A stretch of DNA of 64,000 nucleotides from Micromonospora sp. R77 (GTDB taxonomy: Bacteria > Actinomycetota > Actinomycetes > Mycobacteriales > Micromonosporaceae), in contig NZ_JALDST010000001.1 in assembly GCF_022747945.1 (NCBI RefSeq), positions 1,922,001-1,986,000 on the forward strand. Direction: 5' to 3'. A model generated the notes under the pieces. It had not been told where the DNA came from, searched no databases, and saw nothing but the letters and a program-made list of their open reading frames with translations. The translations under genes and the position numbers were made by a program. This document shows, in pieces, positions 1 through 64,000 of the stretch (positions are counted from its first letter, which is position 1; each line of letters begins with the position of its first letter).

Positions 1-499
1 CCACCGGGGTGGCGTGGAAGGTGCCGCCCACCCCCATCCGCTCGGCCACCGCGCGCATCGCCCGGTCCGCGCCGGTGACGATCGGGTACGTGGTCACCCC
101 GAGCATCCGCTTCGCCTGGTCGTAGTGGCGGGCCAGCTCGTCGCGCCAGTCGGTGATGTCCCGCCACTGCGGGTCGGCGTAGAACGCGTCGAGGGGTTCG
201 TAGAGGGTGTTCGCATAGACCAGGGAGCCGCCGCCCACCCCGGCACCGGAGAGCACCATCACTCCCCCGCCGGTACGCCGGTCCGCCGAGCGGAGCAGGG
301 TGATCCGCTGGAGGCCGTAACAGCCCAGCTTCGGCGCCCACAGGAAGCGCCGGGCCCGCCAGGAGGTCTGCGGGAACTCGTCGTCGGCGAAACGCCGCCC
401 GGCCTCCAGCACCCCGACCGTCCAGCCCTTCTCGGCGAGCCGGAGCGCGGTGACGCTGCCGCCGAAGCCGGAACCGATGACGAGCACGTCGTACCGCAT
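1..499 (-). CDS. GMC-family oxidoreductase, N-terminal part (cut by window edge)
   Basis: The reading frame starts at ATG 499 and runs off the left edge, so only the first 166 residues are visible. It opens MRYDVLVIGSGFGGSVTALR, a Rossmann FAD-binding GxGxxG motif right at the N terminus, followed by GVLEAGRRF, which fits the acidic residue that binds the FAD ribose, and by SGAGVGGGSLVYANT, the conserved GMC loop near the flavin. This is the cholesterol oxidase-like branch of FAD alcohol oxidoreductases. It lies downstream of guaB3 and guaB, the same position as choD in Mycobacterium tuberculosis, which supports the family call. The substrate cannot be read from the sequence, and the catalytic C-terminal half is outside the window. 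Confidence 0.85.
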   Translation of the reverse strand, partial: MRYDVLVIGSGFGGSVTALRLAEKGWTVGVLEAGRRFADDEFPQTSWRARRFLWAPKLGCYGLQRITLLRSADRRTGGGVMVLSGAGVGGGSLVYANTLYEPLDAFYADPQWRDITDWRDELARHYDQAKRMLGVTTYPIVTGADRAMRAVAERMGVGGTFHATPV

Positions 500-617
500 G
501 GACGCATCATTACCGACGGGTAGCCATCGCGCCAGCACGAGATTTTCGGGATCATGCAGAACGCTCGACCGCCCGGGCCTCCCCGGGCGTCCACGGCACG
601 GGGGAAGAGGTCGGTTG

Positions 618-1739
618 ATGACGCAGGGCACGGCGGAGCCACGACGGCGGCGGCTACTGCTGGGGGTGGCCGCGCTGGTCGCCGTACTCCTGGTTGCCGT
701 CGGCGCGGTCGTGGCGACCCGGCTGGCCGGCCGGCACACCCCCGCGCCGGCCGCCGGCCCGACCACCGCCGGGCCGTCGCCGACGACCGTGCCGACGACC
801 AGCAGCCCCACCCCGCCGCCGGGCGCGGACCTGACCGGGCCGCTGAACCTCCTGCTCGTCGGGGTGGACACCCGGATCAGCGTGCCCGGTTGGGAGCCGC
901 ACGCCGACTCGGTGCTGGTCCTGCACGTGCCGAAGGGGCTGGACCGGGCGTACCTCTTCAGCCTGCCCCGCGACCTGGTGGTGGACATCCCGGCCTACCC
1001 GAAGGCCGGCTACCCGGGTGGCCGGACCAAGCTCACCCACGCGATGAGCTACGGCAGCCGGGTGCCGGGCGACAAGGCCCACCCCAGCACCGCCCAGGGG
1101 TACGAGCTGCTGCGCACCACGGTCAGCCGCTACACCGGACTGCGCATCGACGCCGGCGCGGTGATCACCTTCGGTGGCTTCGACAAGCTGGTGGACACCC
1201 TCGGCGGGGTGGACCTGCGCATCGACCAGCGGGTCGCCTCGATCCACCGCAAGCCGGACGGGAAATACCGGGACAAGGGCCCGGGCGGGTACGTCGGGCC
1301 GCAGATGGTCTACCAGCCGGGTGACAGGCACCTGACCGGCTGGCAGGCGCTGGACTACGCCCGGCAGCGCTACACCGCCGGCGGCGACTACACCCGGCAG
1401 CGCCACCAGCAGCAACTGCTCCGCGCCCTGGCCCGGAAGATCCTCGACCAGGGGCTGGCCCGCGACCCGGCCCGGGTCGAGCAGGTGGTCGCCGCGCTCG
1501 GCGAGACCCTCGTGTACGCCGGTGACGGGCGGGCCCTGGTCGACTTCGCGTACGCCCTCGGCGGGCTGCCGGCCGACGCCCTGACCCTGGTCGGCCTCCC
1601 CGGCGACGCGGTCGGCACGGGCGGCGCCTACCGGGGCGAGCAGTTGCTCCCGGTGGGCCGCCAGTTCCTCGACGCGCTCGCCGCCGAGCGGGCCGAGCCG
1701 TTCCTCGACGCCCACCCGACGCTGCGGGTCCGCAGCTGA
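618..1739 (+). CDS. LytR-CpsA-Psr (LCP) family cell-wall glycopolymer ligase
   Basis: The protein has 373 residues: a short basic N terminus, one membrane anchor (LLLGVAALVAVLLVAVGAVV, about residues 12-31), a Pro/Thr-rich external linker (about 40-70) and an LCP domain (about 75-310). Family motifs visible are DSVLVLHV, FSLPRDLVVDIP with the conserved Arg-Asp, KLTHAMSYG and DYARQRYTAGGDYTRQRHQQ. LCP enzymes move undecaprenyl-linked glycopolymers onto peptidoglycan outside the membrane. The reading frame is open further upstream, but ATG 618 is chosen because the purine-rich GGGGAAGAGG lies just before it and the anchor then falls at the N terminus. It converges with the aminopeptidase gene only 7 bases away. 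The polymer it attaches is unknown. Confidence 0.88.
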   Translation: MTQGTAEPRRRRLLLGVAALVAVLLVAVGAVVATRLAGRHTPAPAAGPTTAGPSPTTVPTTSSPTPPPGADLTGPLNLLLVGVDTRISVPGWEPHADSVLVLHVPKGLDRAYLFSLPRDLVVDIPAYPKAGYPGGRTKLTHAMSYGSRVPGDKAHPSTAQGYELLRTTVSRYTGLRIDAGAVITFGGFDKLVDTLGGVDLRIDQRVASIHRKPDGKYRDKGPGGYVGPQMVYQPGDRHLTGWQALDYARQRYTAGGDYTRQRHQQQLLRALARKILDQGLARDPARVEQVVAALGETLVYAGDGRALVDFAYALGGLPADALTLVGLPGDAVGTGGAYRGEQLLPVGRQFLDALAAERAEPFLDAHPTLRVRS

Positions 1740-1746
1740 GCCGGGC

Positions 1747-3213
1747 TCACCGGGGTTTCGGGGTGGCGGGGCGTTCGGTGCCGTAGAGCCAGGCGTCGAA
1801 GAGCTTCCCCAGTTTCTTGCCGGACACCCGCTCGGCGCACGCCACGAACTCGGCGGTCGTGGCGTTCCCGTCCTTCTTCTCGGCCGCCCAGGTCTGCAGG
1901 ACGCGGAAGAAGGCGGCATCCCCGACGGCCACCCGCAGCGCGTGCAGCGTCATCGCGCCCCGCTGGTAGACCGACTCGTCGAACAGGTTCTCCACCCCCG
2001 GTTTCCCCGGCGGGGTACGCCACAGCCGGCTCGGTGAGGACGCGTACCGCTCATCGAAGGCGCGCTGCACGGTGGACTCGCCGGTGTGCTCCGCCCAGAG
2101 CCACTCCGCATAGGTGGCCAGGCCCTCGTTGAGCCAGATGTCCTGCCACTTCGCCAGCGACACGCTGTCGCCGAACCACTGGTGGGCCAGCTCGTGCGCG
2201 ACCACCCCGGTGTTGTCGCCCCGCCGGAAGAAGGCCGCCCCGTAGACCGGTCGGCTCTGCGTCTCCAGCGCGTACCGGATGCGGTCGTCGGCCACCACCA
2301 CCCCGCCGTACGCGTCGAACGGGTACGGCCCGAAGACACTCTCCAGGTAGTCGGCCACCTCGACGGTCCGCGCCACCGACCGGTCCGGTGCGCCGTCGGC
2401 CAGCCCGGTGGTGACCGCGGTGAACACCGGCCGTCCCTTGTGCTCGTCGGTGGTGATGCGGAACCGGCCGATCGCCACCATGCTCAGGTAGCTGGCCATC
2501 GGCGAACCCTCCGACCACTTCCAGGTGGTCCAGCCCTTCTGCGGTCGGGTCCTCCCCTTGGGCACGCCGTTGCTGATCGCGGTGAGCCCGTCCGGCACGG
2601 TGATCTCGAGGTCGTAGGTGGCCTTGTCCGACGGGTGGTCGTTGACCGGGAACCAGGTGCTCGCCGACTCGGGCTGGCCGAGCGCGATCGCACCGTCCGA
2701 GGTGTGCAGCCAGCCGCCCTCGCCGAGCACCTCGTTGCGCAGGGCGGCCGGCACGCCGTCGTACCGGATCTCGGTGACGAAGCCGTTCCCGGAGGTCAGG
2801 CCGGTGGCCGGGGTGATCACCAGTTCGTCGGACTCGCGGGCGTGCCGGGCCTTCACCCCGTCCACCGTCACCGCCCGGACGGTCAGCCCGGCCAGGTCCA
2901 AGTGGAACGCGGAGAGGTCGGCCGTCGCGGTGGCCTGGACGGTGGTGGTGCCGGTCAGCCGGTCGGTGTCGGGGTCGTAGCGGACCTTCACCGTGTAGCG
3001 GGCGACGTCGTAGCCGCCGTTGCCGTAGGTCGGGAAGTAGGCGTCGCCGACGCCCGCCGCGCCCGGGGCGAAACTCCGAGGAGTCGCCGGGACGGTCCGC
3101 TGCTGCGGCGGGACCACCGGCCCGGCGTCGGACGACTCGCAGCCGGCCAGCACCAACGCCACCGCGAGCAGCAGCGCCGCGCTCCCCCGCCCGCCCCGTC
3201 GCGCCAGCGTCAT
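1747..3213 (-). CDS. Secreted M1-family zinc aminopeptidase (lipoprotein)
   Basis: This 488-residue protein carries a lipoprotein signal ending in LVLAGC (Cys about 25), so it should be anchored to the outer face of the membrane. The zinc site is complete: HELAH at residues 340-344 and the third ligand Glu363 in WLNEGLATYAEW, 18 residues later, as in the M1 family. An N-terminal beta domain with an aminopeptidase N-like fold precedes it. The protein stops shortly after the helix following the catalytic domain, shorter than full PepN and typical of the compact M1 group of actinobacteria. It probably trims peptides in the envelope. ATG 3213 follows a GGGGAGGGG Shine-Dalgarno stretch. Substrate preference is not predictable. 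Confidence 0.9.
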   Translation of the reverse strand: MTLARRGGRGSAALLLAVALVLAGCESSDAGPVVPPQQRTVPATPRSFAPGAAGVGDAYFPTYGNGGYDVARYTVKVRYDPDTDRLTGTTTVQATATADLSAFHLDLAGLTVRAVTVDGVKARHARESDELVITPATGLTSGNGFVTEIRYDGVPAALRNEVLGEGGWLHTSDGAIALGQPESASTWFPVNDHPSDKATYDLEITVPDGLTAISNGVPKGRTRPQKGWTTWKWSEGSPMASYLSMVAIGRFRITTDEHKGRPVFTAVTTGLADGAPDRSVARTVEVADYLESVFGPYPFDAYGGVVVADDRIRYALETQSRPVYGAAFFRRGDNTGVVAHELAHQWFGDSVSLAKWQDIWLNEGLATYAEWLWAEHTGESTVQRAFDERYASSPSRLWRTPPGKPGVENLFDESVYQRGAMTLHALRVAVGDAAFFRVLQTWAAEKKDGNATTAEFVACAERVSGKKLGKLFDAWLYGTERPATPKPR

Positions 3214-3459
3214 CGCCTCGACCCCTCCCCGGAACGGAGCGGCCCACGCCGGCCGCCCCGACCGCGGCAGCCTACGCCAGCACCCCCCACCGCCACCCCA
3301 CGCCCCGCCGCCACCCCACCGCCCGACTCCGACCAGGTGTGTCCCGGTTGAGCGCCGCGCGCGGCGGCGGGTACCGGACCTGCCGAGAAGCGGACGTCGC
3401 GCTCGATGCCGTCGGACCCCGACGCTCCTGCTGCCGCGATTCGCGTACGCGGGCGCCGA

Positions 3460-4116
3460 TCAGGTGTCGACGCGGCCTGTCTCGTAGGCCCACACGACGA
3501 TCTCGACGCGGTTGCGGGCGTTGAGCTTGCGCATCAGGGCGGCGATGTGGGTCTTGACGGTGCTGAGGCTGATGGACAGCTCACCGCCGATCTCGCTGTT
3601 GGTCCGCCCGCGAGCGGCAGCCAGCAGGACCTGTTCCTCGCGCGCGGTCAGCGGCTCGATCGGCTCAGGTGGCACCGGGCGCGAGCGGCTGTTCGCGAAG
3701 GAGGACAGGAGCCTCGCGGTGATGTTCGGTGCGATCAGGGCGTCGCCCCGGGCGGCGGCATGGACGGCCTGGGTGAGCATCTCGGCGCCGGCGTCCTTGA
3801 GGAGGAAGCCTCGGGCGCCTGCCTTCAGCGCGCCGTAGACGTACTCGTCGAGGTCGAAGGTGGTGATGACGACGACGGCCAGTGGATCGGCGACGTCGGC
3901 CCCGGCGAGCTGGCGGGTGGCTTCGATCCCGTCGACGTCGGGCATGCGGATGTCCAGCAGGCACACATCGGGACGCAGCGAACGGGCCATGGCGATCGCC
4001 CGGCGGCCGTCGGCGGCCTCGCCGACCACGGTGATGCCCGGTTGGGCGTCCAGGATCATGCAGAGCCCTGCCCTGACGATGTCCTGGTCGTCAGCGACCA
4101 GCACGCGGATGGTCAT
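3460..4116 (-). CDS. NarL/FixJ-family response regulator
   Basis: The 218-residue protein has a receiver domain (1-120) with the acidic pocket VADDQD, the phosphoacceptor Asp in CLLDIRMPDVDG (about 55) and the conserved Lys in GFLLKDAG (about 105). A LuxR-type helix-turn-helix follows (about 150-215, LTAREEQVLLAAARG through STVKTHIAALMRKL). All residues needed for phosphorylation are present. Its start overlaps the stop of the sensor kinase gene by four bases (ATGA), so the two are translationally coupled and form a two-component pair. The inducing signal and targets are unknown. Confidence 0.92.
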   Translation of the reverse strand: MTIRVLVADDQDIVRAGLCMILDAQPGITVVGEAADGRRAIAMARSLRPDVCLLDIRMPDVDGIEATRQLAGADVADPLAVVVITTFDLDEYVYGALKAGARGFLLKDAGAEMLTQAVHAAARGDALIAPNITARLLSSFANSRSRPVPPEPIEPLTAREEQVLLAAARGRTNSEIGGELSISLSTVKTHIAALMRKLNARNRVEIVVWAYETGRVDT

Positions 4117-5246
4117 GACGCGCGCGCCGTCCGGGGCAGCGAGGCGTCGACGCTCCAGCCGCCGTCCGGGTCGGGTCCCGCCCGGAGGGTGCCGCCGAGC
4201 AGGCTCGCCCGCTCGGCCATGCCGCGCAGCCCGTAGCCGGCGTGCGAGGAGCGGGTCGTACTCGCCCTGCCGTCATCGTGCACCCGCAGGTGCACCCGCT
4301 TGCGGGATGCGGTGACGTCGACGGTGACTCCGGTGGCGCCGGAGGCGTGGCGGGTCGCGTTGGTGACCGCCTCGGCGGCGATCAGGTAGAGGGCGGTGCC
4401 GACTGCCGGCTCGACGGCCTCGGCGTCACCGGAGACCTGCACGCGGACACCCAGCACCTCGCCGCCGGGACGAGCGAGTCGTTCGACGTCCGCCACCCCT
4501 CGCCGGGGGGCGAGATCGGCGTCCGTTCCGTCGCGCAGCACGCCCACCAGGGCTCGCATCTCCTTGAGCGTCCGGGACGCCTCTTCCTCGATGGTGACCA
4601 GGGTGGCCAGCGCGCGCTCCGGATCCGCGGCGGACAGCGCCCGACCTGCCTGTGCCTGGACGGCGATGGCCAGGACGCGGTGGCCGACCGTGTCGTGCAG
4701 CTCGCGGGCGAGTTCGTTGCGCTGGTGGAGCCGCACCTGCTCGATGTCGCGGTCGCGGCTCCTGGTGCCGTAGCGCACTGCCGCGCCGAGCGCGGCCGAG
4801 AACAGGAAGAAGCCGTAACCGGCGACCTTCTCCGCGGGGGAGGTCGGGGCCGCCACGAGGGTGACGGGTAGCCAGACAAGGATGATCCCGAGGCCGAGGA
4901 CGGCCTCGCGCCCTGATCCCCAGCGCAGCAGGGCGTAGGGCAGCACGAGCAGCCCCGCGATGCCCAGCAGACCGGTGGCGTCGATGACCGCGATCCTCGC
5001 GATGTCGAACGCGAGAACGGTGCCGAAGGCAACGGCGACCGCGGCCAGCGGCCGCGTGCGTCGCCACAGCAGGCACGCCGCGACCACGACGCTGACACCG
5101 ACCAGCAGCGGCGCCCATGCCCGGTCGTCCCGCAGCAGCAACTCGACGAGCGAGATCGCGACGAGAGCGCAGGACAGCGCCCAGTCCCGCCAGACCCGCA
5201 CCGGCGGGCGTGCGGGGCGAGGCTCAGCCCAGATCCCAGCAAGCAT
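4113..5246 (-). CDS. Two-component sensor histidine kinase (HisKA_3 type)
   Basis: This is a 377-residue membrane kinase. Several hydrophobic segments fill roughly residues 20-160, then comes the dimerisation helix with the phosphorylated His in NELARELHDTVGHR, then an HATPase domain whose N-box is AVTNATRHA and whose later motifs are DDGRASTT and YGLRGMAERASLLGG. The topology with no large extracellular loop suggests it senses something at or in the membrane. It is the first gene of a two-gene operon with the response regulator that overlaps its 3' end. ATG 5246 sits behind GGGAGGGGGAAGC. A divergent DUF6326 gene starts about 190 bases away and could be a target. Confidence 0.92.
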   Translation of the reverse strand: MLAGIWAEPRPARPPVRVWRDWALSCALVAISLVELLLRDDRAWAPLLVGVSVVVAACLLWRRTRPLAAVAVAFGTVLAFDIARIAVIDATGLLGIAGLLVLPYALLRWGSGREAVLGLGIILVWLPVTLVAAPTSPAEKVAGYGFFLFSAALGAAVRYGTRSRDRDIEQVRLHQRNELARELHDTVGHRVLAIAVQAQAGRALSAADPERALATLVTIEEEASRTLKEMRALVGVLRDGTDADLAPRRGVADVERLARPGGEVLGVRVQVSGDAEAVEPAVGTALYLIAAEAVTNATRHASGATGVTVDVTASRKRVHLRVHDDGRASTTRSSHAGYGLRGMAERASLLGGTLRAGPDPDGGWSVDASLPRTARAS

Positions 5247-5432
5247 GCTTCCCCCTCCCGGACAACGTAAGGGGGCTGCCGCTCGGGCGGATCAGTCGAA
5301 AGTACGGCGGATTTCCCGTGCCCTGGGCGGGGACAGCTCGAGCCCGCAAGCGGATGTGGCGCCCGTCGACGCTGGTCATGGTTGAGACATCGAGTGAGCC
5401 GACCTGGCTGACGCCAGCACACAGGAGATGTG

Positions 5433-5909
5433 ATGACCAGAACCGACAAACCAGCCGGCGCGCTCCAGGAAGCGCCCATCCCGGTCCGGGCGAAGCTCGC
5501 CGCGGCCTGGACCAGCTTCATGTTCTTCTACATCTACGTCGACTACCTGGCCCTGTACAAGCCCGGCTTCATCGACGAGATCCGGGGCGGCGTCGTTCAC
5601 GAGTTCGACACCGGGCCCACCTTCGTCGGCCTCGCGCTCACGCTCATGGCCATCCCGATCCTCATGATCCTGCTCTCCACGGCACTCCCCGCCCGGCTCA
5701 GCCGCGCCACCAACCTCGTCGTGGCAGCGCTCTACATCCCCGTCTCGGTGTACAACGCGGACGGCGAGCCGTGGACCTACTCCTACTTCTACGGCCTCTC
5801 CATCGGACTCGAACTGCTGCTCCTGGCCTTCATCCTGCGCGCCGCATGGACCTGGCCCCGGACCGTCCGAGCCACCGCCGGCCGCGACCTCGCCCAGGCC
5901 CGGGCCTGA
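5433..5909 (+). CDS. DUF6326-family membrane protein
   Basis: A 158-residue protein with four predicted membrane segments: around FMFFYIYVDYLALY, LALTLMAIPILMILL, LVVAALYIPVSVYN and LSIGLELLLLAFILRAAW. The conserved FFYIYVDYLALYKPG segment is typical of the DUF6326 family, whose function is unknown. ATG 5433 is preferred over GTG 5430 because AGGAG (5423-5427) is then five bases away. It is divergent from the sensor kinase gene, with both starts in one 186-bp intergenic region. Nothing suggests enzymatic activity. Confidence 0.8.
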   Translation: MTRTDKPAGALQEAPIPVRAKLAAAWTSFMFFYIYVDYLALYKPGFIDEIRGGVVHEFDTGPTFVGLALTLMAIPILMILLSTALPARLSRATNLVVAALYIPVSVYNADGEPWTYSYFYGLSIGLELLLLAFILRAAWTWPRTVRATAGRDLAQARA

Positions 5910-5992
5910 CGCCCGCGGCAGGCCCGACGCCCCGGCGCCGCTGAGCAGCGCCTCCGGCAACAGCCACCGCGAGCAGCAAACCGCCCACCCCC

Positions 5993-6066
5993 GTCGATCA
6001 TGGAGTTGTGGCGGATCACGAACCGGACAACCGGGACGATCCGGGAACCACTACTCCATGATCGAC
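5993..6066. repeat. Palindromic repeat element, GATCATG family, copy 1
   Basis: A 19-base arm beginning GTCGATCATGGAGTTGTGG (5993-6011) is repeated inverted at 6048-6066 with a single mismatch, leaving 36 bases between. It lies between the DUF6326 gene and the guaB3 3' end, both of which end here, so it could also act as a bidirectional terminator. A related copy is at 20287-20343. Confidence 0.75.
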
Positions 6067-6110
6067 GTGTGGGTGGGCGGGCGCGGGTGGGGTGGGGTGG
6101 GGTGGGTGGG

Positions 6111-7229
6111 TCAGCGGTCGAGGACGAGGCTGACCTTTTGGAATTCCTTGAGGTCGCGGTAGCCGCACTTGGCCATCGCGCGGCGGAGGCCGCCGAAGAG
6201 GTTGAGCTGGCCGTCGGGCTCGTCGGCGGGGCCGAACAGGAGCTGCTCCATCGAGCCGAGCGGGTCGCCGGCCACCTCGAACGCGCCGCGGGGCAGGGAC
6301 GGGTGGCTGGCGGCGGAGTGCCACCAGGCGCCGCCGGCGGGGGCCTCCGCGCAGAGCGACAGCGCCTCGCCCAGCATCACCGCGTCGGCGCCGCAGCCGA
6401 GTGCCTTGGCGATGTCGCCGGAGGTCTGGATGTCCCCGTCGGCGATCAGGTGGACGTACCGGCCGCCGGTCTCGTCGAGGTAGTCGCGGCGGGCCGCGGC
6501 GGCGTCGGCGATCGCGGTGGCCATCGGCACCCGGATGCCGAGCACCGACTCGGTGGTCGACCAGTCGTCGCCGCCGATGCCGACGATCACGCCGGCCGCG
6601 CCGGTCCGCATCAGGTGCAGCGCGGTCTTGTAGTCGGTGCAGCCGCCCACGATGACCGGCAGGTCGAGGTCGGCGATGAACTCCTTGAGGTTCAGCGGCT
6701 CGTCGGTGGTGGAGACGTGCTCGGCGGAGACGATGGTGCCCTGGATGACCAGGATGTCCACGCCGGCGTCGAGGATCACCGGGGCGAGCGCCAGGGTGTG
6801 CTGCGGCGAGACCCGGACGGCCACCGTGCCGCCGCCGGCCCGCAGCTCACGGACCCGCTCGGCGATCAGGTCCGGGCGGATCGGCTCGGCGTACACCTCC
6901 TGGAGCCGCTTGGTGGCGCGGGCGTCCTCGTCGAGGGCCGCCAACTCCTCCAGCACCTTGGTCGGGTTCTCGTACCGGGTCCAGAGGCCCTCGACGTTGA
7001 GCACGCCGAGGCCGCCGAGCTGACCGAGCTGGACCGCCGACGCCGGGCTCATGATGGCGTCCGACGGATGCCCGACGCAGGGGATACCGAACTGGTACGC
7101 GTCGAGCTGCCAGGCGGTCGAGACGTCGTCGACGTCCCGGGTGCGGCGGCTCGGCACGATGGCGATGTCGTCCAGGTGGTAGCCGCGCTGCGCGGTCTTG
7201 CCCAGCCCGATCTCGACCACGTCACGCAT
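6111..7229 (-). CDS. guaB3: GuaB3-family IMP dehydrogenase-related protein
   Basis: This 372-residue TIM-barrel protein is of the IMP dehydrogenase/GMP reductase superfamily without CBS domains. The start VVEIGLGKTAQRGYHLDDIA, the barrel motif [20 protein letters not shown] for phosphate binding, and the C-terminal NLFGGLRRAMAKCGYRDLKEFQ are characteristic of GuaB3. The loop that carries the catalytic Cys in classical IMPDH (GPGxxCTTR) reads GIGGDDWSTTESVLG here, with no Cys at that position. It lies 31 bases downstream of guaB on the same strand, the usual actinobacterial tandem. It acts in, or modulates, guanine nucleotide metabolism; the exact reaction in this organism is not settled by sequence. 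Confidence 0.93.
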   Translation of the reverse strand: MRDVVEIGLGKTAQRGYHLDDIAIVPSRRTRDVDDVSTAWQLDAYQFGIPCVGHPSDAIMSPASAVQLGQLGGLGVLNVEGLWTRYENPTKVLEELAALDEDARATKRLQEVYAEPIRPDLIAERVRELRAGGGTVAVRVSPQHTLALAPVILDAGVDILVIQGTIVSAEHVSTTDEPLNLKEFIADLDLPVIVGGCTDYKTALHLMRTGAAGVIVGIGGDDWSTTESVLGIRVPMATAIADAAAARRDYLDETGGRYVHLIADGDIQTSGDIAKALGCGADAVMLGEALSLCAEAPAGGAWWHSAASHPSLPRGAFEVAGDPLGSMEQLLFGPADEPDGQLNLFGGLRRAMAKCGYRDLKEFQKVSLVLDR

Positions 7230-7260
7230 GGGGGACTCCAGGTGGTTGGGGGTGGTGGGG

Positions 7261-8844
<1,584 letters not shown>

Positions 8845-9011
8845 TCAGCGAGGTGGCGCGGGCGGGCACCGGCGCACGCCGGATGACCGGCGCGTCGGTT
8901 CATCGTACCCATTGAGCAGGGCGGGCCCCGGCAGCGGCAGCCCGGGTCGGCGGCGCGACGGACCGCGGCCGGGGGCGGACCGGAACGGGCGGTGGGGACT
9001 ACGGTGAGGGG

Positions 9012-9422
9012 GTGCACGACGAGCCCATCGACCCGTTCAACGGCGACCCGGCCGATCCGGCTGCCGGCCTGCACGATCCACGGGAGGACGATCCGCTCGA
9101 CCCGTTGACCGACGTGGAACGGCAGGACGTCCTCGAGGATCTGGCCGACCTGGAGATCTATCAGGCCCTGCTCGCCCCGATCGGGGTGCGCGGGCTGGTC
9201 ATCGAGTGCGAGGACTGCCGCGAGCCGCACTACTTCGACTGGGACCTGCTCCGGGGCAACCTGCGCCACCTGCTCAGCTCCGGCCGACCCCGGGTGCACG
9301 AGCCGGCCTACGACCCGGATCCGGACCACTACGTCACCTGGGACTACGCGCGCGGCTACGCCGACGGGGTGCACGACACGTTGACCGAGGGCACCGAGGA
9401 CGACACCCCGGCCGACGACTGA
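9012..9422 (+). CDS. DUF5319-family small acidic protein
   Basis: A 136-residue, strongly acidic cytoplasmic protein with no membrane segment. The conserved core is VRGLVIECEDCREPHYFDWD, containing a CxxC pair that could bind metal, followed by ARGYADGVHD. This family, of unknown function, is conserved next to guaB in actinobacteria. GTG 9012 has no Shine-Dalgarno sequence; the -10-like TACGGT at 9000-9005 is six bases upstream, so transcript and protein probably start together (leaderless). It is divergent from guaB and convergent with the BldM-like gene. Confidence 0.85.
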   Translation: MHDEPIDPFNGDPADPAAGLHDPREDDPLDPLTDVERQDVLEDLADLEIYQALLAPIGVRGLVIECEDCREPHYFDWDLLRGNLRHLLSSGRPRVHEPAYDPDPDHYVTWDYARGYADGVHDTLTEGTEDDTPADD

Positions 9423-9470
9423 ACCACGGCGTGGGGCGCGGTCCGGTCCGGTCCGGCGAGGCCGGCCGGC

Positions 9471-10280
9471 TCAGGCGACGAGGCCGGCCCGGAAACCGGC
9501 GGCCACGGCGTGCGCCCGGTCCCGCGCGCCGAGCTTGCGGAACAGCCGCCGGGCGTGGGTCTTGACGGTGTCCTCCGAGACGAACAGCTCCCGACCGATC
9601 TCCGCGTTGCTCTTCCCCTCGGCCATGCCGAGCAGCACCTGGAGTTCCCGCTCGGTCAGCCCGATCGCGGACCGGCCCGCCCGAGGGGCGGTCGCCCCCC
9701 GCTGGCCGGCGGGTGGGGTCGGCTCCGGCTGGTCGCCGGCCGCCTCGGCCTCGTCGTCGCCGCGCTGCACGGGCACCATGGCGGGCGAGCCGGCCGACGC
9801 CTCCGCCGACCAGGTCGCGCCGCCCGGCGTACGCCCCGGCGGGGCGGACCGGGTCGCGCCGGCCACGGCGGCGTCCCGCGCGGGGTCGCTCACCCGGTTC
9901 CGGGCGGCCCGGCCGGGCGCGGAGAGCAGTAGCAGGGCCTTGGCGACCGCGCTCGTCAGATCGTGGTCGACGTTCTGGATGAGGCCGCGGGCTCCGGCGT
10001 TGATGGTCGCCGCCGCCGCCTCGGACTCCTCGGTGCCGAGCAGCACCACCGCGGCCTGCGGCGCGCGGGCGAGCACCCGGCGGACGAAGCCGGCGCTGTC
10101 CGGCCGGGTGAGGGCGGTGTCGGCGAGCACGACGTCGGCGGGTCGCTCGGCGAGCCGGAGCATCACCTCGGGGTCGGAGACGGCCGTCCGGACGACTCCG
10201 GACAGCCCGAGCCGCGCCGCCGCGGAACTCAGATGCTGAGCCGCGAGTGGTGTCCGGACGCACACGAGAACGCTACGCAC
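9471..10280 (-). CDS. BldM-like atypical response regulator
   Basis: The 269-residue protein ends in a LuxR-type helix-turn-helix (about 200-269; SNAEIGRELFVSEDTVKTHA, RRLFRKLGARDRAHAVA) that closely matches BldM, a regulator of aerial development in Streptomyces. The N-terminal receiver is degenerate: the usual acidic pair is replaced (LVCVRTPLAAQH), Asp54 is kept in VVLADTALT, and the conserved Lys is missing (GLIQNVDHD). An Ala/Pro/Gly-rich linker of about 70 residues joins the halves and is longer than in BldM. Phosphorylation-independent control is therefore likely (inference). It is divergent from a WhiB-like gene, with two dyad sequences between them. BldM orthology is likely but not proven. 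Confidence 0.85.
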   Translation of the reverse strand: MRSVLVCVRTPLAAQHLSSAAARLGLSGVVRTAVSDPEVMLRLAERPADVVLADTALTRPDSAGFVRRVLARAPQAAVVLLGTEESEAAAATINAGARGLIQNVDHDLTSAVAKALLLLSAPGRAARNRVSDPARDAAVAGATRSAPPGRTPGGATWSAEASAGSPAMVPVQRGDDEAEAAGDQPEPTPPAGQRGATAPRAGRSAIGLTERELQVLLGMAEGKSNAEIGRELFVSEDTVKTHARRLFRKLGARDRAHAVAAGFRAGLVA

Positions 10281-10366
10281 TGTGGTCTCCTCTCCGACTC
10301 AGAGTCGACCACGACCGGGTCGGCCGCCGAGGAGGTTCCGGGTAATCATCTGAACTTTTCCGACAT

Positions 10367-10416
10367 CTGGTGCATATGCCACCAGTTGTCCGAGGTTTTC
10401 GATCACAGATGTGTGA
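10367..10416. promoter_or_regulatory. Two dyad symmetries between the bldM-like and whiB-like genes
   Basis: CTGGTG-CATATGC-CACCAG occupies 10367-10385, and TCACA-GATG-TGTGA occupies 10403-10416. Both sit in the 254-base region between two divergent developmental-type regulators and are candidate operators. No known consensus is matched closely enough to name the factor. Confidence 0.4.
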
Positions 10417-10534
10417 GTGCGGGAAAGCCCGGGTACCGAGACGCCAAGCCGGAAACGGGTGTCCCGCGCGGACCACCGACCGGTAGGTGGCCACGAAGGA
10501 TTCTCCGCGGTGCCGCGCGGGAGGAGGGGTGCTG

Positions 10535-10918
10535 ATGTCGAACGTACGTAGACTGCCCGGACCCATCGTCGATCTCTGGGACTGGCAGCGACTCGGTGCC
10601 TGCCGGGGGCGGGACAGCGCACAGTTCTTCCACCCCGACGGCGAGCGTGGCTCCTCGCGGCTGCGCCGCGAATCCGGCGCCAAGGCCGTCTGCGGTGCCT
10701 GCCCGGTGCGCGCCGAGTGCGCCGCGCACGCCCTCGCGGTCCGCGAGCCGTACGGGGTCTGGGGCGGGTTCAGCGAGTCGGAGCGGCTGCGGCTGCTCGC
10801 CGTCGGCTGGGAGGACACCGCCGACCGCCGGCAGGCCCGGGTCGACGTGGCCCGGCTGGAGGCCCGGCTGGGCCGCCCGCACAAGTCGACCGTGCCGGAC
10901 CAGCGCAAGATCGCCTGA
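10535..10918 (+). CDS. WhiB-family iron-sulfur transcription factor
   Basis: The 127-residue protein has the four Cys ligands of the WhiB [4Fe-4S] cluster: one in LGACRGRD, then CGACPVRAEC (CxxC and CxxxxxC). The downstream YGVWGGFSE turn binds the sigma factor region in characterised members, and a basic C-terminal tail can contact DNA. WhiB proteins act with the principal sigma factor and respond to redox or nitric oxide. ATG 10535 follows GAGGAGG (10521-10527). Its place between the guaB genes and groEL matches whiB3 in M. tuberculosis, but orthology is an inference. The stop codon is the first unit of a TGACC tandem repeat and a terminator follows. Confidence 0.93.
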   Translation: MSNVRRLPGPIVDLWDWQRLGACRGRDSAQFFHPDGERGSSRLRRESGAKAVCGACPVRAECAAHALAVREPYGVWGGFSESERLRLLAVGWEDTADRRQARVDVARLEARLGRPHKSTVPDQRKIA

Positions 10919-10940
10919 CCTGACCTGACCTGACCTGACC
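10916..10940 (+). repeat. TGACC pentanucleotide repeat, five copies, starting at the stop codon
   Basis: Five exact tandem TGACC units; the first three bases are the stop codon of the WhiB-like gene. It directly abuts the terminator hairpin. Copy-number change would not alter the protein. Confidence 0.85.
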
Positions 10941-10973
10941 GACGCCGCGCCCCGGGTTCCGGGGCGCGGCGTC
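10941..10973 (+). terminator. Perfect terminator hairpin after the whiB-like gene
   Basis: GACGCCGCGCCCCGG (10941-10955), a 3-base loop GTT, then the exact inverse (10959-10973). It lies between the convergent WhiB-like and DUF998 genes and can serve both. No U-tract follows, as usual in high-GC actinobacteria. Confidence 0.85.
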
Positions 10974-11007
10974 GTCGTCCGCACCAGGGTGCCCGGGCCC
11001 GGTCCGG

Positions 11008-11646
11008 TCACTCCGGGGCGGGCCGCTCGTGGACGACCAGCCCGAGCAGCACGATCCAGCAGAACAACGGGAACACGGCGACCCGTTCCAGGCCACCGAC
11101 GCCGAAGCCGAGATCCACCTGGGCCAGGAATAACACCACCCCCACCGCCCCGGTCAGCCCCAGCGTGAGACTCGGTCGACGCAGCCGGCCCAGCACCGCC
11201 GACCGTCGGGCCAGGGCGGCCACCAGCATGGCGACGTTGCCCAGCACGAAGATCAGCACGGCGCCCAGAAAATGGGTCTCCTCGTCCACGTCGGCCGGGT
11301 AGGCCCCCACCAGCACGTACCCGGCGGCAGCGGCGACGGTCGACAGTTGGGCGACCCGGACCGACGCCCCCCGGCCCAGGGCCGACCAGGTGAGGAGCAC
11401 CCCCAGCGCCAACAGGATCCCGGTGACCACCAGGCTGCCGTTCATCACCGCGTGCCACGGCGAGCAGACCTGGCGTGGCCGGCTGGTGTCCCACCGGCCG
11501 CACGTGACGTTTCCCAGGTCACTGATGTTGTGCAGGGCCCAGCTGTACGGCGGTTCCCGCCAGCCGAGCCCGACGACGACGTTGGCGGCGCCGAACAGCG
11601 CGGTGGTGAGCAGCCAGCAGCGGGCACCCAGGCGGTTCACAGGCAT
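11008..11646 (-). CDS. DUF998-family integral membrane protein
   Basis: A 212-residue protein with about six membrane helices and the family signature PPYSWALHNISDLGNVTCG in the first loop, which also carries a Cys and a second nearby Cys (RQVCSPWHAVMNG). Function in this family is unknown. ATG 11646 is the natural start, since the first helix begins within ten residues. It is divergent from the sensor kinase gene with 133 bases between starts. There is no sign of catalytic residues beyond the conserved loop. Confidence 0.82.
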   Translation of the reverse strand: MPVNRLGARCWLLTTALFGAANVVVGLGWREPPYSWALHNISDLGNVTCGRWDTSRPRQVCSPWHAVMNGSLVVTGILLALGVLLTWSALGRGASVRVAQLSTVAAAAGYVLVGAYPADVDEETHFLGAVLIFVLGNVAMLVAALARRSAVLGRLRRPSLTLGLTGAVGVVLFLAQVDLGFGVGGLERVAVFPLFCWIVLLGLVVHERPAPE

Positions 11647-11766
11647 ACCGACACCTCACCGCGGCGGGACCGGGCCACGCACGCCTGCTGGTCGGCCTCA
11701 TCGAGGTAGTGACAGGCATACCCGCACAGTGGGCCCATGCGGCTGGGCCGGGGCGCGGGTCCCGCC

Positions 11767-11772
11767 TAGCGT
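11767..11772 (+). promoter_or_regulatory. -10 element of a leaderless promoter
   Basis: TAGCGT at 11767-11772 is followed, seven bases later, by the ATG of the sensor kinase gene, and no Shine-Dalgarno sequence is present. The spacing predicts transcription starting at the A of the start codon. No convincing -35 is seen. Confidence 0.5.
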
Positions 11773-11779
11773 CGACGAC

Positions 11780-13069
11780 ATGACGCCGACCCGACCTGCG
11801 CACCTGGCCGACGCACTGCGCCGACCCGGCTACCTGATCTCGGCCTGGCCGTGGCGCGCGCTGGCCTATCTGATCACCACCGTGCCGCTCGCCGGGGTGC
11901 TCGCCACCGGCCCGCTCGTCGTCGCGGCGCCCCTGCTGGCGGCCGTCAACGGGGTACGGCAGCGGACCAATCCGGTCTCGCCGGCGCTGGTGGCGTTCCT
12001 CCTCGCTGGCGCCCTGCTGGTGCTGGCCCTGGCGCCGCTGGTGGGCGCGCCGGTGGCCGCGCTGGAACGGTGGCGGCTCGGCCTGGTGGACGACCGTCCG
12101 CTGCCGGGGCAGCCCTGGCGAGGGCTCGCCGCCCGCTACACCACCGCCGCCGCCTGGTGGGAGGCCGGGTACGCCTTCCTCCTGGGCGCGGTGGTGCCCG
12201 TCGCGTACTGGACCGCCGCCCTGCTGGTGGCCCTCGACCTCATGCTGGTGGCCAGCCCGTGGCTGGCCGACGACACCGACCCGATCGTCCTGGTCTGGAC
12301 GACCGTCGACCGGCCCGACCAGGCGATCCCGTACGCGGTGCTCGGCGTGCTGCTCCTCCCGGTGCTCTGGTACGGGCTCGGGGCGCTGGCCGCCGCCCAG
12401 GGCGCGGCGGCCCGGTGGCTGCTCGGCCGGCCCGGCGACCTGGCGCTGCGCGAGGTCAACCGGTCCCGGACCCGCCTGGTCACCGCGTACGAGGCCGAGC
12501 GACGGCGCATCGAACGCGACGTGCACGACGGCGTGCAGCCCCGGCTGACCAGCCTGACCCTCCAGCTCGGCCTGGCCCGGCTGGACGTGGCCGAGGACTC
12601 GCCCGCCGCACGTCCGCTCGCCGTCGCGCACGGCCAGGCCACCGAGTTGATGGCGGTGCTCCGGCAGGTGGTGCACGGGATCCGCCCGCAGAGCCTCACC
12701 GACCTCGGCCTGGCCGGCGCGGTCCGGGAGCTGGCCGGCGAGGCCGCCGTCCCGGTCACCGTCCACGTCGACCTCGACCCGCCCCCGCCCGACCTGGTGG
12801 AGACCACCGCCTACTACGTGGTGTCCGAGTGCCTGGGCAACGTCGCACGGCACGCCGGGGCGACCCGCGCCGAGGTCCGGCTCGCCCGGTCCGGCGACCG
12901 GCTCGTGGTGGAGGTGTCCGACGACGGCCGGGGCGGTGCCGACCCGGCCCGGGGCACCGGCCTGACCGGTCTGGCCGACCGGGTCGCCGCCGCCGACGGG
13001 CGACTGCTGCTGGCCAGCCCGCCCGGTGGGCCTACGCTGGTCCGGGTGGAGCTGCCGTGCCGCCGGTGA
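11780..13069 (+). CDS. Two-component sensor histidine kinase (HisKA_3 type)
   Basis: The 429-residue kinase has about four membrane segments in the first 220 residues, then the phosphorylation helix EAERRRIERDVHDGVQPRLT with its His, and an HATPase domain with ECLGNVARHAGATRAEV, DDGRGGADPARGTGLTGLAD. The start is ATG 11780, placed by the leaderless promoter; the frame is open upstream but the extra sequence looks non-coding. Its stop overlaps the response regulator start, so the two form an operon. The signal is unknown. Confidence 0.92.
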   Translation: MTPTRPAHLADALRRPGYLISAWPWRALAYLITTVPLAGVLATGPLVVAAPLLAAVNGVRQRTNPVSPALVAFLLAGALLVLALAPLVGAPVAALERWRLGLVDDRPLPGQPWRGLAARYTTAAAWWEAGYAFLLGAVVPVAYWTAALLVALDLMLVASPWLADDTDPIVLVWTTVDRPDQAIPYAVLGVLLLPVLWYGLGALAAAQGAAARWLLGRPGDLALREVNRSRTRLVTAYEAERRRIERDVHDGVQPRLTSLTLQLGLARLDVAEDSPAARPLAVAHGQATELMAVLRQVVHGIRPQSLTDLGLAGAVRELAGEAAVPVTVHVDLDPPPPDLVETTAYYVVSECLGNVARHAGATRAEVRLARSGDRLVVEVSDDGRGGADPARGTGLTGLADRVAAADGRLLLASPPGGPTLVRVELPCRR

Positions 13070-13740
13070 CCCGCGTCGTGCTCGCCGAGGACCAGGTCCT
13101 CCTGCGGGAAGGTCTGGTCGGCCTGCTGGCGAGGTTCGGCTTCGAGGTGCTGGCCGCCGTCGGTTCCGCGCCGGAACTGCTGGCGGCGGTCCGCGCGCAC
13201 CGGCCCGACCTGGTGGTGACCGACATCCGCATGCCGCCACTGCACCGCGAGGACGGCCTGCGGGCGGCCGTCACGCTGCGCGCCGAGCGGCCCGACCTGG
13301 CGGTGGTGGTGCTCAGCCAGTACGTGCAGACGGAGTACGCCTCCGCGCTGCTCGACAGCGGCGACGGCCGGCGCGTCGGCTACCTGCTCAAGGACCGCGT
13401 CGCGGAGATCGCCGACTTCGTGGACACCCTGCGCACGGTCACCGCCGGCGGCACCGTCATCGACCCCGAGGTCGTACGCCGGCTGTTGCACCGCCCTCGG
13501 GACCCGCTCGCCGCGCTCTCCCCCCGCGAGCGGGAGGTGCTGGTGCTGGTCGCCGAGGGCCGCTCCAACGCGGCGATCGCCGCCCGGCTGCACGTCACCG
13601 AGGCGGCGGTCGGCAAGCACGTCGGCAACATCCTCACCAAGCTCGGCCTGCTGCCCAGCGACGACAGCAACCGCCGGGTGCTGGCGGTGCTCACCTATCT
13701 GCGCGCCGGCTCCGACCGGACCCCGCTCAGCGGACGGTGA
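13057..13740 (+). CDS. NarL-family response regulator
   Basis: A receiver domain with LAEDQVLLREGL, the Asp in VVTDIRMPP and the Lys in GYLLKDRV is followed by a LuxR-type DNA-binding domain (LSPREREVLVLVAEGRSNAA, VGKHVGNILTKLGL). All phosphorelay residues are present. GTG 13057 is chosen because GGTGGAG (13045-13051) is five bases upstream; GTG 13066 would make a tighter overlap with the kinase stop but has poor spacing. It is coupled to the kinase before it, and its 3' end overlaps the convergent molybdoenzyme gene by 14 bases. Regulated genes are not evident. Confidence 0.92.
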   Translation: MPPVTRVVLAEDQVLLREGLVGLLARFGFEVLAAVGSAPELLAAVRAHRPDLVVTDIRMPPLHREDGLRAAVTLRAERPDLAVVVLSQYVQTEYASALLDSGDGRRVGYLLKDRVAEIADFVDTLRTVTAGGTVIDPEVVRRLLHRPRDPLAALSPREREVLVLVAEGRSNAAIAARLHVTEAAVGKHVGNILTKLGLLPSDDSNRRVLAVLTYLRAGSDRTPLSGR

Positions 13741-15331
13741 CCTTGACGGTGTGCCAGCCGGTCGCGCCGTCCGGCGCGACCGGACGCCGCTGCTCGGGCT
13801 GGGTCACGCCGTCGGCATCGGTCGCCCGGACCTGGAGGGTGTGCTCGCCGGGAGTGGCGTCCCACCGCCAGGACCACTGCACCCAGGTGTCCACGGAGAC
13901 CGTCCGGGCGAGCGTCGCCTCCCGCCACGGGCCACCGTCGACGCGTACCTCGACCCGGCGGACGCCCACGTGCTGGGCCCAGGCCACCCCGGCGACCGTC
14001 ACCGGGCCGGCGGCCAGCCGGTTGCGGGGGCGGGGCGCGTCGATCCGGGACTGGGTCTTGATCGGCCCCTGGGCGGACCACCCGCGCGGCACCCAGTACG
14101 CGTCGAAGTCGGCGAAGCTGGTCAGCTCCAGCTCGGTCACCCACTTGCAGGCCGAGACGTACCCGTACAGCCCGGGCACCACCATCCGGACCGGGAAGCC
14201 GTGCTCGACCGGCAGCGGCTCGCCGTTCATGCCGACGGCGAGCAGCGCGTCCCGCCCGTCGCGCAGCACCGCCGTCGGGGTGCCGCAGGTCCAGCCGTCG
14301 ACCGAGCGGCCCACCACCTGGTCCGCGCCCTCCTCCGGCTCCGCCTCGTCCAGCAGCTCCTTGATCGGCACGCCCAGCCAGCGGGCGTTGCCGATCAGGT
14401 CGCCGCCGACCTCGTTGGAGACGCAGGCCAGCGTCACGTACCGCTCGACCATCGGCCGGGCGAGCAGGTCGGCGAAGCTCAACTCGATCGGTCTGCGTAC
14501 CCGCCCGTGAATGCGCAGCCGCCAGGTCGTCGGGTCCACCTGCGGGACCACCAGCGCGGTGTCGATCCGGTAGAAGTCGGCGTTCGGCGTCACGTAGGGG
14601 GCGAGCTGGGCGAGCCGCAGGTCCGCGCCGGCCGGGACGGGCGGGGCCGTCGCCGAGGCGGTGGGCAGCACGACGGCCTGTCGGGCACTGGAGACGCCCC
14701 GCCGGCCGGCCAGCCAGTGCCCGCCGAGCCCGGCCACGGCCGCCGCACCCAGCAGCGCGCCCGCCCCGGTCAGGAACCGCCGCCGCCCCTCCGGGTCCGG
14801 CTGTTCACCACCGGCCGGCACCGGCTCTGCGCCGCCGGGCGACGGCTCGGGGCGGCCCGGGGGCACCGGGCTCGGGGGTGACCAGGACCAGATGTGTGGT
14901 TGCAGCGGGCCGGCCAGGAGCAGCCAGAGGGTCAGCCCGCCCAGCGCCGCGCCGACCAGCGACGGCAGCGCGTCGAAGACGTTGGCGCCGGCCCGGGTGA
15001 CGGCCGCGGCCACCCCGAGGGCGGCGAACGCGGCGATGCCCGCCAGGCCGATCCACAGCCGGCGGGCCGCCAGCACGCCGAGCAGCGCGGCGACCGCCGC
15101 CAGCAGCAGCGCCGTCCCGACCAGCAGGGCGATCTTGTCGTACGTGCCGAAGACCGAGATGGCGAACTGTTTGACCGGCTCGGGGACGAGGTCGACGACC
15201 AGGCCACCGACGGCGATCAGCGGCGCCGAGCGGGGTCCGGTGAGGACCGCCACCGGCTCGGCCGCACCGATGGCCACGGCGGCGGCGGTGATCCCGGCCA
15301 GCGCGGCATGACCGCGGGAGATGCTGCTCAC
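13727..15331 (-). CDS. Membrane-anchored molybdopterin-dependent oxidoreductase (sulfite oxidase family)
   Basis: The 534-residue protein begins with about five membrane helices (1-165), followed by a basic RRRFLTGAGALLGAAAV segment that is Tat-like and crosses the membrane again, and an external molybdopterin domain. The Mo-ligand Cys is in TLACVSNEVGGDLIGNARW; GWSAQGPIKTQSRID precedes a C-terminal Mo-co dimerisation domain with an Ig-like fold (about 440-534). Members oxidise or reduce small substrates outside the membrane; the substrate here is unknown. GTG 15331 is chosen because homologous proteins start just before RGHAALAG; GTG 15367 and TTG 15370 are in-frame alternatives. Confidence 0.86.
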   Translation of the reverse strand: MSSISRGHAALAGITAAAVAIGAAEPVAVLTGPRSAPLIAVGGLVVDLVPEPVKQFAISVFGTYDKIALLVGTALLLAAVAALLGVLAARRLWIGLAGIAAFAALGVAAAVTRAGANVFDALPSLVGAALGGLTLWLLLAGPLQPHIWSWSPPSPVPPGRPEPSPGGAEPVPAGGEQPDPEGRRRFLTGAGALLGAAAVAGLGGHWLAGRRGVSSARQAVVLPTASATAPPVPAGADLRLAQLAPYVTPNADFYRIDTALVVPQVDPTTWRLRIHGRVRRPIELSFADLLARPMVERYVTLACVSNEVGGDLIGNARWLGVPIKELLDEAEPEEGADQVVGRSVDGWTCGTPTAVLRDGRDALLAVGMNGEPLPVEHGFPVRMVVPGLYGYVSACKWVTELELTSFADFDAYWVPRGWSAQGPIKTQSRIDAPRPRNRLAAGPVTVAGVAWAQHVGVRRVEVRVDGGPWREATLARTVSVDTWVQWSWRWDATPGEHTLQVRATDADGVTQPEQRRPVAPDGATGWHTVKVTVR

Positions 15332-15545
15332 CCCACCAGTCTTGTCGATCACCAGGACCGACGCCACCAATGTCAGCGTTCCGTAATCGGTTGCAGATCC
15401 GCCGGCCAGGTTTCAACTGCCGTCAGCGCCATTGGTCGCGCTCCGCACACGCGTCAGGAACCGTCCTGCCAAGAAGACAGGAAAGGGTGTCGAATCCACC
15501 GGCCTGATCCCGTATCTCCAGGTAGTGGGCCACCAACAGTACGCG

Positions 15546-15574
15546 TTGACACATGTGCATCCTTCGCTTAGGGT
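15546..15574 (+). promoter_or_regulatory. Near-consensus housekeeping promoter
   Basis: TTGACA (15546-15551), exactly 17 bases, then TAGGGT (15569-15574). This is the best match to the principal sigma factor promoter in the window. It is about 40 bases before the secreted-protein start, leaving room for a leader with GGGGAGG. Confidence 0.75.
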
Positions 15575-15612
15575 TCGAAGCACAAGGACACGTACGAACG
15601 GGGGAGGTTTCC

Positions 15613-15975
15613 TTGCAATTCATGAAGGCTGTCGCGGTGACTGGACTGGGAACCGTGTTGGGCGCCACGATGATTGCCACGCCGGCATTGGCGGCATCGT
15701 CGACCTGCCAGATCAAAAGCTCAACGAGCCCTTCCTGCGCAACGTCGTCGATTTCGCCGACCAGCTCGGGAACGGTCAACTGGAATGTAAGAAGCAATGT
15801 CAGGTGTTACTACGTGGTTAGGGACCGCACCACGGACACCGCGGTCAAGAGCGGATCGACCACGAGTAGCGCATATGGCACTGTCACCGGCCTTTCCACC
15901 ACTCACCTTTACCGGCTCGAATTGAGTAGCGGTTCTCAGCCGGCAGTCGGGTGCTACGGCACCATCGCCAGCTAG
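15613..15975 (+). CDS. Small secreted four-cysteine protein of unknown function
   Basis: The predicted 120-residue protein has a Sec signal peptide (QFMKAVAVTG, GLGTVLGATM, then ATPALA and cleavage before ASS), leaving about 93 mature residues rich in Ser and Thr with four Cys (in STCQ, PSCA, RCYY and GCYG), so two disulfides are possible. TTG 15613 is five bases from GGAGG (15603-15607); ATG 15622 is the alternative, with the same signal peptide. The coding sequence is visibly less G+C-rich than its neighbours. It has its own near-consensus promoter and a perfect 20-bp terminator, so it is an isolated, probably strongly expressed single-gene unit. I recognise no family. Confidence 0.72.
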   Translation: MQFMKAVAVTGLGTVLGATMIATPALAASSTCQIKSSTSPSCATSSISPTSSGTVNWNVRSNVRCYYVVRDRTTDTAVKSGSTTSSAYGTVTGLSTTHLYRLELSSGSQPAVGCYGTIAS

Positions 15976-16007
15976 CCATATCAACTGCTGTCACGTCGAC
16001 AGTCACA

Positions 16008-16051
16008 CACAATAATGCCCCGACAGCACACGCTGTCGGGGCATTATTGTG
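16008..16051 (+). terminator. Perfect 20-bp terminator hairpin
   Basis: CACAATAATGCCCCGACAGC (16008-16027), loop ACAC, exact inverse at 16032-16051. It ends in ATTATTGTG, giving a short U-rich tail. It follows the small secreted-protein gene. Confidence 0.9.
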
Positions 16052-16124
16052 ACTCGCCTACCGCTGCCGTCGGAACGAGCACCTCGTCAGGCGGCCCGTC
16101 GCGCCGCAGCCGACCGGAAAGACG

Positions 16125-16159
16125 TCAGGGCACACCGCCGAGCCGGCGGTGTGCCCTGA
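16125..16159 (-). terminator. Terminator hairpin after groEL
   Basis: TCAGGGCACACCGCC (16125-16139), loop GAGCC, and the exact inverse at 16145-16159, about 20 bases beyond the groEL stop codon on the minus strand. Confidence 0.85.
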
Positions 16160-16179
16160 TGGTGCCGTACGGCGTCGGG

Positions 16180-18199
<2,020 letters not shown>

Positions 18200-18339
18200 G
18201 GGCATACCCTCCTGGGGTACTTGGTTTCGTTGCCGAACGGCGAGCCGAACGGCGTCAATCTGCCACATGCCACCGGGCGGGGCCGTCGTCGCGGGTGCCG
18301 GTCCGCCTGGCGTTCAGCCTCCGGACCGAAGCCCGGAAG

Positions 18340-18366
18340 CTGGCACCCTCGATGCGAGAGTGCTAA
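18340..18366 (-). promoter_or_regulatory. Second, imperfect CIRCE (HrcA) operator
   Basis: The right half-site GAGTGCTAA (18358-18366) is perfect. The left half CTGGCACCC, nine bases away, matches TTAGCACTC at six of nine positions. It lies just downstream of the -10 of the groES promoter. Confidence 0.6.
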
Positions 18367-18370
18367 TCGC

Positions 18371-18399
18371 AGGTTATGCCTCGGCTAGCACTCCGTCAA
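18371..18399 (-). promoter_or_regulatory. groES-groEL promoter
   Basis: On the minus strand TTGACG (18399-18394), 17 bases, then TAACCT (18376-18371). It is bracketed by two CIRCE sites, one abutting the -35 and one at the expected transcription start. Confidence 0.75.
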
Positions 18400-18411
18400 G
18401 GAGAGTGCCAA
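18385..18411 (-). promoter_or_regulatory. CIRCE (HrcA) operator
   Basis: CTAGCACTC, nine bases, GAGTGCCAA: 16 of 18 positions match TTAGCACTC-N9-GAGTGCTAA. It overlaps the -35 of the groES promoter, so HrcA binding would block polymerase. Confidence 0.88.
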
Positions 18412-18514
18412 CGCACCACCCCTCGTGTCGCACTCACCCGCCGCCCGCGCCTCGGCGGCCGGGGCCCGGGCCGGCCGGTGCCGGGCGGTCCGGGCCGGCC
18501 GGGAGAATGGGGGC

Positions 18515-19741
18515 GTGGATCTGGACCAGTTCGGCGACCTGCGTACCCCCGAGGGGGTGGCCGCGCTCGCGACGGCCGCCGGGCTGGCCGGCGGCGACCC
18601 GCTGAACGCGGCGGCCCGGCTGCGCTCCACCGGGATCCCGGCCGACCTGGCCGCCGCCGCGCTCACCCAGGCGGAGCTGCGCCGCCGCGCGGTCGGCAAG
18701 TTCGGGCCGGACGCGGCCCGGATGTTCTTCACCCGCGCCGGGCTGGAGCAGGCCACCCGCCGGGTGGTCGCCGACCGGCGGGCCGCGCGGCTGCGGGCGG
18801 CCGGCGTGCGGACCCTCGCCGACCTCGGTTGCGGCCTCGGCGCGGACGCGCTGGCCGCGGCCCGCGCCGGCATCCGGGTGTACGGGGTGGAGGCCGACCC
18901 GACCACCGCCGCGATGGCCGCCGCGAACGCCGAGGCCGCCGGGCTGGCCGAGCTGTTCACCGTCGAGTGCGGGGACGCGACCGCGTTCGACGTGACCCGG
19001 GTGGAGGCGGTCTTCTGCGACCCGGCGCGCCGGAAGGCCGGCACCGGCCGGCGGATCTTCGACCCGAACTCCTACTCGCCGCCGTGGGACTTCGTCACCG
19101 GGCTGGCCAAGCGGGTGCCGTACCCGGTGGTGAAGGTGGCGCCGGGGTTGGACCACGCGCTGATCCCGGCCGGCGCGGAGGCGGAGTGGGTCAGCGTCGA
19201 CGGCGACCTGGTCGAGGCCACCCTCTGGTGCGGCCGGCTGGCCGAACTCCCCCGCCGCGCCACCCTGCTCCGCGAGAAGGAACGGCCGGCTGCCGACGCC
19301 GCCGGCAGCGGAGGGAACCGCGCCCACCAGCTCACCGGCGACGGGGACGCCGAGGCGGCCGTCGGGCCGGTCCGGCGCTTCCTGTACGACCCGGACCCGG
19401 CGGTGGTCCGCGCGCACCTCGTGGCCGAGCTGGCCGGGGAGCTGGACGCCACCCTGGGCGACCCGACCATCGCCTACCTCTACGCGGACACCGCCGTCCC
19501 GACCCCGTTCGCCCGCTGCCTGGAGGTCACCGACGTGCTGCCGTTCTCGCTGAAGCGGCTGCGCGCGCTGCTGCGGGACCGCCGGGTGGGCCGGGTGGAG
19601 ATCCTCAAGCGCGGGTCGGCACTGGAGCCCGAGCAGCTGCGGCGGGACCTGCGGCTGGCCGGCGACGCGGCGGCGAGCCTGGTGCTGACCCGGGTGGCCG
19701 GTGCGCCGACGGTGCTGGTCGGCCGACCGGTGGCCGGCTGA
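18515..19741 (+). CDS. Class I SAM-dependent methyltransferase with THUMP-like C terminus
   Basis: The 408-residue protein has an N-terminal helical part, a Rossmann methyltransferase core (about 90-250) with LADLGCGLGADALAAA and GVEADPTTAAMA binding SAM, the catalytic-loop motif CDPARR, and a C-terminal THUMP-like domain (about 330-408; LKRLRALLRDRRVGRVEI). Such proteins are conserved in actinobacteria and probably act on RNA, but the substrate is not established. GTG 18515 starts right before DLDQFGDLRTPEG; the frame is open 90 bases further up, but that sequence is Ala/Arg-rich and looks non-coding. It is divergent from groES. Confidence 0.85.
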   Translation: MDLDQFGDLRTPEGVAALATAAGLAGGDPLNAAARLRSTGIPADLAAAALTQAELRRRAVGKFGPDAARMFFTRAGLEQATRRVVADRRAARLRAAGVRTLADLGCGLGADALAAARAGIRVYGVEADPTTAAMAAANAEAAGLAELFTVECGDATAFDVTRVEAVFCDPARRKAGTGRRIFDPNSYSPPWDFVTGLAKRVPYPVVKVAPGLDHALIPAGAEAEWVSVDGDLVEATLWCGRLAELPRRATLLREKERPAADAAGSGGNRAHQLTGDGDAEAAVGPVRRFLYDPDPAVVRAHLVAELAGELDATLGDPTIAYLYADTAVPTPFARCLEVTDVLPFSLKRLRALLRDRRVGRVEILKRGSALEPEQLRRDLRLAGDAAASLVLTRVAGAPTVLVGRPVAG

Positions 19742-19784
19742 TTTTCGACTCGCCCGCCGGCCGGGCCCGGGTTAGCTTGTCGGC

Positions 19785-20267
19785 ATGGCGGGACAGGGCA
19801 CTCCGGCGACGGCGCTGCTGACCAAGCGGAAGATCAGCCACAGCACCCACCCGTACGACGTGTCGCCGGACGCGCCGAACTACGGCGCGCTGGTCGCGGC
19901 GGCCCTCGGGGTGCCCCCGGAGCGGGTGTTCAAGTCGCTGGTCACCGAGGTCGACGGCGCGCTGACGGTGGCCGTCGTCCCGGTCACCGGCGAGCTGGAC
20001 CTCAAGGCGCTGGCCGCCGCCGTCGGCGGCAAGCGGGCCACCATGGCCGACCGCACGGTCGCCGAGCGGGCCACCGGCTATGTCCGCGGCGGCATCAGCC
20101 CGCTCGGCCAGCGCCGCCGCCTCCCCACCGTCCTCGACGCCTCGGCCCTGGCCCACCCGACCATCTACGTCTCGGCCGGCCGCCGCGGCCTCCAACTCCA
20201 ACTCGCCCCCACCGACCTGATCACCCTCACCGACGCCCTGACGGCCCCCCTCTCCACCACCCTCTGA
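19785..20267 (+). CDS. ybaK: YbaK-type Cys-tRNA(Pro) deacylase
   Basis: A 160-residue single-domain protein of the YbaK/EbsC group, which removes cysteine wrongly attached to proline tRNA. Seen are TPATALLTKRKISHSTHPY, the catalytic-site Lys in RVFKSLV, VPVTGELDLKALAAAVGGKR and GYVRGGISPLGQ. Length and order match the family. ATG 19785 has a -10-like TAGCTT at 19773-19778, six bases before it, and no ribosome binding site, so translation is probably leaderless. It is followed by a palindromic repeat. Confidence 0.92.
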   Translation: MAGQGTPATALLTKRKISHSTHPYDVSPDAPNYGALVAAALGVPPERVFKSLVTEVDGALTVAVVPVTGELDLKALAAAVGGKRATMADRTVAERATGYVRGGISPLGQRRRLPTVLDASALAHPTIYVSAGRRGLQLQLAPTDLITLTDALTAPLSTTL

Positions 20268-20286
20268 CCTCCCCCCTCCGTCGCGT

Positions 20287-20343
20287 CGATCATGAGGTTG
20301 ACGGCGCCACGGGAGATCGGGACCGCCGCCAATCCCATGATCG
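20287..20343. repeat. Palindromic repeat element, GATCATG family, copy 2
   Basis: CGATCATGAGGTTGACGGC (20287-20305) is repeated inverted at 20325-20343 with three mismatches. The outer CGATCATG is shared with the element at 5993-6066. It lies about 20 bases after ybaK and may double as a terminator. Confidence 0.7.
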
Positions 20344-20366
20344 CCGGGCGACCACCAGCGCTCCCG

Positions 20367-20382
20367 TGGGAAGCGCTCTCTG
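20367..20382. promoter_or_regulatory. Candidate LacI-type operator before the sugar importer
   Basis: TGGGAAGCGCTCTCTG has the AGCGCT core of LacI-family operators and matches the perfect palindrome before the pectate lyase gene (25139-25154) at 12 of 16 positions. A TTGTT-N9-AACAA dyad also lies nearby, at 20418-20436. Confidence 0.4.
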
Positions 20383-20542
20383 CGGGATGGCGCGGGGGTG
20401 ACAACCGCGTTGCTGAATTGTTACCGCTGCCAACAAACTTCTGACCTCGGCAGTCTTGCGCGTCCGCTGTGATCCGGAATACGTTGCCGGACACAACAAA
20501 ACACCGGTTCAGACTCCCCCACCCCCGAAAGGACCCGTGCAG

Positions 20543-21643
20543 ATGCGCAAGGGCTTCCTCACCTTCGCCGCCGTCGGCCTCCTGGCCACCGGCAGCATGG
20601 CCGCCTGCGGCGACAACTCCTCCGACAGCAACGACGCCGGCGGCAGCGCCAAGAAGCCGAAGATCGGCGTGATCCTCCCGGACAGCAAGTCCTCCGCCCG
20701 CTGGGAGGGCGCGGACCGCAAGTTCCTGGAGGAGGCCTTCAAGGCGGCCGGCGTCGACTACACCATCCAGAACGCCCAGGGCGACAAGTCCGCCTTCTCC
20801 ACCATCGCCGACGGCATGCTGACCAACGGCGTGACCGCGCTGATGATCGTCAACCTGGACTCCGGCACCGGCAAGGCCGTACTCGACAAGGCGAAGTCCC
20901 AGGGCGTCGCCACCATCGACTACGACCGGCTCACCCTGGGTGGCTCCGCGCAGTACTACGTCAGCTTCGACAACGAGGCGGTCGGCAAGCTCCAGGGCGA
21001 GGGCCTGAGCAAGTGCCTGACCGACAAGGGCGCCAAGAACCCGGTCGTGGCCTACCTCAACGGCTCGCCGACCGACAACAACGCCACCCTGTTCAAGAAC
21101 GGGTACGACTCGGTCCTGAAGCCGAAGTTCGACTCGAAGGAGTACACCAAGGGCCCGGACCAGGCGGTTCCGGACTGGGACAACGCGCAGGCCGGCGTGA
21201 TCTTCGAGCAGATGCTCACCCAGACCAAGGGCAAGATCGACGGGGTGCTCGCCGCCAACGACGGCCTCGGCAACGCGGCCATCTCGGTGCTGAAGAAGAA
21301 CAAGCTCAACGGCAAGGTGCCGGTGACCGGCCAGGACGCGACCAAGCAGGGCCTGCAGAACATCCTCGCCGGTGACCAGTGCATGACCGTCTACAAGGCG
21401 ATCAAGGAGGAGGCGAAGGCCGCCTCCGACCTGGCCATCTCCCTGGCCAAGGGGGAGAAGAAGGAGACCGGCCAGACGGTCAAGGACCCGGAGGGTGGCC
21501 GTGAGGTGGCCTCCGTGCTGCTGACCCCGAAGGCCATCTACAAGGACAACGTCAAGGACGTCGTCGCCGACGGCTTCGTGACCAAGGACGAGCTCTGCGC
21601 CGGGGCGTACGCCAAGCTCTGCACCGACGCCGGCATCAGCTGA
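20543..21643 (+). CDS. Sugar ABC transporter substrate-binding lipoprotein (xylose type)
   Basis: The 366-residue protein has a lipoprotein signal (FAAVGLLATGSMAACG) and a periplasmic-binding fold of the ribose/xylose class: KIGVILPDSKSSARWEGADR at the start, TIDYDRLTLGG, VAYLNGSPTDNNATLFKNGY and VTGQDATKQGLQNILAGDQC. The arrangement is closest to D-xylose binding proteins (XylF). It would capture a pentose outside the membrane and deliver it to the adjacent permease. ATG 20543 lies nine bases after AAGGA; GTG 20537 is the alternative. The exact sugar is an inference; the pectate lyase downstream suggests plant cell-wall sugars. Confidence 0.9.
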   Translation: MRKGFLTFAAVGLLATGSMAACGDNSSDSNDAGGSAKKPKIGVILPDSKSSARWEGADRKFLEEAFKAAGVDYTIQNAQGDKSAFSTIADGMLTNGVTALMIVNLDSGTGKAVLDKAKSQGVATIDYDRLTLGGSAQYYVSFDNEAVGKLQGEGLSKCLTDKGAKNPVVAYLNGSPTDNNATLFKNGYDSVLKPKFDSKEYTKGPDQAVPDWDNAQAGVIFEQMLTQTKGKIDGVLAANDGLGNAAISVLKKNKLNGKVPVTGQDATKQGLQNILAGDQCMTVYKAIKEEAKAASDLAISLAKGEKKETGQTVKDPEGGREVASVLLTPKAIYKDNVKDVVADGFVTKDELCAGAYAKLCTDAGIS

Positions 21644-21674
21644 CCCGTCCGCGTCAACCCCGCTCCAGGCGCTG

Positions 21675-21706
21675 CTGCCCGGCACGGTGACCACCGTGCC
21701 GGGCAG
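21675..21706 (+). terminator. Hairpin between binding-protein and ATPase genes
   Basis: CTGCCCGGCACGGT (21675-21688), loop GACC, exact inverse at 21693-21706. Inside an operon it probably acts as a partial terminator or 3'-end stabiliser, giving more binding protein than transporter. Confidence 0.7.
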
Positions 21707-21761
21707 TGGCCCGCCACCGGACGGGCTCCGAGATCTCCCCTCCGCGCAAAAGGAGACCCCC

Positions 21762-22583
21762 GTGTCCGCAACCCCCCTGCTGGAACTGCGCGGGATCGAC
21801 AAGAGCTTCGGTCCCGTCCAGGTCCTGCGCGACGTCTCCTTCGCCGCTCATCCCGGCGAGGTGACCGCGCTGGTCGGCGACAACGGCGCCGGCAAGTCCA
21901 CCCTGGTCAAGTGCATCAGCGGCATCTACCCGACGGACGGCGGCGAGTTCCTCTTCGACGGCAACCGGGTGCACATCAACAGCCCCCGGGACGCCGCGGC
22001 GCTGGGCATCGAGGTCGTCTACCAGGACCTCGCGCTCTGCGACAACCTCGACATCGTGCAGAACATGTTCCTCGGCCGGGAGAAGCGCAGCGGGCTCGTG
22101 CTCGACGAGCCGACCATGGAGCAGATGGCCGCCGAGACCCTGGCCGGCCTCAGCGTCCGGACGGTCAAGTCGCTGCGCCAGCACGTCTCCAGCCTCTCCG
22201 GCGGGCAGCGGCAGACCGTCGCGATCGCCAAGGCGGTGCTCTGGAACAGCAAACTGGTCATCCTCGACGAGCCGACCGCCGCGCTCGGTGTCGCGCAGAC
22301 CGCCCAGGTGCTTGAGCTGGTCCGCCGGCTCGCCGACCGGGGACTGGCCGTGGTGCTCATCTCGCACAACATGAACGACGTCTTCGCCGTCTCCGACCGG
22401 ATCGCCGCGCTCTATCTCGGCCAGATGGTCGCCCAGGTGAAGACCACCGACATCACCCACTCGCAGGTGGTCGAGCTGATCACCGCCGGCCGTTCCGGCA
22501 ACCTCGGCCTCGGAGCCGAGGGCGGCGGCAGCACGGGCAACGGCAGCGAGCCGGCCGACGCGACCCCAGGAGCCGTCCGATGA
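21762..22583 (+). CDS. Sugar ABC transporter ATP-binding protein
   Basis: A 273-residue single-domain ATPase with Walker A GDNGAGKST, Q-loop in VVYQDLALCDNLD, signature LSGGQRQ, Walker B LVILDEPTAALG and H-loop VLISHNMNDV. Many ribose/xylose-class ATPases are double-length; this one has a single cassette, as in the FrcA type, and would work as a dimer. GTG 21762 is six bases after AGGAG (21751-21755). Its stop overlaps the permease start (ATGA). The segment LGVAQTAQVLELVRRLADRG is typical of carbohydrate importers of this class. Confidence 0.93.
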   Translation: MSATPLLELRGIDKSFGPVQVLRDVSFAAHPGEVTALVGDNGAGKSTLVKCISGIYPTDGGEFLFDGNRVHINSPRDAAALGIEVVYQDLALCDNLDIVQNMFLGREKRSGLVLDEPTMEQMAAETLAGLSVRTVKSLRQHVSSLSGGQRQTVAIAKAVLWNSKLVILDEPTAALGVAQTAQVLELVRRLADRGLAVVLISHNMNDVFAVSDRIAALYLGQMVAQVKTTDITHSQVVELITAGRSGNLGLGAEGGGSTGNGSEPADATPGAVR

Positions 22584-23839
22584 CCACCACCGTCGTGAAG
22601 AAGGAAGGGCCGGCGGCCGTCGCCCCGGCACCCACCGTCGGCGACCACGTCCGCAACTACCTCGGCCGGGTACGCGGTGGCGACCTCGGCTCCCTGCCCG
22701 CCGTCATCGGCCTCGTCGTGCTCTGCCTGGTGTTCGCGATCGTCCGGCCGGTCTTCTTCTCGGCGGCGAACTTCGCGAACCTGTTCACCCAGGGCGCCGC
22801 GGTCACCGTGATCGCGATGGGCCTGATCTTCGTACTCCTGCTCGGCGAGATCGACCTCTCCGCCGGCTTCGCCAGCGGTGTCTGCGCGGCCATCCTGGCC
22901 AACGTGGTCACCGTGCTCGGCTACCCCTGGTACGTGGCGGTGCTCGCCGCCCTGGTCACCGGCGCGGTCATCGGCCTCATCATCGGCTTCCTGGTCGCCA
23001 AGGTCGGCATCCCCTCCTTCGTGGTCACCCTGGCCGGCTTCCTCGCCTTCCAGGGCATCGTGCTGCTGCTGATGAAGGAGGGCACGAACATCTCGATCGA
23101 CGACGAGGTGATCGTCGGTATCGAGAACGGCCGCATCCCGCCGCTGGTCGGCTGGCTGCTCGCCGCCGTCGCGGTCCTCGGGTATGCCGGCGCGCAGCTG
23201 CTACGGCACCGCAACCGGGTGGCCCGGGGCCTGCTCACCGACCCGATCGCCGTGATCGGCGCCCGGATCGTCGGCCTCGCCGTGCTGCTCGGCTTCGCCG
23301 TGTACGTGCTCAACCAGGAGCGCAGTATCAACCCTTTGATCACCTCCAACAAGGGCATGCCGGTGGTCGTGCCGATCATCGCGGTGCTGCTGGTCTTCTG
23401 GACCTTCGTGCTCAACCGCACCGGATACGGCCGGCACCTCTACGCGGTCGGCGGCAACGCCGAGGCGGCGCGGCGGGCCGGCATCAACGTGGACCGCCTG
23501 AAGATCTCCGCCTTCATCATCTGCTCCGCCATGGCCGCGATCGGCGGCATCATCGCCGCCAGCAAGGACCGGTCGGTCGACCCGAACACCGGCGGCAGCA
23601 ACGTCCTGCTCTACGCGGTCGGCGCAGCCGTCATCGGTGGCACCAGTCTCTTCGGCGGCAAGGGCCGGATGATCAACGCGGTGCTCGGCGGCGCCGTGGT
23701 GGCTGTCATCATCAACGGCATGGGACTGCTCAACCTCAGCTCCGGCCTGAAGTACATCTTCACCGGCCTGGTGCTGTTGCTGGCCGCAGGTGTCGACGCG
23801 CTGTCGCGCCGCCGCTCGGCCGCCACCGGCGTCCGCTGA
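22580..23839 (+). CDS. Sugar ABC transporter permease (xylose type)
   Basis: The 419-residue integral membrane protein has about ten to eleven hydrophobic segments, with the family motif LLGEIDLSAGF near residue 90 and GNAEAARRAGINVDRLKISAF (about 295-315), the cytoplasmic loop that docks on the ATPase. Its length and central insertion fit the XylH type rather than the shorter RbsC. ATG 22580 overlaps the ATPase stop. It forms the membrane channel for the sugar captured by the upstream binding protein. The ROK regulator gene follows after 45 bases on the same strand. Confidence 0.92.
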   Translation: MTTTVVKKEGPAAVAPAPTVGDHVRNYLGRVRGGDLGSLPAVIGLVVLCLVFAIVRPVFFSAANFANLFTQGAAVTVIAMGLIFVLLLGEIDLSAGFASGVCAAILANVVTVLGYPWYVAVLAALVTGAVIGLIIGFLVAKVGIPSFVVTLAGFLAFQGIVLLLMKEGTNISIDDEVIVGIENGRIPPLVGWLLAAVAVLGYAGAQLLRHRNRVARGLLTDPIAVIGARIVGLAVLLGFAVYVLNQERSINPLITSNKGMPVVVPIIAVLLVFWTFVLNRTGYGRHLYAVGGNAEAARRAGINVDRLKISAFIICSAMAAIGGIIAASKDRSVDPNTGGSNVLLYAVGAAVIGGTSLFGGKGRMINAVLGGAVVAVIINGMGLLNLSSGLKYIFTGLVLLLAAGVDALSRRRSAATGVR

Positions 23840-23884
23840 GTCCGGGTAGACGCTGACCAGCGGGGACACGGAGTACCGAAAACC

Positions 23885-25066
23885 ATGCGGGTAGGACCGA
23901 GCCAGGACGAGATCCGGCGGCAGAACCTCGGCGCGCTGCTGCGACACGTGCACGTCCACGGCGCGACCACCCGCGCGGAACTCACCACCACGCTCGGGCT
24001 CAACCGCAGCACCATCGGCGCGCTGACCGCCGACCTGGCCGGCGCCGGTCTGGTCAGCGAGGGGACGCCGAAGGAGACCGGCCGGGCCGGACGACCGTCA
24101 CTGGTCGTCCGGCCCGCGTCGGACCGGGTCTACGCGTACGCGTACTCGATCGAGGTGGACCGGCTGCGGGCCGCGCGGGTCGGTCTCGGCGGTGAGGTGC
24201 TCGACCGCCGGGAGCTGGAACGGCCGCGCGGCCTGGACGCCGGGGAGACCGCGCCGCTGCTGGCCGGCGCGCTCAAGGAGATGCACCAGCACGTGCCGCC
24301 CGACGCGCTCTGCGTGGGGGCGGGCGTCGCGGTCTGCGGCATGGTCCGCAAGGCCGACGGTCTGGTCCGGCTCGGCCCCACCACCGGCTGGGTGGACGAG
24401 CCGATCGGCGCGGCCCTCGCCGACGAACTCGGCATCGACGTACCGATCACGGTCGGCAACGTGGCGGACGTGGCGGCCTTCGCCGAGCACGCCCGGGGCG
24501 TCGCGGCCGGCTGCGACAACGTCATCTACCTGTACGGGGACGTCGGCGTCGGTGCCGGCATCATCGCCGGCGGGCGGCGGCTCACCGGCCACGGCGGCTA
24601 CGGCGGCGAGGTCGGCCACATGGTGGTGGTCCGCGACGGTGCCCGCTGCGAGTGCGGCTCGCGGGGCTGCTGGGAGACCGAGATCGGCGAGTACGGGCTG
24701 CTCCGCGCCGCCGGCCGCTCCGACGCGCGGGGCCGGGACGCGCTGGTGGCCGTCTTCGACGCCGCCGACCGGGGTGACGCCCGCGCGCAGGTCGCGGTAC
24801 GCCAGGCCGGCGACTGGCTCGGTTTCGGCGTCGGCAACCTGGTCAACATCTTCAACCCGGAGATGGTCATCTTCGGCGGCACGATGCGGGACCTCTACCT
24901 GGCCGCCGCCGCGCAGGTCCGCAGCCGGCTGCACCAGGTGGGTCTGGGTGCGTGCCTGGAGCACGTGCGGCTGCGTACGCCGAAGCTGGGCGAGGACGCG
25001 CCGCTGGTCGGGGCGGCGGAGCTGGCCTTCGAGCGGCTGCTCGCCGACCCGCTCGACGCCGCCTGA
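23885..25066 (+). CDS. ROK-family transcriptional regulator (XylR-like)
   Basis: The 393-residue protein has an N-terminal winged helix (about 10-70; TTRAELTTTLGLNRSTIGAL) and a ROK sugar-binding domain, including the zinc motif CECGSRGCWETE and the phosphate-binding GDVGVGAGIIAGG. Such proteins usually repress sugar-uptake genes until the sugar binds. Its position directly after the importer genes suggests it controls them, perhaps via the TTGTT-N9-AACAA dyad at 20418-20436 (inference). The predicted inducer is a pentose, but sugar specificity cannot be read from the sequence. Confidence 0.9.
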   Translation: MRVGPSQDEIRRQNLGALLRHVHVHGATTRAELTTTLGLNRSTIGALTADLAGAGLVSEGTPKETGRAGRPSLVVRPASDRVYAYAYSIEVDRLRAARVGLGGEVLDRRELERPRGLDAGETAPLLAGALKEMHQHVPPDALCVGAGVAVCGMVRKADGLVRLGPTTGWVDEPIGAALADELGIDVPITVGNVADVAAFAEHARGVAAGCDNVIYLYGDVGVGAGIIAGGRRLTGHGGYGGEVGHMVVVRDGARCECGSRGCWETEIGEYGLLRAAGRSDARGRDALVAVFDAADRGDARAQVAVRQAGDWLGFGVGNLVNIFNPEMVIFGGTMRDLYLAAAAQVRSRLHQVGLGACLEHVRLRTPKLGEDAPLVGAAELAFERLLADPLDAA

Positions 25067-25103
25067 CCGTCGACCGTCGACCCGGCCGCTCCGGCGCGAG
25101 GTC

Positions 25104-25154
25104 TTGCCACATTGACAGATGTGACTCTATTCTCACCGTGGAAAGCGCTTTCCA
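25104..25154 (+). promoter_or_regulatory. Pectate lyase promoter with a perfect LacI-type operator
   Basis: TTGCCA (25104-25109), 18 bases and TATTCT (25128-25133) form a plausible promoter. TGGAAAGCGCTTTCCA (25139-25154), a perfect 16-base palindrome, covers the expected transcription start. The AGCGCT core and arm length are those of LacI-family sugar repressors. Confidence 0.7.
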
Positions 25155-25285
25155 GTCTTGCCGGGTCGTCCCCGCAGACGACCACGCACGGCCACCCGAC
25201 CCACCCCCGTCGCCGCGGGGACCGCGTCGGGTGTCCACGACAGGCAGCAGCCACCACAGCAGTCGAGGACAGAGGTGAGGCGAGG

Positions 25286-26860
25286 ATGAGACGACCACTC
25301 GCACGAGGACTCCAGGCGGCACTGGCGACGACGGCCGTCGGGGTCGCCGTCGGCGCGGCACTCCCGACCCCCCAGGCGTCGGCGGCGGCCGGCACCGCCA
25401 CCGGCTACGCGACCCGCAACGGCGGGACCACCGGCGGAGCGGGCGGACAGACCGTACGGGCCACCACGGGGACGCAGATCCATGCCGCCCTGTGCAACCG
25501 GGCCAGCAGCAGCACCCCGATCACCATCGAGGTCGAGGGCACCATCAACCACGGCAACACGAGCAAGGTCTCCGGCAGCAGCTGCAACACCGCCGACGGC
25601 CTGATCGAACTCAAGCAGATCAGCAACGTCACCATCATCGGGGTCGGCAGCGGCGCGATCTTCGACCAGCTCGGTATCCACATCCGGGACGCCAGCAACA
25701 TCATCATCCAGAACGTGACCGTCCGGAACGTCAAGAAGTCGGGCTCGCCCACCTCCAACGGCGGCGACGCCATCGGCATGGAGAGCACCGTCCGCAACGT
25801 CTGGGTCGACCACGCCACCCTGGAGGCGTCCGGCGGCGAGGCCGAGGGCTTCGACGGCCTCTTCGACATGAAGGACGACACGCAGTACGTGACGCTGTCG
25901 TACAGCATCCTGCGCAACTCCGGTCGGGGTGGCCTGATCGGGTCCAGCGAGAGCGACCTGTCGAACAGCTACCTCACGTTCCACCACAACCGCTACGAGA
26001 ACATCGACTCCCGGGTGCCCCTGCTGCGCGGCGGCACGGCCCACATGTACGACAACCACTACGTGGGGCTGGTCAAGTCCGGCATCAACTCGCGGGCCGG
26101 CGCGCACGCCAAGGTGGAGAACAACTACTTCGAGGACTCCAAGGACGTCCTCGGCACCTTCTACACCGACGCCCTCGGGTACTGGCAGGTCAGCGGCAAC
26201 ATCTACGACAACGTGACCTGGTCGGCCCCGGGCACCGAGAACCACCCGGCCGGCCCGGACCCGCGGTCCAACACCAGCGTCAGCATCCCCTACGCCTACA
26301 CCCTCGACGCGGCGAGCTGCGTGCCGGAGATCGTCCGCCAGACCGCCGGCGCCAACACCGGCCTGAAGGTGTCGAACGGCAGCTGCTCGCCGCAGTCACC
26401 GTCGCCGACGCCGACCGGCCCGACGCCGACGCCGACGCCGACGGGACCGAGCCCGACGCCCACCAGCCCCACGCCGACGCCCACCGCGCCCAGCGGCCCC
26501 AACCTGAGCCTCGGTGCCGGTGCCGACGGCTCCAGCAAGGCCGACGGGACGAGCTACGGCAACGTACGCGACGGCAACCTGGGCACCTGGTGGTCGCCGG
26601 CCGGCGCGACCGGTGACATCTCGATCAAGTGGGGCGCCCCCACCCGGGTGTCCCGGGTCGTCATCCGGGAAGCGTCCGGCTCGGTCGGCGCCATCCGGTC
26701 CTGGCAGCTCGTCAACCACGACACCGGGGCGGTCCTGGCCGCCGGCACCGGAGCGGGCACCGTCACCTTCACCCCGACCTCGCTGAGCAAGATCACCTTC
26801 AGGATCGTCAGCTCGACCGGCACCCCGAAGGTCGCCGAGTTCGAGACGTACGCCCGCTAG
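25286..26860 (+). CDS. Secreted pectate lyase (PL1 family) with C-terminal discoidin-like module
   Basis: The 524-residue enzyme has a Sec signal (about 1-33, ending PQASAAAG) and a parallel beta-helix pectate lyase domain (about 34-370) with VWVDHATLE, DGLFDMKDDTQYVTLSYSIL and FHHNRYENIDSRVPLLRGG, the conserved catalytic and calcium-binding surface. A Pro/Thr linker (about 375-408) leads to a discoidin/CBM32-like beta-sandwich (about 410-524), probably a sugar-binding module. It cleaves pectate by beta-elimination outside the cell. ATG 25286 follows GAGG at suitable spacing. The operator at 25139 and the nearby importer suggest a pectin-use locus. Confidence 0.93.
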   Translation: MRRPLARGLQAALATTAVGVAVGAALPTPQASAAAGTATGYATRNGGTTGGAGGQTVRATTGTQIHAALCNRASSSTPITIEVEGTINHGNTSKVSGSSCNTADGLIELKQISNVTIIGVGSGAIFDQLGIHIRDASNIIIQNVTVRNVKKSGSPTSNGGDAIGMESTVRNVWVDHATLEASGGEAEGFDGLFDMKDDTQYVTLSYSILRNSGRGGLIGSSESDLSNSYLTFHHNRYENIDSRVPLLRGGTAHMYDNHYVGLVKSGINSRAGAHAKVENNYFEDSKDVLGTFYTDALGYWQVSGNIYDNVTWSAPGTENHPAGPDPRSNTSVSIPYAYTLDAASCVPEIVRQTAGANTGLKVSNGSCSPQSPSPTPTGPTPTPTPTGPSPTPTSPTPTPTAPSGPNLSLGAGADGSSKADGTSYGNVRDGNLGTWWSPAGATGDISIKWGAPTRVSRVVIREASGSVGAIRSWQLVNHDTGAVLAAGTGAGTVTFTPTSLSKITFRIVSSTGTPKVAEFETYAR

Positions 26861-26891
26861 CGGGACCACCCCGCCGCCCGGTCCGACCGAC

Positions 26892-26921
26892 GCGGGGGCC
26901 GTCCAGCCGGACGGCCCCCGC
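26892..26921 (+). terminator. Terminator hairpin after the pectate lyase gene
   Basis: GCGGGGGCCGTCC (26892-26904), loop AGCC, exact inverse at 26909-26921, about 30 bases after the stop codon. Confidence 0.85.
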
Positions 26922-27054
26922 CGGCGTACTCCGACAGCCGCCCCGCCCGCCGGTGAACTGATCGAACCCGTGATCCGTACCAGTGTCCGGACGGGCGCCA
27001 CGGCCCGTCCGCGACACCCGCGTACCGGCCCGGACCGAGGAGGCACCGCAACCC

Positions 27055-27792
27055 ATGGCACCGCTGGAATCCGCACACCGCCGGGCAGCGCACCGGGTGG
27101 CGGTGCTGCTCGTCACCCTGGTCGCCGGGCTCGGCGTCCTGCCCGCGACCGCCCTGGCCGCACCCGCGCCGGGACAGCAGATGAACGCCGCCGACATGAC
27201 CCTGCTCAACGGCGTACGGCTGGCCGGACTCTGGGAGATGCCGGCCGGGAACATGGCCGCCGAGAAGGGCCAGTCCAAGCGGGTACGCGAGATCGGCGCC
27301 GAGATCTCCCGGCAGCACGGCGTCCTCGACCAGCTCGTGGTGGAGGCGGCCAACAAGCTCGGCGCCGTCCTGCCGACCACGCCGACCACCCAGCAGCAGG
27401 GCTGGCTGACCGAGATGCAGAACGCCACCGGCAACCAGTTCGACCAGATCTTCGTGACCCGGCTCCGGGTCGCGCACGGCAACATCTTCCCGGTGATCGG
27501 AGCGGTCCGGGCCAGCACCCGTGACCCGATCGTGCGCAAGCTCGCCGAGGAGGCCAACAAGTTCGTCAACGACCACATGTCGATGCTGGAGAGCACCGGA
27601 CTGGTCCGCTGGCAGCAGCTCCCGCCGGCCGCGCTCCCGCCCGCGCAGAGCGACTCGCTGGTCGCTGCGGCCGCCGCCAACGTCGGTTCGGGTCGCGGCG
27701 TCGAGGTCAGCACCACCGTCGTCTGGCTGGTCTTCCTCGCCGCGCTGGCCACCGGCGGCTTCGCCACCTATCGCATCATGCGCCGCACCTGA
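27055..27792 (+). CDS. Secreted DUF4142 (ferritin-like) protein with C-terminal membrane anchor
   Basis: A 245-residue protein with a Sec signal (about 1-36, ending TALAAPAPG), a helical DUF4142 domain (about 40-185; NAADMTLLNGVRLAGLWEMP, EISRQHGVLDQLVVEAANKL, FVTRLRVAHGN) and a hydrophobic segment near the C terminus (VVWLVFLAALATGGFATY) followed by RIMRRT, so it should be tethered to the outside of the membrane. DUF4142 has a ferritin-like four-helix fold, but the function is unknown and the usual diiron ligands are not obvious. GAGGAGG lies 11 bases before ATG 27055. Confidence 0.85.
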   Translation: MAPLESAHRRAAHRVAVLLVTLVAGLGVLPATALAAPAPGQQMNAADMTLLNGVRLAGLWEMPAGNMAAEKGQSKRVREIGAEISRQHGVLDQLVVEAANKLGAVLPTTPTTQQQGWLTEMQNATGNQFDQIFVTRLRVAHGNIFPVIGAVRASTRDPIVRKLAEEANKFVNDHMSMLESTGLVRWQQLPPAALPPAQSDSLVAAAAANVGSGRGVEVSTTVVWLVFLAALATGGFATYRIMRRT

Positions 27793-27801
27793 CGCCGGCC
27801 C

Positions 27802-27860
27802 GCAGGTGTTAACAGGGGCCCCCTGTACAACGGAATCCGTTGTACAGGGGGCCCCTCCTT
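27802..27860. repeat. Hairpin repeat element (AGGGGGCCCCT family), copy 1, likely bidirectional terminator
   Basis: A perfect 20-bp stem (27814-27833 and 27837-27856, loop AAT) is framed by GCAGGTGTTAAC on the left and CCTT on the right. It sits between two convergent genes, so it can stop transcription from both sides. A second copy with the same ends lies inside nasA at 56871-56930, which shows this is a dispersed element and not only a terminator. Confidence 0.8.
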
Positions 27861-27865
27861 ATGGG

Positions 27866-29610
<1,745 letters not shown>

Positions 29611-29614
<4 letters not shown>

Positions 29615-31317
29615 GCGTCCTCCTCCCGGCTCACCGTGGCCACGTAGCGCGGCTCGGTGGCGAGCAGCTCGTCGTGCCGGCCGGTGGCCACCACCTTGCC
29701 GTCCTCCACGAAGACCACGTGCTCGGCCCGGCCCAGCATCAACGGGCTGGTGGTGCAGACCAGCGTGGTGCGGCCGCGCCGGGCCGCACCCAGCCGGTCC
29801 GCGATCCGCGCCTCGGTGTGCGCGTCCACCGCACTGGTCGGCTCCACCAGGATCAGCGTCTCCGGGTCGGCCACCAGCGCGCGGGCCAGCAGCAGCCGCT
29901 GCCGCTGCCCCCCGGAGAACTCCCGGCCCCGCTCCGCCACCGGGCTGTCCAGCCCGGCGGGGAGCGCGGCCACGATGTCCGTCGCGCTCGCCGCGACCAG
30001 GGCCGCCTCGACGGCGGCCCGGTCGCTCGTCCCGTGCGGGTCCAGCTCCGCGAGCAGCGGGCCGGTGAACAGGTGCGCGTCGTTGTCGGCCACCAGGATC
30101 CGCTCGCGCACCGTCGCCAGTGCCACCTCCCGCAGCGGTACGCCGTGCAGGGTCACGTCGCCCTCGACGTACCGGCCGAGGCGGTCGGCGATCTCGGTGG
30201 CGTCCTCGGGCGCGGTGGCGGCCAGCGCGGTGAACCGTCCCGGCCGCAGCACCAACCCCGACCGGACGTCGACCAGCTCGCCGGGCCCGTCGGGCAGCGG
30301 CACCGGCCGGGCCGGGTCGACCAGCTCCGGGGCGAGCCGGAGCAGCCGGACCACCCGGCGGGCGGCGACGTGCCCCCGGGTCAGCTTGTCGGCCGCCTCG
30401 GTGAGGTTGCGCAACGGGCTGACCAGGAAGGCGGTGTAGCCGTAGAAGGCGACGAGCTGGCCGGCGCTGATCTCGCCGCGCAGCGCGAAGCGGGCCCCCA
30501 GCCAGGTCACCAGCACCAGGAACACGCCGGGCAGCAGGATCTGGGCGGCCTGGAGCAACGACTCCACCCGGGCCACCCGCAGCCCGCCGGCCCGCAACGC
30601 CTGGGACTCTTCCCGGTAGCGCGCGGAGAGCACCGGCTCGCCGCCCACCCCACGCAGCACCCGCAGCCCGGAGACGATGTCGGCGGCCCGGGCGGTCAGC
30701 CGGCCCTCCGCGTCCCGGTAGGCCTGCTGCTGCCGGTGCAGCGGCCGGATCAGCAAACCGACCAGCCCCATGAGCAGCGGCACGCCGAGCACCACCACCA
30801 GCCCCAACGGCACCGACGCGGTCAGCAGGATCACCGCGACCGCCACGACGGCCGCCACCGAACCGGTGCCCCGGGCGGTGATGTCGACGGCGTGCCCGAT
30901 CTGGCCGATGTCGGCCGTACCGATGCTGACCACCTCGCCCGCCGCCACCCGGCGGGGCAGCGCGGCGCCCAGCCGGTTGGTGGCCTCGACGGTCACCTGC
31001 ACGGTCCGGTACGCGGCGGCCAGCCAGTTCTGCACCGCGCAGCGGTGCCGGAGCATCCCGGTGACCGCCTGGAGCACACCCAGCCCCAGCAGGGCCGCTC
31101 CCCAGTGGAGCAGCGCGTCCGGGTCGCGTTGACCCAGGCCGGCGTCGATCGCCCGGCCCACCGTGGCCGGCATCAGCGCCTGCGCCAGCATCCAGACGAC
31201 GCCGAGCCCGATGCCCGCGCCGAACAGGACAGGGTGCCGGCCGGCCAGCCACACCAGGTAGCGGGTGGCGGACCGGTCGTCGGGGGTGCCGGGGTCGCCG
31301 GCCGGTGACACGGGCAT
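29611..31317 (-). CDS. ABC exporter half-transporter with degenerate nucleotide site
   Basis: The 568-residue partner has about six membrane helices and a nucleotide-binding domain in which Walker A is lost (FTALAATAPEDATEIAD, no GKS/T), the Walker B Asp is Val (LILVEPTSAVD) and the switch His is missing (LVCTTSPLM), while the signature FSGGQRQ is intact. This fits a heterodimeric asymmetric exporter, where this subunit supplies the signature to the other subunit's Walker site. ATG 31317 is used; GTG 31311 is better spaced from GGGAG and is an alternative. It is the first gene of the two-gene operon. Confidence 0.9.
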
Positions 31318-31418
31318 GTCTCCCGACGCTAGGCGGCCGGCCCGACGCGGCGCGAACGATTTCCCGGCCGACCCCGGCCTGGTCATCGGGGCGATCCTGG
31401 CGGCCGGAGTCCGCCGGG

Positions 31419-31673
31419 TCAGCGGTCGACCCGGGTGAAGTCCCACGAGTGCGGCGGCCGGGCCACCAGCCGGGCCGGCGGCTCCGGCAGGTCCCGGGGG
31501 CCGCTGCGCCACTTCGAGATCACCACCACCCGGTGGTCGGTGGAGGAGAAGACCTCGCTGGACAGGTGCAGCGGGTCGTGCTCGAAGTCGGGCAGCGCGG
31601 TGTCGCAGACCCAGGTGATGAGGTCCGCGAAGCCGTACGGCTCCGCCCGCGCCTCCCACATCCGTACGATCAT
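31419..31673 (-). CDS. Small conserved-looking protein of unknown function
   Basis: An 84-residue protein ([48 protein letters not shown]). The alternation of strands and helix, the N-terminal MIVRMWEA and VVVISKW suggest a small ferredoxin-like or dimeric alpha-beta barrel domain, as in antibiotic-monooxygenase-type proteins, but I cannot assign a family. Its ATG overlaps the tsaD stop by four bases (ATGA), so it is the last gene of the tsaB-rimI-tsaD transcript. The coupling makes it likely to be translated. Confidence 0.65.
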
Positions 31674-32737
31674 GACGCTCGTCCCGGGGTTCGGACGCTG
31701 ACCGTGGTCAGCGGCAGGGCGGAGTCGGCGGGCAGGTCGAGGCGGCTCGGCGCGACACCCGAGGCGACCAGGTGCGAGCCGAGCGCGGCGACCATCGCGC
31801 CGTTGTCCGTGCAGAGCTTCGGACGGGGCACCCGTACCCGGATCCCGTGCTTCGCCGCCCGGTGCTCGGCCAACGCCCGCAGCCGGGAGTTCGCCGCCAC
31901 TCCCCCACCGATCACCAGCGTGTCGATCCCGCTGGTCCGGCAGGCGTCCAGCGCCTTGCCGACCAGCACGTCGCAGACCGCCTCCTGGAACGACGCGGCC
32001 ACGTCGGCCACCGGCACCGGCTCACCGGCCCGCTGCCGGGCCTCCACCCAGCGGGCCACCGCGGTCTTCAGCCCGGAGAAGGAGAAGTCGTAGCGGTGCG
32101 CGGCGAGGTCCTTGGCGGCGGTGAGGCCGCGCGGGAAGCCGATCGCCCCCGCGTCGCCGGCCCGGGCCTCCCGGTCGATCCACGGCCCGCCGGGGAACGG
32201 CAGCCCGAGCAGCCGGGCCACCTTGTCGAACGCCTCACCGGCCGCGTCGTCGATGGTCGCACCGAGCGGGGTGACGCCCCCGGCCAGGTCGTCGACCCGC
32301 AGCAGCGAGGAGTGCCCACCGGAGACCAGCAGGGCGATCGCCGGCTCGGGCAGCGGGCCGTGCTCCAGGGTGTCCACGGCGACGTGCGCGGCGAGGTGGT
32401 TCACCCCGTAGACCGGCTTCTCGGCGGCGAGCGCGTAACCCTTCGCGGCGGCCACCCCGACCAGCAGCGCACCGGCCAGCCCCGGGCCGGAGGTGACCGC
32501 GATCGCGTCGATGTCGGCGATCGTCACCCCGGCCTCGGCGAGCGCCCGGTCCATGGTCGGGACGATCGCCTCCAGGTGGGCCCGGCTCGCCACCTCCGGC
32601 ACCACGCCGCCGAACCGGGCGTGTTCGTCCACGCTGGAGGCGATCGCGTCGGCCAGCAGGGTGTGGCCCCGCACGATGCCCACGCCGGTCTCGTCGCAGG
32701 AGGTCTCGATCCCGAGGACCAGTGGTTCGTCAGCCAT
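31670..32737 (-). CDS. tsaD: tRNA N6-adenosine threonylcarbamoyltransferase TsaD
   Basis: TsaD moves the threonylcarbamoyl group to A37 of ANN-reading tRNAs (t6A). The 355-residue protein has the ASKHA fold with [15 protein letters not shown] at the N terminus, metal ligands His114 and His118 in [21 protein letters not shown], and the C-terminal [13 protein letters not shown] with the metal-binding Asp. Length and motifs are complete. ATG 32737 overlaps the rimI stop by eight bases. Earlier in-frame sequence belongs to rimI in another frame. It works with TsaB and TsaE, both encoded here. Confidence 0.97.
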
Positions 32738-33191
32738 GATCTTCCTGGTTCCGCTGCATGACCAGCGCGTCGGTGTTGCTGGGTTGGTAGTAGCCGCGCC
32801 GCACCCCGATCGGCTCGAAGCCGTACGTGGCGTAGAGCCGCTGGGCCGGGCCGTTGTCCGCCGCCACCTCCAGCAGCGTGCTCCGGGCGCCGCGCCGGGC
32901 GGCCTCGGCGAGCAGCGCCTCCAGCAGCAGCCGGCCGACCCCCCGGCGCTGGGCGTCCCGCCGCACCGCGATGTTCTGCACCCAGGCCTCGTCGGGCGGC
33001 GCCACGGCGAGGCCGGCATAGCCGAGGACGCGGCCGTCGTCGTCGGTGGCGACGAGGTAGTGGTGACCGTTGGCCAGCTCGTTCCAGAACATCGCCGCCG
33101 ACCACTGCTCCGCGCCGAAGAGGTCCGCCTCGATCGGCAGCACCTGCGCGATGTGCCACCAACGGAACCGGCCCAGTCGTACCTCGCTCAC
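32730..33191 (-). CDS. rimI: Ribosomal-protein-alanine N-acetyltransferase RimI
   Basis: A 153-residue GNAT-fold acetyltransferase. Acetyl-CoA binds at [20 protein letters not shown], and [21 protein letters not shown] is the family's C-terminal motif. It lies between tsaB and tsaD, the conserved location of rimI in actinobacteria. GTG 33191 lies immediately after a 56-base intergenic repeat that supplies AGGTGGC as its Shine-Dalgarno sequence. In other bacteria RimI acetylates S18; here the target is inferred from the family. Confidence 0.93.
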
Positions 33192-33194
33192 TGT

Positions 33195-33250
33195 GCCACC
33201 TCGGATCGCGACTGCGGGGCTCGCAAACCCGGCGCACTCCTCGCGCTCAC
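33195..33250. repeat. 56-bp intergenic repeat, copy A (stop codon to ribosome binding site)
   Basis: On the minus strand it runs from just before the tsaB stop codon (the TGA is inside it) to the AGGTGGC ahead of the rimI start. It shares 51 of 56 positions with copy B at 38025-38080. It fills almost the entire tsaB-rimI spacer. Confidence 0.85.
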
Positions 33251-33924
33251 GGTAGGACCGGCTTGTGGCCGGTCGCCGCGACCGCGTCCGGGCGACGCAG
33301 GTAGAGCGGGGTGAGCGGCTCGCCGGGGGCGCCCGCCCGGATCCGCTCCGCGGCCAGCACGGCCAGCACCGTCGGGTCCGGGTAGCGCGGCTCGGCCCGC
33401 AGCGGCAGGCCGAGCACGTCCGCGTACCGGTGCGCGCCGTCGCCGACCGCGACGGTGACGGCCAGGTCGCGGGCCCGCTCGGCGACGACCGCGGGGGCCG
33501 CCACGTCCGGCCCGGCGATCCGCTGGCCCGCGCCGTCGTAGACGGCCCAGTAGACCTCGCGGCGGCGGGCGTCGCTCGCGGCGAGCACCGGCTCGCCGGC
33601 CGCCGCCGGGTGACCGATGCCGTCCAGCGAGCAGACACCGTACGTGGGGATGCCGAGCACCTGCCCCATGGTGGCGGCGGTGACCAGCCCCACCCGCAGC
33701 CCGGTGAACGGGCCGGGGCCGAGCCCCGCGACGATCGCGGTCAGGTCACGCGGGCGGGCGTCGACGTCGGCCAGCACCGCGTCGACCTGCGGGGCGAGCA
33801 GCTCACCGTGCGCCCGCGCGTCGACGGTGCAGCGCTGCGCGCGGGGTGTGACGCCGTCCGCCGAGACCTCGACCAGCGCCGCGGTCACCGCGGGCGTCGA
33901 GGAGTCCACCACCAGTACGAGCAC
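33247..33924 (-). CDS. tsaB: tRNA threonylcarbamoyladenosine biosynthesis protein TsaB
   Basis: TsaB is the non-catalytic ASKHA partner of TsaD needed for t6A synthesis. The 225-residue protein has LVLVVDSSTPAVTAAL, LLAPQVDAVLADVDARPRDL and VAGLGPGPFTGLRVGL, typical of the family. GTG 33924 is the start. Its stop codon lies inside the 56-bp repeat that separates it from rimI. In most actinobacteria tsaE sits directly upstream; here the RiPP-like operon and ung lie between. Confidence 0.95.
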   Translation of the reverse strand: MLVLVVDSSTPAVTAALVEVSADGVTPRAQRCTVDARAHGELLAPQVDAVLADVDARPRDLTAIVAGLGPGPFTGLRVGLVTAATMGQVLGIPTYGVCSLDGIGHPAAAGEPVLAASDARRREVYWAVYDGAGQRIAGPDVAAPAVVAERARDLAVTVAVGDGAHRYADVLGLPLRAEPRYPDPTVLAVLAAERIRAGAPGEPLTPLYLRRPDAVAATGHKPVLP

Positions 33925-33997
33925 GGTAAGCCAGCCTAGTCGCCGCCCCGGTCACGCCCCGTCACCCCCCGTCTCCGTCGGCCGACCCGCCACCGGA

Positions 33998-34873
33998 TCA
34001 GCGACCGGCGGCCGGCAGCGGCGCGAGCTGCGGGCTGTCGAAGGTCAGCGTGGGCAGCAGCAGCCACTGCTCCGGTGCCCGGCTGATCAACGCGGCGAGC
34101 ACGTCCGCCAGCACCTGCCGCAGCCCGGCCCGGGCCGACGCCCGGTCGGCGGGACGGTCACCGACCAGCAGCGGCTCCTCCAGCCGCAGGACCAGCCGGT
34201 CGCCACGACGGTGCAGCACCGCCGGGAGCAGCATGGTGCCCGGTCGGGCGGCCAGCGAGACGAAGCCCGCGGAGATCGGTCGGCGCCGCCCGAACAGGGT
34301 GACCGGTTCCACCCCCCGCCCCGGATAGACGAAGTCCGGATACGTGCAGAGCACCCCGCCGTCGGCCAGGGTGGCCAGGATCCGGCGCAGCGCCCCGCTG
34401 CCCTCGGAGACCACCGGCACCCGGACCCCGGCGGGGAGTTCGGCGCTGCTGGTGTCCTCGCCGAAGGCCACCAGCGGACGGTCACCGAAGACCTCGGCCA
34501 CGGCGTGCAGCGCGTCCGGGGCAGGCACGGTCAGCGGGGACACCAGCACCGTCGGGTGCCCGGCGGTCTCGGCCAGCCACTCGGCGCCCACCACCTGCGT
34601 GGTCGGCAGTGGCCGGGCCGCCCCCGCCGTCCAGCGGGCCTGCCGCCAGGCACACCAGAGCTGGTGGGCCAGCACCCGCCGGACGGCGTCCGGCCCGCTG
34701 TCGCCGCCGACCGCCGCCAGCGCCTGCCCGATCCGCCGGTTCTCCCGGTACGGGTCGCCCGCGGCGAGCCAGCCGGCCAACTCGTCGACCTCCGCCGGAC
34801 CACGGTCGCCGAGCACCCGGGCGTGCAGCGGGTCGAAGGAGAGTTCCTGGAGCGCGGCGGCCAGGCTACGCAT
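33998..34873 (-). CDS. Acyltransferase-like protein in a putative RiPP operon
   Basis: The 291-residue protein has an N-terminal region without recognisable motifs and a C-terminal part (about 110-280) resembling lysophospholipid acyltransferases of the lipid A acyltransferase type: TVLVSPLTVPAPDAL, TYPDFVYPGRGVEPVTLFG, FVSLAARPGTMLLPAVLHRR and a terminal APEQWLLLP. The catalytic HX4D/E motif is absent: the position of the His is occupied by Ser-Pro. No membrane segment is obvious. Its ATG overlaps the stop of the radical SAM gene, so it belongs to that operon. A role in acylating or handling the modified peptide is possible but unproven. Family assignment is tentative. Confidence 0.7.
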   Translation of the reverse strand: MRSLAAALQELSFDPLHARVLGDRGPAEVDELAGWLAAGDPYRENRRIGQALAAVGGDSGPDAVRRVLAHQLWCAWRQARWTAGAARPLPTTQVVGAEWLAETAGHPTVLVSPLTVPAPDALHAVAEVFGDRPLVAFGEDTSSAELPAGVRVPVVSEGSGALRRILATLADGGVLCTYPDFVYPGRGVEPVTLFGRRRPISAGFVSLAARPGTMLLPAVLHRRGDRLVLRLEEPLLVGDRPADRASARAGLRQVLADVLAALISRAPEQWLLLPTLTFDSPQLAPLPAAGR

Positions 34874-36251
34874 GGGCGCATCCCGCCGTCAGGCTGCGCA
34901 GCCAGTCCAGCAGGCCGTCCCCGCGCACCAGGGAGAGCGAGATCCGGTCGAAGGCGCTCAGCGCCACCGCGCAGCCGCTGTCCCACACCTCGTTGAGCGA
35001 GGGCGCGTGCGCCAGGCAGGTGCCGCCGCACACCCCCAGCCATAGGCAGTCCGCGCACCGGCTCGCCGACAGGTCCCGGTGCCGGATGGTGGTGGCCACG
35101 TCGCTGCTGCGGGCGTCGGCCAGGCCGCCGGCCACCGTGCCGAGCCCGGCGAGCGGGCCGGTCGGGTCGATGCAGTCGCACGCCTCCACGGTGCCGTCCG
35201 AGGAGACCGAGAGCAGGTCGCGGGCGGCCCCGCAGTCGCCGCGCAGGCACATGTTGCCGCCCGGCCCGGCGAGGAAGTTGTCCAGGTACTTCTTCACGGG
35301 CAGCACGGCGAAGCCGGGGAACTCGCCGCCCTCCACCGCTCCGAAGAGCTCCTCCCACGCCTCGGCCAGCACCGCCGGGTCCAGACCGAACCGGGCCGCG
35401 TCGGCGCGCCCGCGCCCGATCGGCTGGAAGAGGCTCCAGTCCCAGGTGGTCATCCCGACGTCGCGGAAGTGCCGGGCCAGCGGCAGCAGCAGCCGCTGGT
35501 TGGCGGCCGTGATGGTGCTCATCACGCCGGCCGAGCGGACGAAGTCCGGGTAGCGGGCCAGCGCCGAGGCGAACGCGTCGTACGTGCCGCGCCCGCGATG
35601 GTCCCGGCGGAACAGGTCGTGCACCGGCGGTGGCCCGTCGACCGAGACGCCCCAGGCGATGTCGTGGGCGCCGGAGAACTCCACCACCCGGTCGGTGAGC
35701 CGGGAGAAGTTGCTCTGCCCGACGAACCGGATCCGCCGGCCGCGTTCGGCGGCGAGCCGTTCCCCGGTGACCACCAGGTCCTCGATGAGCGGCCAGAGCA
35801 GCATCGGTTCGCCGCCGTGCAGGATCACCGCCAGCTCGGCCGGCGCGATCTCGAGCGCCTGTTCGATCGCGGCCACCGCGACCGCCCGGTCGATGGTGGT
35901 GGCCTTCTCGAAGACCTCGAAGTCGTAGCAGTAGGCACAGGCGTGGTTGCACGCGTTGGTGAGCTTCAGGATCAGCGTGTTCAGCTCGCTGAACCGTTGC
36001 TCCCCACCGACCACCCCGATCCCCTGGTCGAGCAGGAGTTGGCGGAGCCGGGCGACCGGCTCCCGGACGGCGGCGGGCAGCAGCGCCGGTGGCTGGTCGA
36101 CCAGCGGGAGCAGGGGCTCCACCCGCTGGTCGACCGTGGTCCACCGGCCGGAGACCTGGTCGATGACCAGGAGGTGCCCGTCGCGGGGCAGGGTGCGGAC
36201 CCGGTCCGGGTCGAACCGGCTCCGGTGCAGGGTCAGCGCGACCGGTGGCAT
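34866..36251 (-). CDS. Radical SAM/SPASM peptide maturase (cyclophane-forming type suspected)
   Basis: The 461-residue enzyme has an N-terminal segment of about 90 residues that may bind a leader peptide, a radical SAM core with the cluster motif CNHACAYC (Cys101, 105, 108), the SAM-binding ILHGGEPML, and a C-terminal SPASM region with many Cys (335, 340, 358, 360, 399, 402, 408, 412 and 427) for two auxiliary clusters. This layout is that of RiPP maturases that join side chains by carbon-carbon bonds, including the cyclophane-forming group. ATG 36251 begins 11 bases after the stop of the small upstream gene, which is therefore the likely substrate. The specific reaction is an inference. Confidence 0.88.
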   Translation of the reverse strand: MPPVALTLHRSRFDPDRVRTLPRDGHLLVIDQVSGRWTTVDQRVEPLLPLVDQPPALLPAAVREPVARLRQLLLDQGIGVVGGEQRFSELNTLILKLTNACNHACAYCYDFEVFEKATTIDRAVAVAAIEQALEIAPAELAVILHGGEPMLLWPLIEDLVVTGERLAAERGRRIRFVGQSNFSRLTDRVVEFSGAHDIAWGVSVDGPPPVHDLFRRDHRGRGTYDAFASALARYPDFVRSAGVMSTITAANQRLLLPLARHFRDVGMTTWDWSLFQPIGRGRADAARFGLDPAVLAEAWEELFGAVEGGEFPGFAVLPVKKYLDNFLAGPGGNMCLRGDCGAARDLLSVSSDGTVEACDCIDPTGPLAGLGTVAGGLADARSSDVATTIRHRDLSASRCADCLWLGVCGGTCLAHAPSLNEVWDSGCAVALSAFDRISLSLVRGDGLLDWLRSLTAGCAHA

Positions 36252-36262
36252 GGCGGCCGGGC

Positions 36263-36655
36263 CTAGGCCGCGCCGGCCCCGCCGGCCCGGTGCATGTCGG
36301 GATATTCGAGGGTGGTGTGGCGCAGCTGGGACTCGACGTGCTGACCGCGGGCGTCGATGTGGGCCAGGCTGCCGTCGGCGGTCCACTCCTGCAGGACCGG
36401 CTCCTCGAAGTCCTCGATCCGACTGCGGTGTCCGCAGCAGGCCCGGCTCCACTCGGCCCAGACGCCCGGATCCGCCGCCGTGCCGGGGCGCAGCGCGTCG
36501 ATGACGACGGTGTTGACGCCGGCCGGCCGGATCTCCTCCGGGAGCACGGAGAGGACCCGGTCGGCCTGCTCGGTGACGTACTTCTCGATCTCGCGTTCGG
36601 GCAGGTCGTGCAGGCGCATCGAGTCCGGTGCGCGCAGGTTGATGATCTTTGCCAT
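36263..36655 (-). CDS. Candidate RiPP precursor peptide
   Basis: This 130-residue protein is the first gene of the radical SAM operon. The N-terminal half (MAKIINLRAPDSMRLHDLPE, then a helix EIEKYVTEQADRVLSVLPEE) looks like a leader or folded domain. The C-terminal half has Trp66, Trp69, Cys73, Cys74, Phe83, Trp91 and Tyr118 in short aromatic-X-X-polar/acidic contexts (EWSR, DFEEP, EWTAD, EYPD), which are plausible cyclophane sites, and it ends AGGAGAA. GAGGTGG precedes ATG 36655. I recognise no family with certainty; the call rests on context and residue pattern. Confidence 0.7.
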   Translation of the reverse strand: MAKIINLRAPDSMRLHDLPEREIEKYVTEQADRVLSVLPEEIRPAGVNTVVIDALRPGTAADPGVWAEWSRACCGHRSRIEDFEEPVLQEWTADGSLAHIDARGQHVESQLRHTTLEYPDMHRAGGAGAA

Positions 36656-36676
36656 GGGCCACCTCGTTCAGGTCGG

Positions 36677-36704
36677 AGATTACTGCTCACGACGGTGATG
36701 TCAC
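36677..36704 (-). promoter_or_regulatory. Candidate promoter of the RiPP-like operon
   Basis: On the minus strand GTGACA (36704-36699), 16 bases, TAATCT (36682-36677), about 20 bases before the precursor ATG. It is in the 127-base gap after ung, so the operon has its own transcription start. Confidence 0.5.
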
Positions 36705-36782
36705 GAACCGTAACTGTCCAGGGACCTGTCCTTGAGCTGACACGCTCGCCCGGCTGCCCACCCGCCGCACGGCCGACCTGGG

Positions 36783-37484
36783 TCAGCCGGCGGAGCGTTC
36801 CCAGTCGACGGTGGGCAGGCCGGCGTCGGCGAGGGCCTTGTTGGCCGCGCTGAACGGCCGGCTGCCGAGGAAGCCGCGCGGGTTCATCGGGCTGGGGTGG
36901 CCGGCCTCCAGCACCACGTGCTGCGGGTTGGTGACCAGGGCCGCCTTCTTGCGGGCGTACCCGCCCCAGAGCAGGAAGACGACGCGCTGGTCGAGGGCGT
37001 CCAGGGCGCGGATGGTGGCGTCGGTGAACTCCTCCCACCCGGAGTTCGCGTGCGACCCGGGGGTGGCCTGCCGGACGGTGAGCACCGAGTTGAGCAGCAG
37101 CACGCCCTGGGCCGCCCAACCGTCCAGGTTGCCGCTGCGCGGCTTTGGCACGCCCAGGTCCTCGCCCAGCTCCTTGAAGACGTTGCGCAGCGACGGCGGC
37201 ACCGACACACCCTCGCGCACGCTGAAGCTCAGCCCGTGCGCCTGCCCCGCCTTGTGGTAGGGGTCCTGCCCGAGGATCAGCACCCGGCACTGCGCCGGCC
37301 CGCACAGCCGGTAGGCGGAGAAGAGGTCCTCGACCGGCGGGAAGACGGTCTGTGTCGCGTACTCCCGGGCGACGAACTCGGCCAGCGCGGCGGTGCGCGC
37401 CGGGTCGAGGTGCGGGGTGAGCACCGCCCGCCAGTCGTCGGGCAGCAGCGCCAGCAGGTCCAGGGTGGGCGCGTCGTCGGGCAT
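36783..37484 (-). CDS. ung: Uracil-DNA glycosylase
   Basis: Family 1 UDG removes uracil from DNA. The 233-residue protein shows the catalytic GQDPYH (Asp74), the uracil-pocket LLLNSVLTV and the Leu-loop motif HPSPMNPRGFLGSRPFSAAN, all complete. ATG 37484 is chosen (AAAGG upstream); an in-frame ATG 37514 would add ten residues without support. It is the next gene after tsaE on the same strand, 55 bases away, and separates tsaE from the RiPP-like operon. Confidence 0.95.
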   Translation of the reverse strand: MPDDAPTLDLLALLPDDWRAVLTPHLDPARTAALAEFVAREYATQTVFPPVEDLFSAYRLCGPAQCRVLILGQDPYHKAGQAHGLSFSVREGVSVPPSLRNVFKELGEDLGVPKPRSGNLDGWAAQGVLLLNSVLTVRQATPGSHANSGWEEFTDATIRALDALDQRVVFLLWGGYARKKAALVTNPQHVVLEAGHPSPMNPRGFLGSRPFSAANKALADAGLPTVDWERSAG

Positions 37485-37538
37485 CGGCAACCTTTCGCAG
37501 TCGGTCCCGGGCACTCTAGGCAGCGGGTACGACAGCGC

Positions 37539-38021
37539 TCAGTCGAGGGTGGCGAGCCGGTCCGCCCAGTCGCCGCCGACCGGCTCCAACGCGACCACCC
37601 GGGTGTCGTCGTCCCGCCGGTCGATCCGCACCCGCAGGTGCGCGTCGACCAGCTGCTCGACCAGCCCCTCGCCCCACTCGACCACGGTCACCGCCTCGTC
37701 CACCGAGGCGTCCAGGTCCAGGTCGTCGATCTCGGCGCGCGGGTCCGCCGCGTCCCCCAGCCGGTACGCGTCCGCGTGCACCAGGGTCACCCGGCCGCCG
37801 CGCTCCGGGTCGGGCCGGTGCACCCGGGCGATCACGAAGGTCGGCGAGGTGACGTCCCCGCGCACCCCGAGACCGGCGCCGATGCCCTGGGTGAGCGCGG
37901 TCTTGCCGGCGCCCAGCGGGCCACTGAGCAGCAGCAGGTCACCGGCGCGCAGCACGCCGGCCAGCCGGCGGCCGAACTCGTGCGTGTCGTCGACGGTCTT
38001 CAACTCCACGACCACGGTCAC
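37539..38021 (-). CDS. tsaE: tRNA threonylcarbamoyladenosine biosynthesis ATPase TsaE
   Basis: A 160-residue P-loop ATPase that drives the TsaB-TsaD complex in t6A synthesis. Walker A GPLGAGKT is at residues 34-41; SPTFVIARVH and VHADAYRLGD are characteristic of the family, and VVEWGEGLVEQL is the conserved Trp-Gly motif. GTG 38021 begins three bases after the 56-bp repeat, whose end carries GGAGGTGG as ribosome binding site. Upstream is the alpha/beta hydrolase gene on the same strand. Confidence 0.95.
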   Translation of the reverse strand: MTVVVELKTVDDTHEFGRRLAGVLRAGDLLLLSGPLGAGKTALTQGIGAGLGVRGDVTSPTFVIARVHRPDPERGGRVTLVHADAYRLGDAADPRAEIDDLDLDASVDEAVTVVEWGEGLVEQLVDAHLRVRIDRRDDDTRVVALEPVGGDWADRLATLD

Positions 38022-38024
38022 GGC

Positions 38025-38080
38025 GCCACCTCCGCTCGCGACTGCGGGGCTCGCGAAACCGGCTCACTCCTCGCGCTCAC
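38025..38080. repeat. 56-bp intergenic repeat, copy B (stop codon to ribosome binding site)
   Basis: On the minus strand it spans the TGA stop of the alpha/beta hydrolase gene through GGAGGTGGC before the tsaE start. It is 51/56 identical to copy A at 33195-33250, in the same orientation and in the same relation to the flanking genes. Confidence 0.85.
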
Positions 38081-39180
38081 AGCGACTCCAGGAACCTCTC
38101 CAGCGCCGTGTTGACCTGGTCGGCGTGCTCCAGCATCACCACGTGCCCACTGTCGTGGATCTTGACGAACTCGGCGTGCGGCAGCCGCCGGACGATCTCC
38201 TCCGAGTGGGTCACCGGGGTGATCATGTCCTTGTCCCCGACGATCACCAGCACCGGCGTGTCGGCCAGCGCGGCCAGCGCCGGATAGCGCGAATGGGTGG
38301 CCAGGGTACGCAGGTAGCGGGTCACCGTGTCGGCCGACGTCCGCGAGTTCATCATCTCCACGTACGACACCAGGGCCGGGCTCGGCTTCGGGGTGCCGAA
38401 GCCGTACTTGCGGGTCAGCAGCCAGGCCACGTTGGTGGTGGACTGCCGCGCCTTGTCGATGATCGTGCCGCCGTACCGGGTGGCGTTGCTCATCATGTAG
38501 AGCACCGGGGCGCCGACCCGACCGATCAGGGCCGGCGCGACCAGCTTGGTCTCGGCGACCAGGCCGCCGGAGGTGGCCATCAGCACGGTGCCGACCACCC
38601 GGTCGCCGAACAGCTCCGGATAGAGCTCGGCCAACGCCATGATCGTCATGCCGCCCATCGAGTGGCCGACCAGCACCAGCGGCCCCTCCGGGGCGGTCTC
38701 GTCGAGCACCCGGCGCAGGGTGCGGCCCAGCGCGGCGAGGTCGTACTCGCCGGACTCGAGCCGGCCCGAGCGGCCGTGGCCGGGCTGGTCGTACGCGACG
38801 ATCCGGTAGTCGCCCCGCGCGGCGAGCATCTTGCGCTGGAAGTGGAACGTCCCCATGTCCAGGCAGAAGCCGTGCACCAGCACCACCGTCGGGTGCCCCG
38901 GCACCGGCCGGGTCGGCTCGACCACCTCGACGTGGATGTCGGTGCCGTCCGGCATCTCGAACCGGTACGACTCGTCGTACCGCTGCTCACCGAAGACCTC
39001 GTGCGCGTACGGATCGGTGGGGTCGGCCTTGAGCCGGCGGACCAGGACGCGTTCGCTCACCACGCCCGCGGCGAGCCCGGCGGCGGCCACGCCGACCGCG
39101 GCCCCGACCAGCCCGGCGACCTTCCCGGCCGCCGTCCGGGGGCGGGGAATCCGGAACCGGGACGGGGACGGGGAGGTCAT
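38077..39180 (-). CDS. Alpha/beta hydrolase with N-terminal membrane segment
   Basis: The 367-residue protein has one hydrophobic segment near the N terminus (VAGLVGAAVGVAAAGLAAGV), then an alpha/beta hydrolase domain with the oxyanion region VLVHGFCLD, the nucleophile elbow GHSMGG, the acid in VIVGDKDMITPV and the His in DSGHVVMLEH. All three catalytic residues are present. Its ATG overlaps the alr stop by four bases, and it lies in the conserved alr-hydrolase-tsaE order of actinobacteria. The ester or amide substrate is unknown. Confidence 0.9.
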   Translation of the reverse strand: MTSPSPSRFRIPRPRTAAGKVAGLVGAAVGVAAAGLAAGVVSERVLVRRLKADPTDPYAHEVFGEQRYDESYRFEMPDGTDIHVEVVEPTRPVPGHPTVVLVHGFCLDMGTFHFQRKMLAARGDYRIVAYDQPGHGRSGRLESGEYDLAALGRTLRRVLDETAPEGPLVLVGHSMGGMTIMALAELYPELFGDRVVGTVLMATSGGLVAETKLVAPALIGRVGAPVLYMMSNATRYGGTIIDKARQSTTNVAWLLTRKYGFGTPKPSPALVSYVEMMNSRTSADTVTRYLRTLATHSRYPALAALADTPVLVIVGDKDMITPVTHSEEIVRRLPHAEFVKIHDSGHVVMLEHADQVNTALERFLESL

Positions 39181-40295
39181 GGCCGGTCGCCGTCGTAGAC
39201 GCGGGGCACCCGGACCCCGCCGAACCGGGTGACGATCTCGTAGTTGATGGTGCCCACCGCGTCGGCCCAGTCGTCGGCCGTCGGCTCACCGTCGGCGCCG
39301 CTGCCGAAGAGGGTCGCCACGTCACCTGCGGCGATCTCGTCCTCGCCGCAGTCCAGCACGAACTGGTCCATGCAGACCCGGCCGGAGATGGTCCGGCGCT
39401 TCCCGCCGAGCTGCACCGGGCCGGTGTTCGAGGCGTGCCGGGGCACCCCGTCGGCATAGCCGAGCGGCACCACCGCCAGGTTCGCCTCGGTCTCGGTGAG
39501 ATAGGTGTGGCCGTAGGAGACGCCGGTGCCGGCCGGCACCCGCTTGGTCAGCATCACCCGGGCGCGGGCGCTCATCGCCGGACGCAGCCCGTACTTCTCG
39601 CCGGCCACCGGGGAGAGGCCGTAGATCGCGATGCCCGGCCGGACCAGGTCGAAGTGGGTGTCCGGGCGGGTCAGCGTGGCGGCCGAGTTCGCCAGGTGCC
39701 GGTAGCGGGGGCGCAGGCCGGCCCGCTCGACCATGGCCAGCCCCTCGTGGAAGACGGCGAGCTGACGGTCCGTGGTGGGGTGGCCGGGCGAGTCCGCGTA
39801 CACGAAGTGGCTCCACACCCCGACCACCTCGACCAGGCCGTCGGCCTGGGCCTTCGCGGCGGCCTCCAGCAGGGTGGGCCAGTCGGCGACGGTGGCTCCG
39901 CCCCGGGACAACCCGGTGTCGATCTTCAGGTGCAGCCGGGCCGGGCGGTCCGCCCGCCGGCTCGCCTCGATCATCTCGTCCAGCTGCGGCAGGCTGGCGC
40001 AGCCCAGGTCCACGCCCACCGCGACGCCGTCGTGCAGTGGCAGCCCCGGGTCGAGCAGCCAGGCCAGCACCGGGGCCGTGATCCCCTCCCGGCGCAGGGT
40101 CAACGCCTCGTCGAGGGTGCAGACCCCGAGCCAGTCGGCGCCGGCGTCCAGGGCGGCCCGGGCGGCCGGGACCATGCCGTGGCCGTACCCGTCGGCCTTC
40201 ACCACCGCCATCAGTTCGGCGCTGGTGCCCGATTTCAGCCGGGCCACGTTCTCCCGGATCGCGTCCAGGTCGACGCGCACCTCCGACTGCCACAT
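39177..40295 (-). CDS. alr: Alanine racemase
   Basis: Alr converts L- to D-alanine with pyridoxal phosphate for peptidoglycan. The 372-residue protein starts with the TIM barrel and the PLP lysine in MAVVKADGYGHG; the second catalytic base, Tyr in GTGVSYGHTY, and the C-terminal beta domain (MDQFVLD) are present. The length is standard. ATG 40295 begins MWQSEVRVDLDAIRENV. It is coupled to the hydrolase gene downstream and lies 73 bases after the nnr gene. Confidence 0.97.
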   Translation of the reverse strand: MWQSEVRVDLDAIRENVARLKSGTSAELMAVVKADGYGHGMVPAARAALDAGADWLGVCTLDEALTLRREGITAPVLAWLLDPGLPLHDGVAVGVDLGCASLPQLDEMIEASRRADRPARLHLKIDTGLSRGGATVADWPTLLEAAAKAQADGLVEVVGVWSHFVYADSPGHPTTDRQLAVFHEGLAMVERAGLRPRYRHLANSAATLTRPDTHFDLVRPGIAIYGLSPVAGEKYGLRPAMSARARVMLTKRVPAGTGVSYGHTYLTETEANLAVVPLGYADGVPRHASNTGPVQLGGKRRTISGRVCMDQFVLDCGEDEIAAGDVATLFGSGADGEPTADDWADAVGTINYEIVTRFGGVRVPRVYDGDRP

Positions 40296-40368
40296 GACCC
40301 CAGCCTACTTCCGTCGGTGATCACCGCGCGGCTCGGCGGCGACCCGCCCCGGCCCGCGCGTCGCCGGA

Positions 40369-41837
40369 TCAGGACAGCCGGGCGATCACCGGACGCAGCG
40401 CGGTGGCCACGTCGGGCGCGGTCACCGGGCCACCCCGGGCCGCCTCCCGGCCGGCCAGCCCGTGCAGGTACGCCGCCGCGGCGGCCGCCCGGTCGGCCCG
40501 CACCCCGGCCGCCAGCAGCGAGCCGAGCAGCCCCGCCAGCACGTCCCCGGTGCCCCCGGTGGCCAGCGCCGGGGTTCGGTCGGGTTGACGTACGCCCGGC
40601 CGTCGGGCGTGCCGATCACCGTGCGGTCCCCCTTGAGCAGCACCACCGCGTTCATCCAGGCGGCCAGCCGCAGTGCCGCCGCCACCCGGTCCGCGCCGGG
40701 GTCTCCCCACAGAGCCGGGCGTACTCCCGGTCGTGCGGGGTCACCACGATCGGGGCGTCCCGGTCCGCGCAGCCGGTCGGCCATCCGGCCGTCCACCAGC
40801 AGGGTCAGCGCGTCGGCGTCGAGCACCACCGGGACCGGCGCGGCGAGCACCGCCCGCAGCTCGGCGGCCGACTCCTCGCCGGTGCCCAGCCCCGAGCCGC
40901 ACACCCAGGCCTGCACCCGGCCGGCGTCGGCGACCCGGCCGGCGGCGATCACCGACGGGTGCTGGTGCAGCACCTCCGCCCGCGCCCCGCCCGCGTAGCG
41001 GACCAGGCCGGTCGGCCCGGCCAGCGCGCCACCCACCGAGAGCACGGCCGCCCCCGGATAGGTCGCCGAACCGGTCGCCAGCCCCACCACGCCCCGGGTG
41101 TACTTCTCCGAGGACGGGCCGAGCCCGGGCCACCAGTCCACCACGTCCGACCACTCGGTGACCCGCAGCGCGGGCGTACCGCGCAGCCACGGCGCCAGCC
41201 CGATGTCGACCAGTTCCACCTGCCCGGCCAGGGCAGCGGCGGGCCCCACCACCAGGGCGGGCTTCAGCGCGCCGAACGCCACCGTCACGTCGGCCCGCAC
41301 CGCCCTGGGGCGGCCGGACTCGGTCAGCGGCACGTCCCCGGTGTCCACCGCCACGCCGCTGGGCACGTCCACCGCCACCACGGTGGCCCGGGCCCGTCCC
41401 GCCCGCAGTGCCGGACCAGGCTCGCCGCGAGCTGGTCGGCGGTCTCCCGCAGCCCGCCGGTGCCACCGATCCCGACGATCCCGTCCAGCACCAGGTCGAC
41501 CAGGGCCGGGGGCCGGTCCACCAGCCGGCCGCCGGCGGCCCGGAACGCGGCCAGCCCGTCGGCGTGCGCCCGGTCGGGGGTCAGCAGCAGGGCGGAGACG
41601 GCCGCGCGCGCGCCGGGCCAGGCGGGCGCCCGCGTACAGGGTGTCGCCGCCGTTGTCCCCGGAGCCGACCAGCAGCAGCACCCGGGCGCCGTAGACCCCG
41701 CCCCGGTCGGCCAGGAGCAGGGCGCAGCGGCGGGCCAACCCGGCCGCCGCCCGCTGCATCAGCGTCCCGGGCGGCACGGTCGCCATCAGGCCGGCCTCCG
41801 CCGCGCGTACGTCCGCAACCCGCCACACCGGTTTCAT
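40369..41837 (-). pseudogene. nnr: Bifunctional NAD(P)H-hydrate epimerase/dehydratase, interrupted by five single-base indels
   Basis: Translated pieces in two to three frames join into one Nnr protein that repairs hydrated NAD(P)H: an epimerase half (LLLVGSGDNGGDTLYAGARL, ATVVAVDVPSGVAVDTGDV) and a dehydratase half (ASYPGAAVLS-like KYTRGVVGLATGSATYPGA, WVCGSGLGTG, NAVVLLKGDRTVIGTPDG, ALATGGTGDVLAGLLGS). Reading needs corrections near 41612 (+1), 41412 (-1), 40777 (+1), 40700 (-1) and 40577 (-1), nearly all in G or C runs. All catalytic motifs survive, so either the gene has just decayed or the sequence contains errors. The place between acpS and alr is conserved. As given, no intact product can be made. 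Confidence 0.82.
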
Positions 41838-41876
41838 GCGTACCCCGTCCTCCGGCGGGTCGGCCCGCCGGTCAGC

Positions 41877-42245
41877 TCAGCGTTCCGCGACCACCATGGC
41901 CGAGGCGATGCCGCCGTCGTGGGACAGCGACAGGTGCCAGCGGTTGATCCCGCGTTCGGTCGCGGCGGCGGCCACCGTGCCGGCGACGGTCAGCCAGGGC
42001 CGGCCGTCCGGGTCCGGCACGATCTCGCAGTCGTGCCAGCTCAGCCCGCCCGGTGCACCGAGCGCCTTGGCGACGGCCTCCTTGGCCGCGAAACGGGCGG
42101 CCATCGACTCGGGCGAGCGCGGGTTGCCGGCGCGGGTGAACCGCTCGGCCTCGGTGAAGAGCCGGTCGGCCAGCAGCGGCGTCCGGGCCAGGGCCCGGGT
42201 GAACCGGTCCACCAGCACGACGTCGATGCCGACCGCCACGATCAC
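41877..42245 (-). CDS. acpS: Holo-[acyl-carrier-protein] synthase
   Basis: AcpS attaches phosphopantetheine from CoA to acyl carrier proteins. The 122-residue protein shows [14 protein letters not shown] with the metal-binding Asp, [14 protein letters not shown] with the Glu ligand, and [16 protein letters not shown] at the C terminus. The length is typical. It begins the acpS-nnr-alr cluster on the minus strand; a divergent secretion-type gene starts 188 bases away. Confidence 0.96.
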
Positions 42246-42433
42246 GACCTCACCCTACCGGCGGGCGCGGCGGCAGATTAGCCGCCGGCTGCGCGGTGGG
42301 CAACGCCTGTGGACGACCCGGGGGTACGACCACCGCCGCTCGTCCACAGGGTCGGCCCGCCCGGTGCCGGGCTGCCTAGCGTCGTCCCCGTCGACCGCCC
42401 GGCCCGCGCCGGGGATCCCGGGGAGGAGCACCG

Positions 42434-42730
42434 ATGAGCGAGGAGCCGTTCACCGTCCGGCCGGAGCTGCTGCGCGAGGTGGCCCGGGCGCTCGACGACG
42501 ACGCGTACCGGCTGGCGTACGGGCTGGCCGGGGCGGCTGGGCTGGTGGTGCCGGCGGACGGGTGGCGGGCCGGCGCGGCGCTGGTCGAGCTGGAGTCGGC
42601 GGTGCACCGCTGGTGCGGCACGCTCGCGGCGCGGGTGGCGGAGACCGGGGCGGCCGTGCGTACCGCCGCCGACGGCTACGAGGCGGTCGACGCCCGCGCC
42701 GCCGGCCGCCTCACCGGGCTGCCCCGGTGA
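42434..42730 (+). CDS. Type VII secretion-target-like protein (EspC/WXG100-type)
   Basis: A 98-residue all-helical protein with no signal peptide: FTVRPELLREVARALDDDAY, a glycine-rich turn (GLAGAAGLVVPADGW) and a second helix (ALVELESAVHRWCGTLAARV). This helix-turn-helix hairpin with Trp in the turn resembles small ESX-secreted proteins. GGGGAGGAGC precedes ATG 42434, and a -10-like TAGCGT lies at 42376. Its stop overlaps the start of the following hydrolase gene (GTGA), which is a recurring pair in actinobacteria. The secretion route is an inference. Confidence 0.75.
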   Translation: MSEEPFTVRPELLREVARALDDDAYRLAYGLAGAAGLVVPADGWRAGAALVELESAVHRWCGTLAARVAETGAAVRTAADGYEAVDARAAGRLTGLPR

Positions 42731-44452
42731 CCGGGCCCGACCGACGGCCACCGGCCCGGCCCGGCCGGCCCTCCACCGGCCCCGCCGGACGCCCGGCCCC
42801 CGCCGGAAGCCCATCGGCCGGGCTCCCGGTCGTCCGACGACCGGGGCCGCGTCCGCCGCTGCCGTCGGGTACGCGCAGCTCTGGGCTGCCGATCCGGGGC
42901 GCTGGGCCGGTGCGGGGGCGGCCTGGCGCGGGCTGACCGACCCGATGCGGCGCCGGGCCGACGAGCTCGACGGGCAGGCCGCCACGCTCCGCCCCGGCTG
43001 GTCGGGCGGCCGCCGCGGCGGCGCGGGAGCGGCTCACCGGGCTGCGTGCCGACCTGACCGACGTGCTGCCCGCGCTGATCGAGGTCGACCAGACGCTCGC
43101 CGAGTTCGCCGCCCGGCTGGGCGGGGCCAGGGCCCGGCTGGCCGCCGCCGTGGCGCTCGCCGACGCGGGCGGGTTGCTGGTCGACCGGACCGGGGCGGTC
43201 CACCCGGATCCGGCCCGTCCCCGTACCGCCGCGCCGGTCGGTCCCGGGTGGTCCAGGTGGCGGCGGCCGTCCGCGAAGCGCTGGCCCTGGCCGGGGCCGC
43301 CGACCGGGAGGCGGTCGGCCGGCTGGCCGAACTGGCGACGGCGGCCGGCACCGGATGGGTGAGCGTGCCACCCGCCTGGCGACCCCGGCCGGGGCCGGGC
43401 CGGCGGAGGTGGCCCGCTGGTGGACCGGGCTCACCCCGGCCGAGCGGCGCTGGCTGGTGCGGCACGAGCCGGCCCGGGTGGGCGCCCTCGACGGGGTGCC
43501 GGTGGCCGCCCGGGACCAGGCCAACCGGTTGCTGCTGGCCGAGCGGCGGAACGCCCTGCTGGCGCTGCGCGGCCGGCTGCTGCGGCCGTTGTTGCCAGGG
43601 CCGCTCGAGCTGGCCCGGCGGGTCCGGCTCGCCGGGGTGGAGGGGGCGCTGCACGGGCTGGACGGGTTGACCGGGCGGTTGACCGGGGCGGACGGTCCCC
43701 GGGCGTACCTGCTCGGGCTGGAGCCGGCCGGGGACGGGCGGGCGATCGTGGCGCTGGGCAATCCCGACCGGGCCGGCGCGGTGCTGACGTACGTGCCGGG
43801 GATGGGCAGCAGCCTGGCCGACGCCCCCGGCGAGCTGGGCCGGGCGGCCCGGGTGCGGGACCGCTGCGCGGCGCTCGCCCCGACCGAGGAGACCGCGGCG
43901 GTGCTCTGGCTCGACTACGACGCCCCGGACTTCCTCCACGAGGCGGTACGCGACGGGCAGGCCCGGGACGCCGGTCCGGCGCTGCACCGGTTCCAGGAGG
44001 GGCTGCGCGCCTCCCACGAGGGGCCGGCGGCCCGGCAGACCGTGCTCGGCCACAGCTACGGGTCGGTGGTGGTGGGTGCCGCCGCCCGGGACCACGGGCT
44101 GAGCGCCGACGCGCTGGTCTTCGTGGGGTCGCCGGGGGTGGGCGTGGCGCACGCCGGCGAGCTGGGCCTGCCGGCCGGGCAGGTCTGGGCGAGCAGTGCG
44201 CCGGACGACGTGATCCGGTTGACCCGGCCGCCCGACGAGCTGGCCCGCCGTACGCTGCTCGGCGCCACCCCGCTCGGCCCGGCGGTGGCGCTCCTGGACC
44301 GCTCCGGTCACGAGCTGTGGTTCGGGGCGGACCCGAGTGACCCGGCCTTCGGCGGCCGGCGCTTCCCCAGCGGCCGGTACGGCCACACCGGCTACTGGGA
44401 CCCCGCCAACCCGGCGCTGGACGGCATGGCCCGGATCGTGCTGGGCCGGTGA
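42727..44452 (+). pseudogene. Frameshifted DUF1023-type alpha/beta hydrolase with N-terminal WXG-like region
   Basis: Three frames must be joined to read one protein: an N-terminal helical part (YAQLWAADPGRWAGAGAAWR, ADELDGQAATLRPGWSG), a middle part (LTGLRADLTDVLPALIEVDQ, FAARLGGARARLAAA), then REALALAGAADREAVGRLAE, and from about 43360 an intact C-terminal hydrolase of about 360 residues with the nucleophile GHSYGS and GLEPAGDGRAIVALGNPD, HELWFGADPSDP. Breaks are near 42850, 43010, 43235 and 43370, mostly in G/C runs. Such hydrolases accompany ESX-type targets like the preceding gene. Whether the breaks are real or sequence errors cannot be told here. Confidence 0.78.
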
Positions 44453-44533
44453 GGCACGCCCGGCGGTCCGGTGGTGCCGGGCCGGGCCGAGGGCCGGGTG
44501 CGGAGCGGGCCGGGTGACGGGCCGGCGCACGGC

Positions 44534-44568
44534 GGAGCCCCCTGGCCGTGGGCGGGGCAGGGGGCTCC
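44534..44568. terminator. Hairpin between convergent hydrolase and glmS genes
   Basis: GGAGCCCCCTG (44534-44544) pairs exactly with 44558-44568 across a 13-base loop. It is placed to end both converging transcripts. Confidence 0.7.
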
Positions 44569-44594
44569 GGGTGCCGGTGGGGCGGGGTCGGCGG

Positions 44595-46508
<1,914 letters not shown>

Positions 46509-46653
46509 GGTTCGCAGCTTAACCCAGCTTCGCTCACCGCGTTTGCTCGGAAGCCGGGTAAACGATCACTGAATTTGAGCGATCCGGAGCGGATGGTGAG
46601 CGGAGGGTGAGGACCGGACGAAACCGTCGGCTGCCGTCCGGGAGACGGTGGGG

Positions 46654-46681
46654 TTGAAGTGTCCGGATCGGGCCGTAGGCT
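46654..46681 (+). promoter_or_regulatory. Promoter of the aminotransferase gene (leaderless)
   Basis: TTGAAG (46654-46659), 16 bases, TAGGCT (46676-46681); the GTG start at 46689 is seven bases later and has no Shine-Dalgarno, so transcription probably begins at the start codon. Confidence 0.6.
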
Positions 46682-46688
46682 GACGCGC

Positions 46689-47885
46689 GTGACGACGACC
46701 GCGAACACCGACCCCCTGGTGGCCCGGATGCGGCCGTTCGGGACGACCATCTTCGCCGAGATGTCGGCGCTCGCCGTGCGGACCGGCGCGGTGAACCTGG
46801 GCCAGGGCTTCCCGGACACCGACGGCCCGCCGGAGATGCTGGCCGCCGCGGCCGAGGCGCTGCGCACCGGACACAACCAGTACCCGCCGGGTCCGGGCGT
46901 CCCGGCCCTGCGCGCGGCAGTCGCCGCGCACCAGCGCCGGTTCTGGGGCCTGGAGTACGACCCGGGCGACGAGATCGTGGTCACCGCGGGGGCCACCGAG
47001 GCGATCGCCGCCAGCATCCTCGCCCTTTGCGAGCCGGGCGACGAGGTGGTCTGCTTCGAGCCGTACTACGACTCGTACGCCGCGTCGATCGCGCTGGCCG
47101 GCGCGGTCCGCCGCCCGGTCACGCTGCGGCCCGGCGACGACGGTCGCTACGCCTTCGACCCGGCGGCGCTGCGCGCGGCGTTCGGGCCGCGGACCCGGCT
47201 GGTGCTGCTCAACTCGCCGCACAACCCGACCGGCAAGGTCTTCACCCCCGCCGAGCTGGCCCTGGTCGCCGAGCTCTGCCAGGAGCACGACGCGTACGCG
47301 CTCACCGACGAGGTGTACGAGCACCTGGTCTTCCCGGACGCCGCCGCGCCACACGTACCGCTGGCCACGCTCCCCGGGATGCGGGAGCGGACGCTGCGGA
47401 TCTCGTCGGCCGGCAAGACCTTCTCCTGCACCGGCTGGAAGGTCGGCTGGGTGAGCGGCCCGGCCGCCCTGGTCTCCGCGGTGCTGCGGGTCAAGCAGTT
47501 CCTCACCTTCGTCAACGCGGCGCCGCTGCAACCGGCGGTCGCGGTGGCGCTCGCCCTGCCCGACGGCTACTTCACGGACTTCGGCGCGAGCATGCGGCAC
47601 CGTCGGGACCTGCTGGTCGACGGGCTCACCGACGCCGGCTTCGGGGTGTACGCGCCGGAGGGGACGTACTTCGTGACGGCCGACGTCACCCCGCTGGGCG
47701 GGCGGGACGGGGTGGAGTTCTGCCGGTCGCTGCCCGAGCGGTGCGGGGTGGTAGCGGTGCCGACCCAGGTGTTCTACGACGACGCCGAGGCGGGGCGTCG
47801 GCTGGTCCGGTTCGCCTTCTGCAAGCGTCCGGAGGTGCTGACCGAGGCGGTGGGTCGGCTGCGCCGGCTGCGGGAGTCCCGATGA
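46689..47885 (+). CDS. Pyridoxal-phosphate aminotransferase (class I/II)
   Basis: The 398-residue fold-type I enzyme shows VNLGQGFPDTDGP at the substrate end, the PLP-contacting LLNSPHNPTGKVF and LTDEVYEHLVF, and the Schiff-base Lys in ISSAGKTFSCTGWKVGW. The pattern is that of the kynurenine aminotransferase/methionine aminotransferase group. GTG 46689 is set by the promoter spacing. Its stop overlaps the start of the aldolase gene (ATGA). The amino-acid substrate is not decided by sequence. Confidence 0.9.
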   Translation: MTTTANTDPLVARMRPFGTTIFAEMSALAVRTGAVNLGQGFPDTDGPPEMLAAAAEALRTGHNQYPPGPGVPALRAAVAAHQRRFWGLEYDPGDEIVVTAGATEAIAASILALCEPGDEVVCFEPYYDSYAASIALAGAVRRPVTLRPGDDGRYAFDPAALRAAFGPRTRLVLLNSPHNPTGKVFTPAELALVAELCQEHDAYALTDEVYEHLVFPDAAAPHVPLATLPGMRERTLRISSAGKTFSCTGWKVGWVSGPAALVSAVLRVKQFLTFVNAAPLQPAVAVALALPDGYFTDFGASMRHRRDLLVDGLTDAGFGVYAPEGTYFVTADVTPLGGRDGVEFCRSLPERCGVVAVPTQVFYDDAEAGRRLVRFAFCKRPEVLTEAVGRLRRLRESR

Positions 47886-48991
47886 CCGACGGGTACGCCG
47901 AGCGGATCCGCCGCGTCACCCTGCTGCGCGCCTGCGACACGGTGCTGTCCGGCTCCCGCCCCGCGAGCGTCGCCGAGCAGCTCGACACGCTGCGGGCGAC
48001 CGCGACGGACGACCTGCTCCCCGACTTCTACGGCGAGGGCGGCGCGGTGGAGGCGGTGGAGCGCCGGGTCGCCGAGCTGCTCGGCACCGAGGCGGTCGCC
48101 TTCTTCCCCACCGGCACGATGGCCCAGCAGGTGGCCATGCGCTACGGCGCCGAGGTCAGCGGCCGGGACGGGGTCGGGCTGCACCCGCTCAGTCATCCCC
48201 TGGTGCACGAGCGGGACGCGTACGCGGTGCTCGGCGGCCTGCGCGCCGTGCTCACCACCGGCGCACCGCGCAATCCGACCGCCGAGGAGGTCGCGGCGCT
48301 CGACGAGCCGATCGGCACGCTGCTGCTGGAGCTGCCCCTGCGGGACGCGGGTTTCGTCCTGCCGAGCTGGGACGAGCTGACCGCGGTGGTCGGGGCGGCC
48401 CGGGAGCGCGGCTTCCGGGTGCACCTGGACGGTGCCCGGCTCTGGGAGTCCACCGTCCACCTGGGGCACTCGGCGGCCGAGGTCGCCGCCCTGGCCGACA
48501 GCGTCTACGTCTCGTTCTACAAGTCACTGGGCGGCCACGCGGGTGCCGCCCTGGCCGGCTCCGCCGACCTGGTCCGATACGCCCGGGCCTGGCGGCACCG
48601 CTATGGCGGCATGCTCTTCCAGCAGTGGCCGGCGGCGCTGGCCGCGCTGGCCGGCCTGGACGGCGAGCTGCCCCGGCTGCCCGACTACGTGGCACACGCC
48701 AAGCTGGTGGCGGCGGCACTGGGCGGCCTGCCCGGCGCGCGGGTGCATCCGGCGCCGCCGCACACCCACCAGTTCCGGCTCTGGCTGCCGCACCCCGCAG
48801 CCGCCCTCAACGACGCCAACCTCGCCCTCGCCGAGCAGGAGCGGGCGTGGTTCGTCGGCGGCTGGCAGGAGACCGAGGTGCCGGGCGTCTCGATGGCCGA
48901 GGTGACGGTGGCCGCGCCCGCGCTGGACCTGGACGCCGACCGGATCACCGACCTGGCCGACCGCTTCCTGCGCCGCCTCCCGCCCACCTGA
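47882..48991 (+). CDS. Threonine aldolase-family PLP enzyme
   Basis: The 369-residue protein has GEGGAVEAVERRVAELLGTE, the PLP region FFPTGTMAQQVAMRYGA, HLDGARLWES and the Schiff-base Lys in YVSFYKSLGGHAGA, which fit the beta-eliminating lyase/low-specificity threonine aldolase family (cleavage of beta-hydroxy amino acids to glycine and an aldehyde). It is translationally coupled to the aminotransferase gene before it, suggesting a shared amino-acid pathway. The length is close to the family norm. Substrate is unverified. Confidence 0.87.
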   Translation: MTDGYAERIRRVTLLRACDTVLSGSRPASVAEQLDTLRATATDDLLPDFYGEGGAVEAVERRVAELLGTEAVAFFPTGTMAQQVAMRYGAEVSGRDGVGLHPLSHPLVHERDAYAVLGGLRAVLTTGAPRNPTAEEVAALDEPIGTLLLELPLRDAGFVLPSWDELTAVVGAARERGFRVHLDGARLWESTVHLGHSAAEVAALADSVYVSFYKSLGGHAGAALAGSADLVRYARAWRHRYGGMLFQQWPAALAALAGLDGELPRLPDYVAHAKLVAAALGGLPGARVHPAPPHTHQFRLWLPHPAAALNDANLALAEQERAWFVGGWQETEVPGVSMAEVTVAAPALDLDADRITDLADRFLRRLPPT

Positions 48992-49813
48992 CCCCGCCGT
49001 CCCGGCCCGGCTTTCCGGCCGCGGGCTCCCGGCTTCGGAATCCCAGCCGCGGGCTCCCGGCCTCCGGACCCCGGCCTCGGGACCCCGCCCTCGGGACCCC
49101 GCCCTCGGGACCCCGGGATCCCGCTGCGAACACCAGCGCCCGCGCCCCTGCCCGAACCCCGGACCTCGGCGCGCCGCCCCGGACCCCGGCCTCCGCATCC
49201 GCCGCCGACACCCCTCCGGCGCTCAGGCCCTGGCCCCCGATGCCGGGGCACCGCCCATGGTGCTGGGAAGGGACGCTACGAATCTGATGACGTATTTGAA
49301 TCACCGAGCGCACGATGGTCGTCGGCTCTCCTGGCCTGGCTCACAGTCGGATGCCTGACCTGATCCATCCCCGGGTCCCGGCCTGACTCACGGTCCGACC
49401 CCTGCCACCCGGACCACCGCCGGATCCCGGTCTGGCTCACGGTCCCAGCCCGATTCATATTCGTCATCAAAATGGTAGCGTCCGAGCCCACCGTCGCCAG
49501 CTTGTGCGATCGACGACCGGCACGGGCAACACCAGACTGCCGGGGCGGCGTCAACTGCGGCGTTACCGGGCCACCGGGCCCGGTGGTCAGACCGGTGTCG
49601 CCACGCCTCGGTGGTCAGACTCGCCCAGGGCCGGACGCCGCCCAGGCCCGTGGTCGCCAGGCCTGGTCGCGTTCAGAGCCCGTGGTCGGGGTCAGGCGAC
49701 GTCAGGGCCAAGCGACATCAGGGCCTGGCGACGTCAGGGCCAGGAGCAATCAGGGCCAGGAGAAATCAGGGCCGGGCGGGATCAGGGCCGGGCGGGATCA
49801 GGGCCGGGCGGGG
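48992..49813. other. Gene-free, repeat-rich spacer (822 bases)
   Basis: No reading frame here has a plausible start, composition or motif. The stretch holds three tandem 14-base units, two copies of a roughly 28-base unit around CACGGTCC (in 49362-49446) and seven 16-base units ending at glmM. It separates the aldolase gene from the convergent glmM gene. I see no terminator-like perfect hairpin. Confidence 0.7.
49075..49116. repeat. 14-bp tandem repeat, three copies
   Basis: CCTCGGGACCCCGC (49075-49088), again at 49089-49102, and a third copy with one change in the last base at 49103-49116. Confidence 0.85.
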
Positions 49814-49816
49814 TCA
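49701..49816. repeat. 16-bp tandem repeat, seven copies, running into the glmM stop codon
   Basis: Seven 16-base units of the form RTCAGGGCCNGGNGNN start at 49701, 49717, 49733, 49749, 49765, 49781 and 49797. The last three are identical (ATCAGGGCCGGGCGGG). A truncated eighth (GTCAGG) contains the complement of the glmM stop codon. Confidence 0.9.
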
Positions 49817-51169
49817 GGCGGCGGGGCTGGCGGTGCGGACGTGGGCGGCGATGCGTTCGGCAACCTCGCGCGCGGTCTCCTCGGTGGCGGCCTCGACCAT
49901 CACCCGGACCAGCGGCTCGGTGCCCGACGGGCGCAGCAGCACCCGGCCGGTCTCGCCCAGCTCGGCCTCGGCCCGCTCCACCTCGGCCCGGACGGCCGGC
50001 GCGGCGGCACCCACGGTCCGGTCACCGACCGGCACGTTGATCAGGACCTGCGGCAGCTTCGTGACGACCGAACCGAGCTCGGCCAGGGACCTGCCGGTGG
50101 CGGCCATCCGGGCCATCAGGTGCAGCCCGGTGAGCACCCCGTCGCCGGTGGTGGCGTGCGCGGGCATGACGATGTGACCGCTCTGCTCGCCGCCCAGCGC
50201 CAGCCCGGAGGCACGCAGTTCCTCCAGCACGTACCGGTCGCCGACCTTGGTCTCGAGCAGCCGGATGCCCTCGGCGGACATGGCCAGCCGCAGGCCGAGG
50301 TTGCTCATCACGGTGGCGACCAGGGTGTCCTGGGTCAGCTCGCCGGCCTCCCGCATGGCGAGGGCGAGGATCGCCATCACCTGGTCGCCGTCGACCTCGT
50401 CGCCGTCGGCGGTGACCGCCACGCAGCGGTCGGCGTCGCCGTCGTGGGCGAGCCCCAGGTGCGCGCCGTGCTCCACCACGGCCGCGCGCAGCGCGTCGAT
50501 GTGGTTGGAGCCGCACCCGTCGTTGATGTTGAGTCCGTCCGGCTCGGCGTAGATCGCGATCACCTCGGCGCCCGCCTCGCGGTAGGCCACCGGGGCGACC
50601 TCGGCGGCGGCGCCGTTCGCACAGTCGACCACGACCTTGATCCCGTCGAGCCGGTGCGGAACCGTGCCGACCAGGTGCTGGACGTAGTGATCGGCACCGT
50701 CGAGCAGGTCGTGCACCCGGCCGACGCCGGCACCGGTCGGCCGGTCCCAGGCGGTCGTGGCGTTCGCCTCGACGGCCGCCTCGATCTTCATCTCCAGCTC
50801 GTCGGGGAGCTTGTGCCCGCCGGCGGCGAAGAGCTTGATGCCGTTGTCCGGCATGGGGTTGTGCGAGGCGGAGAGCATCACGCCCAGGTCGGCCTTGGCC
50901 TCGGCGGTGAGGAACGCCACCGCCGGGGTGGGCAGCACGCCGACCCGGACCACGTTCGCGCCGGCGCTGGTGAGCCCGGCCACCACGGCCGCCTCCAGCA
51001 TCTCGCCGCTGGCGCGGGTGTCCCGGCCGACCACGGCGAGCGGGGGATGACTCCGGTCCGTCTCGGCGAGCGTGTGCGCGGCGGCAACCGCCACCGCCAG
51101 CGCCAACTCCGGGGTGAGATCCGCGTTCGCCCGCCCGCGTACGCCGTCCGTGCCGAACAACCGGCCCAT
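49814..51169 (-). CDS. glmM: Phosphoglucosamine mutase
   Basis: GlmM converts glucosamine-6-phosphate to glucosamine-1-phosphate. The 451-residue protein begins [15 protein letters not shown]; the phosphoserine is in [14 protein letters not shown], the metal-binding loop is AHDGDADRC, sugar binding is at GGEQSGHIV and the phosphate loop is [14 protein letters not shown]. It is complete. ATG 51169 is supported by the conserved N terminus. Its 3' end abuts a 16-bp tandem repeat. It follows rpsI in the usual actinobacterial order. Confidence 0.97.
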
Positions 51170-51211
51170 ACCCGCCAACCTCCGATGGAACTGCCGTAGA
51201 CAGGAGAAAGC

Positions 51212-51260
51212 GGAACGGCCGGGCCACCTCCCCGGTCGAGGGGAGGCGGACCGGCCGTCC
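51212..51260 (-). terminator. Terminator hairpin after rplM-rpsI
   Basis: A long imperfect stem, 51212-51233 with 51240-51260, loop about six bases, between the rpsI stop and the glmM start. Strong pairing of CCTCCCC with GGGGAGG next to the loop. Confidence 0.7.
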
Positions 51261-51287
51261 GTCAGAAGTACAACGCGCTGGTGGTGA

Positions 51288-51752
51288 TCAGCGCTTCGAG
51301 TACTGAGGAGCCTTACGGGCCTTCTTGAGGCCGTACTTCTTGCTCTCCTTGACCCGGGCGTCACGGGTCAGGAAGCCGGCCTTCTTCAGGGCCGGGCGGT
51401 CGTCGGGCTCGTTGACGATCAGCGCCCGCGCGATGGCCAGCCGCAGCGCACCGGCCTGGCCGGTGGTGCCGCCGCCGCGCAGGTTCGCGATGACGTCGAA
51501 CGCCTCGGGCTTCTCGGCGGTGACCAGCGGGTCCTTGATCAGCTGCTGGTGCACCTTGCTCGGGAAGTAGGCCTCGAGGTCACGGCCGTTGCAGGTGATC
51601 TTGCCGCTGCCGGGGACGATACGCACCCGGACGATGGCCTCCTTGCGCCGACCCACGGTCTGGATCGGGCGGTCACCACGCGGCGCGCGGGCGACGGGCG
51701 CCGGCGCCTCGGTGGCCTCGGGGGCGACCTCGGTCTCGGTGATGTCGGTCAT
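51288..51752 (-). CDS. rpsI: 30S ribosomal protein S9
   Basis: The 154-residue protein has an actinobacterial Glu/Ala-rich N-terminal extension (about 1-35) followed by the S9 fold ([40 protein letters not shown]) and the conserved tail [12 protein letters not shown], which reaches the tRNA in the P site. ATG 51752 follows AAGGA. It is co-transcribed with rplM, 20 bases upstream. Confidence 0.98.
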
Positions 51753-51772
51753 GCTGTTTCCTTCGCCCGCGC

Positions 51773-52216
51773 TCACTGCGCGATCTGCTTGATCTCGAAC
51801 GGCACCGGCTGCTGCGCGCCGTGCGGGTGCTCGGCACCGGCGTAGACCTTCAGCTTCTTGATCAGCTGACGGCCGAGCTTGTTGTGCGGGAGCATCCCCT
51901 TCACGGCCAGCTCGATGGCCCGCTCGGGACGCTTGGTCAGCAGCTCGTCGTAGCCGACCTGCTTGAGGCCACCCGGGTAGCCGGAGTGACGGTAGGCAAT
52001 CTTGGTGTGGCGCTTGTTGCCGGTCAGCGCGACCTTGCCCGCGTTCACGATGACGACGAAGTCGCCCGTGTCGACGTGCGGCGCGAAAGTCGGCTTGTGC
52101 TTACCACGCAGGAGCGTGGCGGCGTGGGTCGCGAGGCGGCCCAGCACGACATCAGAGGCGTCGATGACGTGCCACTGACGCTCGATCTCACCCGGCTTCG
52201 GGCTGTACGTACGCAC
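51773..52216 (-). CDS. rplM: 50S ribosomal protein L13
   Basis: The 147-residue L13 protein begins with [20 protein letters not shown], has [20 protein letters not shown] and [18 protein letters not shown], and ends with [12 protein letters not shown] 52216 is the standard actinobacterial start. It is the first gene of the rplM-rpsI operon; a promoter is seen about 135 bases upstream, so the leader is long and could be a site for autoregulation (inference). Confidence 0.98.
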
Positions 52217-52349
52217 AGGTCTACCTTGTCTCGTCGTCGGTCTGGGGTCGCGCGCCGAGGTGACCAGGGCTTCCCAGCCGAACCAGCGCGCACGAACGAC
52301 CAAGCGTACCTGATGCGGCACGCCTAAGAATGTCGTACAACAGCAGGCA

Positions 52350-52379
52350 ACGATACCCGGCGCGGTGTCGGCAGGTCAA
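52350..52379 (-). promoter_or_regulatory. Candidate rplM-rpsI promoter
   Basis: On the minus strand TTGACC (52379-52374), 18 bases, TATCGT (52355-52350). A second, weaker -10-like TACGCT lies at 52308-52303. Confidence 0.6.
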
Positions 52380-52426
52380 AACGGGGGGCCGGCCCGCGTG
52401 GCCTGCGGTTTCTTCCGAGGCGGAGG

Positions 52427-53800
52427 TCACACCCCGGCGAGCCGGCCGGCGCCCGGCCGCAGGTAGACCACCCAGGTCACCGCGACGCAGAGCGCGTACC
52501 AGGCGATGAAGGCCAGGTAGGCGGCGTCGGCGGTGCCGGCGGTCAGGAACGACTGCCGGAACGCCACGTTCACCAGCACCCCGCCCGAGGCGCCGACCGC
52601 GCCCGCGATGCCGATCAGCGCCCCGGAGAGCCGCCGGACCCGGCGGTCGGCCGCCGCCCGGTCACCGGTCAGCTCCGCCTCGACTTCGGCCCGGGCCCGG
52701 AAGATCGCCGGGATCATCTTGTACGTCGACCCGTTGCCGATCCCGGAGAGGACGAAGAGCGCCAGGAACCCGGCCAGATAGAGCGGGAGGGACCGGTCCC
52801 GGGCGGCGTACAGCACCAGCCCCGCGCCGCCGGCCATGGCGACGAAGTTCCAGAAGGTCACCCGGGCCCCGCCGAGCCGGTCGGCGAGCTGCCCGCCGAG
52901 CGGCCGGACCAGCGAGCCGATCAGCGGCCCGAGGAAGGTCAGCCAGGCGGCGTCGACCGGGGTGGGGAACCGGTCGTGGAACTGGAGCTGGAGCACCTGG
53001 CCGAAGGCGAAACCGAAGCCGATGAAGGAGCCGAAGGTGCCGACGTAGAGCACGGACATCACCCAGGTGTGCGGGTCCCGGGCCGCCTCGCGCAGCGCGC
53101 CGGGCTCGTTGCGCGCCCCGGGGACGGTGTCCAGCCAGCGCGCCGCGGCCAGCGCCGCGAACACGATCAGCGGGAGATAGACCGCCGGCACCAACCGGGG
53201 GTACGCGGCCCCGGCCGTCGCCAGCACCGCCAGCGCGACCAGCTGCACCGCCGGTACGCCGAGGTTGCCGCCGCCCGCGTTGAGCCCGAGCGCCCGGCCC
53301 TTGAGCCGGTCCGGGAAGAAGAGGTTGATGTTCGCCATCGAGGAGGCGAAGTTGCCGCCGCCGACCCCGGTCAGGCAGGCCAGCACCATCAGCGTCGAGT
53401 ACGACACCCCGGGCTCGATCAGCAGCGCCATCGGCACCGCCGGGACGAGCAGCAGCAGCGCGCTCACGATGGTCCAGTTCCGCCCGCCGAACCGGGCCAC
53501 CGCCAGGGTGTACGGCAGCCGCAGCAGCCCGCCCAGCGCGGCCGGTACGGCGGTGAGCAGGAACTTCCCGGCCGGGTCGATGCCGTACGCCGGCCCGAGG
53601 AAGAGCACCGTCACCGACCAGAGGCTCCACACCGAGAAGCCGACGTGCTCGGTGAAGATCGAGACCCAGAGGTTGCGCCGCGCGATCGGCGCTCCGGTCG
53701 TACGCCAGAAGTCGGGGTCCTCGGGGCGCCAGTCGGTGATCGGCGCCCGGTGCCCGGCGGCGGCCGGGGCCAGGGTAGTGCTGGGGGCCAGTGTGCTCAC
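52427..53800 (-). CDS. narK: NarK-type nitrate/nitrite transporter
   Basis: The 457-residue major-facilitator protein has about 12 membrane helices. Nitrate-transporter signatures are visible: GVGGGNFASSMANINLFFPD, in which the Gly-rich motif lines the substrate path, and the second half motif LFVLSGIGNGSTYKMIPAIF. N-terminal NLWVSIFTEHVGFSVWSLWS is typical of NarK. GGAGGAG precedes GTG 53800. Its position next to nitrate and nitrite reductase genes indicates nitrate uptake, possibly nitrite export. Confidence 0.93.
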   Translation of the reverse strand: MSTLAPSTTLAPAAAGHRAPITDWRPEDPDFWRTTGAPIARRNLWVSIFTEHVGFSVWSLWSVTVLFLGPAYGIDPAGKFLLTAVPAALGGLLRLPYTLAVARFGGRNWTIVSALLLLVPAVPMALLIEPGVSYSTLMVLACLTGVGGGNFASSMANINLFFPDRLKGRALGLNAGGGNLGVPAVQLVALAVLATAGAAYPRLVPAVYLPLIVFAALAAARWLDTVPGARNEPGALREAARDPHTWVMSVLYVGTFGSFIGFGFAFGQVLQLQFHDRFPTPVDAAWLTFLGPLIGSLVRPLGGQLADRLGGARVTFWNFVAMAGGAGLVLYAARDRSLPLYLAGFLALFVLSGIGNGSTYKMIPAIFRARAEVEAELTGDRAAADRRVRRLSGALIGIAGAVGASGGVLVNVAFRQSFLTAGTADAAYLAFIAWYALCVAVTWVVYLRPGAGRLAGV

Positions 53801-53922
53801 GGCGACTCCTCCTCGTCGGTGACGAGGGGGACGCTAGGAACGGGCGGTTTCCCGGGCGTGCCCGTGACGGGTCGGTCCGGAAACGGGAACCGCACGTCCG
53901 CCCGGCGGCGGTGGTGAGCCGG

Positions 53923-54216
53923 TCAGAGCTCCTGGAGGATGCGCAGCGCCCGGCCGACCCGCTGCATGGTCTCGGTGTCGGCCACGTCGACGCACTCGGT
54001 GAACCACTTCTTCATCGGCGAGGAGAGCCGGTCGGGCATCACCACCCAGCGGTCCATCGGCACCGCGAGGGGTGAGTCGCGCAGCAGCGACTCGTCGACC
54101 ACCTCGGCCACGATCACGATCGGCACGTCGGTGGAGTTGTAGACGTCGGAGCTGATCACCAGGCCGAGCCGCTCCCGCGCACCCTCGATGCGCCAGACCT
54201 CTCCCCTACGCAGCAC
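53923..54216 (-). CDS. MazF/PemK-type toxin
   Basis: The 97-residue protein (LRRGEVWRIEG, GLVISSDVYNSTDVPIVIVA, SPLAVPMDRWVVMPDRLSS, MQRVGRALRIL) matches the MazF/PemK endoribonuclease fold, which cleaves mRNA. The GEVW start and the serine-rich strand after it are diagnostic. GTG 54216 overlaps the stop of the preceding antitoxin-like gene by 11 bases, the usual toxin-antitoxin coupling. Activity cannot be judged from sequence; the typical PGDVV/RP motif is only partly kept. Confidence 0.82.
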   Translation of the reverse strand: MLRRGEVWRIEGARERLGLVISSDVYNSTDVPIVIVAEVVDESLLRDSPLAVPMDRWVVMPDRLSSPMKKWFTECVDVADTETMQRVGRALRILQEL

Positions 54217-54463
54217 GCGGCCGCCCGCCGAAGAGCACGTCGTCCACCATCCCGACCTCGCGGGCGTCGGCGAGCGCGGCCGACTCCAGGTCGATCCCGG
54301 CGCGTTCGACGGCGGCGGCGTGGGCGGTGAAGACCTCGCGCAGCGCCTTCTCCCGGGCGGCCTGGTCCATCCAGGCGGAGAGGGAGAGCCCTTCCCGCTT
54401 GGCGAACCGGCGCGCTTCCTCGATGGTCTCGTCGGAGAACGACAGTGTCACCTTGGCGGTCAT
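54206..54463 (-). CDS. Antitoxin-like protein partner of the MazF-type toxin
   Basis: The 85-residue protein begins MTAKVTLSFSDETIEEARRF, a ribbon-helix-helix-like segment, followed by KREGLSLSAWMDQAAREKAL and an acidic, probably disordered C-terminal tail that would block the toxin. ATG 54463 is chosen; an in-frame start 18 bases earlier would put extra residues before the strand. The first gene of the pair normally represses the operon. Overlap with the toxin gene is strong support. Confidence 0.8.
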   Translation of the reverse strand: MTAKVTLSFSDETIEEARRFAKREGLSLSAWMDQAAREKALREVFTAHAAAVERAGIDLESAALADAREVGMVDDVLFGGRPRAA

Positions 54464-54527
54464 GCCGGTGAGATTACCCACTGGTATGACCGCCAGTCAT
54501 CCCCGCTCGCACCGGTCGGCGAACCGG

Positions 54528-55223
54528 TCAAACCGCCGTACCGCCGAAGACGGCGAAGCGCCACTCCTTGAAGAAGCAGTCGACGTCGGTCAGCCCGGCC
54601 TCGCCGAGCCAGCGGCACTGGTCGGCGACGGTCGACGGCCGGTCGTACCGCATCCGCTCCCGGGAGGCGGCGATCTCGTCGGCGTCCGACCCCAGCTCGG
54701 TGATCCGGGCCGTCCAGATCTCGTCGTAGCGCCGGTCCAGCGCTCGCGTCGGCCCGGCCACCTGCTCGGCGTTGACGAAGACCCCGCCGGGCACCAGCGC
54801 CCCGGCGGCCCGCCGGTAGAGCGCCCGCTTGCCGTCGTCGTCGAGGTGGTGGATGGCCAGCGCGGAGACCACCGCGTCGTACCGGCCGGCCGGCAGCGGG
54901 TCGGTCAGGTCGGCGAGCACGGTGCGGTGCGGCACGCCCCGCTCGGCCAGGTGGCCGGCGGCCACCGCGAGCATCCCGGGCGCGCCGTCGACCAGGGTCA
55001 GCCGCACGCCGGGGACCGCCGCGGCGAGCAGCAGCGAGAGCAGCCCGGTGCCCGCGCCCAGGTCCAGCACCTCCGGGGTACGCCCGGCGGCGAGCGCGGC
55101 CCGCAGCGGCGGCGCGGCCACCTCGACCGCCGCGCCGTAGAAGGCGTCGAAGCAGGGCACCAGCCGGCGGCGGGCCTGGTCGTAACTGCCCGCCACCGCG
55201 TCGAACGCGTCCGACACACCCAT
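54528..55223 (-). CDS. Class I SAM-dependent methyltransferase
   Basis: The 231-residue protein has the SAM-binding VLDLGAGTGLLSLLLAAAVP and the acidic VDGAP loop at the end of strand two, a catalytic region VSALAIHHLDDDGK and a C-terminal strand pair, as in small-molecule methyltransferases. ATG 55223 is six bases from GGGAGG (55235-55230). It lies between the toxin pair and the divergent nasA gene; the shared 148-base region is AT-rich near this start. Substrate unknown. Confidence 0.85.
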   Translation of the reverse strand: MGVSDAFDAVAGSYDQARRRLVPCFDAFYGAAVEVAAPPLRAALAAGRTPEVLDLGAGTGLLSLLLAAAVPGVRLTLVDGAPGMLAVAAGHLAERGVPHRTVLADLTDPLPAGRYDAVVSALAIHHLDDDGKRALYRRAAGALVPGGVFVNAEQVAGPTRALDRRYDEIWTARITELGSDADEIAASRERMRYDRPSTVADQCRWLGEAGLTDVDCFFKEWRFAVFGGTAV

Positions 55224-55309
55224 CACATGCCTCCCATTATGTAAGATATTTGTCCCACATTCTAAACGGTGCGGATCGTTCCGTCACTCCCGTGCGGTGT
55301 GAGCCCCTC

Positions 55310-55347
55310 TTGACAGGACCGAAACAGAAGGGACCCGGAGCGGAAAC
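55310..55347 (+). promoter_or_regulatory. GlnR-type operator upstream of nasA
   Basis: TTGAC-N6-GAAAC-N6-GACCC-N6-GAAAC at 55310-55347 fits the gTnAC-N6-GaAAC-N6-gTnAC-N6-GaAAC pattern of the actinobacterial nitrogen regulator GlnR, with both GAAAC halves perfect. It ends 24 bases before the nasA start. Confidence 0.75.
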
Positions 55348-55371
55348 TGCCCGACGGCACGCTTTGCCGAC

Positions 55372-57563
55372 ATGACAGACGGTGCGCGGACGGCGACGCG
55401 ACCGGGGCGACGCACCCGGGAGGCGGACACGCACTGCCCGTACTGCGCCCTGCAGTGCGGGATGACGCTGCGCGAGACCGACGGTCGGGTGGAGGTGCTG
55501 CCCCGGCAGTTCCCCACCAACCGGGGTGGGCTGTGCCAGAAGGGCTGGACCGCCGCCGAACTGCTCGACCACCCGGACCGGCTGACCGCCCCGCTGCTGC
55601 GCGACCGCCCCGGCGGCGAGCTGCGTACGGCCACCTGGGACGAGGCGCTGGACCGGATCGCCACCGGCATCCGCACCGTCCAGGCCGGACACGGGCGGGA
55701 CGCGGTGGCGGTCTTCGGCGGCGGCGGGCTGACCAACGAGAAGGCGTACGCGCTCGGCCGGTTCGCCCGGGTCACGCTGGGCACCCGGCTCATCGACTAC
55801 AACGGCCGCTGGTGCATGTCGTCGGCGGCGGCGGCCGGGACGCGCGCCTTCGGCATCGACCGAGGGCTGCCCTTCCCGGTGGCCGACCTGGGCCACGCGG
55901 ACACCCTGCTGCTGGTCGGGGCGAACCCGGCCGAGACGATGCCCCCGCTGATGCGGCACCTCGCCGACCAGCGGCGCCGGGGCGGCCGGCTGATCGTGAT
56001 CGACCCCCGGGTGACCGCCACCGCCCGCCAGGCCGACCTCCACCTGCAACCGCTGCCCGGCACCGACCTGGCGGTGGCGAACGCGCTGCTGCACATCGCG
56101 CTCACCGAGGGCCTGCTCGACCGGGAGTACGTGGCCGCCCGGACCACCGGCTTCGACGAGGTCCGCCGGACCGTCGCCGGCTGTTGGCCGGCCGAGGTGG
56201 AACGGCTCTCCGGGGTGCCGGTGGCCGACCTGGAAGCCACCGCGCGGGCGCTCGCCGGCGCCGGCCGGGCGATCATCCTCACCGCCCGGGGCGCGGAGCA
56301 GCACGCCAAGGGCGTGGACACCGTCACCGCCTTCATCAACCTGGCGCTCGCCCTCGGCCTGCCCGGTCGCCCCGGCTCCGGGTACGGCTGCCTCACCGGG
56401 CAGGGCAACGGGCAGGGCGGCCGGGAGCACGGGCAGAAGGCCGACCAGCTCCCCGGCTACCGCCGGATCGACGACCCGGTGGCCCGCGCGCACGTCGCCG
56501 GGGTGTGGGGCGTACCGGCCGACGAGCTGCCCGGGCCGGGGGTGCCGGCGTACGAGCTGCTGGACTCGCTCGGCACAGCGCAGGGCCCGAAGGCGCTGCT
56601 GGTGTTCGGCTCCAACCCGGTGGTCTCCGCGCCCCGGGCGGCCCGGGTCGAGTCCCGGCTGCGCGCGCTGGACCTGCTGGTGGTGGCCGACTTCCTGCGC
56701 TCCGAGACGGCCGAGCTGGCCGACGTGGTGCTGCCGGTCGCGCAGTGGGCCGAGGAGGACGGCACGATGACCAACCTGGAGGGTCGGGTGCTGCGCCGCC
56801 GCGCCCTGCGCGAACCACCCCCCGGTGTCCGCACCGACCTCGCCGTCCTCGCCGACCTCACCGCCCGCCTGCAAGGAGGGGCCCCCTCTTATCGCCTTCC
56901 GCATAGCAGGGGCCCCCTGTTCACACCTGCCGGCCCGGCGGAGCCGGGCACGTCGGCACCGGCCGACCAGGCGGATCCGCAGGCGGTGTTCGAGGAGCTG
57001 CGGCGGGCCTCGGCCGGCGGTCCGGCGGACTACGCCGGGGTGACCTGGGCGCGGATCGACGCCGACACCGGTGTCTTCTGGCCCTGCCCGGTGGTCGACG
57101 GCCCGGACACCCCCCGGCTCTTCGTCGAGTCCTTTCCCACCCCGGACGGGCGGGCCCGGTTCCGGCCGGTGGCGCACCGCCCGGCGGCCGAGCCGGTCGA
57201 CGCGGCCTATCCGCTGCACTTCACCACCGGCCGGGTGCTCGCCCACTACCAGTCCGGCGCGCAGACCCGGCGGGTCGACGCGCTGCGCCGGCCGCCCCCG
57301 GCGGCTTCGTCGAGCTGCACCCCGACCTGGCCGCCCGGCTCGGGGTGGCCGACGGCGAGGAGGTACGCGTCGTCTCCCGCCGGGGGGAGCTGCGCGCGCC
57401 GGCCCGGCTCACCCCGACGATCCGGCCGGACACCGTCTTCGCGCCGTTCCACTGGGCCGGCGCGGCCCGCGCCAACTCGGTCACCAACGACGCCGTCGAC
57501 CCGGTCTCCGGGATGCCGGAATTCAAGATCTGCGCCGTACGCGTCGAGAGGGCGGAGCCATGA
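55372..57563 (+). pseudogene. nasA: Assimilatory nitrate reductase catalytic subunit, one frameshift
   Basis: A molybdopterin oxidoreductase of about 730 residues reducing nitrate to nitrite in the cytoplasm. The N-terminal [4Fe-4S] ligands are CPYCALQC and the Cys in GGLCQKGW; YNGRWCMSSAAAAGTRAFG carries the putative Mo-ligand Cys, and GSGYGCLTGQGNGQGGREHG is the cofactor-binding motif. Frame is lost near 57290 (CGGCCGCC where CGGGCCGCC is expected), and the C-terminal end, including TVFAPFHWAGAARANSVTND, continues in the +2 frame to 57563. A 60-base repeat element is inserted in frame around residue 510. A single lost G may be a sequence error. GlnR-type operator upstream. Confidence 0.85.
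56871..56930. repeat. Hairpin repeat element (AGGGGGCCCCT family), copy 2, inside nasA
   Basis: Read on the minus strand it starts GCAGGTGTGAAC and ends AGGGGGCCCCTCCTTGC, the same ends as the element at 27802-27860. It is exactly 60 bases, adding 20 codons (QGGAPSYRLPHSRGPLFTPA region) to nasA without a stop. Confidence 0.75.
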
Positions 57564-58999
57564 GCGAGCGGGTCGTGATCGTCGGGTACGGCATGGCCGG
57601 CGCCCGCCTCGCCGCCGAGCTGCACGCGCTGGACGGGGACCGCAAGGTCACCGTCCTCGGGGCGGAACGGCACCGCGCGTACAACCGGATCATGCTCTCC
57701 ACCCTGCTCGCCGGGAAGATCGACGAGCCGGACGTGGAGCTGACCGACCTCGCCGGGCAGGGCGTGGACGTGCGGACCGGCGCGGCGGTCACCGCGATCG
57801 ACCGGGCCGCCCGGGAGGTACGCACCGACGACGGCGACCGGCACCACTACGACCACCTGGTCCTCGCCACCGGCAGCCGGGCGTCGGTGCCGCCGCTGCC
57901 CGGGCTCGATCCGCTGCCGGAGCGGGTGGTCCCGTTCCGCACCCTGGACGACTGCCGGCGCATCCTGGCCGTCGCCCGCACCGCCCGCAGCGCCCTGGTG
58001 CTCGGCGGCGGGCTGCTCGGCCTGGAAGCGGCGCGCGGGCTCGCCGCGCGCGGCTCGACGTGACCGTGGTGCACCCGACCGGGCACCTGATGGAACGGCA
58101 GCTCGACCCGGTGGCCGGGGCGGTACTGGCCGGCACCCTCGCCCGCCTGGGGGTGCGGACCTCGCTGGCGGTCCCGGCGACCGGGGTGGCCGCCGACGCC
58201 GACGGCGTCCGCCTCGACCTGGCCGACGGCCGCCGGCTCCACGCCGACCTGCTCGTCCTGGCCTGCGGCGTACGCCCCGACACCGCCCTCGCCGCCGCCG
58301 CCGGGCTGACCGTCGAGCGGGGCGTGGTGGTGGACGACCGGCTGCGGACCGGCGACCGGCGGATCTCGGCGATCGGCGACTGCGCCCAGCACGACGGGAC
58401 GCTGACCGGGCTGGTCGCCCCGTGCCTGGGCGCAGGCCCGGGTGGTGGCCAGGTGCTGACCGGTGCCGACCCGCTGGCCCGGTACCGGCCCCGCCGGCGG
58501 TGACCCGGCTCAAGGCGGCCGGGATCGACCTGGCCGCGATGGGCGACGCGGTGGGCGACCGGCCCGCCGGGGACCCGGTCGAGGAGCTGACCTTCGCCGA
58601 CCCGGCCCGCGGCACGTACGCCCGGCTGCGGATCCGCGACGAGCGGCTGACCGGCGCGATCCTGCTCGGCGACAACCCGGCGGTCGGCACGGTCGTGCAG
58701 CTCTTCGACCGGGGCGCGCGCAGCCGGCGGACCGCCGGTCGCTGCTGCTGGGCCGGGCGTTCGGCGCGGTGCCGGCGGCGCCCGCGGCGTCCCCGGCGCT
58801 GATGCCGGACGCGGCGACGGTCTGCCAGTGCAACGACGTCAGCAAGGGCGAGCTGGTGGCCTGCTGGCGCGCGGGCGCGCAGACGGTCGACGCACTGTCC
58901 ACGGCGACCCGGGCCGGCACCGGCTGCGGCGGCTGCCGGGACGCGCTCGCGGGCATCGCCGGCTGGCTCGCCGACGCCGACCCGGTGGCCGCCCGATGA
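57560..58999 (+). pseudogene. FAD/NAD(P)H-dependent reductase component for nitrate assimilation, several frameshifts
   Basis: Joined across frames, this is a roughly 480-residue protein: FAD/NAD(P)-binding domains (VVIVGYGMAGARLAAELHAL, LVLATGSRASVPPLPGLDPL, LVLGGGLLGLEAARGLAARG, then VTVVHPTGHLMERQLDPVAG and ISAIGDCAQHDGTLTGLVAP) and a C-terminal BFD-type [2Fe-2S] domain (CQCNDVSKGELVACW, GTGCGGC). Indels are needed near 58053 (-1), 58430 (+1), 58448 (-1), 58491 (-1) and 58728 (-1). It probably passes electrons from NAD(P)H to NasA. Its ATG overlaps the nasA stop (ATGA). All lesions are in G/C runs and the motifs are intact, so sequence error is a live option. Confidence 0.82.
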
Positions 59000-59173
59000 C
59001 CCGGCGATCCGCGAGCGCCGCGATGACGGCCGGACCACTGGCGGGCCGGGAACGGACGACCCGGCGGGCCCGGACGGCAGGAGATGACGGGATGGACGGC
59101 GACGCGGTGGAGGTGACGCCATGAACCAGCGGAACGAGCGGAACATCGGCACGCAGCGCGGCGGAGGGCCGGC
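59000..59173. other. Spacer before nirB, no gene seen
   Basis: Very short frames only. A 42-codon frame starting at ATG 58996 has no ribosome binding site or recognisable motif. No clear promoter or GlnR pattern is visible, so nirB is probably transcribed from upstream. Confidence 0.4.
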
Positions 59174-61705
59174 ATGAGCGGCGGGCGGCTGGTCGTGGTC
59201 GGCAACGGCATGGTCGGGCAGCGCTTCGTCGAGGCGTTGCGGGCCCGGGACGTCGACCGGCGGTGGCGGGTGACGGTGCTGGCCGAGGAGCGGCGGCCCG
59301 CGTACGACCGGGTGCGGCTGTCGGCCTTCTTCGCCGGGGTGGACGCCGACGAGTTGAACCTGCACACCCCCGACGACGGGGTGGAGCTGCGGCTCGGCGA
59401 GCCGGCCACCGGCATCGACCGGGCCCGGCGGGTGGTGACCACGGCGGCCGGCGAGCACCCGTACGACGCGCTGGTGCTCGCCACCGGGTCGTACCCCTTC
59501 GTGCCGCCGGTGGACGGCACGGACCTGCCCGGCGTCTTCGTCTACCGGACGCTGGACGACCTGGCGGCGATCCGGGCGTACGCGGAGGGGCGGCGGAGCG
59601 GCGCGGTGATCGGCGGCGGCCTGCTCGGCCTGGAGGCGGCGAACGCGCTGCGTCTGCTCGGCCTGGCGACCGGTGTCGTCGAGTTCGCGCCCCGGCTGAT
59701 GCCGGTGCAGGTGGACGAGGCGGGCGGGGCGATGCTGCGCCGCTACGTCGAGGAGCTGGGCGTGCGGACGTACCTCGGGGTGGGCACCACGGCGCTGCGG
59801 GCCGGCCCGGACGGGGCGGTCGCGGCGCTGGACCTCTCCGACGGCGGCACGGTCGACGCCGACCTGGTCGTGGTGGCCGCCGGCATCCGGCCCCGGGACG
59901 AGCTGGCCCGGGCGGCCGGCCTGGCGCTCGGCCCGCGCGGCGGGGTGCTGGTCGACGCGGCCTGCCGGACCGCCGACGAGCGGATCTGGGCGGTCGGCGA
60001 GTGCGCGGCGGTCGACGGCACCTGCCACGGCCTGGTCGCCCCCGGGTACGCCACCGCCGAGGTGGTCGCCGACCGGCTGCTCGGCGGGGCGGCCACCTTC
60101 CCCGGCGCGGACACCGCCACCAAGCTGAAACTGCTCGGGGTGGACGTGGCGTCGTTCGGTGACGCGCACGGCACCACCCCGGGCTGCCTGGACGTCACCT
60201 TCACCGACCCGGCCACCCGGTCGTACGCGAAGCTGGTCCTCTCCGACGACGCGCGGACGCTGCTGGGCGGCGTGCTGGTCGGGGACGCGAGCGCCTATCC
60301 GACGTTGCGGGCCAGCGTGGGCGGGCCGCTGCCCGGTCCCCCGCTGGCGCTGCTGGCCCCGGCCGGCGAGGCCGGCGGCGGGGTGACCGCGCTGCCCGGC
60401 GCGGCGCAGGTCTGCTCCTGCAACGCGGTGACCCGCGAGCAGATCGACACCGCGATCGCCGACGGCTGCGCCGACGTGCCGGCGCTGAAGGTCTGCACCC
60501 GGGCCGGTACGAGCTGCGGCTCCTGCGTGCCGATGCTGAAGCAGCTCCTCGACGCGGCCGGGGTGAAGCAGTCGACGTCGCTCTGCGAGCACTTCGACGC
60601 GAGCCGGCAGGAGCTGTTCGAGATCGTCCGGGTCCGCGGCATCCGCACCTTCTCCCAGCTCGTCGCCGAGCACGGGCGCGGCCGGGGCTGCGACATCTGC
60701 AAGCCGGTGGTCGCCTCGATCCTCGCCTCGCTCGGCACCGGGCACGTCCTCGACGGCGAGGCGGCGTCGTTGCAGGACACCAACGACCACTTCCTGGCCA
60801 ACCTGCAACGCGACGGCAGCTACTCGGTGGTGCCCCGGATCCCGGGCGGCGAGATCACCCCGGAGAAGCTGATCGTGATCGGCGAGGTGGCCCGGGACTT
60901 CCGGCTCTACACCAAGATCACCGGTGGGCAGCGGATCGACCTGTTCGGGGCGCGGGTCGAGCAGCTCCCGCAGATCTGGCGTCGGCTGGTCGACGCGGGC
61001 TTCGAGTCCGGTCACGCGTACGGCAAGGCGCTGCGCACGGTGAAGTCGTGCGTCGGCGAGACCTGGTGCCGGTACGGGGTGCAGGACTCCGTCGGGCTGG
61101 CCGTCGCGCTGGAGCTGCGCTACCGGGGGCTGCGCGCCCCGCACAAGCTCAAGTCGGCGGTCTCCGGCTGCGCCCGCGAGTGCGCCGAGGCGCGCAGCAA
61201 GGACTTCGGCATCATCGCCACCGAGACCGGCTGGAACCTCTATCTGGGCGGCAACGGCGGCTTCCGGCCCCGGCACGCCGACCTCTTCGCCACCGACCTG
61301 AGCACCGCCGAGCTGGTCACCCTGATCGACCGGTTCCTGATGTTCTATGTGCGCACCGCCGACCGGTTGCAGCGCACCGCCGCCTGGATCGAGGCGCTGG
61401 AGGGCGGCCTCGACCACCTCCGCGCGGTCATCGTCGACGACTCGCTCGGGCTCTGCGCCGACCTCGACGCGGCGATGGCCCGGCACGTGGCGTCGTACTC
61501 CGACGAGTGGCGGGACGTCCTCGACGACCCGGACCGGCTGCGCCGCTTCACCTCCTTCGTCAACGCCCCGGACGTGCCGGACCCGTCCATCTCCTTCGCC
61601 GTGGAGCGCGGCCAACCCGTACCGGCACGCGGGACGTCGACGGCGGCGGGCAGCGACCGCCGCCGCCAGCCGGTCGCGCTCGGACTCCCGGAGGTACGCC
61701 GATGA
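59174..61705 (+). CDS. nirB: Nitrite reductase (NAD(P)H) large subunit
   Basis: The 843-residue cytoplasmic enzyme reduces nitrite to ammonium. Domains in order: FAD/NAD(P)H oxidoreductase (1-400; VVVGNGMVGQRFVEALRARD, VIGGGLLGLEAANALRLLG), a BFD-type [2Fe-2S] domain (about 415-465; CSCNAVTREQIDTAIADGCA, GTSCGSC), then ferredoxin-like and sirohaem domains (540-800) with SCVGETWCRYG and SGCARECAEA as the four Cys that hold the [4Fe-4S]-sirohaem centre. All ligands are present. ATG 59174 follows GGAGG at suitable spacing. The stop overlaps the nirD start. Confidence 0.96.
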   Translation: MSGGRLVVVGNGMVGQRFVEALRARDVDRRWRVTVLAEERRPAYDRVRLSAFFAGVDADELNLHTPDDGVELRLGEPATGIDRARRVVTTAAGEHPYDALVLATGSYPFVPPVDGTDLPGVFVYRTLDDLAAIRAYAEGRRSGAVIGGGLLGLEAANALRLLGLATGVVEFAPRLMPVQVDEAGGAMLRRYVEELGVRTYLGVGTTALRAGPDGAVAALDLSDGGTVDADLVVVAAGIRPRDELARAAGLALGPRGGVLVDAACRTADERIWAVGECAAVDGTCHGLVAPGYATAEVVADRLLGGAATFPGADTATKLKLLGVDVASFGDAHGTTPGCLDVTFTDPATRSYAKLVLSDDARTLLGGVLVGDASAYPTLRASVGGPLPGPPLALLAPAGEAGGGVTALPGAAQVCSCNAVTREQIDTAIADGCADVPALKVCTRAGTSCGSCVPMLKQLLDAAGVKQSTSLCEHFDASRQELFEIVRVRGIRTFSQLVAEHGRGRGCDICKPVVASILASLGTGHVLDGEAASLQDTNDHFLANLQRDGSYSVVPRIPGGEITPEKLIVIGEVARDFRLYTKITGGQRIDLFGARVEQLPQIWRRLVDAGFESGHAYGKALRTVKSCVGETWCRYGVQDSVGLAVALELRYRGLRAPHKLKSAVSGCARECAEARSKDFGIIATETGWNLYLGGNGGFRPRHADLFATDLSTAELVTLIDRFLMFYVRTADRLQRTAAWIEALEGGLDHLRAVIVDDSLGLCADLDAAMARHVASYSDEWRDVLDDPDRLRRFTSFVNAPDVPDPSISFAVERGQPVPARGTSTAAGSDRRRQPVALGLPEVRR

Positions 61706-62049
61706 TCACCCTGGACACCCGCACCTGGACGCCGGTCTGCCCGCTGGCCCGGCTGGACCCCGACCGCGGCGTCGCCGCCCTGGTCGACGGCGTGCAGGTG
61801 GCCCTCTTCCATACCGGCGGCGAGCTGTACGCGGTCGACAACCTCGACCCGGTCGGCGGGGCGTACGTGATGTCCCGGGGCCTCGTCGGCAGCCGGGCCG
61901 GCGTGCCGACGCTCGCCTCCCCGCTGCACAAGCAGGTCTACGACCTACGGACCGGCCGCTGCCTGGACCTCTCCGGCGTGCAGCTGCGCCGGCACGAGGT
62001 CCGCTGCCGGGACGGCGTCGTCGAGGTGCGGCTGCGACCGGAGGAGTGA
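61702..62049 (+). CDS. nirD: Nitrite reductase (NAD(P)H) small subunit
   Basis: The 115-residue protein has a Rieske-like fold (VCPLARLDPDRGVAALVDGV, LYAVDNLDPVGGAYVMSRG, VPTLASPLHKQVYDLRTGRC), but the CxH ligand pairs of true Rieske proteins are missing (NLDPVGG, PLHKQVY), as expected for NirD. It supports the large subunit. ATG 61702 overlaps the nirB stop by four bases, and its own stop overlaps the next gene, giving a tightly coupled set. Confidence 0.94.
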   Translation: MITLDTRTWTPVCPLARLDPDRGVAALVDGVQVALFHTGGELYAVDNLDPVGGAYVMSRGLVGSRAGVPTLASPLHKQVYDLRTGRCLDLSGVQLRRHEVRCRDGVVEVRLRPEE

Positions 62050-63137
62050 TGGCGGACGAACTGGCCGGCTTCACCATCGGCGTGACCGCCGACCGGCGGC
62101 GCGACGAGCTGGCCGCGCTGCTCCAGCGGCGCGGTGCCCGGGTGGTGCTCGCGCCCGCCCTGCGGATCGTGCCGCTGGCCGACGACACCGACCTGCGCGC
62201 GGCCACCCGGGCCTGCCTGGACCGGCCGCCGGACGTGCTGATGGCGAACACCGGCATCGGGATGCGCGGCTGGCTGGAGGCGGCCGAGGGCTGGGGGCTG
62301 GCCGAGCCGCTCCGCTCGGTGCTCGGCCGGTCGTACGTGGTGGCCCGGGGGCCCAAGGCGCGCGGCGCGATCCGGGCCGCCGGGCTGCACGACCAGTGGT
62401 CGCCCGACTCGGAGAGCTGCGAGGAGGTGATCGAGCACCTCTGCCGGCGCGGCGTGGCCGGGCAGGTCGTCGCCATGCAGCTGCACGGCGACCGGCAGCC
62501 GGAGTGCACCGAGGCGCTGGAGGCGGCCGGGGCGACGGTGATCGAGGTGCCGGTCTACCGGTGGGCCCCGCCGACCGACCCGGCCCCGCTGCACCGGCTG
62601 ATCGACCTGGTCGCCGGGCGGCTGGTGGACGCGGTGACGTTCACCTCCGCGCCGGCCGCCGAGGCGCTGCTGCGGGCCGCCGGGGACCGTACCGAGACGG
62701 TGCTGGCGGCGCTGCGCGGGGACGTGATGGCCAGCTGCGTCGGCGCGGTCACCGCCGAACCCCTGGTCCGCCGGGGGGTGCCGGTCAGCGCGCCCACCCG
62801 GGCCCGGCTCGGCGCGCTGGTCCGGCAGATCGTCGACGAGCTGCCCCGCCGCACGGTCACCGTCCGGGCGGCGGGGCACCAACTGACCCTGCGCGGGCAC
62901 GCGGCCGTGGTCGACGGGGAGCTGCGGCCCCTGGCACCGGCACCGATGGCGGTGCTGCGGGCGTTGGCCGCCACCCCCGGGCGGGTGCTGTCCCGCACCG
63001 CGCTGCTGCGTACGCTGCCGCGCGGTGCTGACGAGCACGCGGTGGAGATGGCGGTGGCCCGGCTCCGGGCGGGGCTGCGGGCCCCCCGGGTGGTGCAGAC
63101 CGTGGTCAAGCGCGGCTACCGCCTGCGGGTGGAATGA
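62049..63137 (+). CDS. Uroporphyrinogen-III synthase domain fused to an OmpR-type DNA-binding domain
   Basis: The 362-residue protein has an N-terminal HemD-type domain (about 1-260; FTIGVTADRRRDELAALLQR, VLMANTGIGMRGWLEAAEGW, VTFTSAPAAEALLRAAG) and a C-terminal winged helix (about 275-362; LRPLAPAPMAVLRALAATPG, HAVEMAVARLRAGL, VVQTVVKRGYRLRVE). Such fusions occur in actinobacteria next to nir genes. The DNA-binding half suggests a regulator of nitrite or haem genes; the first half may sense or make sirohaem precursor. ATG 62049 shares its A with the TGA of nirD. Whether it is still an enzyme is unknown. Confidence 0.88.
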   Translation: MADELAGFTIGVTADRRRDELAALLQRRGARVVLAPALRIVPLADDTDLRAATRACLDRPPDVLMANTGIGMRGWLEAAEGWGLAEPLRSVLGRSYVVARGPKARGAIRAAGLHDQWSPDSESCEEVIEHLCRRGVAGQVVAMQLHGDRQPECTEALEAAGATVIEVPVYRWAPPTDPAPLHRLIDLVAGRLVDAVTFTSAPAAEALLRAAGDRTETVLAALRGDVMASCVGAVTAEPLVRRGVPVSAPTRARLGALVRQIVDELPRRTVTVRAAGHQLTLRGHAAVVDGELRPLAPAPMAVLRALAATPGRVLSRTALLRTLPRGADEHAVEMAVARLRAGLRAPRVVQTVVKRGYRLRVE

Positions 63138-63184
63138 GACGGAAGGCCGGTGCGGTCGTCTCCGGTCGGCTTGAGGCCATGGCG

Positions 63185-64000
63185 TCAGACCTCCAGCTCC
63201 ACGAGGGCGCGCAGGAAGGCCGACGCGTGGTCGGCCTCGTCGAAGGCGATCTCCCGGAACAGCGCCGCCGCCCTGGCGTCGCCCGCCGCGGCCGCCTGCC
63301 GGGAGAACGAGGGGTACATGACGGTGGCCTCGTACACCTCACCGCTGATCGAGTCGCGCAGGTTCGTGGCGTTGTCGCGGACCAGCCCGGCCAGTTCGGC
63401 GGCCTGCGCGAAGTGCTCACCCAACTCCTGACCGGCCGTGTTGTCCCACAGCCGGGCCAGGCGGGGCACCCCGGTGGCCCGGGCGTGCTCGGCGTAGGAG
63501 GTGTACTTCGCGTTGGCGAACGCCTCACCGCGGATGGTCGCCTCCAGGTTGCCCTGGGTCGCGCCGGTGCAGGCGGGCAGGCTCGGCGGGATCGGCACCG
63601 GGGGCACCACGTCACCCACCGGGATGCGGACCCCCGAGCCCGGGTCGGTGATCGCCCGCAGCGCGGTCCGGAACCGGGCCGCGTGCACCGCCTCGTCGGC
63701 CGCCAGTTCGTCGAACAGATCGGCCGCGGCGGAGCAGCCGTCCGCCCGCGCCCGGGCGGCGAAGCCGGGATAGACCACGGTCGCCTCGTGCTCCTCGCCC
63801 GCGATCGACTCCTCCAGGTTGGCCGCGTTGCTCCGGACGAAGTGGATCAGAGCCGCCTCCGCCGCGAAGTGGTCGTACCGCTCGGTGTGCGCCGTGTCGC
63901 GGAAGAGCCGGGCGATGCCCAGCTCCCCGGTACGACCCGCCTGTTCCCCGTAGGCCAGGTACTTCGCGTGGGCGAAGGCCTCCCCCTCCATCGCCGTCAA
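63185..64000 (-). CDS. Double ferritin-like (rubrerythrin-type) protein, cut by the right window edge
   Basis: At least 271 residues are visible and the 5' end may lie beyond the window, as the frame is open to base 64000. Two homologous ferritin-like four-helix domains lie in tandem (about 1-115 and 150-268). The putative diiron motifs recur in both: GEAFAHAKY and GEAFANAKY, ESIAGEEHEATVVYPGF and DSISGEVYEATVMYPSF, LAADEAVHAARF and IAFDEADHASAF. A Pro-rich linker (VPPVPIPPSLP) joins them. It probably binds iron or reduces peroxide. It is convergent with the HemD-fusion gene. Confidence 0.85.
   Translation of the reverse strand: MTAMEGEAFAHAKYLAYGEQAGRTGELGIARLFRDTAHTERYDHFAAEAALIHFVRSNAANLEESIAGEEHEATVVYPGFAARARADGCSAAADLFDELAADEAVHAARFRTALRAITDPGSGVRIPVGDVVPPVPIPPSLPACTGATQGNLEATIRGEAFANAKYTSYAEHARATGVPRLARLWDNTAGQELGEHFAQAAELAGLVRDNATNLRDSISGEVYEATVMYPSFSRQAAAAGDARAAALFREIAFDEADHASAFLRALVELEV

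What the first reader, a model, noticed from the sequence alone, without database searches (positions are those of the whole stretch)
33998..36655. Three-gene operon resembling an undescribed radical SAM RiPP system
Precursor-like 130-aa peptide (Trp66, Trp69, Cys73, Cys74, Phe83, Trp91, Tyr118 in aromatic-X-X-polar settings), radical SAM/SPASM maturase with a complete CxxxCxxC and many SPASM Cys, and an acyltransferase-like protein. Spacing of 11 bases and an 8-base overlap show they are one transcript. It has its own promoter and is inserted between tsaB and tsaE. Known radical SAM peptide systems (for example cyclophane formers) have a similar gene pair, but the third gene is unusual.
Basis: partly seen in the sequence, partly recalled or inferred. 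Interest (0 to 1): 0.85.

Follow-up and report, generated by a model that had tools for sequence, protein, structure and literature searches.

The report
Radical-SAM peptide system with WxRxC core
A rare, mobile three-gene cassette found in distant bacteria appears to make a chemically cross-linked peptide from a small protein with an invariant Trp-x-Arg-Ala-Cys core, together with a lipid-acyltransferase look-alike that has lost its usual catalytic residue.

Summary
The window has a small-protein gene (130 aa), a radical SAM/SPASM gene and a PatA/LpxL-fold gene in tight order. The cassette is an insertion of about 2.8 kb between tsaB and ung. The small protein is absent from the 60 other genomes searched.
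The genes recur together beyond actinobacteria. Ten close relatives of the enzyme came from Streptomyces, Antribacter, Archangium, Luteimonas and six MAGs. Nine carry the third gene next to it; eight carry a detectable small protein upstream.
The small protein behaves as a RiPP precursor: W-x-R-A-C is kept in 54 of 54 relatives while leader and tail vary. Two outlying versions keep only W-x-R-x-C. The enzyme has CxxxCxxC, eight invariant SPASM cysteines and a PqqD-like N-terminal domain. In two loci a curated RiPP C-methyltransferase follows.
W-x-R is a known three-residue cyclophane motif, so a Trp-Arg cross-link is the leading guess; a thioether at Cys73 is the main rival. The third protein has the PatA fold, but the catalytic His is Leu/Met in all ten examined.
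No Pfam or NCBIfam model covers the precursor, and my paper searches found no such system. New variant of a known kind; the chemistry is untested.

The parts
36263..36655 (-). Precursor-like small protein, 130 aa; core V65-W-A-E-W-S-R-A-C-C74
   Evidence: ORF; homologues; W-x-R-A-C in 54 of 54; no family match; AF2 best-model pLDDT 75.8, five models 48.6-75.8
36434..36463 (-). DNA of the conserved core, residues 65-74 (VWAEWSRACC)
   Evidence: Most conserved stretch of alignment A4: mean 3.92 bits per column against 1.92-2.84 in the other four stretches
34866..36251 (-). Radical SAM/SPASM maturase, 461 aa, N-terminal RRE-like domain about residues 28-78
   Evidence: Pfam Radical_SAM 2.5e-11; best NCBIfam hits PapB 121.9 bits, QhpD-type 115.2, DynA 87.7, all far below cut-offs; Cys pattern; RRE
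33998..34873 (-). PatA/LpxL-fold protein, 291 aa, HX4D/E catalytic His replaced by Leu114
33980..36781 (.). Approximate extent of the inserted segment relative to same-genus genomes
   Evidence: blastn against 14 loci: no aligned piece over 100 bp between 34025 and 36766; in L050, L054, L058 the flank alignments end 41-88 bases apart
33247..33924 (-). tsaB, downstream neighbour (flank)
   Evidence: PF00814, 8e-25; found in 41 of 41 same-genus genomes, own included
36783..37514 (-). ung, uracil-DNA glycosylase, upstream neighbour (flank)
   Evidence: PF03167, 1.2e-16

Best explanation
The cassette encodes a small, horizontally moving RiPP pathway. The 130-aa protein is the precursor: residues 1 to about 60 form a folded leader that the enzyme's N-terminal RRE-like domain binds; residues 65-74 (WxxW-x-R-A-C) are the core; the rest is a follower that some relatives lack. 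The radical SAM/SPASM enzyme uses the 5'-deoxyadenosyl radical and two auxiliary clusters to oxidise and cross-link the core, losing 2 Da per link. Most likely it joins the Trp69 ring to the beta-carbon of Arg71 (a three-residue W-x-R cyclophane), possibly also Trp66 to residue 68, leaving Cys73 for a further step. The PatA-fold third protein then acts on the cross-linked peptide or carries it to the membrane; since it lacks the catalytic His of lipid O-acyltransferases, an S- or N-acyl transfer that needs no such base, or a non-catalytic escort role, is more likely than ordinary lipid acylation. Shown: gene set, conservation, insertion, RRE-like domain, predicted fold and His loss. Inferred: that the small protein is the substrate (about 0.8), that the links lie within W-x-R-x-C (about 0.7), a Trp-Arg cyclophane in particular (about 0.4), acyl transfer by the third protein (about 0.4).
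For: W-x-R-A-C in 54 of 54 aligned relatives, 50 of 50 after removing those 90% identical; WxxWxRAC in 53 of 54. 47 of 54 have exactly two Trp and 49 of 54 exactly two Cys. Outlying precursors outside that alignment, L009 (GWSRSC) and L011 (71-aa ORF, WWDRFC), keep W-x-R-x-C; L002 ends ...VWRRVCAE with no follower. All three genes in 8 of 10 close relatives of the enzyme, with correlated distances: r 0.78 enzyme-third, 0.64 enzyme-small, 0.75 third-small. 19 of 49 small proteins with a listed contig share an exact contig length with one of the 120 listed enzymes; with lengths shifted by 1-50 bases either way the count is 0.31 on average, at most 2. RRE: residues 28-78 against 23 PqqD-like domains (23 of 30 fetched; 7 clipped ones dropped), hhalign P 1.4e-4, best of 20 column-shuffled controls 0.094. 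TIGR03975 RiPP C-methyltransferase directly after the third gene in L009 and L010, main piece 293 and 340 bits against a cut-off of 282. XncB is reported to link Trp C6 to Arg C-beta at i, i+2 (PMC11002830, passages). Third-type protein in 1 of 396 actinobacterial genomes, the same single genome as the enzyme.
Against: No protease or dedicated exporter in the cassette. The best curated match of the enzyme is PapB, a Cys-Asp/Glu thioether former, not a cyclophane former. Cys73 is as invariant as Trp69 and Arg71, which a pure W-x-R cyclophane does not need. The small protein is long and conserved along much of its length, including H106, E108 and H122, unlike a disposable precursor. The RRE match is partial: 53% hhalign probability, below the 80% HHpred probability used in building RRE-Finder (passages of PMC7470986), and Pfam PqqD is not hit in 44 enzymes. 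L008 has the enzyme (47%) without either partner, and L011 has only a motif-bearing ORF. The L002 precursor may be a decayed gene, and L004 has 688 bases between small protein and enzyme. The distance correlations do not separate shared function from shared descent.
Confidence: 0.62

Rival explanations
1. Thioether version: the enzyme is a ranthipeptide- or sactipeptide-type maturase that links the sulfur of Cys73 (or Cys74) to a nearby residue, such as an acidic side chain (residue 75, 81 or 82) or Arg71; the Trp residues only bind the active site.
For: PapB (121.9 bits) and the QhpD-type model (115.2 bits) are the two best NCBIfam matches; PapB accepts Cys-Xn-Asp with n 0-6 (PMC9413430, abstract and passages); Cys73 is in 54 of 54.
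Against: No single Asp/Glu after Cys73 is invariant: column 75 is D in 30, G in 17, A in 2, S in 1 of 50; columns 81 and 82 are acidic in 46 and 48 of 50, so E81/D82 remain possible. It does not explain invariant Trp69 and Arg71. L002 has only A-E after the Cys.
Confidence: 0.25
2. Protein-derived cofactor: the 130-aa protein is not a precursor of a released peptide but a working protein whose Trp/Arg/Cys are converted to a built-in cofactor, as in the QhpC gamma-subunit of quinohemoprotein amine dehydrogenase.
For: Conservation outside the core, with H106/E108/H122 in the tail; predicted beta-alpha-beta-beta fold at moderate confidence, with the core residues 66-70 in a strand; second-best family match QhpD-type; QhpD works on a whole subunit that carries a 28-residue leader (PMC7876137, passages). 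No exporter in the cassette.
Against: No partner enzyme subunits, hydroxylase or protease in the cassette; the tail is absent or unrelated in L002, L009, L010 and L011.
Confidence: 0.2
3. The small protein is an accessory (chaperone, electron carrier or targeting protein) and the real substrate is encoded elsewhere or is a lipid handled by the third protein.
For: PatA-fold partner points to lipids; folded prediction of the small protein.
Against: Conservation peaks in a W/R/C string typical of a modified core; outlying relatives shrink or diverge but keep that string; RRE-like domain on the enzyme.
Confidence: 0.07

Closest known systems
Triceptides / three-residue cyclophane-forming enzymes (XncB, OscB, YhhB and FxsB-type families)
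   Same: SPASM radical SAM enzyme beside a small precursor; aromatic-x-residue motif; W-x-R is a substrate motif of XncB (PMC11002830, passages)
   Different: Enzyme scores far below every such NCBIfam model among the 25 shown; precursor long and of a new family; invariant Cys; PatA-fold partner
Ranthipeptide maturase PapB (NF047865)
   Same: Best NCBIfam match, 121.9 bits over residues 90-415; SPASM-type maturase working on a leader-core precursor
   Different: Cut-off is 340 bits; the precursor lacks the repeated Cys-X3-Asp/Glu described for PapA (PMC9413430)
QhpD / QhpC (TIGR03906)
   Same: Enzyme acts on a whole small protein with Trp and Cys and a leader (PMC7876137, passages); 115.2 bits
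   Different: Cut-off 453 bits; no amine dehydrogenase subunits, protease or flavoprotein in the cassette
PatA / LpxL-LpxM acyltransferases (PF03279)
   Different: HX4D/E His is Leu or Met in 10 of 10; the window protein is below the Pfam cut-off (18.5 against 22.3)
RiPP radical SAM C-methyltransferases (TIGR03975)
   Same: Encoded directly downstream of the third gene in L009 and L010
   Different: Absent from the window's cassette

Membership tests
RiPP pathway (general) | Precursor gene adjacent to a maturase, co-inherited | tested here: met
   8 of 10 close relatives; 19 of 49 share an exact contig length with a listed enzyme, shifted control mean 0.31; distance correlation 0.64
RiPP pathway (general) | Leader-binding RRE (PqqD-like) domain | tested here: inconclusive
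   hhalign P 1.4e-4 against best shuffle 0.094, but probability 53%; Pfam PqqD not hit in 44 members
RiPP pathway (general) | Modified and released peptide product | not testable with these tools
   Needs mass spectrometry
Radical SAM/SPASM peptide maturase | CxxxCxxC plus two auxiliary-cluster Cys sets | tested here: met
   C101/105/108 and eight SPASM Cys in 44 of 44; Pfam SPASM in 40 of 44 at E up to 1; the window's own Pfam SPASM hit is weak, 0.041
Triceptide (3-CyFE) | Precursor motif aromatic-x-residue at i, i+2 | tested here: met
   W69-x-R71 in 54 of 54
Triceptide (3-CyFE) | Enzyme in a named cyclophane-former family | tested here: not met
   Bits against cut-off: FxsB 72.8/370, YhhB 77.5/445, XyeB 48/450, AmcB 50.8/425, GrrM/OscB 40.1/310
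Triceptide (3-CyFE) | C-C ring shown by NMR | not testable with these tools
   Needs product
PapB-type ranthipeptide | Model NF047865 above cut-off | tested here: not met
   121.9 against 340 bits
PapB-type ranthipeptide | Cys-Xn-Asp/Glu pairs in the precursor | tested here: inconclusive
   No acidic residue invariant after Cys73, but columns 81/82 acidic in 46 and 48 of 50
QhpD/QhpC | Model TIGR03906 above cut-off | tested here: not met
   115.2 against 453 bits
PF03279 acyltransferase | Fold | tested here: met
PF03279 acyltransferase | Pfam model above the gathering score | tested here: inconclusive
   Window 18.5 against 22.3 bits; of 8 relatives 3 pass (L003, L007, L011), 3 are weaker hits, 2 have none
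PF03279 acyltransferase | HX4D/E catalytic motif (recalled; seen in the genome's own PatA-like protein) | tested here: not met
   Own PatA-like protein has H-AGNW-D; third gene has Leu/Met at the aligned His in 9 of 9 and Met in L005

The most novel reading that the evidence does not exclude
A new RiPP class: a W-x-R-x-C core is cross-linked by a SPASM radical SAM enzyme, and a PatA-fold protein that has lost the catalytic His works on the cross-linked peptide, for example by acylating the invariant Cys, giving a membrane-anchored cross-linked lipopeptide or a protein-borne cofactor spread by gene transfer across bacterial phyla.
Probability: 0.3. Interest if true: 0.87.

Novelty: new variant of a known kind. 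Interest (0 to 1): 0.72.

Why it matters
If right, it adds a precursor family that no Pfam or NCBIfam model holds and a partner not seen in the radical SAM peptide literature I could search. A lipid-acyltransferase fold without its catalytic base, tied to one peptide maturase, would make the question of what such proteins do in peptide pathways directly testable. The core is short and invariant, so one co-expression experiment could decide the chemistry.

Tried and rejected
The first genome scan with the single enzyme sequence found nothing (59 stretches, none confirmed); the profile A2 was needed. The other 36 of the 46 loci (L012-L047) match at 35% identity or less and I did not count them as cassette members; their six frames gave no small- or third-gene hit better than E 0.9 (a weak third-type hit at E 0.00012 belongs to a second acyltransferase in L011). 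Plasmids: 134 records match, all under 60% identity, best listed 30% (peaB-type), so no close plasmid copy. Viral contigs: 6 distant loci, not followed. Defence library: only weak pVip hits on the radical SAM domain, 32 bits, rejected as the shared radical SAM fold. Promoter and terminator scan: nothing. Repeats at the insertion ends: nothing convincing. Base composition of the insert does not stand out. Fold search of the small protein: no match worth naming; this does not show a new fold. The best solved relative of the enzyme, PDB 9gm3 'ChlB' (E 1.1e-18), could not be traced in papers. Scattered NCBIfam hits to the small protein family (at most 2 of 54 members each, best E 0.00056) were taken as chance. 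One search read the wrong frame of L070 and was replaced. One search used a wrong frame for the L002 precursor and was replaced; its r values involving the small protein (0.37, 0.51) are void. The whole-genome searches scored only the 4-5 best first-look candidates in each genome listed, so distant relatives could be missed.

Full report
What is there. On the minus strand of the window, three genes lie head to tail: a 130-aa protein (36263-36655), a 461-aa radical SAM/SPASM protein (34866-36251) and a 291-aa protein (33998-34873), with an 11-base gap and an 8-base overlap. The mechanical ORF listing extends the enzyme upstream to 36662, but most aligned homologues start close to the ATG at 36251. 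The genome is Micromonospora-like: the small protein is 97% identical to one named Micromonospora mangrovi. The flanks are tsaB (33247-33924) and ung (36783-37514), then tsaE.

It is an insertion. blastn of the region against 14 loci from same-genus genomes printed no aligned piece over 100 bp inside the cassette (34025-36766) for any of the 14; 11 of the 14 loci hold both flanks. In L050, L054 and L058 the tsaB and ung alignments end 41-88 bases apart. In others the slot is longer, for example L055, whose slot ORF I read by eye as a helix-turn-helix protein. The small protein occurs in 1 of 61 genomes searched, the enzyme at E up to 1e-60 in 1 of 396 actinobacterial genomes, the third protein at E up to 1e-15 in 1 of 396; each time the single hit is the window's own genome. 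Searches scored only 4-5 first-look candidates in each genome listed. The own genome has one further, distant radical SAM match at 49 bits.

The cassette recurs. The protein search with the enzyme gave 188 relatives, 120 listed, from a capped candidate list. A profile of 44 enzymes (A2) recovered 46 loci in genome contigs. Ten, L002-L011, match at 41-64% over nearly the whole enzyme: Streptomyces, Antribacter, Archangium, Luteimonas, and MAGs labelled Proteobacteria, Desulfobacterales, Gammaproteobacteria, Hydrogenophaga, Acidobacteria and Nitrospirae. Profile searches of their six frames find the third gene next to the enzyme in 9 of 10 (not L008) and the small protein upstream in 8 of 10 (not L008, L011). 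The gap between small protein and enzyme is 3-61 bases in six of the eight, 241 in L002 and 688 in L004. L011 has a 71-aa ORF upstream with the core motif only. Protein distances correlate: enzyme-third 0.78 (10 sequences with the window, permutation P 0.0001), enzyme-small 0.64 (9, P 0.0097), third-small 0.75 (9, P 0.0014). In the protein database, 19 of 49 small proteins with a listed contig have exactly the same longest-contig length as one of the 120 listed enzymes; shifting the lengths by 1-50 bases either way gives 0.31 on average and at most 2.

The small protein looks like a precursor. Among 54 aligned sequences (50 after removal at 90% identity) W69, R71, A72 and C73 are invariant; W66 is in 49 of 50, C74 in 48 of 50. 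The ten-residue core averages 3.92 bits per column, against 2.75 for residues 1-18, 2.44 for 19-64, 2.84 for 75-87 and 1.92 for 88-130. The more distant L009 and L011 keep W-x-R-x-C with A72 replaced, and L002 stops two residues after its W-R-R-V-C, which is either a follower-less precursor or a decayed gene. Pfam and NCBIfam have no family for the window's protein, and PDB no sequence better than E 0.17. AlphaFold gives a beta-alpha-beta-beta model of moderate confidence (best model pLDDT 75.8, worst 48.6) without a usable PDB match.

The enzyme. CxxxCxxC and eight SPASM cysteines are invariant in 44 of 44, and C360 is in 43 of 44. The best NCBIfam matches are PapB (121.9 bits), the QhpD-type model (115.2) and DynA (87.7); none of the 25 shown of 73 reaches its cut-off. 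The N-terminal 88 residues align with 23 PqqD-like domains (23 of 30 fetched, 7 clipped ones dropped) over almost the whole domain, P 1.4e-4, against a best of 0.094 in 20 column-shuffled controls; the hhalign probability is only 53% and Pfam PqqD itself is not hit in 44 members. I read this as a divergent RRE.

RiPP context. In L009 and L010 the third gene is followed by a B12-binding piece and a radical SAM piece that both match TIGR03975, the RiPP C-methyltransferase family; the second piece is above the cut-off in each (293 and 340 against 282 bits), the first piece, scored alone, is below it (162 and 160).

Mechanism. The most economical reading is a RiPP pathway: the RRE-like domain binds the folded leader, the enzyme cross-links the core, the PatA-fold protein acts afterwards. 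XncB is reported to join Trp C6 to Arg C-beta at i and i+2 (PMC11002830, passages), so W69-x-R71 fits a known reaction. That does not explain the equally invariant Cys73, which may be a thioether partner (PapB-like, PMC9413430, abstract and passages), an acylation site, or both. QhpC/QhpD (PMC7876137, passages) shows that such enzymes can also finish a working protein, and the conserved H106, E108 and H122 in the tail keep that rival alive. All chemistry is inference.

Novelty. Paper searches combining radical SAM with acyltransferase terms found no such system: searches returned no paper, three each, of which I saw only titles and abstract openings. They cover open-access PMC papers, so description elsewhere is not excluded. 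I place it as a new variant of a known kind.

Noticed in passing
L009 10212-12136; L010 4857-6776: A TIGR03975 RiPP radical SAM C-methyltransferase, in two reading frames, directly follows the third gene: a possible methylating branch of the same system.
   Followed up: partly
L002 1273-1497: Streptomyces sp. E2N166 precursor ends at ...PPVWRRVCAE, with no follower and a 241-bp gap to the enzyme: follower-less variant or decayed gene.
   Followed up: partly
window 36263-36655, residues 106, 108, 122: H106, E108 and H122 are strongly conserved in the tail of the small protein, as if binding a metal; not explained by the precursor reading.
   Followed up: no
L055 2400-3125: In a same-genus genome the slot between tsaB and ung holds a different gene, read by eye as helix-turn-helix, so the slot may be a hotspot for small insertions.
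   Followed up: partly
L008 7878-13387: Acidobacterial MAG encodes the enzyme (47%) without small or third gene, beside a MacB/FtsX-type permease and a B12-binding radical SAM protein.
   Followed up: partly
L011 7556-14772: Luteimonas locus has a 71-aa W-x-R-x-C ORF, the third gene, a second LpxL-like acyltransferase and a TraB/GumN family protein.
   Followed up: partly
window 27866-31659: Two overlapping ORFs on the minus strand read by eye as ABC exporter half-molecules, beyond tsaB and tsaD downstream of the cassette; link to it not tested.
   Followed up: no
G000:C1:258153-258353 (L094): The genome holds a separate PqqD-like protein (50.6 bits), possibly another RiPP pathway.
   Followed up: no
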